From Gluconobacter japonicus (GTDB taxonomy: Bacteria; Pseudomonadota; Alphaproteobacteria; Acetobacterales; Acetobacteraceae): 64,000 nucleotides of DNA. The stretch is taken from assembly GCF_002723975.1 (NCBI RefSeq), contig NZ_BEWO01000009.1, positions 1 to 64,000 of the forward strand, read 5' to 3'. Below are positions 1 through 64,000 of the stretch, one piece after another (position 1 is the first letter of the stretch; the number at the start of each line of letters is the position of its first letter). Position numbers and translations under genes: made by a program. The notes beneath the pieces were generated by a model, which was given only the letters and a program-made list of their open reading frames with translations, was not told the DNA's origin and searched no databases.

Positions 1-37
1 GGTGGCGCAGATCAAGGTCTGCTGTCTCTTGCGACAT
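1..37 (-). CDS. N-terminus of a protein cut by the left window edge
   Basis: The minus strand has an ATG at 37-35 preceded by an AAGGA Shine-Dalgarno at a spacing of about 9. It opens a frame reading MSQETADLDLRH before leaving the window. The spacing and ribosome site make it a likely real start, divergent from the TusA-like gene. Twelve residues are too few to name a family. Confidence 0.5.
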   Translation of the reverse strand, partial: MSQETADLDLRH

Positions 38-123
38 AATATAAAGTCCTTCATCCGGAAACGGGCAGTTCTCTATCAGTGAATTTTGACTACTATCAAG
101 CAAAAACAAGGTGCAGACGAGAC

Positions 124-366
124 ATGACAGAATATGAAATATTTCCACTCGACATCAGAGACAAGCGTTGCCCAATGACGACTGTGTATGTTCGCACCCG
201 TCTGGACTCCATGACTTCCGGCCAAAAACTCCGGGTTTTAATCAAAGGTGAAGAACCAAAGCGGAATGTTTCCACCGCCGTTCGAGCACTTGGACACCAG
301 ATAATAGACGAAACTCACGTTCAGGAAGATAGCGGTTTTTATTGTCTTCTGATTGTCAAATCTTAG
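124..366 (+). CDS. TusA/SirA-family sulfur carrier-like protein
   Basis: This is a small protein of 80 residues, the usual size of TusA-family sulfur carriers. The family signature Cys-Pro appears as KRCPMTT (Cys16-Pro17), within the expected LDIRDKRCP context near the N-terminus. In TusA the cysteine carries persulfide sulfur for tRNA 2-thiolation or other sulfur transfer. Which acceptor is used here cannot be told. An earlier in-frame GTG at 79 has no ribosome site, whereas ATG 124 has AAGGTG about 9 bases upstream, so I chose 124. The 3' end overlaps the convergent rimI by 11 bp. Confidence 0.75.
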   Translation: MTEYEIFPLDIRDKRCPMTTVYVRTRLDSMTSGQKLRVLIKGEEPKRNVSTAVRALGHQIIDETHVQEDSGFYCLLIVKS

Positions 367-796
367 AGGTCATGACGATGGCATCACTTCCATCCTGATA
401 ATAACCACGCCTTACGCCAGCCCGGACAAATCCACAGGCCTCATAAAGCGCCATCGCAGCCGTGTTACTTACGGATACTTCCAGAAATATTTGACCTTTT
501 GGAAAGATTTTCTCAATCAGCCGACGTCCCAATCCCCGTCGCTGAAAGCGGGGAGAGACAGCAAGTGTCAGGATTTCCGTTTCATCCAGAAGCGTTCTGG
601 TCAGAATAAAGCCCGCAGGCTGCCCTTCCAGAGTCACAACCAGCGCTTCAGTTCCAGGGATGGAGAGCAACGAGGCAAACTCCGCCTCATTCCAGACTTC
701 CCCGCCCTGAAAGGCTTCTTCATGCAAGGCCGCCAGCAAAGGCGCCCCCTCCACACCCAGATCCTGAAAGACCTGGTCCGGTTTTGCGGCTATCAT
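356..796 (-). CDS. rimI: Ribosomal protein S18-alanine N-acetyltransferase RimI
   Basis: This is a GNAT-fold acetyltransferase of 146 residues, matching the size of E. coli RimI (148). The acetyl-CoA pyrophosphate loop is visible as RRGLGR at residues 86-91. The later GNAT segment LEVSVSNTAAMALYEACGF lies at 105-123. RimI acetylates the N-terminal alanine of ribosomal protein S18. Its start overlaps the end of tsaB by 4 bp, and the tsaB-rimI pairing is common in bacteria, which supports RimI over a generic GNAT protein. Confidence 0.88.
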   Translation of the reverse strand: MIAAKPDQVFQDLGVEGAPLLAALHEEAFQGGEVWNEAEFASLLSIPGTEALVVTLEGQPAGFILTRTLLDETEILTLAVSPRFQRRGLGRRLIEKIFPKGQIFLEVSVSNTAAMALYEACGFVRAGVRRGYYQDGSDAIVMTSKI

Positions 797-1425
797 TGGG
801 GAAGCGGGCGCAGTCCAGCCGCAGGCGGCTTTGCTTCCGGAGGATCAACATAAAGAGGGCTGAGAGGCCCGGCAGCCTGCCCCTGCGCTGCACGGACGAT
901 TCCAAGCGCATCCGGAGCAACACAGTTAATCGTGGGACACCCCCAGGACAATCGTTCCTGAACACCGTCCCCCGCTATCGCAGAAAACACTGTCTCATCC
1001 AGATCGTCCGCAGAGATTGCGAAAACATCTCCCCTCGGCGGGTCAACAAAGAACCGCCCTCGCCGCGCGAGACTGACACAGGCAACATCCGGCCGTCCAA
1101 GCGTAGCCCGGATCGCAGCTCCCAATGTGACGCCAATCGTCGGACAGTTCCACCCAGCGGCCAGTCCTGCGGCCAAAGACAGAGACGCCCGCAAACCCGT
1201 AAAAGATCCTGGCCCTATCACAGCAACGACCGCATCCGGAGCCTCGACCCACTGCTCTTCTTCAAGAAGGGATCTCAGGGCAGGCGCGAAATGCTCGGAC
1301 GCGCCTCGTCCGGTCAGAAGCTTTTCTGCAACGACACGTCCGTCTTCAACAAGAGCAATAAGATTGGTCGTTCCCGTCCCTGCACCTGCGCCATTGAAAA
1401 CCACAGTCCTCACAGGCACAGACAC
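793..1425 (-). CDS. tsaB: tRNA threonylcarbamoyladenosine biosynthesis protein TsaB
   Basis: TsaB is an ASKHA-fold partner of TsaD in making the universal t6A modification at position 37 of ANN-decoding tRNAs. The family signature GPGSFTGLR is at residues 71-79. The length (210 residues) is normal for the family. It overlaps the nitroreductase gene upstream by 16 bp and rimI downstream by 4 bp, so the three are probably co-transcribed. TsaD, TsaE and TsaC are not in this window. Confidence 0.9.
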   Translation of the reverse strand: MSVPVRTVVFNGAGAGTGTTNLIALVEDGRVVAEKLLTGRGASEHFAPALRSLLEEEQWVEAPDAVVAVIGPGSFTGLRASLSLAAGLAAGWNCPTIGVTLGAAIRATLGRPDVACVSLARRGRFFVDPPRGDVFAISADDLDETVFSAIAGDGVQERLSWGCPTINCVAPDALGIVRAAQGQAAGPLSPLYVDPPEAKPPAAGLRPLPQ

Positions 1426-2048
1426 GCCTCGCCAAAGTCCAGACGCGGAGCACGGGGTTCAGCATGATCCGGATGAGGCTCGTTTTCTGCCGGGTAACCA
1501 AGGCCAATCAGGAAATTCGCCCGCCACCCTGAAGCAGTCAGCAAAGCATCTTCCACCATGAAGGAATCAAATCCCGACATTGGCATCGCCGCAAGCCCCA
1601 GCATCCGGGCCGCCAGAATGAGATAGCCGCCCTCCAGCGTCCCATTCCGGAACGCTGTTTCTTCAGACAGACCAACATCCGCCGCAAACCAGTCCCGCAG
1701 CCCTTCATCGCTTCCAAGCCGGGGGAGCGCTTCAAAGAACAGCGGATCATGGCACACGACAGCCAAAACAGGAGCGGCCATGGCGCGTTCAACGTTCCCG
1801 GGCGACAAGGCAGGGCGCAAACGCTCCTTGGCATCCTGCGTCGTCAGAAACACGAACCGCCCCGGTGAGCAATTTCCAGATGTCGGACCCAGCTTCACCA
1901 GATCGTACAAATGCCGCAACACGTCTTCCCCAACAGCCCGCGGGGAAAAAGCCCGTGGTGTGCGGGCCTGTGTAAACAGAACCTCGGCGCCCGGCATAGG
2001 GCCGGAACACGGGGCCTCCGTCACGGGGAGAGACGTCTGGTCGTCCAT
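1410..2048 (-). CDS. Nitroreductase family protein, malonic semialdehyde reductase RutE-like
   Basis: This FMN-dependent nitroreductase-fold protein has 212 residues. The N-terminal segment has the form FTQARTPRAFSPRAV, then LVKLGPTSGNCSPGRFVF, which resembles the RutE/HadB subgroup (R-T-X-R-x-F then GPTSxNxxP). E. coli RutE reduces malonic semialdehyde to 3-hydroxypropionate in pyrimidine breakdown, but no other rut genes are seen here. The substrate therefore remains open. It lies four bases after the Nfu gene stop and overlaps tsaB. Confidence 0.78.
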   Translation of the reverse strand: MDDQTSLPVTEAPCSGPMPGAEVLFTQARTPRAFSPRAVGEDVLRHLYDLVKLGPTSGNCSPGRFVFLTTQDAKERLRPALSPGNVERAMAAPVLAVVCHDPLFFEALPRLGSDEGLRDWFAADVGLSEETAFRNGTLEGGYLILAARMLGLAAMPMSGFDSFMVEDALLTASGWRANFLIGLGYPAENEPHPDHAEPRAPRLDFGEACLCL

Positions 2049-2051
2049 AAA

Positions 2052-2615
2052 TCAGTCCTCGACCTGCTCGACAGACTGCACTTCCGGCACATAATGACGG
2101 AGCATGTTCTCAACACCATGCTTCAGCGTCGCGCGGGAAGACGGACAGCCGGAACAGGCGCCCTGCATCGTCAGGTAAACAATTCCGTCCTTGTAGCCCC
2201 GGAAAGCAATGTCGCCACCATCTCCAGCCACAGCCGGACGAACACGCGTATCCAGCAAATCACGGATGCGAACCACAACGTCAGCATCTTCCGGCGCAAC
2301 ATCGTACTTCAGGGCTTCATCACCGCCAGCGAGTACAGCTTTGCCGCTCTCAAAGAACGTCGTGAGCGTGCTGAGCACAACCGGCTTCATGTCTCCCCAA
2401 CTGACGTCCGGCGCCTTGGTGATGGAAACGAAATCGCTGCCCAGAAAGACGCGCTTGACGTCCGGCAGAGCAAAAAGCGTTTCAGCCAGCTCGGAACGCC
2501 CTTCAGCAGCTGAGGCCTCTCCAAAATCAACCGTGCGCGAGTCTCCGGTTACAGGGCGTCCCGGAAGAAACTTCAGCGTCGCAGGATTCGGGGTATCTTC
2601 GGTTTCAATGAACAT
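2052..2615 (-). CDS. NifU/NfuA-type iron-sulfur cluster scaffold or carrier protein
   Basis: The protein has two parts. The N-terminal Nfu_N domain opens MFIETEDTPNPATLKFLPG. A C-terminal NifU domain follows with DGGDI at about 132-136 and the cluster-binding Cys-x-x-Cys at 154-157 (ACSGCPSS). Such proteins carry 4Fe-4S clusters to apo-enzymes; the alphaproteobacterial form resembles mitochondrial NFU1. A longer frame opens at 2690, but GAGGA lies 10 bases before ATG 2615 and the protein family begins there. Four bases separate it from the nitroreductase gene. Confidence 0.85.
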   Translation of the reverse strand: MFIETEDTPNPATLKFLPGRPVTGDSRTVDFGEASAAEGRSELAETLFALPDVKRVFLGSDFVSITKAPDVSWGDMKPVVLSTLTTFFESGKAVLAGGDEALKYDVAPEDADVVVRIRDLLDTRVRPAVAGDGGDIAFRGYKDGIVYLTMQGACSGCPSSRATLKHGVENMLRHYVPEVQSVEQVED

Positions 2616-2711
2616 CGTCGTCATGTCCTCAGTGTCCAGTCCGTCCCTGACATGTGCCACTTCAGCCCTCGGCGCAAGGGTCTGGACCAATCCAGTCCCA
2701 CTTCCCGGCCT

Positions 2712-4004
2712 TCAAACCTGTGGCCGTTCACCAATCGTCGGCTTGCGGGCAGGCGGCAGAACAATTGTCGCACAGAGCCCGCCGTACCCCTTTTCGGCAT
2801 CGCCCCGCCCCAGACGTAAATAGCCCCCTTCCCGGGCAATCTCGCGGGTCACAATGGCCAGTCCCAGCCCGATCCCGCCCGTCTGACGGGAGCGGGACCC
2901 TTCCAGACGGTAGAACGGTGTCAGAACACGCTCATATTCACTTTCAGGAATACCCGGACCATTGTCCTGAATGGCAATTTCTATGGAGTCATCGTCCCGC
3001 ACCGTCAGCGTGGCCAGAACATTTCCCCCGTAATTCAGGGCGTTCTCAATCAGGTTGGACAGAACACGCTTGATCGCCAGGGGGCGGACGCGGACCAGCG
3101 CCCGATCCGGGCCTTCGTAGCGGGCATCCTTGCCATGATCGGCGTGGTCATCGATGAGCGTCGTCAGCGTAGCGACAATATTGATGGTCTTTGGTTTTTC
3201 CGGATCATCCGCGCCTGCGAGATACGCGAGAATGCCATTCACCATTCCCTCCATCTCATCCAGATCCGATTCGATGGCGGCCTGCGCCTCCCCATCGTTC
3301 AGAAAACCGCATCGAAGCCGAAGCCGTGTCAGAGGTGTTCGCAAATCGTGAGAAACGGCCGCCAGAGCCTGCGTCCGGTCATTGATGAGGCTCTGAATAC
3401 GGCGCTGCATGGCGTTGAGGGCGCGCGCAACATCCCGGACTTCCCGGGGACCACGCTCCGCAAGTGGCACCCAGGTTTCATTGGAACCAATCTTGTCCGC
3501 AACGGATGCCAGAGCCCGCAAGGGCATGCTCAGGCCACGAATGAGCATGGTCGCCGCGATTGCCACGGCACAGGCTGCAATCGCGGCGGAGGCCAGACCA
3601 CGGGTGAAATGATGTCGTCCCAGCAGCCCCGGAACCCGGAAATGGATGTAACTTCCATCCGGAAGACGCTCGGTTCCCAGCACGTCAGGGGATCCGCTTC
3701 CCAGCGTATAGAGATCAAGCTGGGCCTGAGCGAGGATAGGATCATCCTTGATCAGCCGCTTCGTCAGGTCCAGCAGGACCTGCGGCCGGTGTCCCGGCAG
3801 CAGCGGCATGGATGTCACGGGCTGCCAAGCAACGCTCAGTTCACTGCCCGAAAGCATAACCGCCAGAAAGGAGCGCTGCGTAACAGGTGCAGCCGCCAAC
3901 ACACGCAAATTGGTGCTCAGCCCTTCTCCAAGCTGTGCAATCCGCACGTCATCAACAATGTAGGTTTCAGCCTCGCCATAAAAAACGGCATTGGCGAGGA
4001 ACAC
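2712..4004 (-). CDS. Sensor histidine kinase, OmpR/EnvZ-like
   Basis: Domains run in the order periplasmic sensor (about 10-130), membrane segment (about 134-155), HAMP, dimerisation domain with phosphoacceptor His219 (AAVSHDLRTPLTRLRLR), and ATPase domain with an N box (NLIENALNYGG), DNGPGIP and a GIGLGLAIV lid. The first conventional start is GTG 4004, but it cuts through the first membrane helix. In-frame codons upstream read ILLWPLGLVGRVCVVLTVAV. Real translation probably begins at CTG 4088, which overlaps the regulator's stop (CTGA), or at ATT 4082. It pairs with the response regulator immediately upstream. Confidence 0.88.
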   Translation of the reverse strand: MFLANAVFYGEAETYIVDDVRIAQLGEGLSTNLRVLAAAPVTQRSFLAVMLSGSELSVAWQPVTSMPLLPGHRPQVLLDLTKRLIKDDPILAQAQLDLYTLGSGSPDVLGTERLPDGSYIHFRVPGLLGRHHFTRGLASAAIAACAVAIAATMLIRGLSMPLRALASVADKIGSNETWVPLAERGPREVRDVARALNAMQRRIQSLINDRTQALAAVSHDLRTPLTRLRLRCGFLNDGEAQAAIESDLDEMEGMVNGILAYLAGADDPEKPKTINIVATLTTLIDDHADHGKDARYEGPDRALVRVRPLAIKRVLSNLIENALNYGGNVLATLTVRDDDSIEIAIQDNGPGIPESEYERVLTPFYRLEGSRSRQTGGIGLGLAIVTREIAREGGYLRLGRGDAEKGYGGLCATIVLPPARKPTIGERPQV

Positions 4005-4084
4005 CAGTGTGACCGCTACGGTCAGGACGACGCAGACACGCCCGACCAGCCCCAGCGGCCACAGCAGGATCCGATTCTGAATAT

Positions 4085-4852
4085 TCAGACCCGTTCGACC
4101 TCAGCCACGAAGATATAGCCCAGCCCCCTTACCGTACGGATAAGCTGGTCCGCATCAGAACCCAGCTTACGGCGCAGACGGCTGACGAGAACGTCGATAC
4201 TGCGATCCGAGACATCACCCAGACGGGTACGGGACAGTTCCAGCAGACGATCACGGGCAATGACGCGCTGGGGATTGTCGAGGAAGCTGGTCAAAAGATC
4301 GTGTTCAGCTCCGGAGATATCGACCGTCGCACCGCTTGGATCAGTCAGTTCACGGCGACGGAGATCGAGCGTCCAGCCCGCAAACTGTAATTTTTCACGC
4401 CGAACCTTCTCCGGTGCTGTCGTGCCGGGAGTGCCTCGTCGCAGAACCGCACGGACACGAGCCAGAAGTTCACGCTGACCAAAAGGCTTGGGCACATAAT
4501 CGTCTGCACCGGTCTCAAGCCCCATGACACGGTCACGCTCTTCACCACGGGCCGACACCATGATGATGGGAACCTGTGACGGCGGCGTCTCATCAGGATG
4601 ACTTGCCCCTTGGCCACTGCGCAGCGCACGGCACAACTCTATGCCGTTCGTACCAGGGAGCATGATGTCCAGAATAATGAGATCGACCGGAGCCACCTCA
4701 AGGGCGGCCCACATCTCATCACCACTGGCGACACCACGGGCGCGGAAACCGCCGCCCTGCAATGCACGCAGAATGAGGGTACGCATACCTGCATCGTCTT
4801 CAACGACGAGAATGCGAGCGGGAAGATCGGGGTCTGAAAGATTTGGCACCAT
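4085..4852 (-). CDS. OmpR-family response regulator
   Basis: The protein has an N-terminal receiver domain (ARILVVEDDAGMR, phosphoacceptor Asp in LIILDIMLPG) and a C-terminal winged-helix DNA-binding domain ending RTVRGLGYIFV, which is the OmpR/PhoB layout. At about 255 residues it is slightly long because of extra residues inside the receiver (SGQGASHPDETPPSQ). A longer frame opens at 4894, but ATG 4852 is preceded by a GGA-type ribosome site and matches the family start. It is followed directly by its histidine kinase, so the two form an operon. Target genes cannot be read from the sequence. Confidence 0.88.
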   Translation of the reverse strand: MVPNLSDPDLPARILVVEDDAGMRTLILRALQGGGFRARGVASGDEMWAALEVAPVDLIILDIMLPGTNGIELCRALRSGQGASHPDETPPSQVPIIMVSARGEERDRVMGLETGADDYVPKPFGQRELLARVRAVLRRGTPGTTAPEKVRREKLQFAGWTLDLRRRELTDPSGATVDISGAEHDLLTSFLDNPQRVIARDRLLELSRTRLGDVSDRSIDVLVSRLRRKLGSDADQLIRTVRGLGYIFVAEVERV

Positions 4853-5015
4853 ACTTTTCCATAATCTCAGCGGGGCAAACACTACAAGCAACAAATCTGG
4901 GCTGGAACTGTTCCCTTATCTTGAGCGCTCATGACGGAAAGATTTTTCTGCCTTACAATACATGAAACGCAGGGCCAGCCTAATCAGGGTTCCTGCCATT
5001 CGACCGGAGTCTCTC

Positions 5016-6089
5016 ATGACAAGCGTTTCTCCCGGCGTCGTAACAGGCGCCGATTATAAAACTCTTCTTCAGGCATGCAGGGACGGCGGATATGCCCTCC
5101 CAGCCATTAACGTCGTTGGAACCAACAGCGTCAATGCCGTTCTGGAAGCCGCCGCAGCCAACAGGTCCGATGTCGTCATTCAGGTCTCGAATGGCGGGGC
5201 CCGCTTCTTCGCCGGCGAAGGCTTGCCGGATGCCCATCGCGCCCGTGTTCTTGGGGCAGCCTCAATGGCGCATCACGTTCATCTTCTGGCGAAAGAATAT
5301 GGTGTCGCCGTCATTCTTCATACCGATCACGCTGATCGCAAGCTTATTCCCTGGCTTGAAGACCTGATTACCCTCAGCGAAGCCGAGTTCAAGGCTCAGG
5401 GTCGCCCGCTGTTTTCATCCCATATGCTCGATCTGTCCGCCGAGACGCTTGATGACAATCTGGCTCTCTCCCAAAAACTTCTGACGCGCCTTGCACCCCT
5501 TGGCATGGGCCTGGAAATCGAACTGGGCGTCACGGGCGGCGAGGAAGATGGCGTCGGACATGATCTGGAGGAAGGTGCGGACAATGCGCATCTCTATACC
5601 CAGCCGGAAGACGTGCTGAGAGCCTGGGAATTGCTCTCGCCTATTGGCATGGTCTCCATCGCCGCGTCTTTCGGCAACGTTCATGGCGTTTACAAGCCAG
5701 GTAACGTCAAACTCCGTCCGGAAATTCTGAAGAATTCACAGGATGCCGTACAGAAAGCCACAGGAAGCGGGCCGAAGCCTCTGCCGCTGGTCTTCCATGG
5801 CGGGTCCGGGTCCAGTCTGGAAGAAATCCGGGATGCCGTGGCTTACGGCACCTTCAAGATGAATCTGGATACAGATATCCAGTTCGCTTTCGCTCACGGC
5901 GTCGGCTCTTATGTCAGCGCGCATCCGGTTGCCTTCCAGCACCAGATCGACCCCGCGACAGACAAGCCTATGAAGTCCCTTTACGATCCTCGCAAATGGC
6001 TCCGCGCAGGTGAAAAATCCGTTACGGAGCGTATGGGCGAGGCTTTCGAAATCCTTGGCTCAAAGGGCAAATCCATCGCCCAAAGCTGA
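5016..6089 (+). CDS. fbaA: Class II fructose-bisphosphate aldolase
   Basis: This zinc-dependent aldolase reversibly splits fructose 1,6-bisphosphate into dihydroxyacetone phosphate and glyceraldehyde 3-phosphate. It has 357 residues, close to E. coli FbaA (359). Visible class IIA motifs include ALPAINVVGTNSVNAVLEA (28-46), the zinc region HTDHAD at 102-107, ASFGNVHGVYKPGNVKL and VFHGGSGSS. An upstream in-frame ATG at 4962 exists, but GGAG lies 7 bases before ATG 5016 and the protein aligns best from there. It stands alone, divergent from the two-component pair. Confidence 0.93.
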   Translation: MTSVSPGVVTGADYKTLLQACRDGGYALPAINVVGTNSVNAVLEAAAANRSDVVIQVSNGGARFFAGEGLPDAHRARVLGAASMAHHVHLLAKEYGVAVILHTDHADRKLIPWLEDLITLSEAEFKAQGRPLFSSHMLDLSAETLDDNLALSQKLLTRLAPLGMGLEIELGVTGGEEDGVGHDLEEGADNAHLYTQPEDVLRAWELLSPIGMVSIAASFGNVHGVYKPGNVKLRPEILKNSQDAVQKATGSGPKPLPLVFHGGSGSSLEEIRDAVAYGTFKMNLDTDIQFAFAHGVGSYVSAHPVAFQHQIDPATDKPMKSLYDPRKWLRAGEKSVTERMGEAFEILGSKGKSIAQS

Positions 6090-6131
6090 AACAGCCCCGG
6101 GAGACAGCCCTCCAAACTCTGACGCCGGGTC

Positions 6132-7709
6132 TCAGGGACCCGGTGTTGCGGAAGCAAGCTTCGTTCTGGTGACGTCCTGCGATGCCGGAACGACGTCTTC
6201 CCATCCGCCGCCAAGAGCGTTGTAAAGACGGGCCAGATTGGTCGCGACCGTTGCATCGCTCTCGGCAAGGCTCATCTGGGCGGACTGAAGCTGACCCTGC
6301 GCATTCAACACATTCAGGTAGTTGGTCAGGCCACTGCGATACTGGCTCTGGGCCAACTGAAGCGCCTTGCGGTTATCATTCACCGCACGCTCCAGACCCT
6401 GATGACGAAGCTGCTCGTCACGATAGGCAATCAGGGCATTATCAACGTCATGCCAGGCCTGAATGACCGTCTGCTGATAGGAAATTGCCGCAGCCTTCTG
6501 CGCATATTTCTTCAGTTCCAACTGGCCGCGCAGACGTCCACCCTGGAAAATCGGCAGGGAAATGGATGGCCCCACATTCCAAGCGCGGGCATTCCAGAAC
6601 CCGAGATCCCGGAAGGACAGGGTCTGGAAACCGAAATCCGCATTGATGGTAATCTTCGGATAGAAGTCCGCTGTCGCCTCACCCACTTCTGCTACGGACG
6701 CGCGCAGTTTGGCTTCGGCTTCCCGGATATCGGGACGGCGATGAGCCAGTTCAGACGGAAGCCCTACAGGCACAACCGGCGGCACAACCGGAATACCGGC
6801 ATTTTTCTCGAGTTCTGCATTCAGGCTAGCCGGAGGCGCACCGAGCAGAAGGGCCAGGGCATTCTCTTCCTGCGCGATACTCTGCTGAAGCTGCGCTGCC
6901 TGTGCTTCCGTATCGTGCTGACGGGCCTGTGCAGAATCCACATCCACTTCCGTCACCAGACCGCTGTGATAGCGGCTCTGGGAAATATCCACGATCTGCT
7001 TCAGCGTCGCGAGGTTATCCTGAAGCACTTGAAGGCGCTTCTGGTCTCCCCGCAGGGCCATGTAACCGCGCGCCATATCGGCCTGCTGGGCAATCAGGAC
7101 TGACCGGCGTTCCTCGTCCGTTGCCTGAAGATCTGCTTTCGCAGCATCATACTGATGCGCGACACGGCCCCAGAGATCGATTTCGTAGCTGGCATCAATA
7201 GAGGTTTTCCACTGATTGAGCAGCGGAATTGTGGCACCACTGGCGGCACCGCTCAAAATGCTGCTGCCCCGATCACCAAGAAGCCCATTATCGGATTTGG
7301 CAATACTGCCCCCTACCCGGCTGATGATTTCCTGCATCTGCTTTGTGCTGAACTGGCTGCGGGTATAGGAACCAGAAGCACTCAGCCCGGGAAAGCGCTC
7401 AGCACCCGCCATCAGAAGCTGTGCACGGCTCTGAGCCAGATTGGCCGTCGCAAGGCGGAAGGACAGGTTCTGCTGAACCAGACGATCTTCCAGAGAAGCC
7501 AGTTCCGGATCGTTGAAGACCGTCCACCACTTGCTGGCGGCCTTGGCTTCACTTGTCACGCTCTCAGGCGCACCAGCCGTATGGTCGGCATAATGCGCGG
7601 GGGACCAAGGGTGTGGTTCATGATATTCCGGCCCAACCCGCAGGCAACCGGACAAAGCGACGAGGGCGCAGCCTGACAGCAGCGCGCGGGACAGAAAGGC
7701 TGCGCTCAC
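6132..7709 (-). CDS. Outer-membrane efflux lipoprotein, NodT/OprM family
   Basis: This is a TolC-like outer-membrane channel of 525 residues. Translation probably starts at GTG 7709, which has AGGAG at a spacing of 7. The signal peptide ends in a lipobox, LSGC, with lipidated Cys22. The next residues LRVGPEYHEP are typical of the NodT family. Two OEP repeats follow, with long alpha-hairpin segments (SRYHSGLVTEVDVDSAQARQ and SQYRSGLTNYLNVLNAQGQL). It faces the TetR gene across a short region holding a 19-bp operator. It should complete the EmrAB pump encoded at 8.5-11.1 kb. Confidence 0.88.
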   Translation of the reverse strand: MSAAFLSRALLSGCALVALSGCLRVGPEYHEPHPWSPAHYADHTAGAPESVTSEAKAASKWWTVFNDPELASLEDRLVQQNLSFRLATANLAQSRAQLLMAGAERFPGLSASGSYTRSQFSTKQMQEIISRVGGSIAKSDNGLLGDRGSSILSGAASGATIPLLNQWKTSIDASYEIDLWGRVAHQYDAAKADLQATDEERRSVLIAQQADMARGYMALRGDQKRLQVLQDNLATLKQIVDISQSRYHSGLVTEVDVDSAQARQHDTEAQAAQLQQSIAQEENALALLLGAPPASLNAELEKNAGIPVVPPVVPVGLPSELAHRRPDIREAEAKLRASVAEVGEATADFYPKITINADFGFQTLSFRDLGFWNARAWNVGPSISLPIFQGGRLRGQLELKKYAQKAAAISYQQTVIQAWHDVDNALIAYRDEQLRHQGLERAVNDNRKALQLAQSQYRSGLTNYLNVLNAQGQLQSAQMSLAESDATVATNLARLYNALGGGWEDVVPASQDVTRTKLASATPGP

Positions 7710-7742
7710 AAAGAAACTCCTGATACGGAAATGATCTTGCGG

Positions 7743-7761
7743 TGACCGACCAGTTCGGTCA
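7743..7761. promoter_or_regulatory. TetR operator 1 (inverted repeat)
   Basis: A perfect 7-bp inverted repeat, TGACCGA-ccagt-TCGGTCA, lies between the divergent outer-membrane lipoprotein gene and the TetR gene. The same half-sites with the same 5-base spacer recur at 11209-11227 in front of emrA. It is placed to control both divergent genes. Confidence 0.82.
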
Positions 7762-7807
7762 GCATAATGAAGACGGTAGAAGAACCACAAAAGGACCCTG
7801 TCCCCTC

Positions 7808-8476
7808 ATGACCAGTACCCCTGTCCCCCGCACCCAGAGCACGCCTGACGAAACCAGCGCGTCTGTGTGCCAGTTGCGCGCCAAGCGCGAGCAGATCCTG
7901 CAGGGGGCGGAAAAGGTTTTTCTGGCGAGTGGATACGAAGGCGCGTCCATGTCCCAGATTGCCAGAGAGGCTGGCGTTTCGAAAGGCACGCTTTACAATC
8001 ATTTTGACGGTAAGGCGTCCCTGTTTTCTGCGTTTTTCGAAGAACGTAGCAAGACTAAACTTGCCGCCATCGAGGCCATCTCGCGTGAAGACGGACAGAA
8101 TGTTCACATTGTCCTGCGGCGTCTCACGGAAAGCGCCATCAAGATGATGCTCAACCCCACTTCCATGGACCTGTACCGCATCATTGTTGGCGAGGCAGGA
8201 AAGTTCCCCAATCTGGCCGATGCGTTCTGGCGCTATGGTTTCGGGCGCACCCTGCACAATCTGGCGGACTGGCTCCGCCGTCGCAGCGATGCGGGAGAAC
8301 TTCACATCGAAGATCCTGAATTCGCCGCCGAACAGCTCATGATCCTGTGTCAGGCCCGCATCGTTCATCGTCGTCGCCTCATGCTGCAGGTCGATGACAG
8401 CCCGGAAGCGATCAGCCTTTTGGCGAGCAGGACGGCAGATTCGTTCATGAAAATGTACGGTCCCCGTCATCAGTGA
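7808..8476 (+). CDS. TetR-family repressor of the adjacent efflux system
   Basis: The protein has 222 residues with an N-terminal TetR helix-turn-helix at about 48-67 (MSQIAREAGVSKGTLYNHFD). The ligand-binding C-terminal half resembles the AcrR-type family. A longer frame begins at 7742, but it would run through the operator palindrome, so ATG 7808 is preferred. The gene sits between the outer-membrane component and emrB, overlaps the emrB end by 7 bp (convergent), and has a perfect inverted repeat in front. It is inferred to repress itself, the outer-membrane gene and, through the second operator, emrAB. The inducing ligand is unknown. Confidence 0.9.
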   Translation: MTSTPVPRTQSTPDETSASVCQLRAKREQILQGAEKVFLASGYEGASMSQIAREAGVSKGTLYNHFDGKASLFSAFFEERSKTKLAAIEAISREDGQNVHIVLRRLTESAIKMMLNPTSMDLYRIIVGEAGKFPNLADAFWRYGFGRTLHNLADWLRRRSDAGELHIEDPEFAAEQLMILCQARIVHRRRLMLQVDDSPEAISLLASRTADSFMKMYGPRHQ

Positions 8477-10044
8477 CCCCCAGCCGGTTCCGTTTTCTTC
8501 GTGCTGTTGGGTGACAGCAGGAAGCAAAGCGGAACCACGAACATCGCGATGATACCGATCCAGCGGAATACTTCGTTGTAAGCCAGCATCGAGATTTGCG
8601 ATGTGAACTCTGCAAACAGGCGATGAATTGCAAACGTATGCGCGGCGGCAGGTGTGAGGCCATGCGCTTCCCCCACGGCCTGCGCCTGATTGATGTAGTT
8701 CGTAAACTCCTGCCGTCCCGGCGTCATGTTGTCGGTCACATAGGTCTGGTGCCGCTGCCGGGTCTCGATAATCGCCGCCGTAGCCAGAGAAATGGCCATG
8801 GATCCCACATAGTTTCGCGCCATACTGAAGAGCGCCGATGCGTCCGAGTTCAGTTCTCGCGGCAGAGTAGAATAGGCGATCGTGGAGATCGGCACGAACA
8901 GGAACGCGAGTGAGGCCGTCTGGGTGATGCGGTAGAAAACCAGATGTCTGAAATCAATCCCGGCATACAGGTTGGCCGCCTGGAACATGGCCATGCCCAT
9001 GAAGAAAAATCCAAATGCGATCAAATAACGCAACTGGATGAACTTCATCAGTCGTCCCACAAAGGGGATGAGAATGATGATCGCTACACCGCCCGGTGCA
9101 AGCAGAAGCCCTGACGTTGTCGCCGTATAGCCCAGAACCTGCTGCGCAAACTGCGGAACAATGATCGCGGAGGAATAAAGCGTCGCACCGACCATCGAGA
9201 TCAGGAACATGCCTGTCGCGAAGTTACGATCTTTCAGAACCGTCAACTTCACCAGCGGATCCTTGGCATAGCACAGCCAGACAATCGCACCGAGAACGCC
9301 GATCACGCCCAGAACAGCCATGGTGATGATGAAGTTCGATCCGAACCAATCATCATCCTCGCCACGATCGACCATGACTTCGAGACAGCCCAGCCCCAGC
9401 GTAATGAGACTGATACCAATCACGTCGATTTTCTCGCGCTTCTGTTTCTCCCATGGCGGATCTTCCACGAAAGCCGTAACCGCCATGACCGTCAGGATAC
9501 CGAACGGAACGTTGACGAAGAAAATCCAGCGCCAGGAGAAATTGTCCGTCAGATAGCCACCCAACATCGGACCGAGAACCGGACCAACGATGGTCGCAAT
9601 AGCCGTCATGCCAAACGCTGCGCCGCGTTTTTCGGGCGGGAAGGTATCCAGAATGATGGACTGCTGGCTCGGCTGTAGCCCGCCACCAAAAAATCCCTGC
9701 ATCAGACGGAAAACGACGAGCATGGGCAGCGATGTCGCCAATCCACACAGGAAGGACGACACCGTGAACATGGTGATACAGATGAGGAAGTATCGTTTCC
9801 GCCCGAACAGCCGGGAGAGCCAGCCGGAAATCGTCAGAACGATACCGTTTGCCACCAGATAGGACGTCAGCGCCCAAGTGGCATCGTCATAGGAACTGCC
9901 GAGCGATCCCGCGATGTGTGGCAGCGCCACGTTGACGATGGTGGTGTCCAGCACCTCCATGAAGGCCGCCAGCGTGACCGTAATGGCCACAAGCCACGGA
10001 TTATGACTGGGTTTCCAGTCTTGATGCCCGGCAGTATCGCTCAT
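8470..10044 (-). CDS. emrB: DHA2-family (EmrB/QacA) MFS drug efflux transporter
   Basis: This is a 14-helix major facilitator antiporter of 524 residues. It begins with LAAFMEVLDTTIVNVALPHI, the hallmark first helix of the DHA2 family, followed by the motif-A loop WLSRLFGRKR and a motif-C-like IVGPVLGPMLGG. EmrB-type pumps export hydrophobic compounds using the proton gradient, with EmrA spanning the periplasm. Its start overlaps the emrA stop by 4 bp (ATGA), showing translational coupling. The substrate is not deducible. Confidence 0.92.
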   Translation of the reverse strand: MSDTAGHQDWKPSHNPWLVAITVTLAAFMEVLDTTIVNVALPHIAGSLGSSYDDATWALTSYLVANGIVLTISGWLSRLFGRKRYFLICITMFTVSSFLCGLATSLPMLVVFRLMQGFFGGGLQPSQQSIILDTFPPEKRGAAFGMTAIATIVGPVLGPMLGGYLTDNFSWRWIFFVNVPFGILTVMAVTAFVEDPPWEKQKREKIDVIGISLITLGLGCLEVMVDRGEDDDWFGSNFIITMAVLGVIGVLGAIVWLCYAKDPLVKLTVLKDRNFATGMFLISMVGATLYSSAIIVPQFAQQVLGYTATTSGLLLAPGGVAIIILIPFVGRLMKFIQLRYLIAFGFFFMGMAMFQAANLYAGIDFRHLVFYRITQTASLAFLFVPISTIAYSTLPRELNSDASALFSMARNYVGSMAISLATAAIIETRQRHQTYVTDNMTPGRQEFTNYINQAQAVGEAHGLTPAAAHTFAIHRLFAEFTSQISMLAYNEVFRWIGIIAMFVVPLCFLLSPNSTKKTEPAGGH

Positions 10045-11138
10045 TTTACGTAGACCGTGGGAACAACAGACATACCAAGAGCCAGCGGCAGATGAGGATC
10101 AAGACCACTGTCGATCAGGATCTTCACCGGAATACGCTGAACCGTCTTCACAAAGTTACCCGTCGCATTTTCCGGCGGGAACGTGCTGAAGGATTCACCC
10201 GAGCCAAGCTGAATGGAATCCACATGGCCCTGAAGCTTGAGCTGCGGATAGGCATCGACTTCGATATCCACCTTCTGGCCCGGACGCATATGCGTCAGCT
10301 GCGTTTCCTTGTAGTTAGCGACAACCCAGACTTCCGGCTCAACAATAGAGAACATCTGCTGCCCGGTCTGGACGAAGTTGCCACGCTCGACGCTACGCTG
10401 GGATACCCAGCCATCGTTCGGCGCGCGAACCTGCGTCCATTCCATGTTGAGCTCAGCCTGCTCCAGAGACGCCTGGGCAGACTTAAGATTGGCCTGCTCC
10501 TGTGACACGTGAGCATCAGCATTCGCCACATTAGCCTTGACCGGCTCAGCCTGCGTCAACTGGCCCTGAGCCTGAACCACGCGGGCCCGGGCTTCTTCAA
10601 GAGCCGCACGCGCATAGTCGATATCCTGCTGGGACGTTGCCGCGCGGGCAACGCTGCGCTGGCGCTTGTAATCCGCTTCGGCTTTCGTCAACTGAGCCTG
10701 CGCTGCTGAAAGATTACCCTGTGCCGTCACAAGTTGGCCGGGATAATTCTTGTGCGCGACCTCAACCATCAACTGATAGGCCTGCATGTTGGCTTCGGCC
10801 TGCTGGATAGCTGCCTGAGCCTTATGCAGGGATGCCGCGTAGTCGCGGTCATCGATGGTCAGAAGCAGGTCGCCACGATGAACATACTGGTTGTCGTTCA
10901 CCAGAAGCTGGGTGACATACCCGTTCACATGCGGGGCAATGGCAACCTTGCGGCCTGCCGTATAGGCGTCGTCCGTCTCAATATTATTGCGGGTCAGGAA
11001 AAGGTAGAGACCAATTCCGACCAGAACCAGAACAACCACCAGAATCAGAATAATCCTGACAAGTGGATTGCGCTTTTTCTGCGGTTTTCCGGACGCTCCG
11101 GACTGCTGGTCGGCCTGCGCCTGGTCGCCTTGCGCCAT
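10041..11138 (-). CDS. emrA: HlyD/EmrA-family membrane fusion protein
   Basis: This periplasmic adaptor has 365 residues. After a basic cytoplasmic start comes one membrane helix (about residues 25-48, PLVRIILILVVVLVLVGIGL). Then follow a first lipoyl half (DDAYTAGRKVAIAPHVNGYV), a long coiled-coil hairpin rich in Ala and Gln, a second lipoyl half (VRAPNDGWVSQRSVERGNFV) and a beta-barrel. ATG 11138 is chosen over an upstream start at 11237, which would place the operator at 11209-11227 inside the gene. It should link EmrB to the NodT-type channel. Confidence 0.9.
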   Translation of the reverse strand: MAQGDQAQADQQSGASGKPQKKRNPLVRIILILVVVLVLVGIGLYLFLTRNNIETDDAYTAGRKVAIAPHVNGYVTQLLVNDNQYVHRGDLLLTIDDRDYAASLHKAQAAIQQAEANMQAYQLMVEVAHKNYPGQLVTAQGNLSAAQAQLTKAEADYKRQRSVARAATSQQDIDYARAALEEARARVVQAQGQLTQAEPVKANVANADAHVSQEQANLKSAQASLEQAELNMEWTQVRAPNDGWVSQRSVERGNFVQTGQQMFSIVEPEVWVVANYKETQLTHMRPGQKVDIEVDAYPQLKLQGHVDSIQLGSGESFSTFPPENATGNFVKTVQRIPVKILIDSGLDPHLPLALGMSVVPTVYVK

Positions 11139-11208
11139 TATCGTCTCTCTCGCTTTAACGGGTCTGTCCGAAGTGACCGGCTGGAAGAGTACCCTGTAAC
11201 GGGCCCAT

Positions 11209-11227
11209 TGACCGATCGGTTCGGTCA
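11209..11227. promoter_or_regulatory. TetR operator 2 (inverted repeat) upstream of emrAB
   Basis: The repeat TGACCGA-tcggt-TCGGTCA has the same 7-bp arms and 5-base spacer as the site at 7743-7761, and it begins 70 bp upstream of the emrA start. The match places emrAB and the distant outer-membrane gene in one regulon of the local TetR protein. Confidence 0.82.
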
Positions 11228-11382
11228 TCCATGACATATCGTCTCTCAGCCTTCAAGCCGGAAAAAACTGATGCGTTTCCTTTCTGGAGGGAACGCTTTT
11301 TCTTTTTCGTCGCAGCCTCACAAAAAGAAATTTTTCGCTCTTCAAGAAAGGGTCAGCGCAATCCTCTGACCATGTGTCTTTT

Positions 11383-12825
11383 TCAGAGAACACCCTTGAT
11401 CTTACTCAGCCCGGCAATCAGGGCCTGACGCTCCCGCTCCGCCTGGTCTGTCGGTCCGAGACGGAGAATCCACGAAGGGTGGGCCAGAGTGAGATGCGCC
11501 CACCCCTCGCCTGCATGCTCTTGCAAGGTGCCACGGACGTCTTTCAACCGATCCGAGGGACCACTCACCGCTCGCAGAGCCGTTGCCCCCAATGAGACAA
11601 TCAGTTTCGGCTTCACCAGGGCAATTTCTCGCTTGAGCCACGGCTGACAGGCAGAAATATGCTCGACCCCAGGTGCCTGGTGGATGCGTCGTCGACCGTT
11701 GACCGTAAATCGGAAATGCTTGACGGCATTCGTCAGGTAAAGCGCCTCGCGGGCGACGCCGGCTTCTTCCAGACATCCCATCAGAAGCTGCCCGGCTGGT
11801 CCCACGAACGGACGGCCTGCCAGATCTTCCTGATCTCCAGGCTGCTCCCCTACAATCATCACCTTCGCCGTTTCCGGCCCTTCTCCCACCACTGCCTGTG
11901 TAGCGTGACACTGCAAAGAACAGGCCCGGCAGGCCCGAATATCCTGTGCAAGCTCCGTCATACTCCCGGGAACATGGGCCTGAATGGTGATAGCGCTTTG
12001 TCTGGCCTGAATGGCCTGATGAAATTTTGGCGCAGGCAACGCTTCTCTCGCAGCCATTTCCGCAACACGCTTTTCAGCTTCCGCCACGAGCTGAGGAATC
12101 AGGGCGGCTTCCGGCAGATTCTTCCAGTACCGGCGTGGCATCTCATTTCGCATGGCTTTTGTGCGAACACGGGCCGGATTGAAAGTCGAGGCATAATAGG
12201 TCTGCCACAACTGTTCGACATCATCCTCAAGAGCCTGCTTTTCACACGGCTTGAACGAGCAGTTCAGCGTGGTGCCATTCCAACTTATGGAACCTCTCGG
12301 CGTCAGGATAAGCCAGTCCATGTCTGCGAAACGCTTGGCAAAAAAGGACGAGACCTTCTCCAGAACATGATGATCCGGCTCGAACCATGACAGGAATCGT
12401 CGTCGACCGTTTTCGGTTGGATCCTGCTCACGGAAACGGACAAATGCTGTCATTTTATGCGCGGCCCGGCGAACCTGTTGCACCATGCGCCGGGCCTGAC
12501 CCACGTCCGGGTCAGTGGGAACGGACAGAAGATCCGGATCCTCCTGCAAACGCCAGAGCAGACGATACGCCAGTGCGAACCGCTCCGGGCTGGAATGGCA
12601 CAGAACATCTTTCAGAACAGGCAGATTGGAGGCTTTCAACCTGACGTCCCGCTTGATCTCGCCGGTAAAAGACGTCGTCTCCGCACAGGAGAAAAGATCT
12701 GCGTTCTTTCCCTGCAAACACCAGACAATCTGCTCAGGAGGAACTTCACGCTGGAGGGCAGCCCGCGCCGTCTGGCGCCAAGGCTCGAACGCGCTGGTGT
12801 CTGCCAGAGTAACAACAACAGACAT
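11383..12825 (-). CDS. UdgX-family uracil-DNA binding protein fused to a TIGR03915/DUF4130 domain
   Basis: This is a two-part protein of 480 residues. Residues 1 to about 260 match the DUF4130/TIGR03915 putative DNA-repair domain. Residues about 290-480 are an Fe-S uracil-DNA glycosylase superfamily domain. Clues are CRACSLQC at 299-306, GEQPGDQED (326-334), GRPFVGPAGQ, the R-loop RRRIHQ with His382, CQPWL, and HPSWILR (449-455). The RRIH loop is diagnostic of UdgX, in which the histidine forms a covalent bond with the uracil site. The start overlaps the radical SAM stop as TGATG. A LexA box in front of the upstream gene suggests damage induction. Confidence 0.88.
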   Translation of the reverse strand: MSVVVTLADTSAFEPWRQTARAALQREVPPEQIVWCLQGKNADLFSCAETTSFTGEIKRDVRLKASNLPVLKDVLCHSSPERFALAYRLLWRLQEDPDLLSVPTDPDVGQARRMVQQVRRAAHKMTAFVRFREQDPTENGRRRFLSWFEPDHHVLEKVSSFFAKRFADMDWLILTPRGSISWNGTTLNCSFKPCEKQALEDDVEQLWQTYYASTFNPARVRTKAMRNEMPRRYWKNLPEAALIPQLVAEAEKRVAEMAAREALPAPKFHQAIQARQSAITIQAHVPGSMTELAQDIRACRACSLQCHATQAVVGEGPETAKVMIVGEQPGDQEDLAGRPFVGPAGQLLMGCLEEAGVAREALYLTNAVKHFRFTVNGRRRIHQAPGVEHISACQPWLKREIALVKPKLIVSLGATALRAVSGPSDRLKDVRGTLQEHAGEGWAHLTLAHPSWILRLGPTDQAERERQALIAGLSKIKGVL

Positions 12826-14057
12826 CAGAGAAGGCTCATCTGCTGCGGCGCGGGCAGGAACAGAGTTCGCAAATCCTGTCGATCGGTCAGGCGCGCGGGG
12901 CTCCATCCGATCGCTTTCACAAACGGACGCACCTTTTTAATGGACACATTCAGGCGTCCCAGATCTTCCAGACGGATCGCCCTGTGCTTCCGCGCCATTA
13001 GAAGAGCCTGAACGGTTTTCACCCCCAGACCGGGCACCCGGAGCAGCATTTCCTTGGACGCCCGGTTCAGATCCACCGGAAACTGTGCACGGTTATCCAG
13101 AGCCCAGGCAAGCTTTGGGTCGATTTCCAGATCCAGCATTCCACCGGGCCGGGATGCCGTCAGTTCCCCAAACTCGAAACCATAGAACCGAAATAACCAG
13201 TCGGCCTGATAAAGCCGATGCTCGCGCTGAAGCGGAGGACTGCGAACCGGCAGAATAGCGGATGCATCCGGGATAGGACTGAATGCCGAGTAATACACCC
13301 GGCGCAATCCGTAAGAGCCATACAGACCGGAACTGCTGGCCAGAACGTCCCGATCCGTCGCAGCATCGGCTCCGATAATCATCTGGGTGCTCTGACCGCC
13401 CGGTGAAAACCGTGCTGCACGGCGGCCGGTATGCGTTTTTTCCTTTGCCGCATCGATCTTAAGCCGCATATCTCCCATGGCACGCCGGATGCCACCTGCG
13501 TCCTTTTCAGGCGCATAATCCTTGAGGCCCGTTTCTGTCGGCATCTCGACATTGATGGAAAGGCGATCCGCGTAAAGACCTGCTTCTTCCAAAAGCTTGG
13601 GAGACGCATCCGGAATGGTCTTGAGATGAATATATCCCCGAAATCCATGCTTCAATCGCAGATCACGCGCGACCTGAACAAGCTGTTCCATGGTGTGATC
13701 CGAGGACTGAATGATTCCCGAGGACAGGAACAGACCCTCGATACAATTGCGCCGATAGAACTCCAGCGTCAGCCAGATTACTTCGTCTGGAGTGAAGCGG
13801 GCACGTTCTACGTTTGAAGAAGACCGGTTGATGCAATAGGCGCAATCATACACGCAGAAGTTGGTCAGCAGGATTTTGAGAAGCGAAATGCAGCGGCCGT
13901 CTGGCGTATAAGCATGGCAGATTCCGTTACCGGTTGTGGACCCAAGACCACCCGTTTTGGCAGAGTCCCGGCGCGTGGAACCACTGGATGCACAGGACGC
14001 ATCATACTTCGCGGCATCGGACAGAATCGCGAGACGTTCGGACAGAGATTTCTTCAT
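12825..14057 (-). CDS. Putative DNA modification/repair radical SAM protein (TIGR03916 type)
   Basis: The protein has 410 residues and a Cys-x3-Cys-x2-Cys cluster motif at 68, 72 and 75 (NFCVYDCAYC), typical of radical SAM enzymes that bind 4Fe-4S and S-adenosylmethionine. Near the C-terminus, residues about 340-360 (RVPGLGVKTVQALLMARK) form a helix-hairpin-helix DNA-binding motif. This combination and the adjacent UdgX fusion define the TIGR03916/TIGR03915 pair, whose reaction is not established. The start ATG lacks a clear ribosome site and lies 5 bases from a LexA box, suggesting a short or absent leader. Confidence 0.88.
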   Translation of the reverse strand: MKKSLSERLAILSDAAKYDASCASSGSTRRDSAKTGGLGSTTGNGICHAYTPDGRCISLLKILLTNFCVYDCAYCINRSSSNVERARFTPDEVIWLTLEFYRRNCIEGLFLSSGIIQSSDHTMEQLVQVARDLRLKHGFRGYIHLKTIPDASPKLLEEAGLYADRLSINVEMPTETGLKDYAPEKDAGGIRRAMGDMRLKIDAAKEKTHTGRRAARFSPGGQSTQMIIGADAATDRDVLASSSGLYGSYGLRRVYYSAFSPIPDASAILPVRSPPLQREHRLYQADWLFRFYGFEFGELTASRPGGMLDLEIDPKLAWALDNRAQFPVDLNRASKEMLLRVPGLGVKTVQALLMARKHRAIRLEDLGRLNVSIKKVRPFVKAIGWSPARLTDRQDLRTLFLPAPQQMSLL

Positions 14058-14062
14058 GCCAT

Positions 14063-14077
14063 GTTCTTATTTCGTTC
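14063..14077. promoter_or_regulatory. LexA (SOS) box, GTTC-N7-GTTC
   Basis: The sequence GTTC-ttatttc-GTTC is a perfect match to the alphaproteobacterial LexA direct-repeat consensus. It lies 5 bases upstream of the radical SAM start codon, where it would cover the core promoter of the radical SAM/UdgX operon. Both neighbouring genes are DNA-repair candidates, which makes a chance match unlikely. Confidence 0.78.
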
Positions 14078-14234
14078 TTATTCATAAAATGCAAGAACTG
14101 CATGAAATTTACCGGTTGTTTGCCATTTTCCCGTCAGACCTCGTCGTCGTTTTTTAACGATGCAGATTCAGGTTCCCTTAACCATTCAAAGACTATCGTG
14201 AAGGGGCAAAACTGCACCGACGGAGAATATCTCG

Positions 14235-15710
14235 ATGTCCATGTCCATCAATACAAATACAGCCGCCATGTCGGCTCTTCAGGTCCTGAACCAGACGACG
14301 GACCAGCTGAGCAAGACGCAGAATGCTGTCTCCACAGGCAAGAGCGTCAGCTCCGCTTCTGACAGCCCGGCCATCTACGCCATTTCCCAGACAATGAACT
14401 CCCAGATTTCGGCCCTGTCCGGCGTCTCTACGGGTCTTCAGTTCGCTGGTCAGGTGCTCAGCACCGCCACGAAACAGGCATCCTCTATCTCTGGCGTCCT
14501 GAGCAGCATGTCCGAAACGGTCACGAATGCTGCCAACAACGGCGAGAACCAGGATACGCTGAACTCCCAGCTGAGCAGCTATCTGTCCCAGATCGACGTT
14601 GCCACGTCCAACTCAACCTTCCAAGGCGTGAACCTGCTGTCCGGTTCTACCAGCAACAGCGTCAAGTACACGCAGATTTCCGCAGCGCAGGACATCAACG
14701 GCAACCTGTTCACGCTGAACGGTGCTGACGCCACGTCGACGGGTCTGGGCCTTCAGGGCCTGAGCACGGACATGAAGGGCGTCACGATTTCCACGAGCGG
14801 CATCACGGCGCTGGCTGGCACAGGTGCGACCGCTACGACGCTGACTCTGAAGAACCAGTCTTCCGCCGACAGCGCAAATGCAACCGCTTCCAACCCTGCC
14901 ATCACGACATCTTTCGTGCTTGATTCCAAGCCGGGTGATGCCACGAATGGCGCCGCAACATCCATTGGAACCGCCATCGCAGCAGGCCTCACAGATAACA
15001 CGACCTCGGTAACCGTCGGCTCCAACGGAGCACTGACCATTACTGGCGCCACGTCCAAGACGGCTTCTGACGGCACGACAACTTATTCTCTGACCAATGG
15101 CGACAGCATTACAGCCAAGGCTGATGCCAGCGGCAACATGACCTACAACATCGCCAAGGTTGGTGATCTGGATGCCAACGGCAATGCCAAGACGCTGACG
15201 CAGGTTGTCGATGTTGACGTCTCCGGCGCGTCTTCCACCACCACGAAGAACGATCAGCTCTCCACGCTGGTAACAGCTCTTGGTAACGCTGGTTATGGTG
15301 CCCAGATGGCCAATGATGGCACCCTGACGATTGCTGGTGGCAACCTCGACGCAGCAGACGCAACGGCAACCACGCCGTCTGTCAGCCTGACAAACGCCAC
15401 GGGAACCTCCACTGTTGCAACGACCTCCGGCACGGATGTCGTTCAGCTGGCGGTAACAGGCGCCATCAACAAGATGAGCCGTATTTCTTCCAGCATCGGT
15501 GTGGCCTCTAACACCGTTACGCAGCTTCAGACGTCCAACAGCACCCTGTCCGACGCTCTGACAACCGGCGTTGGTGCTCTGACGGACGCTGACCTTGCAG
15601 CAGAAAGCGCCAAGCTGACCTCCCTACAGACGAAGCAGCAGCTGGCCATCCAGTCCCTGTCGATTGCGAACTCGCAGTCTTCCAACATCATGTCGCTCTT
15701 CCGCGGCTGA
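14235..15710 (+). CDS. fliC: Flagellin
   Basis: This is the filament subunit, 491 residues. The conserved N-terminal coiled-coil region (MSINTNTAAMSALQVLNQT, residues 3-21, then STGKSVSSASDSPA) and the C-terminal region (ending SLSIANSQSSNIMSLFRG) frame a variable middle rich in Thr, Ser, Ala and Asn. It has no cysteine or tryptophan in the parts read, normal for flagellin. GGAG lies 9 bases before the ATG. A stem-loop follows the stop, then flaF. No other flagellar structural genes are nearby, so this is a flagellin/regulator pair away from the main cluster. Confidence 0.95.
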   Translation: MSMSINTNTAAMSALQVLNQTTDQLSKTQNAVSTGKSVSSASDSPAIYAISQTMNSQISALSGVSTGLQFAGQVLSTATKQASSISGVLSSMSETVTNAANNGENQDTLNSQLSSYLSQIDVATSNSTFQGVNLLSGSTSNSVKYTQISAAQDINGNLFTLNGADATSTGLGLQGLSTDMKGVTISTSGITALAGTGATATTLTLKNQSSADSANATASNPAITTSFVLDSKPGDATNGAATSIGTAIAAGLTDNTTSVTVGSNGALTITGATSKTASDGTTTYSLTNGDSITAKADASGNMTYNIAKVGDLDANGNAKTLTQVVDVDVSGASSTTTKNDQLSTLVTALGNAGYGAQMANDGTLTIAGGNLDAADATATTPSVSLTNATGTSTVATTSGTDVVQLAVTGAINKMSRISSSIGVASNTVTQLQTSNSTLSDALTTGVGALTDADLAAESAKLTSLQTKQQLAIQSLSIANSQSSNIMSLFRG

Positions 15711-15717
15711 TGATGGT

Positions 15718-15742
15718 GGGGCATCGGTTCTTCCGATGCCCC
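15718..15742 (+). terminator. Stem-loop after flagellin
   Basis: A perfect 10-bp stem GGGGCATCGG / CCGATGCCCC with loop TTCTT starts 7 bases after the flagellin stop. The following tract (TCTTC) is a weak T run, so it may be a partial terminator or an mRNA-stabilising hairpin that separates flagellin from flaF levels. Confidence 0.65.
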
Positions 15743-15833
15743 TCTTCGGACTGCTTCAGACGTTTTCCGGATGCATTCAGTTCTCTCACCGGGAAACATC
15801 TGAAACCGTCCTTTTGAAAAGGAGCCTCTTTTC

Positions 15834-16247
15834 GTGACCTATGGCATGTCACAGTACCAGAACCAGTCCGGCACTTATCTGCCTCCCCGTGAAGTGGAAG
15901 CCATGGCGTTCAGACACGTCAACGATCTGCTTTCCAAAGCCAAGACTCACTCTGACCGGCAGTCTGCCCTCTCTGCAAACCTCAAGCTTTGGGGAATTCT
16001 GTTGCAAGGCGTGCAGCGCGTTGATTGCCCTCTGGACGAGATCCTGCGCAAGGACCTGACAACTGTTGGCACCTGGTCCATGCGCTACGCCAACGTAGCT
16101 CTGAATTCGGACACGTCTCTCAAGGCACTGATCGACATTAACGAGGACATGATTGAAGGTCTCTCGGCACCAACGCCAGTAGCGGCCACTCCTTACGGAG
16201 CCTCCGCCCCTACCGAAGGGCATATGGCCATTCAAATGGTTGGCTGA
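15834..16247 (+). CDS. flaF: Flagellar biosynthesis regulator FlaF
   Basis: The protein has 137 residues and resembles the alphaproteobacterial FlaF family: REVEAMAFRHVNDLLSKA near the N-terminus, then SANLKLWGILL and LRKDLTTVGTWSMRYANVAL. In Caulobacter, FlaF promotes flagellin synthesis or secretion and opposes FlbT. It starts at GTG 15834 with AAGGAG about 9 bases upstream. The C-terminal 25 residues are Pro/Ala/Thr-rich and look like a tail specific to this group. It lies 123 bp after flagellin and ends before a strong terminator. FlbT is not seen in the window. Confidence 0.78.
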   Translation: MTYGMSQYQNQSGTYLPPREVEAMAFRHVNDLLSKAKTHSDRQSALSANLKLWGILLQGVQRVDCPLDEILRKDLTTVGTWSMRYANVALNSDTSLKALIDINEDMIEGLSAPTPVAATPYGASAPTEGHMAIQMVG

Positions 16248-16268
16248 GCGGTCCAACTCCTTTTGTAA

Positions 16269-16306
16269 AGAAAACCCCCTTCGCCATTTGACGAAGGGGG
16301 TTTTCT
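16269..16306. terminator. Strong bidirectional terminator between flaF and the M1 peptidase gene
   Basis: A perfect 15-bp stem (AGAAAACCCCCTTCG and its complement) with an 8-base loop carries A-rich and T-rich flanks, so it can end transcription from flaF on the plus strand and from the convergent peptidase gene on the minus strand. Confidence 0.9.
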
Positions 16307-16351
16307 GTATTGTGACCCTGATACGCTTTCCACATCAGCGCCTGTCAAACT

Positions 16352-18313
16352 TTACTTCCGGTTATCAGCCCGGTCGATGTCCGGAATAACGTGATCCGGG
16401 TCCAGTGTTACGGCCTTCACCGCACCGTGCGGTTCAAACGTCACCTTGAGATCGCTGGTCTGGCGCCATGCTTCCGTCGGGATACGACGGTCCACCACTG
16501 TACCATCCTGATATTCAACACGCAGAACAACCGGAAGAGGCAAGGTTCCGTAGTTGAAGACCTGAACGGATACGGGATCATTTCCATGCTGTTCAACCGC
16601 CCCCACAGCATAATCCGGGGCCGCATTGGTGAAATACCATCCACGCCAGAACCAGGAGAGATCCTCGCCTGCTTCGCTGCTCATCAGGCGGAAGAAATCG
16701 GACGGTGACGGATGATGGTAAGCCCAGACAGCAATATATCGACGAAAGGCAGCATCGAAGCGCACTGGCCCCAAAATCTGCTCGCGCAGCAGTTTCAGAC
16801 CATATGCGCCTTTGAAATACGTCACGCTGTGGCGGTATTTCTCGGAAATTTCGTCAGCACCCGTCATCAGGTTAGGCGCAGCCGGGTCTATCAAAACAGG
16901 AACGATATCCTGTGCGGGATTGCCGGTTTTCGGTGCAAACTCGGGGTCACGTTTGGGCGCGAATTCGCCATTATGAAAATGGTCTGAGGCGTAGGCGTCA
17001 ATGAAAGTATTGAAGCCCTCATCCATGAACGGATTCCGGCGCTCGTCAGACCCGACAATCATCGGAAACCAGTCATGACCCAACTCATGCGTCGTGATCC
17101 AGAAGAGCTGCGGGTCACGGTCGCTCATGCCATCGAACACGATGCCTGGATATTCCATACCTGCACCGTGACCACCAAGATTAATGGCGTTCGGCCAAGG
17201 ATATTCATACCACTGGGATGAGAAGTACTCGATGGCGTGTTTCACATACTCCGTCGAACGATCCCAGCCATGCGGACCAATACCTTCACGCGGATAGACG
17301 GACATCGCCAGACGCGGAACCGCATGATAATTCGTCCAAGGCACGACCGGCGGAAGGTTAATACGGGCTGCATCCCACAGAAACGCTGGAGAGGCCGTGA
17401 AGGCCACGTCGCGGCTATTGCGCATGACGTAATGCCAGGTCACTTCGCCGGACTGCTTCAGATGACTCTTGGGATCTGTCACATCATCAATCGTGCGGAT
17501 CATGACGCGACTGTCACTTTGTGCAGCCTGTGCCAGACGGGAGCGTTCTGTAGCAGTCAGCGTTTGCTCAGGATTCAGAAGAGCGCCTGATCCGACCAGC
17601 GTAAAGTTCCATGGCACCGTAACCGAGTAATCGAAGTTCCCATATTCCAGATAAAACTCCTGCCCCAGATACGGCAGCGTGTTCCATCCCGCACGGTCAT
17701 CATAAACGCTCAGCCGCGGATACCACTGGGCGATTTCATAGATTTCACCTTCGCGGGACGGCGTGACAGCCGTGCGGCCACCCCATTCGCCCGGGATGGT
17801 GTAATGCCAGTCGATCTTGACGAACGCGACGCCGTGGGAGTCCAGCATCCGGGGCAAACGAAGCTGCATTCGGGTATCGGATACCAGCGGTGTCACGTCG
17901 ACTTCGCGTCCACCCTGCACAATCGACACATGCTCGATTTCCATCCCCGACGAATGACCGCCAGACGGAAACTTACCCCAGAACGACGCACGAGAGTCCT
18001 GCCGATACAGATTCTGCTCAAGCTGAACCCACAAAACGTCCAGAGCTTCAGGGCTGTTGTTTGTATAGGTGATGGTTTCCGAACCATGCAGAACATGGGT
18101 TTGCGTATCGATCCGGGATCGAATCGTATAGTCCGTGCGGTTCTGCCAGTATTGCGGGCCCGGCAGACCGGAGCCCGACCGATAGACATTCGGAGCGTCT
18201 GGCAGGGTTAACGGGGCAAAGACTGGCGCTGGATCGGAGAGGGTTTTAGCGGAAAGTGCGGCTGGAACCAGCACGCCTCCCAGAAGCGGTAAGAGGAAAA
18301 GACGTGCGTGCAT
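16352..18313 (-). CDS. Secreted M1-family zinc metallopeptidase
   Basis: This aminopeptidase-N-type protein has 653 residues with a signal peptide (MHARLFLLPLLGGVLVPAAL, cleavage near SA-K). The catalytic zinc site is HELGH at 409-413 with the third ligand Glu432 in DEGFNTF, giving the M1 pattern HExxH-x18-E. The exopeptidase GAMEN-like motif is GAGMEYPG at about 383-390. An N-terminal beta domain and a C-terminal region typical of bacterial M1 homologues surround it. It is probably periplasmic and trims peptides. It stands alone, convergent with flaF. Confidence 0.9.
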   Translation of the reverse strand: MHARLFLLPLLGGVLVPAALSAKTLSDPAPVFAPLTLPDAPNVYRSGSGLPGPQYWQNRTDYTIRSRIDTQTHVLHGSETITYTNNSPEALDVLWVQLEQNLYRQDSRASFWGKFPSGGHSSGMEIEHVSIVQGGREVDVTPLVSDTRMQLRLPRMLDSHGVAFVKIDWHYTIPGEWGGRTAVTPSREGEIYEIAQWYPRLSVYDDRAGWNTLPYLGQEFYLEYGNFDYSVTVPWNFTLVGSGALLNPEQTLTATERSRLAQAAQSDSRVMIRTIDDVTDPKSHLKQSGEVTWHYVMRNSRDVAFTASPAFLWDAARINLPPVVPWTNYHAVPRLAMSVYPREGIGPHGWDRSTEYVKHAIEYFSSQWYEYPWPNAINLGGHGAGMEYPGIVFDGMSDRDPQLFWITTHELGHDWFPMIVGSDERRNPFMDEGFNTFIDAYASDHFHNGEFAPKRDPEFAPKTGNPAQDIVPVLIDPAAPNLMTGADEISEKYRHSVTYFKGAYGLKLLREQILGPVRFDAAFRRYIAVWAYHHPSPSDFFRLMSSEAGEDLSWFWRGWYFTNAAPDYAVGAVEQHGNDPVSVQVFNYGTLPLPVVLRVEYQDGTVVDRRIPTEAWRQTSDLKVTFEPHGAVKAVTLDPDHVIPDIDRADNRK

Positions 18314-18343
18314 CCGGGCTATGATCTCCGCTCTCGTTAGTTC

Positions 18344-19093
18344 TTACCCCGTTATAATATCACTCAGTCCACCCAGATAGGACGCAAGATCAACTTTCAG
18401 TGGCATCAGATAGGTATTGTCGTTCTTTTCGCGCACCAGCGTCAGCATCTGGCGAGCGAGACGAATGTTTCCGTCCAGCGTGTCATCATAGTCTTTCGGG
18501 AACACCACATGGTTAACGCGTTCCCAATATCGCCGGGACCGTTCGCCCAGAACCGGTGAAATCCCCCAGAACACCGTGTCATCGCGCAGCCAGTCCATGG
18601 ACAACTGAAGCATATGCAGATCAAACAGGGGCTGCGTAAAGAACCCGCAGGCGCCGGCGTCTTTCTTGCGCGCAACGTCTTCCAGCTCCTGCCAGGGGGC
18701 ACGTCGATAGGGATCGAAGACCGCATAGACATCCAGATGCGGCGCTTCGCGGCGATACCGCTCGATAATCTGTGCAGACGTGTTCGGATAAGCCACCCGA
18801 TCACTGCCAGCAGGGAGCGGGTCACCCGCGACAACGAGAACAGCGTTCAGTTCCGGCCGGTCAGCACCCGGCAGCGGCGCATTGGGCGCAATGTCGATAG
18901 CGCGGATATGCGGGATGACAGTCAGGCCAGACGCCCGATTGACGCGCGCCGCAGCCTCATCACTGCGCAGATCAAACCGGATGAGGTCCGGAATATTCAG
19001 CAGATCAACGGACGGCAGCACCCTGCGGACCACCGACACGTCTTCAAACAACGCCTCTTCCGAGCGTGGAACAAGTTCAACAGAAACGCGCAT
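18344..19093 (-). CDS. Methylenetetrahydrofolate reductase-like protein
   Basis: This TIM-barrel protein has 249 residues in the MetF fold. It opens VSVELVPRSEEALFEDV, which corresponds to the SFEFFPP start of MetF, and contains KDAGACGFFTQPLFDLHML, matching the family segment AGADFxITQxxFD. MetF reduces 5,10-methylenetetrahydrofolate to the methyl donor for methionine synthesis. It is about 45 residues shorter than E. coli MetF, and some strands are divergent, so a related folate enzyme is possible. Its ATG overlaps the folD stop as TGATG, and folD makes or uses the same substrate. Confidence 0.78.
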   Translation of the reverse strand: MRVSVELVPRSEEALFEDVSVVRRVLPSVDLLNIPDLIRFDLRSDEAAARVNRASGLTVIPHIRAIDIAPNAPLPGADRPELNAVLVVAGDPLPAGSDRVAYPNTSAQIIERYRREAPHLDVYAVFDPYRRAPWQELEDVARKKDAGACGFFTQPLFDLHMLQLSMDWLRDDTVFWGISPVLGERSRRYWERVNHVVFPKDYDDTLDGNIRLARQMLTLVREKNDNTYLMPLKVDLASYLGGLSDIITG

Positions 19094-20001
19094 CAGAAAA
19101 GATCGTCCTTCCCCAGACCCTGCGTAGCGCGGGCCGCCTGAAGCGTGTTGTGCAGCAAACAGGCAATGGTCATCGGACCGACACCGCCCGGAACCGGCGT
19201 AATATGGCCAGCAATAGGAAGCGCTTCTTCAAACGCCACATCCCCAACAAGGCGGGTCTTGCCTTCAGGTGTCGGAATACGGGTGATGCCGACGTCGATC
19301 ACGGTTGCACCCGGCTTGATCCAGTCCCCGCGGACAAGACCATGCTTACCTGTCGCAACGACGAGAATATCTGCCTCACGGGCCAGTTCGCGCGTATTGC
19401 GCGTATGGATATGGGCGATCGAGACCGTACAGTTCTCTTTCAGAAGAAGCTGCACCATGGGCTTACCCACCAGGCTAGATGCGCCGATGACGACTGCATT
19501 CTTGCCCGTCATGTCCTTGTGCACGGACTGAAGCAGCATCAGGCAGCCAAGTGGCGTGCAGGGAACGATACCCTCAATGCCCAGCGACAGACGACCCGCG
19601 TTGACTTCCCCAAGACCGTCCACATCCTTGTGAGGGGCAATGGCATTCGTCACCACGACCGGATCGATCTGCGGCGGCAACGGAAGCTGCACGAGGATGC
19701 CATGGATCTGCGGGTTGGCATTCAGTTGCGCAATCAGATCCAGCAACTCCCCCTGCGATGTGCTCTGCGGAAGCATATGCATGAAGGATCGCATTCCGGC
19801 GCGATGCGTCTGGATGGCCTTGTTCTTCACATAGACTTCCGAAGCCGGATCGTTTCCGACCAGCACGACGGCGAGACCCGGCAGGGTATTGCCCTGCTCG
19901 ATAAAGCTGGACACTTCTCGGCCGACACGGTCTGTCAGAGACCGGGCAATGCCTTTGCCATCAATGAGTTTGCCGGCCAGTTCAGGGGGAAACGTGCTCA
20001 T
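19093..20001 (-). CDS. folD: Bifunctional methylenetetrahydrofolate dehydrogenase / methenyltetrahydrofolate cyclohydrolase
   Basis: FolD interconverts 5,10-methylene-, 5,10-methenyl- and 10-formyltetrahydrofolate using NADP. It has 302 residues. Visible motifs are the catalytic YVKNK segment, QLPLPPQID, the nucleotide-binding VVIGASSLVGKPM and the C-terminal PGGVGPMTIACLL. An in-frame TTG at 20019 is possible, but GGAG sits just before ATG 20001. It is coupled to the metF-like gene by a one-base overlap, giving a one-carbon folate operon. Confidence 0.93.
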   Translation of the reverse strand: MSTFPPELAGKLIDGKGIARSLTDRVGREVSSFIEQGNTLPGLAVVLVGNDPASEVYVKNKAIQTHRAGMRSFMHMLPQSTSQGELLDLIAQLNANPQIHGILVQLPLPPQIDPVVVTNAIAPHKDVDGLGEVNAGRLSLGIEGIVPCTPLGCLMLLQSVHKDMTGKNAVVIGASSLVGKPMVQLLLKENCTVSIAHIHTRNTRELAREADILVVATGKHGLVRGDWIKPGATVIDVGITRIPTPEGKTRLVGDVAFEEALPIAGHITPVPGGVGPMTIACLLHNTLQAARATQGLGKDDLF

Positions 20002-20083
20002 GGGCTCTCCGGATGACAACAGGCTGCGGTTTCAGTTACGCTTTACGCCAGCCCGCGTTGTGCGCAGGAAAAAGGATGGTTTC

Positions 20084-21148
20084 GTGTCCGAGGAAATACG
20101 CAAGAACTTCGCCAGTGACAATGTCACACCGATCTGCCCTGAAGTCATGGCCGCCCTGATCGCGGCCAATGAAGGCAGTGTCGGGTCCTATGGAGAAGAC
20201 GATCTGACCCGTTCCCTGAACGAACGGTTCGGGGAAGTTTTCGAAACCGAGGTCGCTGTTTTCCCGATCGCCACAGGGACAGCCGCCAATAGTGTGGCCC
20301 TGTCAGCACTTGTTTCGCCGTATGGCGCCGTCCTGTGTGATGAGAGCGCACATATCAACATGGACGAAGGCGGGGCTCCCGAATTCTATATGCACGGGGC
20401 CAAACTGATCTGCATTCCGTCTGCGGACGGAAAGGTGGACCCCGTGACGGTCCCTCCCGTTCTCAAAAGCAATGCGGAAAGCGGGATTCTCAGCCCCGTC
20501 ATTCAGGCACTCTCCCTGACGCAGGCCAATGAATGGGGCACAGTTTACAGCCCGGACACTCTGGCCGAACTGTCCCGCATCGCGCATGAGCATGACCTTT
20601 CCGTACATCTGGATGGCGCTCGTCTGGGCAATGCCCTCGCCCATCTGGGTTGCACCCCAGCGGAAGGGACCTGGAAAGCGGGCGTAGACGTTCTCAGCTT
20701 CGGGGGCACAAAAGCAGGTGCCATGGCCGCCGAAGCCGTGGTGTTCTTCCTCAATGATCGTACACGACCGCTGATGAAGAATTTCCTGCGACGCATCAAG
20801 CGCAGCGGAAATCTGTGGTCCAAGCATCGCTTCCTGAGCGCCCAGCTTCTAGCGCTTTTGCAGAACGATGTCTGGCTGAAAAATGCCGTCCATGCCAACG
20901 CTATGGCACAACGGCTTGTGGACGGGCTTCGCCGTCATGCCGCGGCACAGATGCCCTATGAACGGCAGAGCAACGAGGTTTTCGTCATTCTTCCGGACCT
21001 TCTTTTGAAGGATCTGGAAGAGGCAGGATACGGTTTTTACCGCTGGCCAACACCGGAAGGTGTTCCCGGCACGCTGATCCGTCTGGTGACGAGCTATTAC
21101 ACACGCCCAGAAGACGTGGACGCACTTCTGGCCGAAATCGCCGCCTGA
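20084..21148 (+). CDS. ltaE: Low-specificity L-threonine aldolase
   Basis: This PLP-dependent enzyme splits L-threonine or allo-threonine to glycine and acetaldehyde; glycine ties it to the neighbouring folate genes. Residues near the start read FASDNVTPICPEVMAAL. The PLP aspartate and arginine lie in HLDGARLGNAL, and the Schiff-base lysine in SFGGTKAGA. Starting at GTG 20084, with AAAGGATGG upstream, gives 354 residues, normal for the family. The open frame extends back to 19889, but that part overlaps folD and shows no family similarity. It is divergent from folD. Confidence 0.9.
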   Translation: MSEEIRKNFASDNVTPICPEVMAALIAANEGSVGSYGEDDLTRSLNERFGEVFETEVAVFPIATGTAANSVALSALVSPYGAVLCDESAHINMDEGGAPEFYMHGAKLICIPSADGKVDPVTVPPVLKSNAESGILSPVIQALSLTQANEWGTVYSPDTLAELSRIAHEHDLSVHLDGARLGNALAHLGCTPAEGTWKAGVDVLSFGGTKAGAMAAEAVVFFLNDRTRPLMKNFLRRIKRSGNLWSKHRFLSAQLLALLQNDVWLKNAVHANAMAQRLVDGLRRHAAAQMPYERQSNEVFVILPDLLLKDLEEAGYGFYRWPTPEGVPGTLIRLVTSYYTRPEDVDALLAEIAA

Positions 21149-21155
21149 ACAGGAT

Positions 21156-21184
21156 GGTTGATCCGGTCAAATCCCGGATCAACC
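21156..21184. terminator. Stem-loop between convergent ltaE and the MYG1-like gene
   Basis: The perfect 11-bp stem GGTTGATCCGG / CCGGATCAACC with a 7-base loop (TCAAATC) fills the 43-bp gap between the two convergent stops. The flanking T tract (CTTTC) is weak, so it is a probable rather than strong bidirectional terminator. Confidence 0.7.
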
Positions 21185-21191
21185 CTTTCAA

Positions 21192-22217
21192 TCAATTGCC
21201 AGCCTTAAGAGATGCATCAATCTCCAGCGCCAGACGCGCCATCTTCAAGGCCCCTTCACGGCTCCCTGCGCCGCAGATGAAACGGGCGGGGTGAGCGAAA
21301 ACTGCGTCAGGCACGCCGGAAATCTCGGCCAGTGCCTTCTTTTCCAGACCGCCCCAGGCTTCCGGCAGGGAAACGCGCTGACCGAAATCCCCGCGTACAG
21401 GCGGAATGGCCTTCACATTCCACTGTTCCGGGCCAGCGGGTGACACAACGTACACGACCGGAAGATCACGCTCGAAAATGACCTTTTCAGTCGGCATTCC
21501 CGTTTCCATGAGCAGAATGCGCTTGTCTTCCGCAGCTTCGTAAGCCTGCACGACGCGATTGGCGGCTTTCAGGCTGGCGCGAACACGATCCACCATGTTG
21601 ACCAGATGCGCCGCAACAGCCGTGGCAGCGTTCGCAAAGCCGAGAGATTCCTGCTTTTTGGCTTCTTCCGCACCATAAAGTTCGGCTGTATCCCAAGGCG
21701 GGCTACAGGCTGACACGATATCGGCCAGAGACAGCTTGCCCATCTTGGCAACGCCATTGTCGTCCTGATCCACCGGGATGATCAGGGACTTGTCCAGAGA
21801 CTGCCAGATGGCGGTCAGAGTTGCCTCATCCACCGGCGTTTTGACGATATTGCGGACAGCAGCGAGCCCGTAGTCCTTCCACAGCAGACCAGCAGCGCTA
21901 TACGGCGCTCCGTCTTCACGCAGCGGCTTGTCCTTCATGTGGTGATCGTAGCGGCCCTTGGTCGGGTCAAAAACGCCACCCACGTCAAAGACGATATCCG
22001 CTTCTGTGATACGGTCTGGCGAGCGGGTACGTACAAATGTCAGACGGTCCGTGCCCGGCTCTCCGAGAACACGTCCACGCAGATCGCCTTCTGGTGCCAG
22101 CGCATAATGCAGGATGGCGTAGCCCAGCGTTTCATCAGCATGGAAATTGCCGGAATGGGTGAGCGCCTTGACGGCTCGGGTCTCGTTTTCGAGCCCGATA
22201 GGAGTGTGTTCTGACAT
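21192..22217 (-). CDS. MYG1 family (UPF0160) DHH-like exonuclease
   Basis: The protein has 341 residues. Family motifs are SGNFHADETLGYAIL at the N-terminus, a metal-binding Asp in DIVFDVGGV, and RYDHHMKD (the DHH-like triad). The bacterial members are related to eukaryotic MYG1, which has been described as a 3'-5' exoribonuclease acting on mitochondrial and pre-ribosomal RNA. The bacterial role is not settled. It is transcribed alone and faces hflX across 200 bp that show no other feature. Confidence 0.85.
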   Translation of the reverse strand: MSEHTPIGLENETRAVKALTHSGNFHADETLGYAILHYALAPEGDLRGRVLGEPGTDRLTFVRTRSPDRITEADIVFDVGGVFDPTKGRYDHHMKDKPLREDGAPYSAAGLLWKDYGLAAVRNIVKTPVDEATLTAIWQSLDKSLIIPVDQDDNGVAKMGKLSLADIVSACSPPWDTAELYGAEEAKKQESLGFANAATAVAAHLVNMVDRVRASLKAANRVVQAYEAAEDKRILLMETGMPTEKVIFERDLPVVYVVSPAGPEQWNVKAIPPVRGDFGQRVSLPEAWGGLEKKALAEISGVPDAVFAHPARFICGAGSREGALKMARLALEIDASLKAGN

Positions 22218-22417
22218 CTGGAAAACCTGCTGACAGCGAAGAGGAGTTTCTGAGTGTGCCCCCTCATGCCGCAGGGACTACGGCCAGACAACACGCTTCC
22301 TCAGGAAAATGCAGCCACTTTCTCTTTCTGCCGCCTCTTGATGATACCCATAAAGCCGCTTTCGCGGGATCACGCGCAGCCCTGCAGGATTAGCGCGTCA
22401 CTGCCGGAATTCATGCT

Positions 22418-23779
22418 ATGAGCTGCCGGATGGAAACCGCATCCCCTACCCCGCTCGCCGTCCTTGTCGGCATCCAGACGCCCGACGTCGATGACATCGC
22501 CCATGAGGCAAGCCTTGAGGAACTGGGGCGGCTGGTCAAAACGCTCGGCTACGAGGTCGTCGGCTCCGTCTCACAGAAGCGAGAAGGCACTGGGGCAGCA
22601 TCCATTCTGGGCGCTGGCAAGCTTGAAGAACTGGCCAACATCACGGGTGGTCGGGGCATCATCACGCCCATCGTCAAAACACCGATGACGAAAGCGCGGA
22701 AACGGTTTGAAGGCGCGGCAAACTCCCATGAAGATATTGAAGAAGAGACGGATGATCTCCGCCGTCCTGAATTCGTCATCGTCGATCATGAGCTGACCCC
22801 CAGCCAGATCCGAAATCTGGAGCGGGCGACCGGCGCGCAGGTGCTGGATCGAACAGGCGTTATCGTTGAGATTTTCCATCGTCATGCCAACACACGGGAA
22901 GCAAAGCTTCAGGTCGAGATGGCGCGCCTGCGTTATGTCGCGCCACGCCTGCGGGAGTCGTCGAATGGCGGAGGCAGACAGCAGGGGCCAGGCGCAGGTG
23001 AGAGCAACCTCTCCCTGGACCGCCGCAAGATCCGGGACCGGCTGGCCGAACTCAAAACCCAGCTTGAAGCCGTGCAACGGGATAGCGATCATCGGCGCTC
23101 TGCCAGAAAAAACCAGCTTCGCGTGGCGCTGGTTGGCTATACCAATGCAGGCAAATCTTCGCTGATGCGGGCCCTGACAGGCAGTCAGGTTCTCGTTCAG
23201 GACAAGCTGTTTGCGACCCTCGACACGACTGTCCGCACGCTCCAGCCGGAAACACGGCCCCGTATTCTGATTTCAGACACGGTGGGCTTCATCAAGCAGC
23301 TTCCGCATGATCTGGTTGCATCTTTCCGCTCTACGCTGTCCGAAGCGCTGGAAGCGTCCCTGCTGCTGTTTGTCGTGGATGCGTCGGACCCGACATATGA
23401 AGCGCAGCTTGAAGTCAGCCGCAGCGTTCTGCACGAAATTGGCGCGGATGTGGTCCCTTCCCGGCTTGTTCTGAACAAGATGGATCGCGTTGATGAGGCC
23501 AGACGCGCCGAGCTTCTGGAAAAGCACCCGGATGCCATTCCGCTGTCCGCGCACCGCCCGGAAGATGTGAGCGCCCTGCGGGAAACGCTGATTGCGTTCT
23601 TCGAGGCCGACATGGTGGAAGACGTTCTGGTACTGCCCTACGCAAAACAGGGCCTAATTGGCGAAATCTATGAGAGTGCCCGTGTTTTGTCAGAAGATCA
23701 TGACGAAACGGGCAGGATTCTGACGGTTCGCGGTCTTCCCGGCGCTCTTGCCCGTCTGAAGCGCAGTCTGGCCGGTTAA
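22418..23779 (+). CDS. hflX: GTPase HflX, ribosome-associated
   Basis: HflX is a GTPase that splits stalled or hibernating ribosomes under stress. The N-terminal HflX domain carries GTGAASILGAGKLEEL and HELTPSQIRNLERATG, followed by a glycine-rich linker (SSNGGGRQQGPGAG). The G domain has the P-loop GYTNAGKSS (about 240-248), DTVG (287-290) and NKMD. Between GAGKLEEL and the FVIVDHELTP strand the protein holds roughly 35 extra, acidic residues compared with E. coli HflX. A second in-frame ATG at 22430 is also possible. It is not next to hfq, its partner in many genomes. Confidence 0.93.
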   Translation: MSCRMETASPTPLAVLVGIQTPDVDDIAHEASLEELGRLVKTLGYEVVGSVSQKREGTGAASILGAGKLEELANITGGRGIITPIVKTPMTKARKRFEGAANSHEDIEEETDDLRRPEFVIVDHELTPSQIRNLERATGAQVLDRTGVIVEIFHRHANTREAKLQVEMARLRYVAPRLRESSNGGGRQQGPGAGESNLSLDRRKIRDRLAELKTQLEAVQRDSDHRRSARKNQLRVALVGYTNAGKSSLMRALTGSQVLVQDKLFATLDTTVRTLQPETRPRILISDTVGFIKQLPHDLVASFRSTLSEALEASLLLFVVDASDPTYEAQLEVSRSVLHEIGADVVPSRLVLNKMDRVDEARRAELLEKHPDAIPLSAHRPEDVSALRETLIAFFEADMVEDVLVLPYAKQGLIGEIYESARVLSEDHDETGRILTVRGLPGALARLKRSLAG

Positions 23780-23786
23780 AACGCCA

Positions 23787-23826
23787 TAAAAAAAAGCCCG
23801 TCATTCCCATTCGGTGAATGACGGGC
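23787..23826 (-). terminator. Rho-independent terminator of pgm
   Basis: On the minus strand an 11-bp perfect stem (GCCCGTCATTC and its complement, 9-base loop) is followed by a run of eight T. It lies 32 bases after the pgm stop. For the convergent hflX on the plus strand it offers a hairpin with a poor T tract. Confidence 0.88.
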
Positions 23827-23857
23827 CTGTCTGATTTTCAGCAGAAATGCTTCAGCG

Positions 23858-25504
23858 TTACGACGCAAAGACCTTCGAAATCGCGGCCTGCGCCTCGTCC
23901 TGAATGGCCTTCAGGTGCTCTGGGCTTTTGAAGCTTTCGGCATAGATTTTGTAAACGTCTTCCGTGCCAGACGGACGGGCTGCAAACCAGCCGTTTTCTG
24001 TCACAACCTTCAGGCCTCCAATCGCCGCGCCATTGCCCGGTGCCTTCGTCAGCTTGGCAATGATCTTGTCTCCAGCAAGGTCTTCGAGCGGGAACTGCTC
24101 GGGCGCCAGCTTGCTGAGCTTGGCCTTCTGCTCCGGGTTCGCCGCAGCGTCGATCCGCGCATAGTACGGCGTTCCGAGACGGGCTATGATCTCATGGTAA
24201 TGCTGGCTCGGGTTCTTGCCCGTCTTGGCGGTGATTTCCGCAGCAAGAAGGCCGAGAATGATCCCGTCCTTATCGGTCGTCCAAACAGAACCATCACGAC
24301 GCAGGAACGTCGCGCCTGCGCTTTCCTCACCGCCAAAGCCCAGCGAGCCATCCATCAGGCCCGGCACGAACCATTTCAGGCCAACCGGCACTTCGACCAG
24401 CTTGCGGCCCATATCCGCGACAACACGGTCAATCAGACCACTGCTCACCAGCGTCTTGCCGACGCCAAGATCCGGCTTCCACTCTGGGCGATTCTGGAAG
24501 AGGTACGAAACCGCCACGGCCAGATAATGGTTCGGGTTCATGAGGCCATCCGGCATGGCAACAATGCCGTGACGGTCTGCGTCCGTGTCATTGGCGAATG
24601 CAACGTCAAAGTCCTCGCCCATCTTGATGAGGCGCGCCATGGCGTAGGGTGAAGAGCAGTCCATACGGATCTGCCCGTCCCAGTCTGCCGTCATGAACGC
24701 AAACTGCGGGTCCACGACATCGCTGACGATCGTAGCGTTCAGGCCGTACTTCTCAACAATCGGCTTCCAGTAACCAACGGCTGCGCCACCCAGCGGATCA
24801 ATGCCAATTTTTACACCCGCATCACGGATGGCCGCCATGTCGATGACGTTTTCCAGATCGGCCACATACGGCGTGACGTAATCATAGCGCTTGATGGACG
24901 GTGCGTTCTTGGCTTCGTCGTAAGGCAGGCGCTTTACGTCCTTCAGGCCATCCGCCAGCAGCTCATTCGCTATGTCCTGAATGGCTTTCGTCACGGCCGT
25001 ATCCGCCGGGCCACCATTCGTCGGGTTGTATTTGAAGCCACCGTCCGTCGGCGGGTTATGGGACGGCGTGACAACCACACCATCAGCCAGACCGGTCGTG
25101 CGGCCTTTGTTGTAGGTCAGAATGGCGTGGGAAATAACAGGGGTGGGCGTGTAGCCGTCGTTCTGGTCGATGCGGACGTCAATGCCATGCGCGGCGAAGA
25201 CTTCAATGGCAGAGCGCTGCGCGGGAGCGGACAGAGCGTGCGAATCAATGCCGATGAAGAGCGGGCCATCAATGCCTTCCGCCTTGCGATAACGGCAGAT
25301 GGCTTCGCAGATGGCGAGGATATGCCCTTCATTGAAGCTCGTATGGAACGAGGAGCCACGATGGCCTGAAGTCCCGAACGAAACACGCTGAGTCGGGATG
25401 GAGACGTCCGGCTTGCGATCGTAATAGGCGGCTACCAGAGCCGGTATGTCCGTCAGTTGTGACTGATCGAGCGTTTTCCCGGCGAGTGGGCTGATATTGG
25501 CCAT
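23858..25504 (-). CDS. pgm: Phosphoglucomutase (alpha-D-glucose phosphate-specific)
   Basis: The enzyme interconverts glucose 1-phosphate and glucose 6-phosphate, feeding UDP-glucose and polysaccharide synthesis. It has 548 residues, like E. coli Pgm (546). The phosphoserine loop is [18 protein letters not shown]; the metal-binding loop is [11 protein letters not shown]; the sugar-binding loop is [11 protein letters not shown]; the C-terminal phosphate loop is [16 protein letters not shown]. It is monocistronic, with its own strong terminator. Confidence 0.95.
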
Positions 25505-25636
25505 TGATCCAAAAATCCTTAGACAGATCCGCGTTTTAAGCGACCGTAACGCACGAACGCTTCAGCGGATCACAAAAACTCATCCGGACAGGACTGTCCA
25601 GTGACAGAACTCTGACTTCACTCCGCAAAACGGGCA

Positions 25637-25670
25637 TGAAAAAGGCGGAGAGACATCATCTCTCCGCCTT
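25637..25670 (-). terminator. Rho-independent terminator of the Do-family protease gene
   Basis: On the minus strand a perfect 12-bp stem (AAGGCGGAGAGA and its complement, 5-base loop) is followed by a T run. It begins 26 bases after the stop of the protease gene. Confidence 0.9.
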
Positions 25671-25695
25671 GGCGCTATCAGATCAGGCTGGGATC

Positions 25696-27216
25696 TTACG
25701 GTGCGTCGTCCGAACCGCTGTCATCAGAACCATCTGGCGAGACTGCGACGAAGAGCTGCTGACCATCACGCAGGATCCGCAGAAGCGGCGGCTGCTTGCG
25801 GCCCAGAGCCTCCTTCACCTGTGCGACAACAGCCTTGGGCGATGGGGTGATGTGGTTTCCAACACCTACGATGATGTCACCCGGACGAATGCCGGACTGG
25901 TCAGCAGGCGAGCCCTGGGCAACATCCGCGACAACTGCGCCCTGAACACTGTCATCAAGGCCCAGTTCCTGACGGGCACGCGGCGTCAGGGATGCAAGAG
26001 ACACACCCAGCTTGCCGGCACCGGCAGACTGGCTGCTATCCGCACCATCACCGCCATGATCCTGATTGGCGAGATTGCCCACCGTGAACTTCACGTCCAT
26101 CGGCTTGCCATCACGCAGAAGGCTCACCGTCGCGTCCGTACCCGGCGCGATCGCAACGACCTTGACGGCCAGATCATGACCATTCTTCACCGGATGACCA
26201 TTCAGAGTGAGGATTACGTCCCCGCTCTTGATGCCAGCCTTCTCGGCCGGGCTCCCCTTGGACACGGACGCAACCAGCGTCCCATGCGGCGGAGCACCAG
26301 GTTCCGGGGACTTCAGATTGAGGGCCTGCGCCATCGTCGGGGAAATGTCCTGCCCTTCGATGCCGAAATACCCCCGTGTGACGTGACCGGTCTTCTCAAG
26401 CTGCTCGACGACAGACTTCACGGTGTTGGACGGAATAGCGAAGCCAATACCAATCGAACCGCCACCGTTTGGCGAGATAATCATGGAGTTGATGCCAACA
26501 ACCTTGCCGTCCTGTGTGAACAGCGGACCGCCGGAATTGCCATGATTGATCGGCGCATCAACCTGAATGAAGTCGTTATACGCACCAGAATGGAGATCAC
26601 GCCCCAGAGCGGAGACGATACCCGCCGTGACGGTTCCGCCCAGGCCATAGGGATTACCCACTGCGATGACCCATTCACCCGGCTGAACGTCATCAGAATC
26701 GCCCAGATCAATGAACGGCAGCTTGCCCGTCGGCTTCACGCGAAGCAGGGCAACGTCCGTCTTCGGGTCACGGCCAATGATCTTGGCCTGAAGCGTTGTG
26801 CCATCGTCCAGCGTGACCGTAACCTTGGTGGCGCCATTCACAACATGGTTGTTGGTGACGACATAGCCATCAGCCGAGATGATAAAGCCGGACCCGCGAG
26901 CTTCGACCGTACGGTTCGGCTGCTGTTGCTGCGGCATCATCTGGAACGGGAAGGGGAACGGAAAGGGCGAACCCTGCATGCCGCCGCCGCCGCCGCCCGG
27001 GCCGTTTTCTTCCTGCTCGGCAACGTCGGCCTTGATATGGGCCGTGATGGAAACAACGGCAGGCTTCACCTGCTTCACGAGCGTGACGAAATTCGGCAGC
27101 GCCTGAACGTTGGTCTGCGGCTTGATGGCCCCATTGTCCGCCATGGCGGCGGGAGCGGCGACCAGAAAGGTCGTCGCAGCGAGAGCAGCAAGGGAGGCGC
27201 GGAAACGTGTGGTCAT
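25696..27216 (-). CDS. Periplasmic Do-family serine protease (DegP/MucD-like)
   Basis: The protein has 506 residues with a signal peptide cleaved near AMA-DNG. A trypsin-like domain has the catalytic triad His124 (TNNHVVNG), Asp154 (DPKTDVALL) and Ser228 (GNSGGP). Two PDZ domains follow, at about 270-360 and 400-490. Between the signal and the protease core is a low-complexity insert of glycines, a proline/phenylalanine repeat and glutamines (about 70-100), matching the flexible LA loop that gates DegP oligomers. It degrades or chaperones misfolded envelope proteins. A second HtrA-type protease lies at 58.8 kb. Confidence 0.93.
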   Translation of the reverse strand: MTTRFRASLAALAATTFLVAAPAAMADNGAIKPQTNVQALPNFVTLVKQVKPAVVSITAHIKADVAEQEENGPGGGGGGMQGSPFPFPFPFQMMPQQQQPNRTVEARGSGFIISADGYVVTNNHVVNGATKVTVTLDDGTTLQAKIIGRDPKTDVALLRVKPTGKLPFIDLGDSDDVQPGEWVIAVGNPYGLGGTVTAGIVSALGRDLHSGAYNDFIQVDAPINHGNSGGPLFTQDGKVVGINSMIISPNGGGSIGIGFAIPSNTVKSVVEQLEKTGHVTRGYFGIEGQDISPTMAQALNLKSPEPGAPPHGTLVASVSKGSPAEKAGIKSGDVILTLNGHPVKNGHDLAVKVVAIAPGTDATVSLLRDGKPMDVKFTVGNLANQDHGGDGADSSQSAGAGKLGVSLASLTPRARQELGLDDSVQGAVVADVAQGSPADQSGIRPGDIIVGVGNHITPSPKAVVAQVKEALGRKQPPLLRILRDGQQLFVAVSPDGSDDSGSDDAP

Positions 27217-27328
27217 GTCAGTCCCGATTGTTACAGAGGAACGGTTCGGTCGTTATACGTCAGACTATGAACTGTGTTCCCGTTCACCAAGCTGACCGGG
27301 ACGTGAAACATCCGTAAGTCTTTGTTTG

Positions 27329-27793
27329 TTACGCTCTCCTGAGACGTCGGAAAAAAGCCCGGAGTTGCTCCGAGGCTTCACGCTCCCGTACGCCCCCGAT
27401 GACTTCCGGGCGATGCAGACAATTCGGACGTTCAAACAGGCGAGGGCCATGATCCACGCCACCACCTTTCGGATCGTAAGCCCCAAACACCACACGCTCG
27501 CAGCGGAAATGTACGATCGCCCCCGCACACATCGGGCATGGCTCCAGCGTAACGACCAATGTGCATCCGGTCAGCCGAGGGGACCCAAGTTTCCGCGCGG
27601 CTTCCCGCATGGCCAGGAGTTCAGCATGCGCTGACCCGTCATGCAGTTCTTCCACACGATTACGGGCCACGGCGAGAATCTTTCCCTCCGCATCAAGCAC
27701 GACAGCTCCCACGGGCACTTCCCCATGACGGGCAGCCTCGTCCGCGGCATCGAGCGCCATCTGCATGGCGCGGCTTGTATCGGCCTGAATCAT
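27329..27793 (-). CDS. tadA: tRNA-specific adenosine deaminase
   Basis: TadA deaminates A34 to inosine in tRNA-Arg(ACG). It has 154 residues. The zinc and catalytic motifs are HAE at 56-58 and PCPMC at 85-89, and the N-terminal GEVPVGAVV is typical. The C-terminal region (GAYDPKGGGVDHG) distinguishes it from guanine or cytosine deaminases. No ribosome site is evident before ATG 27793. The start sits within a few bases of the divergent amidotransferase start. Confidence 0.9.
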   Translation of the reverse strand: MIQADTSRAMQMALDAADEAARHGEVPVGAVVLDAEGKILAVARNRVEELHDGSAHAELLAMREAARKLGSPRLTGCTLVVTLEPCPMCAGAIVHFRCERVVFGAYDPKGGGVDHGPRLFERPNCLHRPEVIGGVREREASEQLRAFFRRLRRA

Positions 27794-27799
27794 GATGCG

Positions 27800-28540
27800 A
27801 TGATGCGGTGCATGACCCTGTCCCGTCCATCCCGCTTTCAGAATTCTGCCCCCCTCATCGGCCTAACACTGGATCACGAGCCCGGCGGCGGCGGAAAATT
27901 CTCGCGTTATCCTTTTCACGCGCTGCGTGAAAATTACCTGACAGCTCTCAGTGAGGCTGGCGGATTACCGGTCTGTCTGGGCTACACGGCCGATGCCGAA
28001 GCCATGGTGGCGCGGCTGGATGCGCTGGTCATTACAGGGGGAGCTTTTGACGTCGACCCGGCGCTTTATGATGAAGATCCTCATCCCCTGACGAGCCCGC
28101 GTCCCGCACGAACCTCGGCGGAATTGGCACTCCTGCGGGCCGCATTGAAACGGGATATTCCCATCCTCGGGATCTGCGGCGGCATGCAACTGATAGCCGT
28201 GAACGCAGGTGGCACGCTGATCCAGCATCTTCCGCCGGAACTGGAGCACGAACAGCCCAATCCACGACACGAACCGGGCCATGCCGTGTCGATCGTGCCA
28301 GACACCCGATTAGCGGAAATTGTCGGCATGCCCACAATGATGGTAAACTCCTCCCATCATCAGGCCGTCCGCAGCTCTGGTGAGGCACGGATTTCGGCTC
28401 TCGCACCGGATGGTGTGATCGAAGCGATTGAACTGGACGGTCCGAAATTCGCCATTGGTGTACAATGGCATCCCGAATTCACCCTCGACCCCGGCGACCG
28501 TCGCCTGTATGCGGCGCTGGTGGAGGCAGCAGCACGATGA
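27800..28540 (+). CDS. Gamma-glutamyl-gamma-aminobutyrate hydrolase family protein (class I glutamine amidotransferase)
   Basis: This peptidase C26/PuuD-like protein has about 246 residues. The nucleophile elbow is GICGGMQLI with Cys126. The His-Glu pair appears as QWHPEF near the C-terminus, and VITGGAFDVDPALY matches the family loop before the nucleophile. The physiological substrate is not clear, as no putrescine genes are nearby. Start choice is uncertain: ATGs at 27800, 27803 and 27812 all lack a good ribosome site, and the frame is open back to 27641 inside tadA. It overlaps the pseudouridine synthase gene by 4 bp. Confidence 0.88.
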   Translation: MMRCMTLSRPSRFQNSAPLIGLTLDHEPGGGGKFSRYPFHALRENYLTALSEAGGLPVCLGYTADAEAMVARLDALVITGGAFDVDPALYDEDPHPLTSPRPARTSAELALLRAALKRDIPILGICGGMQLIAVNAGGTLIQHLPPELEHEQPNPRHEPGHAVSIVPDTRLAEIVGMPTMMVNSSHHQAVRSSGEARISALAPDGVIEAIELDGPKFAIGVQWHPEFTLDPGDRRLYAALVEAAAR

Positions 28541-29325
28541 CCGAAGATTTTACCCCGACCCCTGAAGAAACATCCGACGCACCAAGAGGCGAACGCATTG
28601 CCAAGTTCCTGGCCCGCGCTGGCGTAGCAAGTCGCCGGGATGTGGAACGCATGATTGAAGACAATCGCATCAAGCTTGGTGGGCAGCCGGTCACGCATCC
28701 GGCGACCTTTGTTCAGCCGGGCGACATTGTGCTGGTGGATGGCAAGCCCGTGGATAACCCGGAGCGCACCCGCCTGTGGCGTTATCACAAGCCGGACGGC
28801 CTCCTGACCACGCATCGTGACCCGCAGGAACGCAAGACGGTCTTTGACTCCCTTCCGGAAGGCATGCCCCGCGTCATCAGCGTTGGTCGGCTGGATATCA
28901 ACTCCGAAGGGCTTCTGCTGCTGACCAATGACGGCGAACTGGCCCGCCGTCTGGAACTGCCGGGCAATGCCTGGGTGCGCCGTTACCGTGTCCGCGTGTT
29001 TGGCGTGGTAGACGAGAAGCGTCTGGCGTCGCTGGTGAACGGTTTCGAATATGAGGGCGTGAAATACGGCTCCATCGAAGCAGAACTGGATTCCAAGAAG
29101 GGCGATAACTCCTGGCTGACGGTCTCTCTGCGTGAAGGCAAGAACCGTGAGATCCGTCGCGTGATGCAGGGCTTGAACCTACATGTGAGCCGTCTGATTC
29201 GTCTGTCTTACGGGCCGTTCCAGCTTGGTTCCCTGAAAGCGCGTGAGCTTGAGGAAGTGAACGGCAAGACGCTGCGTGAGCAGATCCCCGACCTGCCTGC
29301 CCCTACCCGTAAGCGGACCCGCTGA
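28537..29325 (+). CDS. rluB: 23S rRNA pseudouridine synthase, RsuA/RluB family
   Basis: The protein has 262 residues. An N-terminal S4 RNA-binding domain (RIAKFLARAGVASRRDVERM, 20-39) precedes the synthase domain with the catalytic aspartate in GRLDINSEGLLLLTND (Asp120) and the closing KNREIRR segment. RluB modifies U2605 of 23S rRNA; RluE, RluF or RsuA specificities cannot be wholly excluded. The ATG overlaps the previous stop as ATGA, and rsmD follows after 3 bases, making an operon of rRNA-modification genes. Confidence 0.87.
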   Translation: MTEDFTPTPEETSDAPRGERIAKFLARAGVASRRDVERMIEDNRIKLGGQPVTHPATFVQPGDIVLVDGKPVDNPERTRLWRYHKPDGLLTTHRDPQERKTVFDSLPEGMPRVISVGRLDINSEGLLLLTNDGELARRLELPGNAWVRRYRVRVFGVVDEKRLASLVNGFEYEGVKYGSIEAELDSKKGDNSWLTVSLREGKNREIRRVMQGLNLHVSRLIRLSYGPFQLGSLKARELEEVNGKTLREQIPDLPAPTRKRTR

Positions 29326-29328
29326 TCC

Positions 29329-29928
29329 ATGCGGATTGTTGGCGGAGAGAACAAAGGCCGCGCGCTCGTAGCCCCAACCGGCGAGCGGACGCGCCCAACC
29401 TCGGACCGGACGCGTCAGGCCATTTTCGACATGCTGGCCCATGCGCCATGGTACGGTCAGGAAGAGCTGGAACAGGCCATCGTGCTGGATGGGTATGCCG
29501 GAACAGGCGCACTAGGCCTGGAAGCTCTGTCCCGTGGAGCACAGCGTGCGGCCTTCATCGAGCGGGACCGCAACGCACTGAATGCCTTGCGCACCAATCT
29601 GGATATCTGCCGGGCCCGTGACCGTTCACGCGTATTGAGTTGCAGCGTTACGCATCCGCCAAAAGCCGCGGAGCCTCACACGCTGATCTTTCTTGATCCG
29701 CCTTACGGGAAAACGCTGGTCGAATCGGGTCTGCGCGCATTGGCCCGAAACGGCTGGATTGCCGAAGGAGCGCTGGTCGTTGCCGAGACAGGTGCGACCG
29801 AGGATTTTGCCCCGTTTGTGCCACCTTCCGAACACTTTTCCCCCACACTTCCGGCCGAACCGCTTTCAATCCGGAAATTCGGCGCGGCGAAGGTGACGAT
29901 CTGGCGACATTCCTCCACTGTTCCTTAA
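29329..29928 (+). CDS. rsmD: 16S rRNA (guanine(966)-N(2))-methyltransferase
   Basis: The protein has 199 residues. It begins MRIVGGENKGRAL and continues RPTSDRTRQAIFDML, both family hallmarks. The SAM-binding motif is LDGYAGTGALGLEALSRGA, and the catalytic motif IV is FLDPPYG. It methylates G966 of 16S rRNA. It lies three bases after the pseudouridine synthase gene. It is followed by 87 bp that include a perfect TATAAT at 29959-29964 but no convincing -35, ahead of ftsK. Confidence 0.92.
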   Translation: MRIVGGENKGRALVAPTGERTRPTSDRTRQAIFDMLAHAPWYGQEELEQAIVLDGYAGTGALGLEALSRGAQRAAFIERDRNALNALRTNLDICRARDRSRVLSCSVTHPPKAAEPHTLIFLDPPYGKTLVESGLRALARNGWIAEGALVVAETGATEDFAPFVPPSEHFSPTLPAEPLSIRKFGAAKVTIWRHSSTVP

Positions 29929-30015
29929 TTTTCCTACTGTATTCAGTGGCCTGTCAGGTATAATTCAGACGTAATCTGAAAGCCGTAATCCAAAAAACCG
30001 ACGGGGTGACGAGAC

Positions 30016-32745
30016 TTGGCCGTGTTCAGCCGATCGACCAGCACAGTGCGCAACATTGTCCGTGAGGCACACGACCGTCACATGACACCCAAACTCCGGA
30101 GCGCGCTGAATGCGCGTCTGCTGGAGTTGCTGGGTCTCGGATTTCTGATCGCAGCCGTTGCCATCGGCATCGCGCTGTGGAGCTTCAATCCGCACGATCC
30201 GTCCTTCAACACCTCGACAGGTACGGAACCCACAAACCTTCTTGGCCGTACGGGCGCAACCATTTCCGATGGTCTGGTGCAGTGGCTTGGCTTGGGTAGT
30301 GGTCTGCCGATTGTTGTTCTGCTGGCCTGGGCGTGGCGCATGGTCCGCCATCACGGCATGAGCGCGCCAATCCTCCGCATCGCGGCGGCTCTCCTGCTGC
30401 TTCCAGCGGGGGCGACCTTTATCGGTACGCTTCAGTTGCTCATTCCGGGACTTGAAGTTGCATGGCCGACGGCGGCGGGTCTTGGGGGCGAAATGGGCGT
30501 TTCCTTTGCTCACCGCCTGCTGGATGCTGCCCATGCCGAAGCCGGGTCCGCCGGAAGCGCACTGGCTGTGTTTCTGGTTCTGCTGTTGATGGGCATTCTG
30601 ATGCCGCTGGCCATGGGGCTTCAGTGGCGCGAGTGGCGCGCCATGGGTCAGGGTGCAGCGCTTCTGGCCCGTCAGCCCGTGCGTCTGGCGCGCCGTATGA
30701 ACGGCCCGCAGACGTCTGATCGCCCGGCACCTGATCCGCGCCAGTACGAATTTCAACCCGGTAGTGCGGGAGGCGTTCCAGCTCCTGATGCAGCCCCGCT
30801 TTCCTTCCTGCGTCGAAGCTTTGGAAAGAGCGATCCGCGAACGCGCCCATCTCCGTTCGTGCCGCAAAATACGGGGTGGATGCAGCCCCCTATGGAGACG
30901 ACGGAAGACCCGTACGAGCACCCTACGGCACTGCGTAAAGAACCACCCGCCCCTGCTCCACAGTTGTCGGAAGAAGAAGAGGCGCCGTCCAACCCCTATG
31001 CAGAACGGCTGGCGCAGATTGCACGACAGCGGAATGTTCAGACGATCCAGCGCTCGCATGTTGAAGACGATGCGGAAGATGATGTTCCACAGAGCAGCAT
31101 CGAGCCCCCTGAGCCGGAGCCCGAACAGCGCCGCAGCCTGTTCGGGATGCGCCGCCCGGAGCGCCCGGCACAGCCTCAACCGGTGGCACGCCCCATGCCG
31201 GCCCGCACTCCTGCCGCGACGGGTTGGGTCCTGCCACCCCTGTCGCTGCTGAACCCGCCACCGGCCCACGCCACGACAGGTCCTTCACAGGAAACGCTGC
31301 AATCCAATGCGCGCCTTCTGGAAAGTGTGCTGGCTGACTATGGTGTTCAGGGCACAATCGGAGACATTCATGCGGGCCCGGTCGTCACGCTTTATGAACT
31401 GGAGCCCGCTCCCGGCATCCGCTCGTCCCGCGTTATCGGTCTTGCGGATGACGTAGCACGCTCCCTGTCCGTGCTGAGCGTCCGTATCGCGACTGTACCG
31501 GGACGTAATGTCATTGGTATCGAAGTCCCGAACGCCAAGCGCGAAACCGTTTACTTCTCTGAACTCCTGCTGACGCCGGAATGGACCAACGGAACGGGCC
31601 GCCTTCAGATTGCGCTCGGCAAGGATATTGCGGGCGTGCCGGTCTATACCGATCTGGCCAAGATGCCGCATCTTCTGGTGGCTGGTACGACAGGCTCCGG
31701 TAAGTCGGTCGGTGTGAATGCGATGATCCTGTCGTTGCTCTACCGCCTCAGCCCGGAAGAGTGCCGCCTGATCATGATTGATCCGAAGATTCTGGAACTG
31801 TCGATCTATGACGGCATTCCGCATCTTCTGACCCCGGTTGTGACGGAGCCAACCAAGGCCGTCAGCGCCCTTAAATGGACGGTGCAGGAAATGGACCGCC
31901 GCTATCGTCTGATGGCGCAGCTTCAAGTCCGTAACATCAACGGCTACAACGAACGCGTCAGCCAGCTTCGCGCCTCCGGCGAGATGGTCACGCGTCGCGT
32001 TCAGACCGGCTTTGACCCTGAGACGGGTAAACCCGTCTTCGATGAACAGCAGGTCCCGCTGGAAAACCTGCCGTATATCGTCGTCGTCATCGACGAAATG
32101 GCCGACCTGATGATGGTTGCGGGCAAGGAAATCGAGACGGCAGTACAGCGTCTGGCTCAGAAAGCCCGTGCCGCTGGTATTCACGTCATCATGGCGACGC
32201 AGCGTCCGTCCGTTGACGTCATTACTGGCACCATCAAGGCCAACTTCCCGACCCGTATTTCCTTCCAGGTCATCAGCAAGTTCGACAGTCGCACCATTCT
32301 TCAGGAACAGGGCGCCGAACAGCTTCTGGGCCAGGGTGACATGCTGTTCATGCAGGGTGGCGGTCGCATTACGCGTGTCCACGGTCCGTTCGTGGCGGAT
32401 GAAGAAGTTGAAGAAGTCGTGGCGGATCTGCGCTCCAAGGGCGACCCGATCTACAATGACGATGTGGTGTCTGGTGAAGATGAGGAAGGCGGCTCGTCCG
32501 GCGGAAGCATGGGCGGCGGCGGAAGCGGTGGCGACGGAGAAGGCAGCCTGTTCGAGCAGGCTGTGGATATCGTCATGACCGAAGGCCGCGCTTCGACCAG
32601 CTTCATCCAGCGCCATTTGTCGATTGGGTATAACCGCGCCGCGAAGCTGATCGACCAGATGGAAAAGGAAGGCATCATCGGGCCAGCCAACCATGTGGGC
32701 AAGCGCGAGGTTTTGGCCCGTCGCCCGTCTTCCCATGAGGAATGA
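30016..32745 (+). CDS. ftsK: DNA translocase FtsK
   Basis: FtsK couples septation to chromosome segregation and activates XerCD at dif. It has 909 residues. Four or five N-terminal membrane helices lie in about 30-190. A Pro/Glu-rich linker (about 230-420) comes next. The motor domain has Walker [13 protein letters not shown], Walker [12 protein letters not shown] and [12 protein letters not shown] glycine/serine spacer then leads to the winged-helix gamma domain ([20 protein letters not shown]) that reads KOPS sites. The start is probably TTG 30016, with GGGGTG 7-8 bases upstream; GTG 30022 is the alternative. The end overlaps the next gene by 11 bp. Confidence 0.95.
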
Positions 32746-33466
32746 TCGACGGCGCCAGCGGCCTGTCAGGCAGGACGCGGCCCCTTCCTCTGCCCCAAGA
32801 GGTCTGTTTTATCTGGGGCAGGATCTTCCGGTCCTGCTGGAAACGCCACGCTTTCTGGTTCTGAACAAGCCCGCAGGGCTGGCGGTTCATCCCGGTCCCT
32901 CAACGCAGGATTCCGTTGAAACACGACTGGTCACGCATCCGCGCGGCGGTCCATGGCTGGCCCATCGACTGGACGCAGATACGTCTGGCTGCCTCCTGAT
33001 CGCACGCCGCAAAACCGCGCTGCTCGAAGCACAGGCGGCCTTTCAGAGCAGGCAGGTTCGAAAACTTTACTGGACTGTTGTTGAGGGCACACCAACGGAC
33101 GATGAGGGCGAAATTTCCGCCCCCCTTTTGCGCCAATCCAATCCATCAGGATGGCGCATGATCGTGGATCCAAAAGGAGACGTTGCCGTGACACGCTGGC
33201 GCGTTCTTGGTCGTGCAGAGGGACGGAGTTGGCTGGAACTGGAGCTTCTAACTGGCCGAACCCATCAGGCCCGAATTCATTGTGCATCTCTAGGCACACC
33301 GATCGTCGGTGATCGGGTCTATGGCAAAAGCGATGCAAACGGCCTGTACCTTCTTGCGCGCAATCTGCATGTCGCTTTGCCGGAAGGTGACCTGGAAGCC
33401 GTTGCTCCACCGCCCCCAGCTATGGCGGAGGCGCTGAAGCGTCTGGGGTGGCAGGATCAATCCTGA
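32735..33466 (+). CDS. RluA-family pseudouridine synthase
   Basis: The protein has 243 residues. The RluA catalytic motif is [15 protein letters not shown]. Family segments [14 protein letters not shown] before it and [17 protein letters not shown] after it are clear. No S4 domain is present, so it resembles the RluA/TruC/RluC-like short forms. The target is not evident. ATG 32735 overlaps the ftsK end by 11 bp, suggesting coupling. Its stop overlaps that of the convergent DUF4097 gene by 10 bp. Confidence 0.87.
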
Positions 33467-34197
33467 AGAATTCGCACTTTCCCGGAAACACCGTGGATCG
33501 TGACATGATCCCGACCATTTCCGACAGTCCCGGTGGCTGTGATTGTCCTGCTTTCGCTGGACAGAAATCCTTGCTTCTCCCAAGGACCAAACTGTACCGT
33601 CAGACCGAGAGACTGCTCTAGCGGAACAGCACTTTGCTGACGGCTCTGACGAAGCGTAATATCGAATGTACCGCCAAAATCATGCGGAAGATGAAGCGTT
33701 ACGTCGCCTGAGACGGTTTCAAGAATGATCTTCCGTGCGCTGCCGGTAGAAACCAGCGTGACGTCCTGATCCCCGCTGGTGCTTTTAACCGTCACATCTC
33801 CTGCGGCCTCGCCCAACTGCGTGTCACCACTGACTGTCATAAGGGCCGCTCCGCCTGCAGCATGGGCGACGGCAATGTCTCCGCTGACAGTCTTGATCTG
33901 CACAGCCCCCAGACCCTGACCAATCTGGGCATCTCCACTCACTGTTGTCAGAGAGGTTGGTCCCTCGTTTTTTGATATCTTGATGTCACCACTCACCCCA
34001 CGAATGGAGAGAGGGCCATTGGAGGTCTGAATCTGCACATCACCGCTCATGCTGGAGATAACACCCCCTTCTGGCAGCATGGTGTAAGACAGATCATCAG
34101 ACGTGACGCTCTGGTTGAGCGGCGCGGCGAACGCTCCCGAAAAAGACAGGCAGGTTGCGACCAGAAGGGCGGGAAGAATCATACGGAAAGAGGACAT
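33457..34197 (-). CDS. Secreted DUF4097 beta-helix repeat protein
   Basis: The protein has 246 residues with a signal peptide (MSSFRMILPALLVATCLSFS, cleavage near AFA-AP). The mature part is built of short repeats about 20 residues apart, most starting V-S-G-D (SGDVQIQ, SGDIKIS, SGDAQIG, SGDIAVA, SGDTQLG, SGDQDVT, SGDVTLH). These are expected to stack as a right-handed beta helix. No catalytic motif is visible. An ATG at 34218 overlaps the upstream stop (TGATG), but ATG 34197 has a better ribosome site. It is transcribed with two COG3671 membrane proteins. Confidence 0.82.
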   Translation of the reverse strand: MSSFRMILPALLVATCLSFSGAFAAPLNQSVTSDDLSYTMLPEGGVISSMSGDVQIQTSNGPLSIRGVSGDIKISKNEGPTSLTTVSGDAQIGQGLGAVQIKTVSGDIAVAHAAGGAALMTVSGDTQLGEAAGDVTVKSTSGDQDVTLVSTGSARKIILETVSGDVTLHLPHDFGGTFDITLRQSRQQSAVPLEQSLGLTVQFGPWEKQGFLSSESRTITATGTVGNGRDHVTIHGVSGKVRILQD

Positions 34198-34217
34198 CGG
34201 TGGAGCTTTCTCTGGCA

Positions 34218-34628
34218 TCAGAACGATGAGGAGGACACAACGGAACGATTCATGAGCGCGGCATGGATGCCTCGGACAATCGCCCAGGCTGTCAGGATCC
34301 CCCACGTCAGAGTCAGCCCCCAGGGAATGACCATGAAGACCAGACCCAGACCACCCGTGATCGCGCCCAACCCGGCCACCATGAGATGGATCATCCCAAT
34401 CGCAGCCAGCGCCAGAAAGCCATACCAGAACAGCCTGATCTGCCAGTCCAACTGGGCTCGCTTGAGACCCGTAGCGGAACGGCGACTCATGTGAGCAAGT
34501 GTCACACCGACGAAAGCGGTAATGCCGGTGAAAAACCCGGCCAGATACAACGCATAGATCAGCAGAACGTAATCCCGTCCTGTATCCTGATAAACCCGGC
34601 CGTAACCCGGCATTGCTGTAGTGTACAT
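34218..34628 (-). CDS. COG3671-like integral membrane protein (first of two paralogues)
   Basis: The protein has 136 residues with about three membrane helices: YVLLIYALYLAGFFTGITAF, RLFWYGFLALAAIGMIHLMV and GLVFMVIPWGLTLTWGILTA. The signature after the first helix, GLKRAQLDWQIRLFWYG, matches the uncharacterised COG3671 family. The start at ATG 34628 has AGAGGAG 7 bases upstream. It shares this core with the product of 34758-35168. Function is unknown. It lies between that paralogue and the DUF4097 gene in one direction. Confidence 0.72.
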   Translation of the reverse strand: MYTTAMPGYGRVYQDTGRDYVLLIYALYLAGFFTGITAFVGVTLAHMSRRSATGLKRAQLDWQIRLFWYGFLALAAIGMIHLMVAGLGAITGGLGLVFMVIPWGLTLTWGILTAWAIVRGIHAALMNRSVVSSSSF

Positions 34629-34757
34629 GACTGAACTCCTCTGGAGGAAGACCCTCGACAAAGGAATTCATGCAGAAACCGTGCCATTTTAGGTTTTCAG
34701 GACAAATCCGGGAAAACAGGATCGTCAGAAAACGATCAAATGGCGGATTTCACCAGT

Positions 34758-35168
34758 TTATTCGCCCAACGTACGAAAACGGTCGGGAAGTGGTCCTTTG
34801 CCCTGCGTCAGGGAACGCACGCCGTACAGCAACGAGACGAGAAGGGCTATGTTCCAGAGCGCAAAAATGCCGATCGGGATAAGGAACAGAAGCTGCCCAG
34901 GCCCTGAACTTCCCGGTGGTTCCGTGATGAAACACGCTCCGAACAGAACCGCACACCCAATGATAAAGGCGACGTCATACCAGAACAGGCGAATGAGCCA
35001 GCTCAGATGAGACCGTACAAGCCCGGCGCTGGAACCCTTAAGGATATAGGCCAGAATCACCCCGACCAGCAGGGAAATCCCTGTGAAAAAACGGGCAATA
35101 TACAGGCCGTAGACCAGAAAAACCCCGCCGCGGCTTGGCCCTTCGGACGAAAGAGAAAAATTGCTCAT
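34758..35168 (-). CDS. COG3671-like integral membrane protein (second paralogue)
   Basis: The protein has 136 residues, the same length and topology as the neighbour at 34218-34628. The shared core is YGLYIARFFTGISLLVGVIL then GLVRSHLSWLIRLFWYD. A cysteine-containing second helix (FIIGCAVLFGACFI) and a charged C-terminal tail differ from the paralogue. An AAGGAGG ribosome site precedes the ATG. The 129-bp gap between the two genes holds no other feature I can support. Function is unknown. Confidence 0.72.
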   Translation of the reverse strand: MSNFSLSSEGPSRGGVFLVYGLYIARFFTGISLLVGVILAYILKGSSAGLVRSHLSWLIRLFWYDVAFIIGCAVLFGACFITEPPGSSGPGQLLFLIPIGIFALWNIALLVSLLYGVRSLTQGKGPLPDRFRTLGE

Positions 35169-35203
35169 GACAGCCTCCTTAAGCTGACAGTGTATAACAG
35201 AAA

Positions 35204-35226
35204 CGCCCAGCCCAAGGGGCTGGACG
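35204..35226 (-). terminator. Terminator of the sugar porter gene
   Basis: On the minus strand CGTCCAGCCC pairs with GGGCTGGGCG (one G-U wobble, tight loop) and is followed by TTTCTGTT. It starts 30 bases after the sugar porter stop and so ends that transcript before the COG3671 genes. Confidence 0.7.
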
Positions 35227-35255
35227 CTTTGTCAGACAAAATTCATTCAGATGGG

Positions 35256-36680
35256 TTAGCGACCGAGTTTACGCAGCTTCACGCCCTGCATCAGACGCTT
35301 TTCAATCACATGCAGAGACATGCCCTTTGTCTCGGGAACAAACAGGATGGTGAGCAGCAGAAAGAGTGCGTTCAATCCAGCGAAGAGCCAGAATGTACCG
35401 CCTGTCCCGATGGTGTTCATCAAAGAGAGGAAGCTCACACCCACCAGAAGATTGGTTATCCAGTTGGTGAAAGTGGACATGGCAATCCCGAAATCCCGAC
35501 CACCGAGAGGCTGGATTTCAGCACACAAGACCCACATGAGCGGCCCGGCGGACATCGCAAACCCTGCACAGAAGATCATAAGCAGAAAGACAGCCGCAAT
35601 CTGCGAAGACTGCGTTGTCATGCCCCCCTGAAGCAGAATGGCAAGAATGCCCATTCCAAGTGCCATAACCGTAAACCCTGCGTAGAGGATGGGTTTACGG
35701 CCCCAGCGATCCACAAGCCCGACAGCCACAAATGTCGCGAGCATGTTCACGAGGCCAATGATGGCCGTACACCACATCTGGGCGTGAGCATCGAAATGAG
35801 CAGCGGCCAGAATATTGGGCGCGTAATACATAACAATGTTGATGCCAGCGAGCTGCTGCATCGCCTGAAGCATGATTCCCAGCGCAACCGAACGGCGGAA
35901 ATTGCTGTTCGTGCGGAAGAGTTTGAAGCCCTCCTGCTTGGTTTCAAGCTGCTCGCGGATCGCGCGGATTTCCTTGGCGGCTTCCAGCGGGTCGTTGCGC
36001 AGGTCTACAAGGATTTCACGAGCTTCCTTGTGCCGCCCCTGCATGATCAGCCAGCGTGGGCTGTATGGCAGGAACAACACTCCGATCAGGAACAGGACTG
36101 CAGGGATACCTGCGACACCAAACATCCAGCGCCAGTTTTCGCTATAGGAAAAATAGGTGTCCGACAGGAAAGCCACAAAAATACCGACTGTCACCATAAG
36201 CTGGTAAGTCGAGACCATTGCGCCACGAGACTCTTCGCTGGCAATTTCGGACAGATAAAGCGGCGCGGTAAATGCCGAAATACCAACCGCGATTCCCATA
36301 ATGATCCGGAAGACAATGATGGATGGAATAGACCACCCCATTGCACAGCCTAGCGTCCCGACGACGAACACCGCCGCACCGAGGATCAGGGACCGCTTGC
36401 GCCCCAGGTGATGGGACAGCCAACCCGCGCCCAGAGCGCCAGCCGCCGCACCAGCCATCATGGAACTGACAACCCATTCAAGGGCCAGCGTGGACGCATG
36501 ATATTCCTTGCCGATCAGGTCTAGCGCTCCAGCCACAACACCAATATCCAGACCGGACATCAATCCCGCGAGGGCCGCGATCACACCGATGGCAATAATC
36601 TTGAAGCGTGTTGCGTCAAAAACGGACGTCGCACTGTCATCTGTCTGAGGGGGTTCTACGGTCCTGCCCTGATCTGTCAT
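35256..36680 (-). CDS. Sugar porter family MFS transporter (GalP/XylE-like)
   Basis: This is a 12-helix proton-sugar symporter of 474 residues. Sugar-porter signatures are GAGWLSHHLGRKRSLILG, the PESPR-type LPYSPRWLI after helix 6, QQLAGINIVMYYAP in helix 7, VDRWGRKPIL between helices 8 and 9, and the C-terminal FVPETKGMSLHVIE. ATG 36680 is chosen over an upstream ATG at 36713 because AAGGA lies in front and the family starts there. The specific sugar cannot be read from sequence. It is monocistronic with a terminator. Confidence 0.92.
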   Translation of the reverse strand: MTDQGRTVEPPQTDDSATSVFDATRFKIIAIGVIAALAGLMSGLDIGVVAGALDLIGKEYHASTLALEWVVSSMMAGAAAGALGAGWLSHHLGRKRSLILGAAVFVVGTLGCAMGWSIPSIIVFRIIMGIAVGISAFTAPLYLSEIASEESRGAMVSTYQLMVTVGIFVAFLSDTYFSYSENWRWMFGVAGIPAVLFLIGVLFLPYSPRWLIMQGRHKEAREILVDLRNDPLEAAKEIRAIREQLETKQEGFKLFRTNSNFRRSVALGIMLQAMQQLAGINIVMYYAPNILAAAHFDAHAQMWCTAIIGLVNMLATFVAVGLVDRWGRKPILYAGFTVMALGMGILAILLQGGMTTQSSQIAAVFLLMIFCAGFAMSAGPLMWVLCAEIQPLGGRDFGIAMSTFTNWITNLLVGVSFLSLMNTIGTGGTFWLFAGLNALFLLLTILFVPETKGMSLHVIEKRLMQGVKLRKLGR

Positions 36681-36700
36681 GCTGGTGCACATTCCTTTCC

Positions 36701-36733
36701 AAAAAAATGACACCCACCTGTCTGGTGGATGTC
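36701..36733 (-). terminator. Rho-independent terminator of the asparaginase gene
   Basis: On the minus strand GACATCCACC pairs with GGTGGGTGTC (one wobble, 5-base loop) and is followed by seven T. It begins 30 bases after the asparaginase stop, just in front of the sugar porter gene. Confidence 0.88.
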
Positions 36734-36763
36734 AGAACTGTAATCTTTATAACACGATCGCAC

Positions 36764-37789
36764 TCAGATCGTGAGGGCAGCCCGGATTTCGCCCACCGTC
36801 ACGCCCTGCCAGTTCCGCAGCGTCTGACGCGCTGTATCCGTCAGAACGGCATGATCCTGAGGCGTCCGGCAGAGTGCCTCGCCACCAAAATGGTGAAGCA
36901 GAGCAGACATCGCAACTTCCGCGGCCCTGTTAGCACCGTCATCCGTCTTGATAGCAAAACCCAGACCCTGCTCCGGCAAGGCCGCGATCATGACGCCTTC
37001 GGCGCCCATTTTAATGAACGCACGAGTTTCGAAATTGTTCATGACCGTTGTGTCATATCGTCCCGTCCCCGCGACCATGAACGGATTGGCGGCCACAGCT
37101 TCACGCAAACGCTTTGCAGCGCCAGCGCGGCCCGCGGAGAGGCCGACCCCACTTCCGAAGCGCGCAAACCCATGCGCCAAAGCCTTAAGCGGGACAGCGT
37201 AGGTCGGCATGGAACACCCATCCGTTCCACGATTAGCGTCCGTATGCGGCGTTCCGGTCATGGCTGCCAGAACATCCGTGACACGGCGCTGGATCTCATG
37301 GGACGGGTCGATATAGCCCGTCGGGTCCACGCCCTGATCACAGGCGAGGCAGATCAATCCAGCATGTTTGCCCGAACAGTTATTGTGAAGCGGACAGGCC
37401 GTTTGATGAGCAGCAGCGAGCGCGCGAGCAGCTGGCTCGTAGGTAGGCCAGTGTGTTCCGCACTCCAGAGCCTCCACATCACGCCCCGCCGCAGCCAGCA
37501 TGGAGGCAGCAACTTTTGCATGAGGCTCCTCTCCTCCATGGGAGGCGCAGGCCAACGCAAGCGCTTCAGCCGTCAGGCCCAACCGATCGGCAGCACCACT
37601 TTCCACAAGTTCAATGGCCAAAAGGGATTTGACGGTAGACCGGGGGAAAACAGGCTTTTCCACGTCCCCACAGGACCAGACGACTGCACCGTCCGCATCC
37701 ACAACGACGGCGCGCCCCAGATGTCGCGATTCAACCTGGCTGCCACGCGTCACTTCTGCGAGCAGACCTGAGCCTGTCTGTACTGTCAT
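36764..37789 (-). CDS. Asparaginase, AnsA/ReAV (class 3) type
   Basis: The protein has 341 residues. It is not related to E. coli AnsA/AnsB but to the Rhizobium etli inducible asparaginase family, which hydrolyses L-asparagine to aspartate and ammonia. Motifs are the beta-lactamase-like FPRSTVKSLLAIELV (Ser-x-x-Lys), LNC-type cysteine region ALECGTHWP, and NNCSGKHAGLICLA with a Ser-Gly-Lys triad. There is no signal peptide, so it is cytoplasmic. AAGGG precedes the ATG by about 9 bases. The gene is 18 bp after a hypothetical gene in the same direction. Confidence 0.88.
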   Translation of the reverse strand: MTVQTGSGLLAEVTRGSQVESRHLGRAVVVDADGAVVWSCGDVEKPVFPRSTVKSLLAIELVESGAADRLGLTAEALALACASHGGEEPHAKVAASMLAAAGRDVEALECGTHWPTYEPAARALAAAHQTACPLHNNCSGKHAGLICLACDQGVDPTGYIDPSHEIQRRVTDVLAAMTGTPHTDANRGTDGCSMPTYAVPLKALAHGFARFGSGVGLSAGRAGAAKRLREAVAANPFMVAGTGRYDTTVMNNFETRAFIKMGAEGVMIAALPEQGLGFAIKTDDGANRAAEVAMSALLHHFGGEALCRTPQDHAVLTDTARQTLRNWQGVTVGEIRAALTI

Positions 37790-37807
37790 TCATTTTACCC
37801 TTTGCTG

Positions 37808-38275
37808 TCAGCCCGATGAAGGCTGTTTTGAGACCAGCACATAGCATGGCTTCCCGCCGTCGCGATGGGTCTCCAGCCAGGCCTGGATCAACCTGCGGCG
37901 TACGCGAAGGATGCCGATTTCCTGTTCTGGCGGCAGTTCCGCAATTTCATTGACGACGTCCTTGCCTTCGAGAAAGACCAACTGATCTTCAAGAGGCAAA
38001 CCCTGTTCCATCAAGGTCTGCGCGTAAGAGAGGTCCAGAAGGGCATAGAGAAACGCTTCCCCCGAAGCCGGACGAAACCCTACAGCCTCCAGAATGTGAG
38101 CATCAGTTTCCTGGACAGACAGATGCGTCTGCGGGGGCTGCCAATCCAGCAAATCCGGCTGAACGCTCTCAGGAGAAAGCGTACGATTTCGGCGAGAGGA
38201 AAGCGATTTGGTAGCACGCTGCTGCGGAAGATCAGCGAACGGAAGGGCGGGCGGAGGAGAACGTCGCACGCCCAT
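37808..38275 (-). CDS. Hypothetical protein next to the Fur-family regulator
   Basis: I do not recognise this protein of 155 residues. The first 50 residues are Arg/Ser/Pro-rich and look disordered. From about 55 onward there are helical segments (DAHILEAVGFRPASGEAFLYALL, split by loops) and a C-terminal basic helix RVRRRLIQAWLETHRDG. It has no signal or membrane segment. It starts six bases after the Fur-family stop and is read in the same direction, so it is probably in the same transcript. Confidence 0.6.
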   Translation of the reverse strand: MGVRRSPPPALPFADLPQQRATKSLSSRRNRTLSPESVQPDLLDWQPPQTHLSVQETDAHILEAVGFRPASGEAFLYALLDLSYAQTLMEQGLPLEDQLVFLEGKDVVNEIAELPPEQEIGILRVRRRLIQAWLETHRDGGKPCYVLVSKQPSSG

Positions 38276-38280
38276 GGTCG

Positions 38281-38820
38281 TTAGTGCCCGCCGCTAAGAG
38301 CAGCTTTCTGGCATCCGGCGCAAACACCTTCAATTTCGACCGTGGCAGCTTCAGCACGGAAGCCAACAGCTTTCGCCGCAAGCATCAGGGCAGGCACAAT
38401 GGTCTCTTGCTCCAGTTCCCAGGCCCGCCCGCAGGACTTGCAAATCAGGAACTGCGCGCGGTGAACACCCCATTCCCCATGATCACAGCCATGATGGCAA
38501 TCTGTCGCGTGCGAACAGGCAACGAAAGCGCTCAGTCGCTCCAGACGGTGAATCAAACCCTGTTCAAGAAGAAAATCTATCGCACGATAAACCGTAGGCG
38601 GAGCAGCGTTCGGATGCGCCGGTCGCAGACGGGCCAGCAAATCGTAGGCCCCGGAAGGCTTTTCTGAAGAGAGGATCAGACCCAGAACCTGACGTCGCGT
38701 TTCCGTCAGACGTTGCCCACGGTGGCGACACCAGTCTCCAGCCCGTTCAAGACGGGCTGTAATGGATGGGGAAAAAGACAGGCTCTCCGCGGGGGAGGTC
38801 TCATAAGGCGAATCCGGCAT
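38281..38820 (-). CDS. zur: Fur-family regulator, probably Zur
   Basis: The protein has 179 residues. The N-terminal winged helix reads RLTETRRQVLGLILSSEKP then PPTVYRAIDFLLEQGLIHRL. The C-terminal half is rich in metal ligands: ACSHATDCHHGCDHGEWG, CKSCGRAW and a final CAGCQ. Two Cys-x-x-Cys pairs form the structural zinc site. The His-rich loop and sequence style are closer to the zinc sensor Zur than to Fur, but the metal is inferred. It follows the Enzyme I gene after 61 bp in the same direction. Confidence 0.8.
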   Translation of the reverse strand: MPDSPYETSPAESLSFSPSITARLERAGDWCRHRGQRLTETRRQVLGLILSSEKPSGAYDLLARLRPAHPNAAPPTVYRAIDFLLEQGLIHRLERLSAFVACSHATDCHHGCDHGEWGVHRAQFLICKSCGRAWELEQETIVPALMLAAKAVGFRAEAATVEIEGVCAGCQKAALSGGH

Positions 38821-38881
38821 GATCTCTCTTATATGGCATCGAGCGGCAGTTTTTTCGAGAGAGACCGTCCAGAACGACTGG

Positions 38882-40759
38882 TCAGAGCGCGAAATCCCGG
38901 ATCAGGGACTGAATGGTTGCAGGATCTGTTTCCACCATGATCTGTCGTCGCAAATGATCGCAGTCTTCCATCTTAAGAGTGCGGATCAGGCGTTTTACGC
39001 GCGGCAGAGACGCCGAGTTCATGGAAAAAGACCGAAGGCCAAAACCGATCAGAAGCGCAACCACTCTGGGGTCAGACGCCATTTCTCCACAGACGGAAAT
39101 GGGTCGATGAGTACGCAAAGCCGCTTCAGCCGTAGCTTCGATGAGTTGAAGAACCGCCGGGTGAAGAGGGCTATATCGATCAGCCACCATCGAATCCGCC
39201 CGATCTACAGCCAGCGTGTACATCGTCAGATCATTGGTGCCGAGCGCCATGAAATCAGCGTGTTGCGCCATCGTGCTTGCCGTCAGAGCGGCTGCCGGTG
39301 TTTCCACCATGATCCCGAGCGGAGGAAGCACATCAGGTAGCGGAACCTGTTTGCGCTTGAGGCGGCGCGCCACCTTCTCGTAAATTTCCCGCGCCTCCAG
39401 CACTTCATCCGGAGACGTGACCATCGGAAGCAGAATACGGACCGGACCGATGGCCGTATTGCCCTCTTCAGGCGCAGCAGCCCTTAAAATCGCAGCGAAC
39501 TGGGTCTCCAGAACATCGGGAACGCGGAGGAGAAGACGAATACCCCGCAGGCCAAGGGCTGGGTTATCGCCATCCGCGACCTGTTCCGCCAGACCGAGAC
39601 GGCGCATACACGCACGGCCTTTTTCGCCACCCCAGTCCAGAACACGGATCGTGACCTGCCGTCCGTCCATGCCTTCGATAATGGACCGGTAGGTGGCAGT
39701 CTGGCCGTCCTCATCAGGCAGATCATCCCGTTCACCAAACAGGAACTCGCTTCTCAGCAGGCCAATCCCTCTGGCGCCATTGCGAAGCAGCATGGGGAGT
39801 TCGGCGGGAAGCTCCAGATTGGCCAGAAGTTCAATCGGCTCGCCGCCCTGCAACTGGGCCGGGAGCTTTTTCAGACGGCCAAAAGCGCGCTTTTCCTTGG
39901 CTTCCTTCTGGGCAGCTTCACGGGCCAGACGCAGTTCGGTCTCGTTCGGGGAGAGCGTAATCGTGCCAAGATGCCCGTCCACGACGAGCATATCGCCTTC
40001 ATTCACTTGTGCCATCAGATTGGGCACAGCCAGAATCGCAGGGATATCAAGCGCGCGTAATAGAATAGCGGTGTGATCTGCACCGCCACCGCCCTCGGTT
40101 ACGACAGCCGCAATCCGCGCGGGGTCAATCATTGCAACATCGGCAGGTCGCAACTGTTCAGCAACAAGAACCGAGCCAGGAGGTAGGCTGGAGAATGCCC
40201 TATAAGATACGCCGGTGAGGTTACGGATCAACCGGCGACCGATTTCCTCAAACTCTCCGGCAAGCCTGAAATTGGCATCCTGTTCCTGTGCGCCATGGTC
40301 ACCCGCCATGGCTTCGGCAGTCCTAAGGACCTGAAGGGCCAGCGCCTCACTGACGTCTGACACGGCTGCTTCGGCACAGAGTCCGTCTTCGTTGATCCGC
40401 GCCCGAACCTGACGCGTCAGGCGGGACGGGCCGAGCATGCGCTCATAAACCGTAAGCAGGGTTGCGATTTCTTCGCGCCCTTCTTCCGGCAAACCCACCA
40501 GACGGTCCCGCATTTTCTCGATCTGACGAAGAGCCCGGGTAATGGCAGCATCCAGCCGGGCAAGCTCAGCTTCTGGGCCGATCTTGCTATATCGCTCCGT
40601 AATGTCTGGAAGAGGCAATTCCTCAACACGCCCAGCCGGTCCCAGCCCGATAGACTGGGTGATGGCCTTACCGTGCAGGGTCGTGGAACTGGGAGGCGTC
40701 TTGCGTGAACGGGACGCTCTGGGTCGACTGGAACGGGAAGGCTGGTCAGTCACGCTCAC
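38882..40759 (-). CDS. ptsI: PTS phosphoenolpyruvate-protein phosphotransferase (Enzyme I)
   Basis: Enzyme I takes phosphate from phosphoenolpyruvate and passes it to HPr. The phosphohistidine lies in GGGGADHTAILLRALDIP. The PEP-binding barrel has RSEFLFGERD, LDWGGEKG, the catalytic VCGEMASDP cysteine and VETPAAALTAS. An Arg/Ser-rich N-terminal stretch of about 35 residues precedes the Enzyme I domain; there is no GAF domain, so it is not PtsP. The start is uncertain: GTG 40759, GTG 40753 or TTG 40774, all overlapping the HPr gene end. Confidence 0.92.
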   Translation of the reverse strand: MSVTDQPSRSSRPRASRSRKTPPSSTTLHGKAITQSIGLGPAGRVEELPLPDITERYSKIGPEAELARLDAAITRALRQIEKMRDRLVGLPEEGREEIATLLTVYERMLGPSRLTRQVRARINEDGLCAEAAVSDVSEALALQVLRTAEAMAGDHGAQEQDANFRLAGEFEEIGRRLIRNLTGVSYRAFSSLPPGSVLVAEQLRPADVAMIDPARIAAVVTEGGGGADHTAILLRALDIPAILAVPNLMAQVNEGDMLVVDGHLGTITLSPNETELRLAREAAQKEAKEKRAFGRLKKLPAQLQGGEPIELLANLELPAELPMLLRNGARGIGLLRSEFLFGERDDLPDEDGQTATYRSIIEGMDGRQVTIRVLDWGGEKGRACMRRLGLAEQVADGDNPALGLRGIRLLLRVPDVLETQFAAILRAAAPEEGNTAIGPVRILLPMVTSPDEVLEAREIYEKVARRLKRKQVPLPDVLPPLGIMVETPAAALTASTMAQHADFMALGTNDLTMYTLAVDRADSMVADRYSPLHPAVLQLIEATAEAALRTHRPISVCGEMASDPRVVALLIGFGLRSFSMNSASLPRVKRLIRTLKMEDCDHLRRQIMVETDPATIQSLIRDFAL

Positions 40760-41030
40760 CAAATCCGTCCGCAATCAGAGCTTCCACAGCGTCGAGCGCC
40801 TCAGCAGCCTGTGGGCCGTGTGCATGCAGGGTCACCGTCTCCCCTTCCCCGGCACCCAACATCATCAGCCCCATGATCGAAAGGGCAGAAACGACGTTTC
40901 CCCCCCGCTCTACCGTCGTTTCTGCATCAAAGCGCTCTGCTGTCGTGACCAGCTTGGCTGCGGCACGAGCATGGAGGCCCAACCGATTGACGATGGTCAG
41001 GGTGCGGGGGGCAAGGGCTGTTTCGCTCAT
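40746..41030 (-). CDS. ptsH: Phosphocarrier protein HPr
   Basis: HPr has 94 residues. The active-site His20 lies in NRLGLHARAAAKLV. The regulatory serine, target of HPr kinase in many bacteria, is Ser51 in LSIMGLMMLGAG. The C-terminal helix ALDAVEALIADGFGE is standard. Both phosphorylation sites are intact, fitting the presence of HprK in the same cluster. Its start overlaps the EIIA stop by one base and its end overlaps Enzyme I. Confidence 0.95.
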   Translation of the reverse strand: MSETALAPRTLTIVNRLGLHARAAAKLVTTAERFDAETTVERGGNVVSALSIMGLMMLGAGEGETVTLHAHGPQAAEALDAVEALIADGFGERD

Positions 41031-41470
41031 CAGGGGACCGGTATGACACAGGGGCGCGGCCCCCCGTGAAGACAGGGATCGGGAAGCTGGGACGCAACCG
41101 CGATATATTTACGCCCGGCCATCGTTGCTTTTTCAATGCAGCCTTCGAGATCCAGCCCCGCGCGTGTTTTCGCGAGCTTGACCAGCATGGGCACATTCAC
41201 GCCTGAAACGACTTCGACATGCCCCGGTTTCCGAAGAGACAAAGCCAGATTTGACGGTGAACTTCCGAAAATATCCGTCAGAACAAGGACACCATCGCCC
41301 GTGTCCAGCTGATGCAACAGCCTGTCTGCTTCAGGATGCAGAAGAGCCGGGTCGTCATCGTCGCCAACACCCACGATTCCGATCTGGGCTTGTGGCCCCA
41401 CGACATGCACCATGGTTTCGAGCAGGACTTCGCCGAGCCTGCCATGCGTGACCAGCATCAGTCCGATCAT
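41030..41470 (-). CDS. PTS EIIA component, mannose family
   Basis: The protein has 146 residues and the EIIA-Man fold. The phosphohistidine is His9 in MLVTHGRLGEVLLE, and the conserved loop VLTDIFGSSPSNLAL and VSGVNVPMLVKL follow. No EIIB, EIIC or EIID gene is present, so it is probably a regulatory phosphate acceptor rather than part of a sugar permease, as in other alphaproteobacteria. It overlaps rapZ by 4 bp and HPr by 1 bp. Confidence 0.9.
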   Translation of the reverse strand: MIGLMLVTHGRLGEVLLETMVHVVGPQAQIGIVGVGDDDDPALLHPEADRLLHQLDTGDGVLVLTDIFGSSPSNLALSLRKPGHVEVVSGVNVPMLVKLAKTRAGLDLEGCIEKATMAGRKYIAVASQLPDPCLHGGPRPCVIPVP

Positions 41471-42435
41471 GCAGATTTATCCTGCCCGGACAGGTTGTGT
41501 GGCGGAACAGCCCAACGCCAGGAGGAAAGGCCTTTCCGGGCCAACTCACGGTGCAGCACCATCATCGGGCCGACAGGTGCCGTTTTTGGAAGCAGGCGCG
41601 CCAGTTCCTCAATGATGGTGACGGAACGATGACGCCCACCGCTGCATCCCACAGCGATGGTGGCGTATTTCTTACCTTCTTCGACAAAGCGCGGAAGCAC
41701 GAGATCAAGAAGACCATGCACATGATTAAAGAATGCCGGATAAGCCGGGTCCTGCTTGACGTGTTGCACGACAGCCTGATCAAGGCCTGTCATGGGCTGG
41801 AGGGTTGGATCGTAATGAGGGTTCCGCAGGAAGCGTGCGTCGAACACCATGTCCGCTTCTCTGGGCAGGCCAGATGGATAAGCGAAAGACATCAAGGCAA
41901 CCGTCAACCCATCTTCCGCGCCACTACCAAAGCGCGTCTCGATCAATTGCCGCAGTTCAGGCGCTGGCAGGTCAGACGTATCGATGACGAAATCCGCATG
42001 AGCCCGCAGAGGAGCCAGAAGCCGGGTCTCCTGCTCAATTCCGGGCAGAATCGTACCACTGGTCACAAGGGGATGGCGGCGGCGCGTGGCTGTAAAGCGG
42101 CGAAGAAGGATTTCCGGCTCTGCCGTGGCATAGAGAAGCTGGACCTGACTGCCAGGCAAAGCTTTCAGCCGGTCCATTTCCTCAAGCACCCGGGACGCCT
42201 CGAACCCGCGACTACGAACATCAATTCCAATCGCAAGACGTGACCCACCTCGTGCAGCCAGAGCTTCAAGAAGATGCAAAGGCGGATTATCTACGACTTC
42301 GTGGCCGAGATCTTCAAGCACTCGTAGAATGGATGATTTTCCGGCGCCGGAAAGCCCTGTAACAATCAGGATCTGTCTGGAACCAGGACCATATCCTGCC
42401 GAAAGTTCGGACTCGGGAATATTCGCCGGTGTCAT
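41467..42435 (-). CDS. rapZ: RNase adapter protein RapZ
   Basis: The protein has 322 residues. An N-terminal P-loop ATPase-like domain has Walker A GLSGAGKSSILRVLEDLGHE and DNPP; the C-terminal domain has RHRSV (GCSGGRHRSVTIIEEL) and the end of a YvcJ-type domain. In E. coli RapZ binds GlmZ/GlmY small RNAs and controls glucosamine-6-phosphate synthase. Here it lies between hprK and the PTS genes, an arrangement common in Proteobacteria. Its stop and the EIIA start overlap by 4 bp. Confidence 0.92.
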   Translation of the reverse strand: MTPANIPESELSAGYGPGSRQILIVTGLSGAGKSSILRVLEDLGHEVVDNPPLHLLEALAARGGSRLAIGIDVRSRGFEASRVLEEMDRLKALPGSQVQLLYATAEPEILLRRFTATRRRHPLVTSGTILPGIEQETRLLAPLRAHADFVIDTSDLPAPELRQLIETRFGSGAEDGLTVALMSFAYPSGLPREADMVFDARFLRNPHYDPTLQPMTGLDQAVVQHVKQDPAYPAFFNHVHGLLDLVLPRFVEEGKKYATIAVGCSGGRHRSVTIIEELARLLPKTAPVGPMMVLHRELARKGLSSWRWAVPPHNLSGQDKSA

Positions 42436-42484
42436 GCGCCCTACTCTAGCCCTTTTTCGAGCGATAAGGAACTATTTCGCCGCT

Positions 42485-43072
42485 TCAGAGTCCCGCTCCC
42501 TCACCACCTGCTCCAGCATACCATTCATAGTCCCCACAGCAGGCTTTGAAGGCGGCAATAATACGGTTCAAATCTCCCGGAAAAGCCCCATTAAGGCGCA
42601 GAACAACGACCCCCGTCCGTGGATCTCGTTCGGGCATCGGCAAGCGCGCGCCCTCCTCCCCAAGAAAGACCTTCAGAATGACTCGCGCATTCGTGACAAA
42701 AGATGTCCTGAGAATGCCGACGCCCCGCACCTCCAGCAGCCCCGCCAGTTGCGGCGGAGGACTGGCATAAACCCCTCGCATCACAACGCGATCATCCGCC
42801 ACAAGAGAAAAACCCGCGTCCATCAACTGCAGAGCCAGAGTCGATTTTCCCGTTCCGGATGCTCCGCACAGCAGAATAGCTTTTCCGTTCCGGACAACAC
42901 AGGACGCATAAATATTTTCGCCATCAGGAAACCGTTGTCGAGATGACACGGATTGCGACCCTTCCAAGTCCGGTTTAGAAGGCTGGGTAACGGATTGCGC
43001 TGCATCGCCGTCAGCGCCTTTGTCCGGAGAGGAATTTGCAACCTCTGACGACGGATCGGGAATACGGATCAT
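42485..43072 (-). CDS. hprK: HPr kinase/phosphorylase, short alphaproteobacterial form
   Basis: The protein has 195 residues. The catalytic domain has a P-loop CGASGTGKSTLALQLMDAG (about 69-87), SLVADDRVV (89-97) and the family segment LEVRGVGIL. The large N-terminal domain of Gram-positive HprK is absent; about 50 Ser/Asp/Pro-rich residues take its place. It would phosphorylate HPr Ser51. ATG 43072 has GGAAGG 9 bases upstream and abuts, back to back, the ATG of the divergent RidA-like gene in the sequence CATATG. Confidence 0.88.
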   Translation of the reverse strand: MIRIPDPSSEVANSSPDKGADGDAAQSVTQPSKPDLEGSQSVSSRQRFPDGENIYASCVVRNGKAILLCGASGTGKSTLALQLMDAGFSLVADDRVVMRGVYASPPPQLAGLLEVRGVGILRTSFVTNARVILKVFLGEEGARLPMPERDPRTGVVVLRLNGAFPGDLNRIIAAFKACCGDYEWYAGAGGEGAGL

Positions 43073-43423
43073 ATGGGCGAACCTTCCAGACACGAGACTG
43101 TCACTGTCTATGGTGACGAAGTGACATGCACGGATTTTAATGGTCTTGGCCCCTCCGGCGAACGCCCTCAGCGTCTTTCAGAAGAATGTCAGGCCGCACT
43201 GGACGCTATTTCCGAAGAACTGGCCAAGCACGATCTGACACTGGATCAGACACGCCATATTGCAGCAATGCTTCGAGAAGGTGATGGCTTCAGTCAATGT
43301 CAAAGCACACTTGGCGATGCTCTTGCTGGAGCCCGCCCCACGCTCACGCTACGGATTGTGCAGGGTTTTCCAGATGCCAACCAGCGTATTGCTTTAAGCC
43401 TGATCGCCAGCCCTTCCCCATAA
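43073..43423 (+). CDS. RidA-like (YjgF/YER057c) protein, divergent
   Basis: The protein has 116 residues. Helical and strand segments QAALDAISEELAKHDLTLDQ, DGFSQCQSTLGDALAGARP and TLTLRIVQGFPDANQRIALS follow the RidA pattern (helix, short motif, then ARPT-x-V-E-A strand). The catalytic arginine region is recognisable only loosely. RidA proteins deaminate reactive enamines. It could be a diverged or non-catalytic member. It is read away from hprK, with start codons that touch. Confidence 0.55.
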   Translation: MGEPSRHETVTVYGDEVTCTDFNGLGPSGERPQRLSEECQAALDAISEELAKHDLTLDQTRHIAAMLREGDGFSQCQSTLGDALAGARPTLTLRIVQGFPDANQRIALSLIASPSP

Positions 43424-43521
43424 CAGCGTACTTCACCATAAAATGGCAAAATTGACCGTTTTTATAGGGAAAATTTTGGATCAGCATTTTTCAATCAGAA
43501 AAAACTGCTGAAAATCGAGTT

Positions 43522-43538
43522 TGGCACACCTTCTGCAT
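43522..43538 (+). promoter_or_regulatory. Sigma-54-like promoter upstream of the UrcA gene
   Basis: TTGGCAC-acctt-CTGCA matches the -24/-12 pattern, with the GG and GC dinucleotides exactly 10 bases apart. Only the first base of the -12 element differs from TTGC. It lies 54 bp before the UrcA start. No activator-binding site was identified. Confidence 0.5.
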
Positions 43539-43592
43539 AACGATGTTCAGGCGACATGATCGCCGCATCTTTTGGACAGAAAGGCTTTTGCC

Positions 43593-43976
43593 ATGCTTCG
43601 CATATCTTTGCCCGTTCGCACCCTGCTCCTGGCTGCACTCACCCTTGCACCAGTGTCCCAAAGCATTGCAGCTCCGCTCCCCCTTGTCGGTATTCCCCTG
43701 ACCTCAAGCCAGCAGGTTGATGTGAAGAACATCGATCTGACAAACGAACAGGGCTGGAAGCAGGCGCAAAGCCGTATTGAAGATGCTGCTCAAGCAGTAT
43801 GCTCCGTCAGTAGTCCCATGGACATGACGACGCTGGACGATATTTCGAACTGTGTTCAGTCTGCCAAAGAGAATGCTCTAGCAGATCTGCGCGACATTCG
43901 GACCAATCAGCGGCGGGATCATCGGGTCGGACATGTCCTGCTTGCCGCACGACCTGTTGCCGCTCCCCATGGTTAA
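43593..43976 (+). CDS. UrcA family secreted protein
   Basis: The protein has 127 residues with a signal peptide (LLLAALTLAPVSQSIAAP). The mature part follows the UrcA pattern: a strand VKNIDLTNEQGWKQAQSRI, then AAQAVCSV and a second cysteine in ISNCVQSAKENAL, so a disulfide is expected. Function is unknown; members occur mostly in alphaproteobacteria and respond to stress or growth state. AAAGG lies about 9 bases before ATG 43593. A sigma-54-like element precedes it. It sits inside the usually contiguous chvG-hprK region. Confidence 0.75.
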   Translation: MLRISLPVRTLLLAALTLAPVSQSIAAPLPLVGIPLTSSQQVDVKNIDLTNEQGWKQAQSRIEDAAQAVCSVSSPMDMTTLDDISNCVQSAKENALADLRDIRTNQRRDHRVGHVLLAARPVAAPHG

Positions 43977-44130
43977 GGATTGCCTCTCGCCCCTCTGCAT
44001 TCTGACGCTGGCCATGCCCTTTGCCTCTACGCTTCTGTTTCAGGACATCGGAGGCAAACAGGAAGCCAGCATAACAGTCAGTGGATTTGAAACGCTACAC
44101 AGACTGTCGCAGAGCCGTTCACTGACCCCG

Positions 44131-45945
44131 TCAGGGTGCGCGGGGAAGCCGAACGACAAAACAGGCGCCGGAGACTGCACCCGAAGCATCGAGAATGTTT
44201 TCAGCGAACAGACTCCCGCGCAGCGCGTGAATAATCTGACGGCTAATAGCCAGACCCAACCCGGAATGCTGCCCGAAATGCTCAGTCTGCGGCCGCTCTG
44301 AATAGAAACGGTCAAAGATGCTTTCGAGCTTTCCGGGTGGAATTCCGGGTCCTTGGTCACTGATGGTGATTTCCACCACACTCCCTGTCCCATGGCCATT
44401 ACCCGCAATATCCCTGGCACTGGCATGCAGGGCAATCACGCCATATGGTGGCGAAAACGACACCGCATTCCCAATCAGATTCCGCAGAACCTGAACCAAC
44501 CGGTCTTCCACGGCAAAAGCGCGCAACGGCGGCTCCTGATCGCGCACATCCAGACGCAGGATCGGCGCATCCTCCTTGCGCGTTGTCTGATGCATTTCCG
44601 CCAGAATGGACAGAAGCGCCACAACAGAGACTGGTTCAGGCCGAACGCGCGACAGTTCAGCATCAATACGACTGGCATCCGAAATATCGGTAATCAGTCG
44701 GTCAAGCCGCTTCACGTCACTGTTGATGATTCCCAGCAGCCGGTCACGTCGTTCCGGGATGGCGATTCTTGGAAGCGTTTCAATAGCAGACCGGATCGAC
44801 GACAGCGGATTCTTGATCTCATGACTCACATCGGCGGCGAACCGCTCGATATCATCCATACGCGCCCAAAGCGCGAGCGCACTTCCTCGCAGGGAACGTG
44901 CCAGAACACCAATTTCGTCCCGCCGCGCCAGAAGACGCTCCGGGACCAGATCCTTGCGCCCGTCCGATTCCCGCATTTCATGCGAAGCGCGGGCAAGTGT
45001 CAGCAATGGTCGCGCGATCGTCAGGGACAGATACCAGGAGAGCAGAATGGTAACGACAAGCGCAGCCAGCACCAGTGACAGAATGGAAGAGCGCACCGCG
45101 AACAGCGAACGGTCCACTTCCGGAGCATGACGGGTAAGCTGGATTTCCCCAACCGTCAGACCTTCATGCACCACAGGCTCAACAACCGTGACCACAAGCT
45201 GATGATCTTTGGTGCGGCGGATAAAGGGCGGAAGCTCCGACTGGGCCCGCAAAGGCTGCGCATCATGTGGGCCATCGGTTGCTGAATCCGGCGTATCCAG
45301 CGTGACGATCCCCTCGCTGGACGTCAGCGGCAGCAGGGACAGGAGCCAGTCGTAAAATGTTTCCAGTGCATTGTTGCGGGGAGGTTCCCAGGGAACCCCA
45401 TCCGTTGCCGCATCCGGAGCAATGGCTTTTGGCGGGTGCCGAGGCTCCGTCCGGCTATCGGCTACCAACTTTCCATCCGGATCGAACAGCAGCGCATGCG
45501 CATTCGGGCTGGGCTCGGTCAGCCGCGCCAGCAACGGACGGGCCTGCGAGGGGTCCAGTACGAACTCTCCGCCCGGAGCGGGCTTTCCAGCAACTTTTGG
45601 CGCGGGAATGACGGCGGACTGTCCCACGGCGGCGGCGTAGATATGCGCCTGCTCACGCAGGGCGTTAACGTCCGTCTCCAGCAGGCTGTTCTGAAACTGG
45701 TCAAGAAACAGAAGCGTCACCGCCAGAAGCGCCAGCGGCAGGATATTCAGCAGAAGGATTCGCCCCAGCAGCGGAGAAGCAAGCTTCCGCCGTGGATCAG
45801 ACGGCCCTTTCCGGCTAATCAGTCTACGCAGGGAGAACAGAATCCCACGCCGTGCCGCAGCGGCATGACGGCGATCGCGCCCCTGTTCAAGGCGATCCGA
45901 ATCAAGATCATACGCCAGTACGGAAGACGGGTCGGCCTTAGGCAC
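44131..45945 (-). CDS. chvG: Sensor histidine kinase ChvG/ExoS-type
   Basis: The protein has 604 residues. A basic cytoplasmic N-terminus leads to a first membrane helix (ILLLNILPLALLAVTLLFLD). A periplasmic domain of about 200 residues, a second helix (SILSLVLAALVVTILLSWYL), HAMP and a HisKA domain with VSHEIKNPLSSIRSAIETL follow. The ATPase domain has NLIGNAVSFSPP, DQGPGIPPGK and HSGLGLAISRQI. ChvG senses acidity or envelope change in Agrobacterium and Sinorhizobium. It follows chvI after 34 bp, and the hprK/PTS genes downstream fit the alphaproteobacterial gene order. Confidence 0.88.
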   Translation of the reverse strand: MPKADPSSVLAYDLDSDRLEQGRDRRHAAAARRGILFSLRRLISRKGPSDPRRKLASPLLGRILLLNILPLALLAVTLLFLDQFQNSLLETDVNALREQAHIYAAAVGQSAVIPAPKVAGKPAPGGEFVLDPSQARPLLARLTEPSPNAHALLFDPDGKLVADSRTEPRHPPKAIAPDAATDGVPWEPPRNNALETFYDWLLSLLPLTSSEGIVTLDTPDSATDGPHDAQPLRAQSELPPFIRRTKDHQLVVTVVEPVVHEGLTVGEIQLTRHAPEVDRSLFAVRSSILSLVLAALVVTILLSWYLSLTIARPLLTLARASHEMRESDGRKDLVPERLLARRDEIGVLARSLRGSALALWARMDDIERFAADVSHEIKNPLSSIRSAIETLPRIAIPERRDRLLGIINSDVKRLDRLITDISDASRIDAELSRVRPEPVSVVALLSILAEMHQTTRKEDAPILRLDVRDQEPPLRAFAVEDRLVQVLRNLIGNAVSFSPPYGVIALHASARDIAGNGHGTGSVVEITISDQGPGIPPGKLESIFDRFYSERPQTEHFGQHSGLGLAISRQIIHALRGSLFAENILDASGAVSGACFVVRLPRAP

Positions 45946-45979
45946 GCAGCTTTTCTTTCCGAAAAGGGGTCACGCTGCG

Positions 45980-46750
45980 TCACTCATCCCGGTAACGGTA
46001 TCCGATACCATACAGCGTTTCGATCTGATTGAAGCTGTCATCGACCTGACGGAACTTCTTGCGGACACGCTTGATGTGGCTGTCGATCGTCCGGTCATCG
46101 ACGTAGATATTATCCCCATAAGCCGCATCAATAAGCTGATCGCGGGATTTCACCATTCCGGGCCGCATGGCCAGAGCCTTGACCAGAAGAAACTCCGTGA
46201 CCGTCAGGGCAATATCCTGCCCCCCCCAGAGGCACTGGTGCCGGGTTTCATCAAGCGAAAGCTGCCCACGCACGATGGCCGACCCCGTTGCCGTCACTCC
46301 GGAAGCTTCAGCGCGGCTTGCATCCTGACGGCGCAGCAGGGCGCGAATACGCTCGATGAGCAGCCGCTGGGAGAACGGTTTGGTGATATAATCATCCGCG
46401 CCAAGGCGCAGACCCATGAGTTGGTCCAGCTCTTCGTCTTTCGAGGTCAGGAAGATGACGGGCAGGTTGGACCGGGCACGCAGGCGCTGAAGAAGCTCCA
46501 TACCGTCCATGCGCGGCATCTTCACATCCAGCACAGCCAGACTGACCGGGCGGCTGATAATTCCCTGAAGGGCACTTTCACCATCGGTATAGGTGTGAAC
46601 GGTGAAGCCTTCGGATTCGAGGGTCATCTGAACGGAAGCAAGAATGTTCCGGTCATCATCCACCAGCGCAATAATCGGTGTCGTAGCAACGCCAGATGGC
46701 GGTTGGCTACTGGCCGGCTGGGGCGCGTAAGGCGTGTGTGGCGTCTCCAT
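45980..46750 (-). CDS. chvI: Response regulator ChvI-type
   Basis: The protein has 256 residues. The receiver domain ([20 protein letters not shown], phosphoacceptor Asp in [13 protein letters not shown]) precedes a winged-helix domain ([34 protein letters not shown], ending GIGYRYRD), characteristic of ChvI. A Pro/Gln-rich N-terminal tail of about 25 residues is extra. It controls exopolysaccharide, motility and envelope genes in relatives. It starts the minus-strand cluster, divergent from grpE. Confidence 0.9.
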
Positions 46751-46850
46751 AAGGGGTCCGTCTGCTGAAATCTGATGACAGGATTATCTATAACGCATGG
46801 CGCACCATGGCAGAAAATAGGCATTTCAATGACATCGTACCACGTTGCAA

Positions 46851-46880
46851 CCCTTGTCTTTGAGACAATCCGCGTTATCT
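46851..46880 (+). promoter_or_regulatory. Heat-shock (sigma-32 type) promoter of grpE
   Basis: CCCTTG at 46851-46856 and GTTATCT at 46874-46880 are separated by 17 bases, close to the alphaproteobacterial sigma-32 pattern CTTG-N17-18-CyTATnT. The element ends 54 bp before the grpE start, where a heat-shock promoter is expected. Confidence 0.65.
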
Positions 46881-46934
46881 CCTGAAAGAGAACGGGGCCA
46901 AAGGATGGCCCGTCCCACAAGATAAGGTCGTGAC

Positions 46935-47564
46935 ATGCCAGACCAGAAGACTACGCCGGAAACCGTGAACGACGCGCCTGAGCAGGGCGTCGAGACACCC
47001 GGCATGAATGAAACCGGCGGCGAAACGCTGGAAGACACCACCCCGGAAGCCCGTATCGAGGCCCTCGAAGCAGAAGTTGCGGAATACAAGGACCGCTGGG
47101 TCCGTTCCGAAGCGGAAAACCAGAACATCCGCGCCCGCGCCAAGCGGGACGTGGAAGACGCACGTCAGTACGCGATCCAGAAATTTGCGAAGGATGTGGT
47201 GGAAGCAGCTGAAAATCTTCAGCGCGGCCTCGCCTCTCTCCCTGCAAAGACTGAAGGCGAAGAAACGCTCATCACCAAACTGCGTGAGGGTATTGAAGGC
47301 ACCGAGCGTTCCTTCCTGAACATTCTGGAACGCCACGGCATCACCTGCGAAGATCCGACAGGCAAGCCTTTCGATGCCAATCTGCATCAGGCTATGGCTG
47401 AACAGCCGTCCGACCAGCACAGCCCGGGCCATGTCATGCAGTCCTGGACGCCGGCATGGCTTCTCAAGGGCCGCCTGCTGAAGCCGGCCATGGTCGTGGT
47501 CGCCAAGGGTACGCCTGAAGCCGATGCTGCCAAGGCTTCTCCAGGGCTCGACACCACGGCCTGA
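46935..47564 (+). CDS. grpE: Nucleotide exchange factor GrpE
   Basis: GrpE releases ADP from DnaK. The protein has 209 residues: an acidic disordered start, a long coiled coil (RIEALEAEVAEYKDRWVRSE then AENQNIRARAKRDVEDARQY) and the C-terminal beta domain (FDANLHQAMAEQPSDQHSPG, VMQSWTPAWLLKGRLLKPAM). Its HGITCEDPTGKPFD loop is typical. It is not adjacent to dnaK or hrcA. A sigma-32-like promoter precedes it and a terminator follows. Confidence 0.95.
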   Translation: MPDQKTTPETVNDAPEQGVETPGMNETGGETLEDTTPEARIEALEAEVAEYKDRWVRSEAENQNIRARAKRDVEDARQYAIQKFAKDVVEAAENLQRGLASLPAKTEGEETLITKLREGIEGTERSFLNILERHGITCEDPTGKPFDANLHQAMAEQPSDQHSPGHVMQSWTPAWLLKGRLLKPAMVVVAKGTPEADAAKASPGLDTTA

Positions 47565-47575
47565 TAGGCAGATCC

Positions 47576-47602
47576 AATCCTGATGCAAACAGGATTTCTT
47601 TT
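47576..47602 (+). terminator. Rho-independent terminator of grpE
   Basis: AATCCTG / CAGGATT with a 7-base loop, followed by TCTTTT, starts 12 bases after the grpE stop and 83 bases before the next gene. Confidence 0.7.
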
Positions 47603-47658
47603 GCGGAACGTCGGCTCTGGGAGTTGGCGTTCCGTCAGACCCTGCTAGAAATCAGGGT

Positions 47659-48567
47659 ATGAGTCGTATTCTCGTCATCAAGCTCGGCGCTCTGGGCGAT
47701 TTCGTTCAGGCTTTTGGAGCCTTCTCTTCCATTCGGGCTGCGTTCCCGGATGATCACATCACGTTGCTGACCACACCGCCTTTTGTGGATTTTGCCAAAG
47801 CAGCGCCATGGTTCGACGATGTGACGACAGACCAGCGCCCTTCCCTGAAACACCCGATCGCGTTATTCCGGCTCTCCCGGACGCTGCGGGGATTTGATCG
47901 TATTTTCGATCTTCAGACATCTGGCCGCTCAAAAACCTATTTCCGGCTGGCAGGTCGCCCAAGAAACTGGTCCGGGATTTCCAGTGGCTGTTGCCACCCC
48001 CACGCCAATCCTTCCCGCAACGACATGCACACGCTCGCCCGTCTGGATGATCAGCTTCGTGCCGCCGGTGTGCCGCCGCTCCCGCGTATCGTCCCAGAAT
48101 GGCTGCAAGGTCACGGACCGAAGATTCAGGGGCGGTATGTTATTCTGGTGCCTGGAGCAGCCCCGCATCGTCCTCAGAAACGCTGGCCTGTCACACGATT
48201 TGCCGAAGTAGCCCAAGCCCTGTTTCAGCGCGGGATCACACCCATTATTGCGGGAAGCGCGGCGGAGACACCTCTGGCCGAGCAGATCCGAACCGTTTGC
48301 CCACAGGCCATAGATCTGACAGGAAAAACCAACCTGATCGAGTTAGCTGGTGTACTGGACCGCGCCGAACAGGTCATTGGCAACGACACCGGCCCGATGC
48401 ATCTGGCCGCCGCCATGGACCGACCGGTCATCGCCCTGTTCTCGCAGGATAGCGACCCCCGCCTGACAGCCCCACTGACCCTGACCCCAGGGCGCACAAC
48501 CATTCTGGACGTTCCGGATCTGGCGTTGTTGCCCGCTTCTAGGATAGAGGCCCTCCTCCCGGCATGA
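47659..48567 (+). CDS. Glycosyltransferase family 9 (heptosyltransferase-like)
   Basis: The protein has 302 residues and two Rossmann-like halves. The N-terminal MSRILVIKLGALGDFVQAF and the C-terminal GNDTGPMHLAAAMDRPVIALF with VPGAAPHRPQKRWP are the GT9 hallmarks of ADP-heptose LPS heptosyltransferases. Which sugar is transferred is not certain; LPS core or flagellin glycan are both possible. It overlaps the next glycosyltransferase gene by 4 bp, so the two probably act in one pathway. Confidence 0.87.
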   Translation: MSRILVIKLGALGDFVQAFGAFSSIRAAFPDDHITLLTTPPFVDFAKAAPWFDDVTTDQRPSLKHPIALFRLSRTLRGFDRIFDLQTSGRSKTYFRLAGRPRNWSGISSGCCHPHANPSRNDMHTLARLDDQLRAAGVPPLPRIVPEWLQGHGPKIQGRYVILVPGAAPHRPQKRWPVTRFAEVAQALFQRGITPIIAGSAAETPLAEQIRTVCPQAIDLTGKTNLIELAGVLDRAEQVIGNDTGPMHLAAAMDRPVIALFSQDSDPRLTAPLTLTPGRTTILDVPDLALLPASRIEALLPA

Positions 48568-49649
48568 CCGTCATCCGTTGCATCACGATGCAGAAGAACG
48601 AGGCCACGCTTCTTGAGCCGTGGATTCTCTGGCATGGGGCCATTTTCGGCCTTTCCAATCTGACCGTGATCGACAACGGCTCGACGGACCCGCACGTCAA
48701 GGCCGTGCAGAAGCGCTACGAAGCGCAGGGCGTTCAGATTATCCGCAAATACCGGTCTCACAGGGATTTCCTGCGGAAGGGAGACATCTTCGCGGACGTT
48801 ATCCGTGGATGGGATGCAGACAATGCCTGCGATTTCGCCCTTCCTATGGATTGCGACGAGTTTCTCGCATTCTTTCTGGACCGGCTATCCGTCGATCCAT
48901 CAGAAATCCGGGCACAGTTCGAACTTCTGAAAGACGAGCAGGCCACGCTGATTACAGACCGGCTGCTCCTGAATGTGCCGGATGCACCAGGCTATTACCG
49001 TCCGCAATCCGTACCGCGCGCCCTGTTCAGAGCCCATACGATTGTCGGGCTGGACCGTGGACTTCATGCGCCGCAAACCATTTATCCTGAACGCTGCGTC
49101 CGCACGCCCTTTGTGCATATTCATCTGCACAACCGACCGGATTATGAAGAGATCCGCCGCTTCGCACGACAAAAACTCTCCCATATCGCTGGCGCCATTC
49201 CTGGCGAGAAACCAAAAGCAGGCCAGATCACGCCACAAAACCCGCAGGAAGGGTATCATCTCCGGTATTATTTTCAGGCAAGTCGGGAAGATTTTCTCCG
49301 GAGCTATCTGCACACACCCGATATCTACGCACCTGCCATCGCACAGCATTTCAGCGCTCTGGGTATAGATCCCGCTCTCCTTCTGGGCGATGCTCCGGCT
49401 CCACAGTTTCCAGTCCATATTCCACAGAATTTTTTAGCGCACCGCCGGATTGAAGATGGATCACAGCACGAATACGTTCTGTTTGATCCGCTGTTTTACG
49501 CCCATGAAAACGCAGATGTGGTGAAAGATGCGTTCTACGGCATCTGGCCCCTGATCCATTATATGGATGCCGGATGGCGCGAGGGACGCCTGCCAAACGG
49601 AGCCGGACTGGCACCTTTTACCCTTCAGACAGCGACTAACGACCGATAA
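48564..49649 (+). CDS. Glycosyltransferase family 2-like protein
   Basis: The protein has 361 residues. The N-terminal domain begins VIRCITMQKNEATLLEPWI, then LTVIDNGSTD, and the acidic metal-binding motif is MDCDEFLAF. The arrangement (KNE, DNGSTD, DxDEF) fits the Glyco_tranf_2_4/GT92-like subgroup that decorates polysaccharides or proteins. The C-terminal 150 residues end with DPLFYAHENADVV and HYMDAGWREGRLPN. That motif type, D-P-x-F-Y then W-x-E-G-R-x-P, is common in bacterial polysaccharide glycosyltransferases. Translation is coupled to the GT9 gene by an ATGA overlap. Confidence 0.85.
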   Translation: MTVIRCITMQKNEATLLEPWILWHGAIFGLSNLTVIDNGSTDPHVKAVQKRYEAQGVQIIRKYRSHRDFLRKGDIFADVIRGWDADNACDFALPMDCDEFLAFFLDRLSVDPSEIRAQFELLKDEQATLITDRLLLNVPDAPGYYRPQSVPRALFRAHTIVGLDRGLHAPQTIYPERCVRTPFVHIHLHNRPDYEEIRRFARQKLSHIAGAIPGEKPKAGQITPQNPQEGYHLRYYFQASREDFLRSYLHTPDIYAPAIAQHFSALGIDPALLLGDAPAPQFPVHIPQNFLAHRRIEDGSQHEYVLFDPLFYAHENADVVKDAFYGIWPLIHYMDAGWREGRLPNGAGLAPFTLQTATNDR

Positions 49650-49717
49650 ATCCGACTTCCCACCGGTGCAGGGCTTGCAGCCCATACCGGATTGGGGCCA
49701 TTTACGCGTGTCTTTTT

Positions 49718-49757
49718 CCCGGCAGAGGGCTGCCGGGAGCCATCGCAGAGGAGCGAT
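49718..49757 (+). promoter_or_regulatory. Paired hairpins in the thrS leader, the second carrying the ribosome site in its loop
   Basis: First hairpin: CCCGGCAG / CTGCCGGG with a 4-base loop (49718-49737). Second: ATCGC / GCGAT with loop AGAGGA (49742-49757), which exposes part of the thrS ribosome site. E. coli thrS is autoregulated through leader structures, but no anticodon-like CGU loop is visible here, so any control is inferred. Confidence 0.5.
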
Positions 49758-49760
49758 CCC

Positions 49761-51704
49761 ATGCCCGCCATCACACTCCCCGACGGAAGCGTCCGCACGT
49801 TCGACGGGACCGTGACGGGCACGACTATCGCGGCCTCCATCGGTCCGGGGCTGGCAAAAGCCGCCCTGGCCATGGAGGTGAACGGCAGGCTCGTCGATCT
49901 CGCGACCGAGATTGCGGACGATGCGGCCGTCAAGTTCGTCACCAAGAAGGACGACGCCTCCCTTGAAATGATCCGCCATGACGCGGCCCATGTTCTGGCA
50001 GAAGCCGTACAATCGCTCTGGCCGGAAACGCAGGTCACGATCGGTCCGAGCATCAAGGACGGCTTCTATTACGATTTCTCCCGCGAGAAGCCGTTCACGC
50101 CGGATGACTTCGAGGCCATCGAAGCCAAGATGCGCGAGATTGTGGCGGCCAACGCTCCCTTCACCCGTGAAGTATGGGATCGTGACGAAGCCATCCGCTT
50201 CTTCGAAGAGAAGGGTGAGGACTTCAAGGCCGAGCTGATCCGCGATCTGCCGGAAGACGAGCAGATTTCGATCTACCGTCAGGGCGAATGGCTCGATCTC
50301 TGCCGCGGTCCGCATCTACGCGGGACGGCAGACGTCGGAACAGCGTTCAAGCTCATGCGTGTGGCCGGTGCCTACTGGCGCGGTGACCATCGCAACCCCA
50401 TGCTGACCCGCATTTACGGCACAGCCTGGCGTGACAAGAAGGAGCTGGACGCTCATCTGACGCGTCTGGAAGAAGCCGAGAAGCGCGATCATCGCCGCAT
50501 TGGCCGCGAGATGGACCTCTTCCACATTCAGGAAGAAGCCGTCGGGCAGATTTTCTGGCACCACAAGGGCTGGCGTCTGTACACGGTCCTTCAGGACTAC
50601 ATGCGCCGCGCGCAGTCCCGGAACGGGTATGAAGAAGTCCGCACCCCGCAGCTCGTGGACCGTGCCCTCTGGGAAGCTTCCGGTCACTGGGACAAGTACC
50701 GCGAGAACATGTTCATCGCGCAGGTTGAAGATGAGGACAAAACCCTCGCCCTGAAGCCGATGAACTGCCCGTGCCATGTGCAGATTTTCCGTCATGGCCT
50801 GCGGTCCTACCGTGAACTGCCACTGCGTATGGCCGAATTCGGCGCCTGCCATCGTTATGAGCCGTCCGGCTCACTGCATGGCATCATGCGCGTTCGTGGC
50901 TTCACACAGGATGATGCCCATATTTTCTGCACGGACGACCAGATTGCGGATGAAACCGCAAAATTCGTGAAGATGCTGGCCGAGGTTTACACGGATCTGG
51001 GCTTCGAGAGCTTCCGCGTGAAGTTCTCAGACCGCCCCGAGACGCGTGCTGGTTCTGACGACGTCTGGGATCGGGCCGAAGGATCACTCAAGAAAGCCTG
51101 TGAAATTGCTGGCGTTGAGTACGAATACAATCCAGGTGAAGGCGCCTTCTATGGTCCGAAGCTGGAGTTCGTTCTGACGGACGCGATCGGTCGTGACTGG
51201 CAGTGCGGTACGCTTCAGGTGGACTATGTTCTGCCGGAACGTCTGGATGCGTCCTATATTGGCGAGGACAGCCAGCGTCATCGCCCGGTCATGCTGCATC
51301 GTGCGATCCTTGGTAGTTTCGAACGCTTCATCGGCATCCTGATTGAACAGTATGCTGGCAAGTTCCCGCTCTGGCTGGCTCCGACGCAGGTTGTGGTGGC
51401 CTCTATCGTGTCCGACGCGGCGGATTACGCCACGGAAGTTGCCGCGAAGCTGAAGGCTGCCGGTCTTCAGGTTGAGACGGACGTTCGCAACGACAAGATC
51501 AACGCCAAAATCCGCGAACACAGCCTTGCCCGTGTCCCGGTCATTCTGGTCGTCGGACGCCGCGAGGCAGAAGAGCGCAAGGTGGCCATGCGCCGCCTCG
51601 GCGGGGCGCAACAGGAAATTCTTGGACTCGACGAAGCCGTCAAAGCCCTCTCAACTGAAGCAACTCCGCCGGATATTGCGCGCTTTTCTGAGGATTGTGC
51701 TTAA
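49761..51704 (+). CDS. thrS: Threonyl-tRNA synthetase
   Basis: The enzyme has 647 residues. It starts with a TGS domain ([20 protein letters not shown]), then the editing domain ([20 protein letters not shown] and [10 protein letters not shown]). The class II catalytic core has motif 2-type [14 protein letters not shown], including a zinc cysteine, and [20 protein letters not shown]. The anticodon-binding domain is near the end ([17 protein letters not shown]). ATG 49761 has GAGGAG 8 bases upstream; the frame is open further back without similarity. infC follows, the conserved thrS-infC order. Confidence 0.95.
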
Positions 51705-51747
51705 TCCTCTTGCACCCGGAAGGGCGCGGGACTATGTGCAGAAGGAA

Positions 51748-51780
51748 CGGGATCGGTAAAGACCGCATCCCGCCCTTTTC
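51748..51780 (+). terminator. Stem-loop in the thrS-infC gap
   Basis: A 10-bp stem (CGGGATCGGT with ACCG-C-ATCCCG, one bulged C, loop AAAG) followed by CCCTTTTC lies 43 bases after thrS and 71 bases before infC. It may be a terminator of thrS or an attenuator in the infC leader. Confidence 0.55.
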
Positions 51781-51843
51781 CGTGAAGGGTGGGCCATGTC
51801 GTCGAGACTGTTCCTTGTATGAGAATTACGACAGGAGCTGACC

Positions 51844-52380
51844 ATAGCTAGACCGCCGATGCAGGCCGCGCCCACACGTGAAGGACCGCGCGTCAACGAG
51901 GAAATCCGTGTTCCGCAGGTTCGTCTGATTGACGAAGAAGGCGAAATGCAGGGTGTCATGTCGACCCGCGATGCCCTGATGCGTGCTTTCTCGGTTGGCC
52001 TTGACCTGCTGGAAATCAGCCCGACGGCTGTCCCGCCTGTTGTGAAGATTCTGGACTACGGCAAGTTCAAATACGAACAGCAGAAGAAGAAGAACGAAGC
52101 TCGCAAGAAGCAGAAGGTCATTGAGATCAAGGAAGTGAAGGTTCGTCCGGGTACGGGCGAGCATGACTTCCAAACAAAACTCAAGGCCATCAATTCGTTC
52201 CTTGATGACGGCGACAAGGTGAAGGTTTCCCTGCGCTTCAAGGGCCGTGAAATGGCTCACCAGGAGCTTGGTGCCAAGATGATGGAGCGCATCCGCGCCG
52301 AAGTCGAAGAAAAGGCCAAGGTTGAGCAGATGCCACGCATGGAAAACCGCCAGATGCTGATGGTCATCGCACCACGCTAA
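51844..52380 (+). CDS. infC: Translation initiation factor IF-3
   Basis: IF-3 keeps ribosomal subunits apart and proofreads start codons. The N-terminal domain reads [20 protein letters not shown], the linker is lysine-rich ([15 protein letters not shown]), and the C-terminal domain has [20 protein letters not shown] and [12 protein letters not shown]. The first ATG is at 51859, but AGGAG at 51833-51837 is 21 bases before it. The in-frame ATA at 51844 lies at an ideal spacing of 6. A rare ATA start, giving [10 protein letters not shown], is preferred, because IF-3 genes commonly use rare starts for self-control. A UUCG terminator follows. Confidence 0.93.
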
Positions 52381-52407
52381 GGCTGTTCTCCGCTCTGGAT
52401 TACGGAA

Positions 52408-52438
52408 AAGCAGTTACCTTCGGGTGGCTGCTTTTTTT
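52408..52438 (+). terminator. Rho-independent terminator of infC
   Basis: AAGCAGTTACC pairs with GGTGGCTGCTT (two G-U wobbles) around a TTCG tetraloop, followed by a T run. It ends the infC transcript. rpmI and rplT, often next in other bacteria, are not here. Confidence 0.92.
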
Positions 52439-52449
52439 GTATCCGATCT

Positions 52450-54000
52450 TCAGATGATCGGCAGCTTTTCCTGACAGGAACGATAAACGCTCATCAGACG
52501 ATCAAGAGTTCCGCGCACGTCTTCTACGACACGTCCCCAGTCGCCTGATTCGGGCTGACGGAAAATCCGCATTGTCGGATACCATCCAGTCTGGCTACCG
52601 CTGTCTCCCCATCGCCAGCACGCATCCGCACGAGATAGCATCCACACGGGCAACCCAAGTCCACCCGCAAGATGGGCGATGGATGTATCAACCGTAATCA
52701 ACAGATCCACACCGTACAGCCGCGCTCCAGTATCCTGAAAATCCAGAATACCCTCCGTCCCCTCCATCAGAGGCAGCCCTGAAGCTTCAATCTGATGCCT
52801 TGGCAGTCCCATCTGGAAGCTGACAAAGCGTATGCCCTGAACCGAGAAAAGAGGCGCCAGATTTTCCAGCCGGATGCTTCGGCGACGATCCGTTTGTGTC
52901 GCTCGCAGATCGTGAGAACGGGGATCTCCTCCCCAGACAAGCCCGACAATGAAATCTGGCTGTTCTGGATTTCCCTGCGCCAAATTCCGCAGAAGATTTC
53001 CCTGTCGTACACTCTCGTCGGCCGGCACGGAAAGATAGGGCACCGGTCCGACACAATCAGACTCCAGCCTGAGGCGGGCCGGAAGACTCATCAGCGGGCA
53101 GTGATAGTCAAAACGCTCTTCAGGTGGGATCACAGAAAAAACCCGGTCTACACCCTCAACGCGTTCCATGAGACGGACAAGTGGAACTGGTACCTGCATC
53201 ACAACACAGGCGCCTGCGGCTGCCAGCAGGGAAACAAGACGCACAAAATGTAACGTGTCTCCATAGCCCTGCTCATGGTGCACAAGGATCGTCTTACCCT
53301 GGAGGTCTTCCCCTTCCCAGACGGGAGCCTTGATGTCTGTCCTCACTGTGCGGGAAGACTGCCAGCGCCATTCGTATTCCTGCCACCCTTCCCGAAAGAA
53401 GCCTGCTTTCAATAGCGCTGCCGCACGTCCAAAACGGATAACAGGATGAGACGGAGCCTGCAGAAGCGCGGTATCATAAAAGGCTATCGCTTCCGCAGAC
53501 CGGTTGAGACATTGCAGGACATGGCCTGCATTATTAAGCGCATGGATATCGTCTGGCCGGAGGGTCAAGGCCAAACGTACCAGACAAAGCGCCTCCTCGA
53601 ATCGTCCCATTCTGGAGAGCACCATACTCAGATCCGTGGCATAGTCAGGAACTTCCGGGGCCTGAGACACCGCATGCTCCAAAGCATCCAGCGCTTCCGG
53701 CAAATCTCCCGCATGAAGACGCACGATGCCAAGCCTGTGCCATACGCGCGACGCTTCTGGCCTGGACTGAAGGGCTTTTTCGTAAAACGCTGCGGCTTTT
53801 CGCCAATACTGGAACCGCTCATATAGTCCCCCCAGAAGGAAAGCGCTTTCCGAACGATCGGGTAACAGGCCCTCAGCCTCTTGCAAGGCCTCCAGAGCAT
53901 CCCCTCTGCGTCCGGCCTCGTCCAGACTGACGGCAGCACGAAGAGAGGCCGTAAAATTATAAACATCAGGAGAAAACGGGTCGGGGGCAAAGAGGGTCAT
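52450..54000 (-). CDS. TPR protein with a C-terminal glycosyltransferase 9/41-like domain
   Basis: The protein has 516 residues. Residues about 20-230 hold five or six tetratricopeptide repeats (for example AAAFYEKALQSRPEASRVWH, ALDALEHAVSQAPEVPDYA, SAEAIAFYDTALLQAPSHP). After a linker, HHEQGYGDTLHFVRLVSLLA and VGLVWGG, with RSIRLENLAPLF and VDTSIAHLAGGLGLPVWML, match the GT9/ADP-heptose-like fold found behind TPR arrays in many alphaproteobacteria. A protein-glycosylation role, for instance of flagellin, is possible but unproven. It is alone on the minus strand, convergent with infC. Confidence 0.78.
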   Translation of the reverse strand: MTLFAPDPFSPDVYNFTASLRAAVSLDEAGRRGDALEALQEAEGLLPDRSESAFLLGGLYERFQYWRKAAAFYEKALQSRPEASRVWHRLGIVRLHAGDLPEALDALEHAVSQAPEVPDYATDLSMVLSRMGRFEEALCLVRLALTLRPDDIHALNNAGHVLQCLNRSAEAIAFYDTALLQAPSHPVIRFGRAAALLKAGFFREGWQEYEWRWQSSRTVRTDIKAPVWEGEDLQGKTILVHHEQGYGDTLHFVRLVSLLAAAGACVVMQVPVPLVRLMERVEGVDRVFSVIPPEERFDYHCPLMSLPARLRLESDCVGPVPYLSVPADESVRQGNLLRNLAQGNPEQPDFIVGLVWGGDPRSHDLRATQTDRRRSIRLENLAPLFSVQGIRFVSFQMGLPRHQIEASGLPLMEGTEGILDFQDTGARLYGVDLLITVDTSIAHLAGGLGLPVWMLSRADACWRWGDSGSQTGWYPTMRIFRQPESGDWGRVVEDVRGTLDRLMSVYRSCQEKLPII

Positions 54001-54175
54001 GCGGGCTCCTACCGCCCCATCTCTAGGGACTCTCCCTTAAAAACTTCCTAAAAACCTCAGATTAGCCTTCTGTTATACGCGGCCTTGTTCTCAACCATGA
54101 TGAGCCAGACCGAAGCTCAATCCTCCCCCAAGCATGGAAACATTGCCCGGATATGCGGCCATGGCTCCACTTCCA

Positions 54176-55081
54176 TCAGGGATGCAAACTGGCTGTGACA
54201 TCAGAGGTAATTTTCTGCGTCTCTTCCCGACCGTCTTCTGCCCGGTCATTCGTATAGAACTCGCGAACCACGGCATCATCCAGTTCCGTCATGGCAAAAT
54301 CGCCTGACTGTGGTTTCCTGTGCTTCACGAAACTGCCGAGTATCGTCTCGGACGTGTCGTAATCCTTGAGCTGCGGATTGGTGAGCGCCACCATGGAGAC
54401 ATATTCGAACAAGGATGGCCAGGAAACACCTTCCATTTTGGAGAGGTCCACGGTGATGGCCATGTACTTGATATCTTCATGCCGGATCGCCCCAAGAAAC
54501 GACGTCATCGGAATTTCGCCAATATATAGCGCCGTTGCTCTTCCTCCCCCAAAACGTGGAGGCAGGTTTCCATTCAGGAGATGCGTTCCTGTTTGTCCGT
54601 TGTATTCGATCCCCACATCAGAAAACCAGCGGACAGGATAATCCTGTCGAATGGCATGCCGGACATCGGCGGGCGGCAGACGAAAATTATCCGCAAACGC
54701 AGCAGAAACGTCGATCCCCTGCATCAGATAGGGATCGCGCTCCAGAATATGATCGATAAGATCGTTTTCATGAACCGTGGCCAGAATGAAAAGCTGCGGG
54801 ATTGGACAGTGCGCTTTGACCGGAATCCCGTATCTCGCAAACCGGTCTTCCAGATGGGCCTCGAACTGCCTTTCCACATCCGCAGGAAAGCCAACAAATT
54901 GCGGGCAAACCATCTGGTTCCAGCGGGCAATCTGGCGATCGGTCCTTGGTTGGACGATCTCCTCAACCGCATGACTGGTCTGGTCTGAGGAATATCCTTT
55001 AACGACCAGATGCTCCTGCGCATGAGCGCCAGAGCTTGCGAGGCATAAAAAAACGACAACAGCAGAAAGCCAGACCCGCAT
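54176..55081 (-). CDS. Secreted protein of unknown function
   Basis: The protein has 301 residues with a signal peptide (MRVWLSAVVVFLCLASSG, cleavage near AHA-QE). Two cysteines in the first third (MVCPQFVGFP and AHCPIPQLF) could form a disulfide. Helix-rich and polar segments follow, such as YEYVSMVALTNPQLKDYD-type repeats of charged and aromatic residues around 220-260. I do not recognise the family. The sequence GEIPMTSFLG and HEDIKYMAITVDLSKMEG are conserved-looking. It is read alone, 175 bp away from the TPR gene. Confidence 0.7.
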   Translation of the reverse strand: MRVWLSAVVVFLCLASSGAHAQEHLVVKGYSSDQTSHAVEEIVQPRTDRQIARWNQMVCPQFVGFPADVERQFEAHLEDRFARYGIPVKAHCPIPQLFILATVHENDLIDHILERDPYLMQGIDVSAAFADNFRLPPADVRHAIRQDYPVRWFSDVGIEYNGQTGTHLLNGNLPPRFGGGRATALYIGEIPMTSFLGAIRHEDIKYMAITVDLSKMEGVSWPSLFEYVSMVALTNPQLKDYDTSETILGSFVKHRKPQSGDFAMTELDDAVVREFYTNDRAEDGREETQKITSDVTASLHP

Positions 55082-55162
55082 GACACATCCCCTCCCGGTG
55101 AATCATGTCAAAATATGTCTGAAAGTTTCTACCAGCAAACCGTTTCTGAGAGAAAATGGAAT

Positions 55163-55546
55163 TTAATGCCCGATTTTTCGCATAATCTTTTGAAGGACGG
55201 GCCGCACCCTCAGGAAATGGCCATACAGATACTCAAGTCCCCGAAGCATAAGCGGAAACCGCGCGATTTCGCCCAGTAGCCTCAGGGGTGGAATGGCGCG
55301 CCACATGGCGGCAAAAGCCGCGGCACCGTCATATATCTGCTCCCCTTCTCTGGCATGGAAGCGCTCCAGAAGCTCATGCCGGCTTAAAGGACAGTCTGCT
55401 GTCTCGCTGGTCGCATCAATGAACTGGATATTTCCACGCCAATCCAACCGACGCATCAAAGCAATTTCTTTCTGGCACAAGGGACAGTTGCCATCGTGCC
55501 AGACTGTCACCTGTGGCACGTCAGGGAGCCAGTTCAGCCTGAACAC
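55163..55546 (-). CDS. DCC family thiol-disulfide oxidoreductase-like protein (DUF393)
   Basis: The protein has 127 residues. The DxxCxxC-type DCC signature is HDGNCPLCQKEIALMRRLDW near the N-terminus, with the two cysteines three residues apart. The rest is the thioredoxin-like domain typical of DUF393 (FIDATSETADCPLSRHELLE). The gene overlaps the SIMPL gene by 26 bp if GTG 55546 is used; GTG 55510 would remove the overlap but has no ribosome site. The physiological partner is not known. Confidence 0.82.
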   Translation of the reverse strand: MFRLNWLPDVPQVTVWHDGNCPLCQKEIALMRRLDWRGNIQFIDATSETADCPLSRHELLERFHAREGEQIYDGAAAFAAMWRAIPPLRLLGEIARFPLMLRGLEYLYGHFLRVRPVLQKIMRKIGH

Positions 55547-56219
55547 TAACGGTTACGCGCAAGGTCTGCTCCTGAGGTGTGCCCTGCGGAGGCGTAAAAG
55601 AATCCCCTGACGCACGCGCAGCCATAAGCATGACCGGACGAGGCCCAGGTTCCATGGAAGAAACGCGCACCTGCTTCAGGCGAACAACATGTAGCCCGAG
55701 CGTTCTGGCGCTCTCCTCCGCTTCCTTACGGACTTTTTGAAGAGCCTGCGTGCGGGCCTGCGCGAGGAGTGTCTCACGGGTTTCGGAATCCAGAGACCAC
55801 TCCAGACCATCCATCATCAAGCCATGGCTCTGCAGCTTGCCCGACAGATCCAGAATCGCCACGGCTTCCTTGCCGCTCAGACTCAGGTCCTGACGCGCCG
55901 TCCAGCGCGTCGGACCACGCTCGGGTGTCTGGTCAGACAGGGAATAGCTGTCCGCCTGAGCCTCAATCCCCGCTTGACCGGACGCCATCTTCATCGCATC
56001 GGCCATATGCGCATTCAGGGTTTTCTGAGCCTCAATCGCAGACGTGCTGTCAGCCCGCCCAAAGAGGCGCACGGTCAGAAGCGTAGGAGCCGCATGGGCT
56101 TCTCCCGTCACCGTGAAATCAAGCTGAGTTCCGTTAGGGCTATCCTCGGCGCGGGCCTGACAGAAGGCGGCCAGAGACAAAACGGCCAAGGGCGTGACCA
56201 GACGGAATAAGCGTTTCAT
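55521..56219 (-). CDS. SIMPL domain (DUF541) periplasmic protein
   Basis: The protein has 232 residues with a signal peptide (VTPLAVLSLAAFCQARAEDS). The domain opens DFTVTGEAHAAPTLLTVRL and contains the QALQKVRKEAEESARTLGL helix, both SIMPL features; these proteins localise to the envelope and are poorly understood. Its ATG overlaps the stop of the upstream secreted protein gene by 4 bp and its 3' end overlaps the DCC gene. Confidence 0.82.
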   Translation of the reverse strand: MKRLFRLVTPLAVLSLAAFCQARAEDSPNGTQLDFTVTGEAHAAPTLLTVRLFGRADSTSAIEAQKTLNAHMADAMKMASGQAGIEAQADSYSLSDQTPERGPTRWTARQDLSLSGKEAVAILDLSGKLQSHGLMMDGLEWSLDSETRETLLAQARTQALQKVRKEAEESARTLGLHVVRLKQVRVSSMEPGPRPVMLMAARASGDSFTPPQGTPQEQTLRVTVSVQAELAP

Positions 56220-56572
56220 GAATGCTCCTGACTATGTTCCAGCAGAACCAACGCACGACGCAGCCTTGCGATCCCAGCGCGAAGATGGCGATGCTTGCAG
56301 AGCGTATCTCCTTCCGTCCGCAGCCGCTTTGCATCATCCATGACACCAACCGGAATCCCATGCGGCATGGCCAGAAGCTGATCCACATTCCGGGTAAGTT
56401 GCGTACAGTATTCGGCACTGTCCGATGTCACGGAAATTGCGCCATCCTCTTTCCCGACCGCAGGGCGGGAAACCAGCGACTGAGACGGCCCATGCCCGGC
56501 GGGAGCAGCCGCAAGGCTTCCCATTAGGCCAAGACCCAGAAGACAGACAGTGGTGGGGGACAGAAGGCGCAT
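56216..56572 (-). CDS. Small secreted protein of unknown function
   Basis: The protein has 118 residues with a signal peptide (LLSPTTVCLLGLGLMGSLAA, cleavage near AAA-PAG). The mature part has a cysteine pair (EYCTQLTRNVDQLLAM and DTLCKHRHLRAGIARLRRAL) and helices, so it is probably a small helical periplasmic protein. I do not recognise the family. An in-frame GTG at 56596 is also possible. It starts the short run with SIMPL and DCC, following the histidine kinase gene after 58 bp. Confidence 0.68.
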   Translation of the reverse strand: MRLLSPTTVCLLGLGLMGSLAAAPAGHGPSQSLVSRPAVGKEDGAISVTSDSAEYCTQLTRNVDQLLAMPHGIPVGVMDDAKRLRTEGDTLCKHRHLRAGIARLRRALVLLEHSQEHS

Positions 56573-56630
56573 TTCGCCTTCTTTAAGCCTTTTCACCTAA
56601 GCCAAGTGTGAGGGAGGAATGAAACTTCCG

Positions 56631-58043
56631 TCATGCTGGCAATGTGCTTTTTTTCTGAGCAACAGGTAGGTGCAGCATCACCCGTAACCCCGGATGACCA
56701 TTCGCCAGCTCCATAGTGCCGCCGTGCAGGTGCACAACAGCCTGAACCAAAGACAGGCCCAAGCCTGCCCCCGGCGTATTACGAGCAGCCTCAGCCCGAA
56801 AAAAGCGTTCCGAGGCCCGCATCATATCCTGCTCCTCCATTCCTGGTCCCTGATCGGCCACCGAAATCGCAACGCTGTCATTCTGCATGGCGGCGGACAG
56901 GGTGATGGTTGAGTTGGCCGGAGCAAACTTGATCGCATTATCCAGCAAGTTGGCGACCGCCTGCTGTAAAAGATGCGGATCGCCGTTTACGGGACCAATC
57001 TGGCCTAGCTTCAGGTCCAGCATCAGACCAGCCTCCTCCATGGAGGCCTCATAAAGCTCGGTCAGACCTTCGAGAAGAGGGCCGATGTCCAACACCGTGA
57101 AGGCAGCACGCCGCGCGCCCGCCTCAAGCTGGGCAATTCGGAGCAATGCCTCGAAAATGAAGGTCACGCGATCCAGATCCAGCACAGCGCGGTCAATCGC
57201 CGCGCGGAGTTCGTCTTCAGACGTCGCAGTCAGGCTCGCATCTTCCAGCCGGGCACGGGCACGGGTGATGGGAGTGCGCAGATCATGCGCAATGGCATTC
57301 GACACCTGTCGCACACCGTCCATAAGACGATTGATACGCTCCAGCATGGTGTTGACCGTCTGCGCCACAAGATCGGTTTCATTCCCCGTCAGAGGAATAC
57401 GACGGCTCAGGTCACCCTGCGCCACGGCGGAGGTTGTGCGGGCAATCGAATGGACCACCTGTCGGAAAATCCGGCGGATGGCCAATGTTCCGCCTGCCGC
57501 CAGCAGAGACACCATGACCCACGCCCAGATGAGCGTATCGGTCAGAACATGCCGGACAACCTGACGCCCCCGAACGTCCCGGCCAACAATCAGGCGGAAC
57601 CCTTCTGAAAGCGGGTAAGCATGCATTTTGGCCTGTGTGCGAAAGCCATCCCGCCGGATGGAGAGTTCGTAAAACTCGTCCATCTGCGTGATGACGACCG
57701 GCCATCCGGGGAGGTTACCGGCATATTTCCGGCCGTCCGGGCCGACCAGAAGATAGAGTTCGTCATCCTCGACGTTCTGATCCAGCCGATCCTGAATAGC
57801 GAGGGCCAGAGCAGCAGGGCCACCATGAACCCAGCGTTGGGCCAGATCATGCGCGTCAACCTGAACGGCGGCCTCGACCTGCCGATCAAGCTGGCCAGTC
57901 GTGTTCCACCAGATGAAAGACAGGAACACACCGGCCGAGATGATAAACACCAGCCCGTAAGCGAGCGCAAAGTTCAGCCCAGCAGACCGGATCGGCCAGC
58001 GTAAACGCTTTCCCAGCCGCTTGAGCCCACGCCAAATGTTCAC
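56631..58043 (-). CDS. Sensor histidine kinase, PhoQ/QseC-like
   Basis: The protein has 470 residues. It has two membrane helices (FALAYGLVFIISAGVFLSFI near 25-45 and LIWAWVMVSLLAAGGTLAI at about 170-190) around a periplasmic sensor, then HAMP, the phosphoacceptor in SNAIAHDLRTPITRARARLE, and the ATPase domain NLLDNAIKFAPANS, DQGPGMEE and GAGLGLSLVQ. It pairs with the response regulator whose stop lies three bases upstream. The signal is not known, but neighbours (HtrA protease, secreted proteins) suggest an envelope-stress sensor. Confidence 0.9.
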   Translation of the reverse strand: MNIWRGLKRLGKRLRWPIRSAGLNFALAYGLVFIISAGVFLSFIWWNTTGQLDRQVEAAVQVDAHDLAQRWVHGGPAALALAIQDRLDQNVEDDELYLLVGPDGRKYAGNLPGWPVVITQMDEFYELSIRRDGFRTQAKMHAYPLSEGFRLIVGRDVRGRQVVRHVLTDTLIWAWVMVSLLAAGGTLAIRRIFRQVVHSIARTTSAVAQGDLSRRIPLTGNETDLVAQTVNTMLERINRLMDGVRQVSNAIAHDLRTPITRARARLEDASLTATSEDELRAAIDRAVLDLDRVTFIFEALLRIAQLEAGARRAAFTVLDIGPLLEGLTELYEASMEEAGLMLDLKLGQIGPVNGDPHLLQQAVANLLDNAIKFAPANSTITLSAAMQNDSVAISVADQGPGMEEQDMMRASERFFRAEAARNTPGAGLGLSLVQAVVHLHGGTMELANGHPGLRVMLHLPVAQKKSTLPA

Positions 58044-58046
58044 GGA

Positions 58047-58727
58047 TCAGTCCGCGCGCAGGATGTAGCCGGCGTTCCGGATCGTATGAATGAGGGGAGT
58101 CGCAAACGGCTTGTCCACCTTCTGGCGAAGGCGGGACACATGCACGTCGATCACATTCGTCTGTGGGTCGAAGTGATAATCCCACACGCGCTCCAGCAGC
58201 ATGGTACGGGTCACGACCTGTCCCGCATGGCGGATCAGGAATTCCAGCAGACGAAATTCGCGGGGTTGAAGATCAATCTTTTCATTGCCACGCTTCACCG
58301 TCCGGGACAGCAGATCCATTTCCAGATCACCGACCGTCAGACGCGTCTGGGGAGCAGATTCCGGGCGCCCACGCCGACCAAGAGCTTCCACGCGAGCCAG
58401 CAGTTCGGAGAACGCGAACGGCTTCGTCATGTAATCGTCGCCGCCAGCCTTCAGGCCGGCAACACGTTCATCGACATCCGCGAGAGCCGAGAGAAGCAGA
58501 ACAGGCGTGGCGTTCTGCTGGCCGCGCAGCGTTTCCAGAATACGCAGACCATCAATGCCGCCCGGCAACATGCGATCCAGGATGACAACGTCGTAATTCT
58601 CGCTAACCGCCAGAAACAGACCGTCCTTACCGTTATCCGCTTCATCAACGACATGCCCGGCCTCGCGCAACCCCTTGAGAACAAAGGCGCGGACTGTGGA
58701 ATCGTCCTCGACAAGCAGGATACGCAT
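58047..58727 (-). CDS. OmpR-family response regulator
   Basis: The protein has 226 residues. It starts MRILLVEDDSTVRAFVLKGL, with the phosphoacceptor Asp in VVILDRMLPGG. The winged helix ends VHVSRLRQKVDKPF and IRNAGYILRAD. It is the PhoP/CusR-like type. A longer frame opens at 58754, but ATG 58727 has GAGAG about 9 bases upstream and is the family start. It lies 90 bp downstream of the protease gene and three bases before its kinase, all in one direction. Confidence 0.9.
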   Translation of the reverse strand: MRILLVEDDSTVRAFVLKGLREAGHVVDEADNGKDGLFLAVSENYDVVILDRMLPGGIDGLRILETLRGQQNATPVLLLSALADVDERVAGLKAGGDDYMTKPFAFSELLARVEALGRRGRPESAPQTRLTVGDLEMDLLSRTVKRGNEKIDLQPREFRLLEFLIRHAGQVVTRTMLLERVWDYHFDPQTNVIDVHVSRLRQKVDKPFATPLIHTIRNAGYILRAD

Positions 58728-58817
58728 GGATGTTACTCTCTTCTTTCCGGACAACTGAACGCAGCGTCAGACCTACAGAATACCGGCTTGTTTGCGTGGG
58801 TCAAAGTGAAGCGTTGT

Positions 58818-60065
58818 TCAGTTATCCGCATTCTTCGGGCGCGGGCCGATATGAACAGGAAGTGTCAGATCCTTATCTCCACGACGGACCCCAAAATTCA
58901 GCACCATGCCCGGCTTGGCAGCCGCTATGCTGCGCAGCAGCATTCGGGCGCTGATCACGGGCGTTCCATCCACCTGACGGACGATATCGCCACGGCGCAG
59001 GCCACTTTTCTGGGCTGGCCCACCGTTATCGACACCCGCGATGCCGACATCGGTATCACTGTCATCAAGCGTGATCCCAAGCCAGCCATGTTCGGCGTGA
59101 CCCGTGGCTTCGATTTCCGCAACAATGGGCGCCACGATTTCGGACGGGATGCCGAAACCAATCCCCACCGAGCCACCCGCAGGCGTCACGATCGCCGCAT
59201 TCACGGCCACGACCTGTCCACGCATATTGAAAGCTGGCCCCCCGGAATTGCCCGGATTGATCGGCGCATCGAGCTGGATGAAATCATCCAGGGAACCAAT
59301 CCCGAGATCACGCCCGACGGCTGAAACGATACCAGCCGTAACGGAAGATCCGAAACCGAACGGATTACCCGCTACGAGAATCCAGTCTCCGATATCCGTC
59401 TGTCGGCTGTCACCCCACGTGACGTGCGGAAGAGGCTCAGGGCTATCGACCTTGATGACGGCAATATCCGTCAGCGGGTCAGCCCCCAGAAGCCGGGCTG
59501 GCATTTCGTGGCCATTGGAGAGGGACACGACCACCTTGTCAGCGCCGCCAACAACGTGACGGTTCGTGACAATGATGCCGGTCGCATCCACAATAAAGCC
59601 AGACCCCGCGCCAACCATTTCATCCTGCTGGCGCTTCATGCGATCATGATAACGCTTTTCCAGCGGTGTTCCCTTGATTTGCGGGGGAACGTGGTCGTGG
59701 CCGTCAGGGCTGTTCTGGGTAATAGCAATATTGACGACAGCCGGAATGACCTGTCGGACGAGCGGCGCAAAACTCAGGGGGCCGTATTTGACCAGAAGTG
59801 GTGGAAGAGCGGGCGCTGCTGCGGGGACCGGGGGCTGCGTCGGGATACCGTGTGCATCCGTGCTTTCACCGGCCAAAGAACCGCCAGAAACAACGGGTGG
59901 CAGCGATTTGGCCACGGGCGGCTGAACCGTTGCAGAAGAGACCTGTGATGAGGGTGAAGAAGTCCGTGAGCTGCTGTCATGCGCGCGCCATGCGAGCATG
60001 ACCCCCACTGTCACGACAGTCGCTGTCCCTGCCCCGATTACTGCGGCCTGAAGAGAGCGATTCAT
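58818..60065 (-). CDS. Membrane-anchored HtrA/DegS-like serine protease
   Basis: The protein has 415 residues. An N-terminal helix (AAVIGAGTATVVTVGVMLAW, about 8-27) with no clear cleavage site suggests an anchor. A Ser/Pro/Ala-rich linker leads to the protease domain with His (NRHVVGG), Asp (DPLTDIAVIK) and Ser (NPGNSGGPAF). One PDZ domain follows (GLRRGDIVRQVDGTPVISAR). One PDZ and an anchor fit a DegS-like signalling protease better than DegP. It begins the minus-strand run to the two-component genes. Confidence 0.9.
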   Translation of the reverse strand: MNRSLQAAVIGAGTATVVTVGVMLAWRAHDSSSRTSSPSSQVSSATVQPPVAKSLPPVVSGGSLAGESTDAHGIPTQPPVPAAAPALPPLLVKYGPLSFAPLVRQVIPAVVNIAITQNSPDGHDHVPPQIKGTPLEKRYHDRMKRQQDEMVGAGSGFIVDATGIIVTNRHVVGGADKVVVSLSNGHEMPARLLGADPLTDIAVIKVDSPEPLPHVTWGDSRQTDIGDWILVAGNPFGFGSSVTAGIVSAVGRDLGIGSLDDFIQLDAPINPGNSGGPAFNMRGQVVAVNAAIVTPAGGSVGIGFGIPSEIVAPIVAEIEATGHAEHGWLGITLDDSDTDVGIAGVDNGGPAQKSGLRRGDIVRQVDGTPVISARMLLRSIAAAKPGMVLNFGVRRGDKDLTLPVHIGPRPKNADN

Positions 60066-60247
60066 AGGAAACAGGTCACGAACATCGTCATATTTCAGCT
60101 GCTAACACAAAATAGCCGAAGCTCCTAAAAGAAGCGCTACACGGGCGTTTTTTGAACGTCCAAGCATTGCGTCTATATGCTACATAATAAAATTTTTGGA
60201 AATCAAACAATTCTATGATTTCTATTTTTCGACTTTTTAAACTCACC

Positions 60248-60283
60248 TATCTTTCAGGCAGTTCTTCTCCTCCCTGAAAGATA
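60248..60283. promoter_or_regulatory. Inverted repeat just upstream of doxX
   Basis: TATCTTTCAGG and CCTGAAAGATA, perfect 11-bp arms 14 bases apart, end five bases before the doxX start and lie in an AT-rich stretch (60066-60288). It could be an operator or a leader hairpin that covers the ribosome site. Confidence 0.5.
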
Positions 60284-60288
60284 ATCCA

Positions 60289-60696
60289 ATGTTCGCTTCC
60301 CTTCTTCCCCGTGATGCCCTCCTCCTTGCTGGCCGCCTTCTGATGGCCATCCTGTTCCTTGTCATGGGATGGGGAAAGCTGACCGACTTTCAGGCTGCAG
60401 TAGGCTATATGGTGCAGACAGGTGCGCCCGTACCGACCCTTTCTGCCGCTCTGGCCATCATCGTCGAACTGGGTGCCGGACTAGCGTTGGTGACCGGTTT
60501 TCTGATTGAGCCCGTGGCCATCATTCTCGCCCTGTATACGATTATTACAGGGCTGATCGGCCATCATTTCTGGACCATGTCTGGAATGCTCCGCTACGAC
60601 ATGATGATCCATTTCTACAAGAACATCAGCATTGCCGGTGGCCTTTTCATCCTTGCCTCTGCCGGAGCTGGGCGCTTCGCCCTTCGACTACGCTGA
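60289..60696 (+). CDS. DoxX family membrane protein
   Basis: The protein has 135 residues with four membrane helices. It opens LLLAGRLLMAILFLVMGWGKL, the DoxX signature, and has AALAIIVELGAGLALVTGFL and FYKNISIAGGLFILASAGAG. DoxX proteins are small membrane components often linked to oxidative or thiol stress; some are terminal-oxidase subunits. It is preceded by an 11-bp inverted repeat. It ends 63 bp before the nucleoside hydrolase gene, possibly in one transcript. Confidence 0.85.
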   Translation: MFASLLPRDALLLAGRLLMAILFLVMGWGKLTDFQAAVGYMVQTGAPVPTLSAALAIIVELGAGLALVTGFLIEPVAIILALYTIITGLIGHHFWTMSGMLRYDMMIHFYKNISIAGGLFILASAGAGRFALRLR

Positions 60697-60759
60697 GCGC
60701 TTGCGGCAGACAGGTCATTCCCGGATAGTAACGGTCACTTCAATCCGCAAGGATCCGCC

Positions 60760-61803
60760 ATGAGCCTGTCCCGCCGCTCTCTGCTCGCCCACTCTGCGGG
60801 ATTAGCATCCCTTGCGGCCTTACCGATACAGGTTCAGGCACAGGCGCCCGGCCGCAAGATCATTCTGGATACCGATCCGGGTGTCGACAATGCCATGGCG
60901 CTTCTACTACTCCATGGCACGCCTGGTATTTCAATCGCCGGGATCACCACAGCGGCCGGCAATGGTCTGATCGAAACCACGACACGCAATGCGCTGTATC
61001 TGGCAGACAGGTTCGGCATAACCGCTCCTGTCGCAAAAGGTCAGGGAGCGTCTTTGGATGGCGTAATATCCTCACCGCCTGTCACCATTCATGGACGAAA
61101 CGCACTGGGTGACATCCCTCTTCCCGCAACCCGGAAAAAGCTCGATCCCCGTCCCGCTCATGACCTGATTATCGACCTTGTGCGAGCCAACCCGCACGAG
61201 ATCACGCTGGTTGCAACGGGACATATGACCAATCTGGCCCTCGCCCTGCGAAAAGCGCCGGAGATTGCCGGGCTGGTTCGGGAGGTCGTGCTAATGGGTG
61301 GAGCGTTCGGGTATCATAGCGCGCGCGGAAACGTCACACCCGCTGCGGAGGCTAATTTCCATGGTGATCCCCGTGCAGCAGACGAAATTTGTGCCGCAGG
61401 TTGGCCCCTGACGATCGTGGGGCTGGATGTCACGACGCAAACCATCATGACGGATGCGTATTTCGCCGATCTGCGCCAACATGGTAGCAAAGCCGGGCAG
61501 TTCCTGTGGGACATTACCCGCGTTTACATGACTTTCCATCACGGTCTCGGCCTGAACGGCATTTACGTCAATGACGCCTCCGCCGCTGCCTACGTCATCG
61601 CCCCCGAACTCTTCAAAACCCAGAAAGGAGCTGTCCGGATTGCAACGGAAAGCGTCGCTTTGGGAGAATCCATTCTGAAAGCTGATGGACGCGTCTATCC
61701 GCCGGGCGACTGGGATCATCGCCCTTCCGTTCAGGTATGTACGGACGTGAATGCGGAGGGCGTTCGGGCACTTTTCCGCAACGCCACCCTACGACTGGGC
61801 TAA
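60760..61803 (+). CDS. Tat-exported nucleoside hydrolase with altered active-site residues
   Basis: The protein has 347 residues. A twin-arginine signal (LSRRSLLAHSAGLASLAALP, cleavage near VQAQA) sends it to the periplasm. The family motif reads DTDPGVDNAMALLLL instead of the usual DPGxDDA, so the second aspartate (a calcium ligand in known enzymes) is Asn. Near the C-terminus the usual H-D pair reads ND (YVNDASAAAYVIAPELF). Other parts (GRNALGDIPLP, VTPAAEANFHGDPRAADEI) are family-like. It may still hydrolyse nucleosides, or a related ribosyl bond. The stop overlaps that of convergent hrpB. Confidence 0.85.
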   Translation: MSLSRRSLLAHSAGLASLAALPIQVQAQAPGRKIILDTDPGVDNAMALLLLHGTPGISIAGITTAAGNGLIETTTRNALYLADRFGITAPVAKGQGASLDGVISSPPVTIHGRNALGDIPLPATRKKLDPRPAHDLIIDLVRANPHEITLVATGHMTNLALALRKAPEIAGLVREVVLMGGAFGYHSARGNVTPAAEANFHGDPRAADEICAAGWPLTIVGLDVTTQTIMTDAYFADLRQHGSKAGQFLWDITRVYMTFHHGLGLNGIYVNDASAAAYVIAPELFKTQKGAVRIATESVALGESILKADGRVYPPGDWDHRPSVQVCTDVNAEGVRALFRNATLRLG

Positions 61804-64000
61804 CGTTTTGGCCTGGGCTTGGGAGGCTCAGCGGTCGCCGGGTCTTCCGGCCAGTCATGCCTAGGGTAACGGCCTCGCATGTCCTTACGCATATCCAACC
61901 AGCTTCCTTTCCAGAAGCCTGCCAGATCGGCTGTAATCGCCTGCGGACGACCAGCAGGTGAGAGAAGCGCACATTGAAGCGCGACCTGACCGTCAGCCAG
62001 CACAGGCGTAGAGGCTGTTCCATAGAAAGCCTGCGCACGAGCAGAAACTGTTGGAATCGCACCCGTATAATCAATCTCGTGCGTGCTGGCTTTCAGCGTC
62101 AAACGTGGCGGTAATTTGCGATCCAACGCCGACAGATCAGCGTAATCCAGTTGCGCACGCAGGATGGACAGAAGATCCAGCGCCTTGACCTGCGTTAAAC
62201 GGTCACACCCCGCCAGATAGGGTTCGAGCCATTCCAGATTTTGCGCCAGAGCTTCCAAAGACAGGTCCGGCAGATGAGGCGCATAGGCTGTCCGGGCATG
62301 AGCGACACGCGCCTGAAACTGTCGGGTCGCGTCGGACCAGTCGAGGGCTCGTGGCAGATCGGACTGGATCTGCTGGAGAAGGAGCGCCTGTGCTTCCTCC
62401 GGCGTTACTTCCGTATTGCGGTCTCGCAGAATCAGCGCGCCAAGACGAAGACGGCGCCGGGCGATGATGCGTCCGGAAGCACCATCCAGACTGGTCTCCA
62501 CCTGTTCGGTGGTCCGGTCCAGCAGCATTTGGGGCAGGTTTTCCGCATCCAGAGGCGCGGCAAGAGTGATTTCCGTGGACGTCCGGGTATGAAAGGCCGC
62601 AGCAGCCAGCAGCTTTTCCCGTGCCAGACCATCATTAGCCGAGACGCGCGCACTTCCTCCGCCTGCAAGACGAAAGCGCCCCAATTCGCCAGCCGCCTGC
62701 GCCACCCGGTCTGGAAAACCGGCCGCCAGAAGTGGTCCGGCATGTGCAGGCATTGGGCTAAGAGGAAGATCCTTGCCACCCATCCGGCGCAGGAAGCGCT
62801 TGGCAGATTGGCGCATGTGAAACAGGCTGGCCCGGTCGGCACGAGGGTCATCGCGTTCGAAAAGAGCCAGACGCGTGCGAATATCCGCTCCTGCTGATGC
62901 GCCTGCGGACGTATTCGGTCTTGGACGAAGAGGATCGCGCTCTTCCAGAAGGGCTGCAAGACAAGCCGCTGTAACGCGTTCGGGAATGGTCTTTGCCGCA
63001 CAGAGCATCGCGGCCAAACGCGGATGAGTTCCCAATCCCGCCATCCGTTTCCCGAGCGGTGTGATGTGCCCCGCTGCGTCGATGGCACCAAGGTCACGGA
63101 GCAATTCGCGGCCTCCTTTCAGAACCCCGGCAGGCGGCGCATCCAGTAGAGGCAGATCATCGAGAGACGTGCCCATGACGTCCTGCCAGGCGGCAGTCAC
63201 AAGAGCAAAATCCGTCAGGTCTGCGACAAGAATTTCAGGCGCATCCTGTGGACGAAGCGCACGCTGCGTGGCTTCAGACCAGAGACGAATTGCGATACCG
63301 GGAGACTGTCGCCCAGCGCGCCCGGCCCGCTGGGTTGCTGTCGCACGGGAGATCTTCAGCGTTTCCAGCCGGGACAGACCCGTATTCGGGTCCAGACGGG
63401 GCGCCCGTCGAAGGCCACCATCCACGACAATCCTGACGCCTGAAACCGTCACGGATGTTTCTGCAATGGACGTTGCCAGCACGACACGACGGACGACGGA
63501 CGGTGCAATCGCACGATCCTGATCTTCCATTGTCTGTTCACCATGAAGCGGGAAAACAGGCACGGACTCCCCAAGCAGTGCCTGCGTCCGGCGAATTTCA
63601 CCAACACCTGGCAGGAAGGCGAGAATATCGCCATCTTCTTCCGACCATGCCTGTCGGATGGCTCGAGCACAGGCCTCCGGCAGATCTCGTGGATGCGGGA
63701 TGTCACGGGTGTGTCGGACATCAATCGGGTACTGTCGCCCTTCACTCTCGATGAGAGGCGCATTCATAAGCGTTGTGAAAGCGCGACCGTCTGGCGTTGC
63801 AGACATCGCCAGAATACGTAAATCGGGCCGCAGTTCTCGCTGAAGATCCAGACAAAAAGCCAGCGCGGCATCCAGATCCAGCGACCGTTCATGAACTTCA
63901 TCGAACAGGACAGCACCAACGCCATCAAGTGTCGGGTCTGCCAGAAGGCGGCGAACGAGCAGCCCTTCCGTCACGACTTCGATGCGCGTGCGACTGGAAA
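61800..64000 (-). CDS. hrpB: ATP-dependent RNA helicase HrpB (N-terminus outside the window)
   Basis: The visible part has 733 residues, running off the right edge on its N-terminal side; an internal GTG at 63974 is not the true start. DEAH-family features are DEVHERSLDLDAALAF, SATPDG, LAFLPGVGEIRRTQALL, VVLATSIAETSVTV and TQRAGRAGRQSPG. The C-terminal HrpB domain follows, with LKASTHEIDYTGAIPTVSAR, and the protein ends in a Pro/Arg/Lys tail. The DEAH box ATPase site is present, while Walker A lies beyond the window. Confidence 0.93.
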   Translation of the reverse strand, partial: SSRTRIEVVTEGLLVRRLLADPTLDGVGAVLFDEVHERSLDLDAALAFCLDLQRELRPDLRILAMSATPDGRAFTTLMNAPLIESEGRQYPIDVRHTRDIPHPRDLPEACARAIRQAWSEEDGDILAFLPGVGEIRRTQALLGESVPVFPLHGEQTMEDQDRAIAPSVVRRVVLATSIAETSVTVSGVRIVVDGGLRRAPRLDPNTGLSRLETLKISRATATQRAGRAGRQSPGIAIRLWSEATQRALRPQDAPEILVADLTDFALVTAAWQDVMGTSLDDLPLLDAPPAGVLKGGRELLRDLGAIDAAGHITPLGKRMAGLGTHPRLAAMLCAAKTIPERVTAACLAALLEERDPLRPRPNTSAGASAGADIRTRLALFERDDPRADRASLFHMRQSAKRFLRRMGGKDLPLSPMPAHAGPLLAAGFPDRVAQAAGELGRFRLAGGGSARVSANDGLAREKLLAAAAFHTRTSTEITLAAPLDAENLPQMLLDRTTEQVETSLDGASGRIIARRRLRLGALILRDRNTEVTPEEAQALLLQQIQSDLPRALDWSDATRQFQARVAHARTAYAPHLPDLSLEALAQNLEWLEPYLAGCDRLTQVKALDLLSILRAQLDYADLSALDRKLPPRLTLKASTHEIDYTGAIPTVSARAQAFYGTASTPVLADGQVALQCALLSPAGRPQAITADLAGFWKGSWLDMRKDMRGRYPRHDWPEDPATAEPPKPRPKR

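Follow-up and report, generated by a model that had tools for sequence, protein, structure and literature searches.

In the 64,000-nucleotide window of the Gluconobacter japonicus genome analysed here (contig NZ_BEWO01000009.1), a radical SAM gene and the DUF4130-UdgX fusion gene behind it probably constitute an SOS operon that LexA represses, a reading to which we assign a probability of roughly 0.9. Its support comes from a box that is conserved before the orthologues, from the change of motif outside the class and from lexA having a box of its own.

The gene pair and its box in Alphaproteobacteria

The radical SAM gene (12825-14057, minus strand) encodes a protein of 410 aa that matched TIGR03916 in a profile search (553.9 bits, cut-off 343.5). 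Its CxxxCxxC motif (C68, C72 and C75) reads CVYDCAYC, and the cysteines of this motif are invariant in both family alignments (A1 and A3). C22, C47 and C56 are three additional invariant cysteines, and the resulting six-cysteine pattern, with somewhat loose spacing allowed, was found in 204 of 205 radical SAM sequences, the lone exception having its start called within the gene. The C-terminus gave a weak Pfam match to a helix-hairpin-helix. The fusion gene (11383-12825, minus strand) encodes 480 aa and consists of a DUF4130 part (12106-12825, minus strand; TIGR03915, 206.3 bits, cut-off 112.25) and a UdgX part (11404-12102, minus strand; TIGR03914, 284.6 bits, cut-off 189.95). The stop of the radical SAM gene and the start of the fusion overlap as TGATG; this junction, proposed in the initial annotation, is read directly from the letters, and the families on both sides of it exceed their cut-offs.

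A perfect GTTC-N7-GTTC box (GTTCTTATTTCGTTC) lies at 14063-14077 and is separated by 5 bases (14058-14062) from the ATG of the minus-strand gene at 14057, so that both the position and the spacing given earlier are borne out. This predicted LexA box, GTTC-TTATTTC-GTTC, reads GAACGAAATAAGAAC on the gene strand and is conserved in relatives. The motif alone is not above chance in the window, where three copies compare with an expectation of 1.94 and 39 of 100 shuffles contain at least three; the two copies other than the box lie within frames of 462 and 297 codons. The genome (3.16 Mb) contains 113 matches, compared with 35 when the pattern is reversed, and the flanks were inspected for a subset of the 113. 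The significance of the box thus comes from its conservation before orthologues and not from the rarity of the motif.

This conservation was assessed in loci whose start codons were picked by script, and all shuffles for the Acetobacteraceae, alphaproteobacterial and out-of-class counts preserve letter content only. The family search covered 57 of 58 over-cut-off genomes, with one (G146, in pieces) excluded. Of the over-cut-off genomes in the phylum search, all 29 from outside the class were examined, as were 41 of the 55 from within it; the family set already contained two of the remaining 14, and 12 were left out. The named loci, placed in the class by record title and general taxonomy, represent the 80 best matches among at least 590. 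Two duplicates (L215 and L237) were excluded from the final counts, and the Gluconobacter loci L284-L304 were counted separately from the alphaproteobacterial ones.

The search of Acetobacteraceae for the box in front of orthologues, on which the initial annotation had staked its claim, found a perfect box within 100 bp in 43 of 57 loci, whereas letter shuffles averaged 0.165 and never exceeded 2 of 57; this did not refute the claim. No perfect box occurs in 67,330 coding positions of these loci. Of the 14 misses, ten have a one-mismatch site at no more than 200 bp; the other four (L013, L028, L059 and L063) lack even such a site. Among Alphaproteobacteria, the box lies within 100 bp of the radical SAM start in 158 of 175 distinct loci (shuffle mean 0.47, maximum 4) and within 50 bp in 143; a perfect box is absent within 100 bp in 17. 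The radical SAM gene is present in 22 of 26 Gluconobacter genomes. A perfect box lies no more than about 110 bp from the start in all 22 copies; 20 have it at -20 and 19 carry the identical 15-mer amid divergent flanks, these being close relatives and not independent cases.

Motifs outside the class and the assignment to LexA

At the same place, 24 of 30 out-of-class loci carry CTG-N10-CAG (shuffle mean 0.61, maximum 3), fully upstream in 21 and overlapping the start codon in three; 19 of these sites read CTGT-N8-ACAG. Within 150 bp, GTTC-N7-GTTC was found in none of the 30 loci, and CTG-N10-CAG was found in only 3 of the 175 alphaproteobacterial loci. The six out-of-class loci with no perfect CTG-N10-CAG are Xanthomonas dyei L204, L122-L124 (one family), L121 and L091; searching these six with alternative LexA patterns found no match.

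Outside Pseudomonadota the evidence is anecdotal and comes from single loci. In five further contigs, one of Acetoanaerobium and four stool records labelled 'Bacteriophage sp.', a CGAAC-N4-GTTCG-like site (at most 2 mismatches, 220 bp) was present in four, as a raw count. The LexA-type motifs tried, including two Bacteroidetes motifs of PMC8565304, were not found within 200 bp in L241, L242, L243, L245 and L246. These five loci belong to Phocaeicola, Parabacteroides, Fusobacterium, Gemmatirosa and an Acinetobacter-labelled record, respectively. A Gram-positive-type site was not found in L251, and the sites in L253 lie at least 162 bp upstream. The box-free loci of other phyla speak against a universal rule. 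Among viral contigs, no relatives were retrieved with the L248 query and two with the A1 query, and ten phage records match, one of which, labelled Acinetobacter phage, carries glyS/glyQ and looks like a bacterial chromosome. A phage-borne system was considered, and no sign of one was seen among the viral contigs and matching phage records.

The genome encodes LexA (171.6 bits, cut-off 110.95), and its lexA gene has a perfect box about 80 bp ahead of the start. Another box precedes a gene read as imuA, and in the inspected stretch of recA a perfect box is absent. A motif with 113 matches in the genome and no enrichment in the window could be a chance match without regulatory role, but a box in 158 of 175 alphaproteobacterial loci where shuffles average 0.47, an identical 15-mer kept in 19 of 22 Gluconobacter copies despite divergent flanks and a different motif taking over outside the class make this extremely improbable. 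Since the box lies in an intergenic region shared with a divergent flagellin-like gene (start at 14235), it might also act on that gene instead of the radical SAM operon; its placement, however, follows the radical SAM start (at most 50 bp away in the 143 loci mentioned above), and we regard this alternative as very improbable too.

LexA repression of the radical SAM operon, as proposed in the initial annotation, is thus strongly supported by conservation, by the out-of-class motif change and by the lexA box, whereas the link itself is not new. LexA control of the gene pair is already in print for other bacteria: for Bacteroidetes, PMC8565304 predicts that COG1573-COG4277 is under LexA-type control, and it cites reports of SOS regulation of this system in Verrucomicrobia and Alphaproteobacteria. 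By their description, we read COG4277 and COG1573 as the two genes studied here. The LexA regulon table of PMC9380542 lists a Streptomyces venezuelae gene (vnz_31145) under the name 'Radical SAM protein', and PMC7739468 names no more than 'a radical SAM protein'. A word search of Caulobacter and SOS papers found no mention of the gene pair. Among the papers listed in our searches we recognised no experimental work on the pair, in general or in Acetobacteraceae, and found no assay.

Predicted promoter architecture and a possible leaderless start

A predicted -35 element, TTGCAT (14089-14094, minus strand), precedes the box; in the Gluconobacter copies L030 and L287-L304 the same TTGC recurs at an equal distance amid varying flanks. 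The putative -10 element of the window, AATAAG (14066-14071, minus strand), is a weak match that lies in the box with a 17-bp spacing to the -35 element; it is placed by analogy with 48 other loci that share a promoter pattern. In these 48 loci, in which the box starts at -17, positions -35, -34 and -33 are T in 40, T in 29 and G in 40, and positions -12 and -11 are T in 46 and A in 47. The box ends at most 5 bases from the start in 81 of 158 alphaproteobacterial boxes. At this proximity to the ATG, about half of the alphaproteobacterial loci, that of the window among them, should have their -10 element covered by the box and should produce an mRNA with little or no leader. We somewhat favour a start of transcription at the ATG or within about 3 bases of it, which would give a leaderless or nearly leaderless mRNA. 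Shine-Dalgarno-like words are about equally rare in close-box loci (11 of 81) and in the others (15 of 77) and therefore add no support to this reading.

Since the box overlaps what is probably the -10 element of a sigma70-type promoter, LexA bound there would exclude RNA polymerase. Upon DNA damage, RecA-driven cleavage of LexA would open the promoter, and the second gene would be translated through TGATG coupling.

The regulated core, UdgX and known systems

The box goes with the radical SAM-DUF4130 core and not with UdgX. In 24 of 29 DUF4130-only loci we tested for UdgX elsewhere in the genome: 19 genomes are without TIGR03914 over the cut-off, and 17 of them keep the box. TIGR03914 exceeded the cut-off in five of the 24, one of which (G071) is a fusion running past the fetched stretch. 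Among alphaproteobacterial DUF4130-only loci the box is present in 9 of 11 (10 of 12 before the G071 correction). Moreover, three unlinked DUF4130-UdgX paralogues have no box in the stretches inspected. SOS control thus does not go with the covalent uracil trap, which the initial annotation put into one damage response with the radical chemistry: the box stays without UdgX, and these unlinked paralogues show none in the stretches inspected.

The same observations bear on the view that the LexA-controlled operon mainly removes uracil put in by SOS polymerases, with UdgX as the working part. The UdgX domain of the window has GEQPG, RRRIH (a KRRIH-type loop ending in His) and HPS, and most fusions retain these motifs (GEQPG in 159 of 168, the [KR][RKQ][RK][IVL]H loop in 134 and HPS in 150, some stretches ending inside the domain); uracil removal is also close to the interpretation published in PMC8565304. 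Nevertheless, the 17 boxes in genomes without UdgX over the cut-off and the box-free paralogues argue against it, as does the pair without an adjoining UDG in Parabacteroides and the Acinetobacter-labelled record (by annotation) and in Fusobacterium and Acetoanaerobium (by reading the frames), and we consider uracil removal unlikely to be the main role. A role of the pair in installing or erasing a DNA base modification, with no lesion repair, would fit the name of TIGR03916, 'putative DNA modification/repair radical SAM protein'; by inference, differing SOS-type boxes suit inducible repair better than constitutive modification, which leaves this idea improbable. That most of the Proteobacteria examined keep a radical SAM enzyme behind SOS-type boxes of differing motif points to an activity in damage repair. 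We see about an even chance that the regulated radical SAM-DUF4130 core acts directly on damaged DNA, because the radical SAM chain has a helix-hairpin-helix-like stretch and DUF4130 may hold nucleic acid beside the enzyme. UdgX, present as a fusion in many Proteobacteria, would then be an optional module anchoring the complex at uracil or abasic sites. If control tracks the core and not UdgX, the choice of key gene and lesion changes, and uracil is not the obvious substrate.

The DUF4130 model tentatively resembles DHH/DHHA1 (RecJ-like) folds. Its best structural matches, which we take to be DHH/DHHA1 superfamily entries, include 8a8k_A (Foldseek probability 0.98, E 0.01; VIA Z 7.2, rmsd 4.8, 176 aligned) and RecJ 5f54 (Z 6.7, rmsd 4.3, 181 aligned). 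There were no Foldseek matches at E 0.001, and the longer list also contains unrelated proteins. At the sequence level, DHH/DHHA1 is absent among the 11 Pfam families listed for 48 DUF4130 members (E up to 10), a profile search against PDB gave three weak matches, none DHH-type, and hhalign against RecJ gave a probability of 0.1%; the invariant or near-invariant columns of the 48 sequences contain no D-H-H active-site motif.

Taken together, though as a whole doubtful, the pair might be a widespread SOS-induced direct-reversal enzyme that predates UdgX and lies, with or without UdgX, behind LexA-type boxes of at least two, possibly three kinds. DUF4130 would be a catalytically dead RecJ/Cdc45-like DHH-DHHA1 domain holding damaged single-stranded DNA for the radical enzyme and UdgX a later addition that locks the complex onto uracil or abasic sites. 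The operon's mRNA would be leaderless in many alphaproteobacteria, with the ATG as transcription start and LexA on the -10 element. The nature of the lesion and the chemistry of the pair are speculative. The leaderless promoter and the DHH-like fold can each be checked cheaply.

Among known proteins, the UdgX structures (PDB 6ail, 8iie and others), presumably of Mycobacterium smegmatis, share the UDG fold, GEQPGD, the KRRIH-type loop (RRRIH here) and HPS with our domain; the solved chains comprise about 205-229 aa, whereas here the domain is fused behind DUF4130 in a radical SAM operon. The DHH/DHHA1 superfamily (RecJ, Cdc45, PAP phosphatase and family II pyrophosphatase), the source of the best DUF4130 matches, differs in that Z is at most 7.2, without sequence support or a conserved DHH motif. 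SplB, of the spore photoproduct lyase type, is, according to PMC8565304, a radical SAM protein of DNA repair that several species place under SOS control. With the pair it has in common a radical SAM protein, SOS control and DNA repair (predicted here), but SplB is absent from the family matches of our radical SAM protein, which matched TIGR03916, has three extra invariant cysteines and is partnered by DUF4130. Closest is the COG1573-COG4277 operon of Bacteroidetes, by its description in PMC8565304 the same kind of pair under LexA-type control and read there as uracil base excision repair. In comparison, our analysis covers Acetobacteraceae, finds that control persists without UdgX and places the box on a predicted -10 element with a predicted near-leaderless start.

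The operon and its predicted LexA box

The radical SAM protein encoded in the window (TIGR03916; 410 aa; 12825-14057, minus strand) scored 553.9 bits against a cut-off of 343.5 and is 87% identical to two Gluconobacter records, its nearest named relatives among the best 80 of at least 590 matches. The following gene (11383-12825, minus strand) encodes a 480-aa fusion of DUF4130 (TIGR03915) and UdgX (TIGR03914) by family profiles, with Pfam concordant. The TGATG coupling of the two genes proposed in the initial annotation is confirmed in the sequence as a shared stop/start, and the perfect GTTC-N7-GTTC box, a predicted LexA site, likewise lies where it was reported, 5 bases from the radical SAM ATG (GTTCTTATTTCGTTC; 14063-14077). 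A divergent gene, flagellin-like as read from its translation, starts at 14235. Taken alone, a single box is not above chance. The window contains three, compared with 1.94 expected, and the whole genome 113, compared with 35 for the reversed pattern.

LexA is encoded in the same genome, above its profile cut-off, and a perfect box lies about 80 bp upstream of the lexA start. Another box precedes a gene read as imuA, and boxes also occur near genes read as parE and rarA (identities from our own reading of the translations); for recA, no perfect box was found in the stretch inspected. Moreover, a perfect box (GAACATAAAGGGAAC; G000:C2:176300-179300, locus L074, position 1549) is found about 220 bp upstream of a gene read as mraZ. 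This gene usually comes first in the cell-division cluster, and the box is a possible link between the SOS response and division. One more perfect box (GAACCAATAAAGAAC; G000:C6:93500-96500, locus L069, position 1496) falls in no frame of at least 100 codons and is followed after about 95 bp by a 217-codon frame without an assigned function.

Conservation of the box and change of motif between groups

The search for the box before Acetobacteraceae orthologues, suggested in the initial annotation, came out in favor of its proposal. Of 150 Acetobacteraceae genomes, 58 encode a protein above the TIGR03916 cut-off, and a perfect box lies at most 100 bp from the start in 43 of the 57 loci examined, compared with a mean of 0.165 and a maximum of 2 in letter shuffles of these loci; their coding parts contain none in 67,330 positions. 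In Gluconobacter, the gene is present in 22 of 26 genomes and always accompanied by the box (22/22), which is located at -20 in 20 copies, 19 of them with an identical 15-mer, and about 100-110 bp upstream in two diverged copies (L284 and L285; 62-64% identity). The DUF4130-UdgX protein has no match in the L285 stretch, whose box is identical in sequence to that of a Neokomagataea plasmid copy (L247).

Across the phylum, TIGR03916 was above cut-off in 84 of 398 genomes. Pooling family, phylum and named loci, minus two duplicates, gave 175 alphaproteobacterial loci and 30 outside the class. A perfect box lies within 100 bp in 158 of the 175 (shuffle mean 0.47, maximum 4). LexA motifs differ between bacterial groups, CTGT-N8-ACAG being that of gamma- and betaproteobacteria. 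Outside the class, GTTC-N7-GTTC is absent within 150 bp in all 30 loci, and CTG-N10-CAG is found in 24 (shuffle mean 0.61, maximum 3); 19 of these sites are CTGT-N8-ACAG and three overlap the start codon. Within 150 bp of the alphaproteobacterial genes, CTG-N10-CAG occurs in 3/175 loci and CTGT-N8-ACAG in none. No other observation argues as strongly for LexA over a different GTTC-binding factor as this group-wise switch before one and the same gene. Sites resembling CGAAC-N4-GTTCG (at most two mismatches, within the 220 bp upstream) were found in four of five contigs, too few for a rate, three of the four with more than one site; the contigs, Acetoanaerobium L244 plus four "Bacteriophage sp." records from stool, were taken as Gram-positive DNA. 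Five records that belong to other phyla or carry other labels (L241, L242, L243, L245 and L246) had none of the LexA-type motifs tried within 200 bp. Overall, conservation in Alphaproteobacteria, the motif switch and the box before lexA support the proposed SOS control, and we consider it about 90% probable that the operon is, as predicted from sequence, controlled by LexA.

Predicted promoter layout

The most common box position is -17 to -3 (48 of the 158 alphaproteobacterial loci). In these 48 loci the spacer has T at -12 in 46 and A at -11 in 47, and further upstream T is found at -35 in 40, T at -34 in 29 and G at -33 in 40, which are the positions of textbook -10 and -35 elements given a transcription start at the A of the ATG. 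With this spacing, the mRNA of loci with the box at -17 would be leaderless, with the A of the ATG as first base, and LexA bound to the box would cover the -10 element. Judged from the sequences, start codon placement is constrained in these loci, since several have an in-frame stop at most 12 bases upstream and a conserved DAAKYD begins at residue 14. Boxes end at most 5 bases from the start in 81/158 loci, so the pattern is not universal; Shine-Dalgarno-like words are similarly rare with close boxes (11/81) and with the others (15/77). The Gluconobacter layout is displaced by about 3 bases (predicted -35 TTGCAT, 14089-14094; predicted -10 AATAAG, 14066-14071), giving a predicted leader of 0-3 bases.

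The proposed radical SAM-DUF4130 core and the encoded proteins

Among loci with enough downstream DNA, a LexA-type box precedes 9/11 DUF4130-only loci in Alphaproteobacteria (10/12 before correction of one) and 15/17 outside the class, and fused DUF4130-UdgX loci in 141/156 and 8/12 cases, respectively. The genomes of 24 of the 29 DUF4130-only loci were searched for UdgX; it was above cut-off nowhere in 19 of them, and 17 of these 19 keep the box. No box was found in the stretches retrieved around three unlinked DUF4130-UdgX paralogues of Acetobacteraceae; these are three of four unlinked UdgX copies, the fourth being that of genome G016. Furthermore, the pair occurs without adjoining UdgX in Parabacteroides and an Acinetobacter-labelled record (by annotation) and in Fusobacterium and Acetoanaerobium (our reading of frames). 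Since the box is kept without UdgX and was not found at the unlinked paralogues, and since the pair occurs without UdgX beside it, the unit under SOS control is apparently the radical SAM-DUF4130 core, to which UdgX would be an added module. The initial emphasis on a covalent uracil-DNA trap was therefore not borne out. The unlinked proteins (L306, L307 and L308) are second copies whose DUF4130 part is apparently strongly diverged. The Acinetobacter-labelled record (L246; CAKLQH020000003.1), deposited as a phage, carries glyS, glyQ and the pair and resembles a bacterial chromosome; its label is probably wrong.

The predicted DUF4130 model (pLDDT 88) matched best to proteins which we take to belong to the DHH/DHHA1 superfamily: PAP phosphatase 8a8k (Foldseek probability 0.98, E 0.01; Z 7.2, rmsd 4.8, 176 aligned) and RecJ 5f54 (Z 6.7, rmsd 4.3, 181 aligned), where Z below 8 can reflect a common arrangement only. 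Cdc45 and family II pyrophosphatase rank lower. No Foldseek match reached E 0.001, and the longer list includes unrelated proteins; the likeness is drawn from one superfamily occupying the top rows of the second structural alignment. Pfam found neither DHH nor DHHA1 in 48 members, a PDB profile search retrieved no such protein, hhalign against RecJ gave a probability of 0.1%, with GGGH in RecJ paired to RRRF-SWF in DUF4130 in its sole alignment, and no conserved DHH motif was found in the DUF4130 alignment. A DHH/DHHA1-like fold is thus a lead from structural models, without support from sequence methods.

HydE, lipoyl synthase and biotin synthase were matched by the radical SAM model (pLDDT 84), with 7o1o giving Z 16.4 and rmsd 2.3 over 211 aligned residues. 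CxxxCxxC and three more cysteines (22, 47 and 56) are invariant in two alignments, the six-cysteine pattern is present in 204/205 sequences, and the extra three possibly form a second cluster. Residues 327-358 match a helix-hairpin-helix (Pfam E 2e-4, below Pfam's cut-off). A 36% identical relative in Gemmatirosa (L245, 2309-3760, plus strand) lacks the three extra cysteines and is followed by a frame read as a PAS-type kinase, not DUF4130. The UdgX part retains the GEQPG, RRRIH and HPS motifs; the histidine of the UdgX loop makes the covalent bond. PMC10359453 describes a KRRIH loop and covalent bond formation for UdgX.

In the open-access literature searched, we did not find UdgX-independence, the leaderless promoter or the DHH-like fold described. 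For Bacteroidetes, PMC8565304 predicts that COG1573-COG4277 is under LexA-type control, and it states that this putative base excision system had been reported as SOS-regulated in Verrucomicrobia and Alphaproteobacteria. By that description, and taking COG4277 and COG1573 to correspond to its two genes, the Gluconobacter operon belongs to the same known, SOS-regulated kind.
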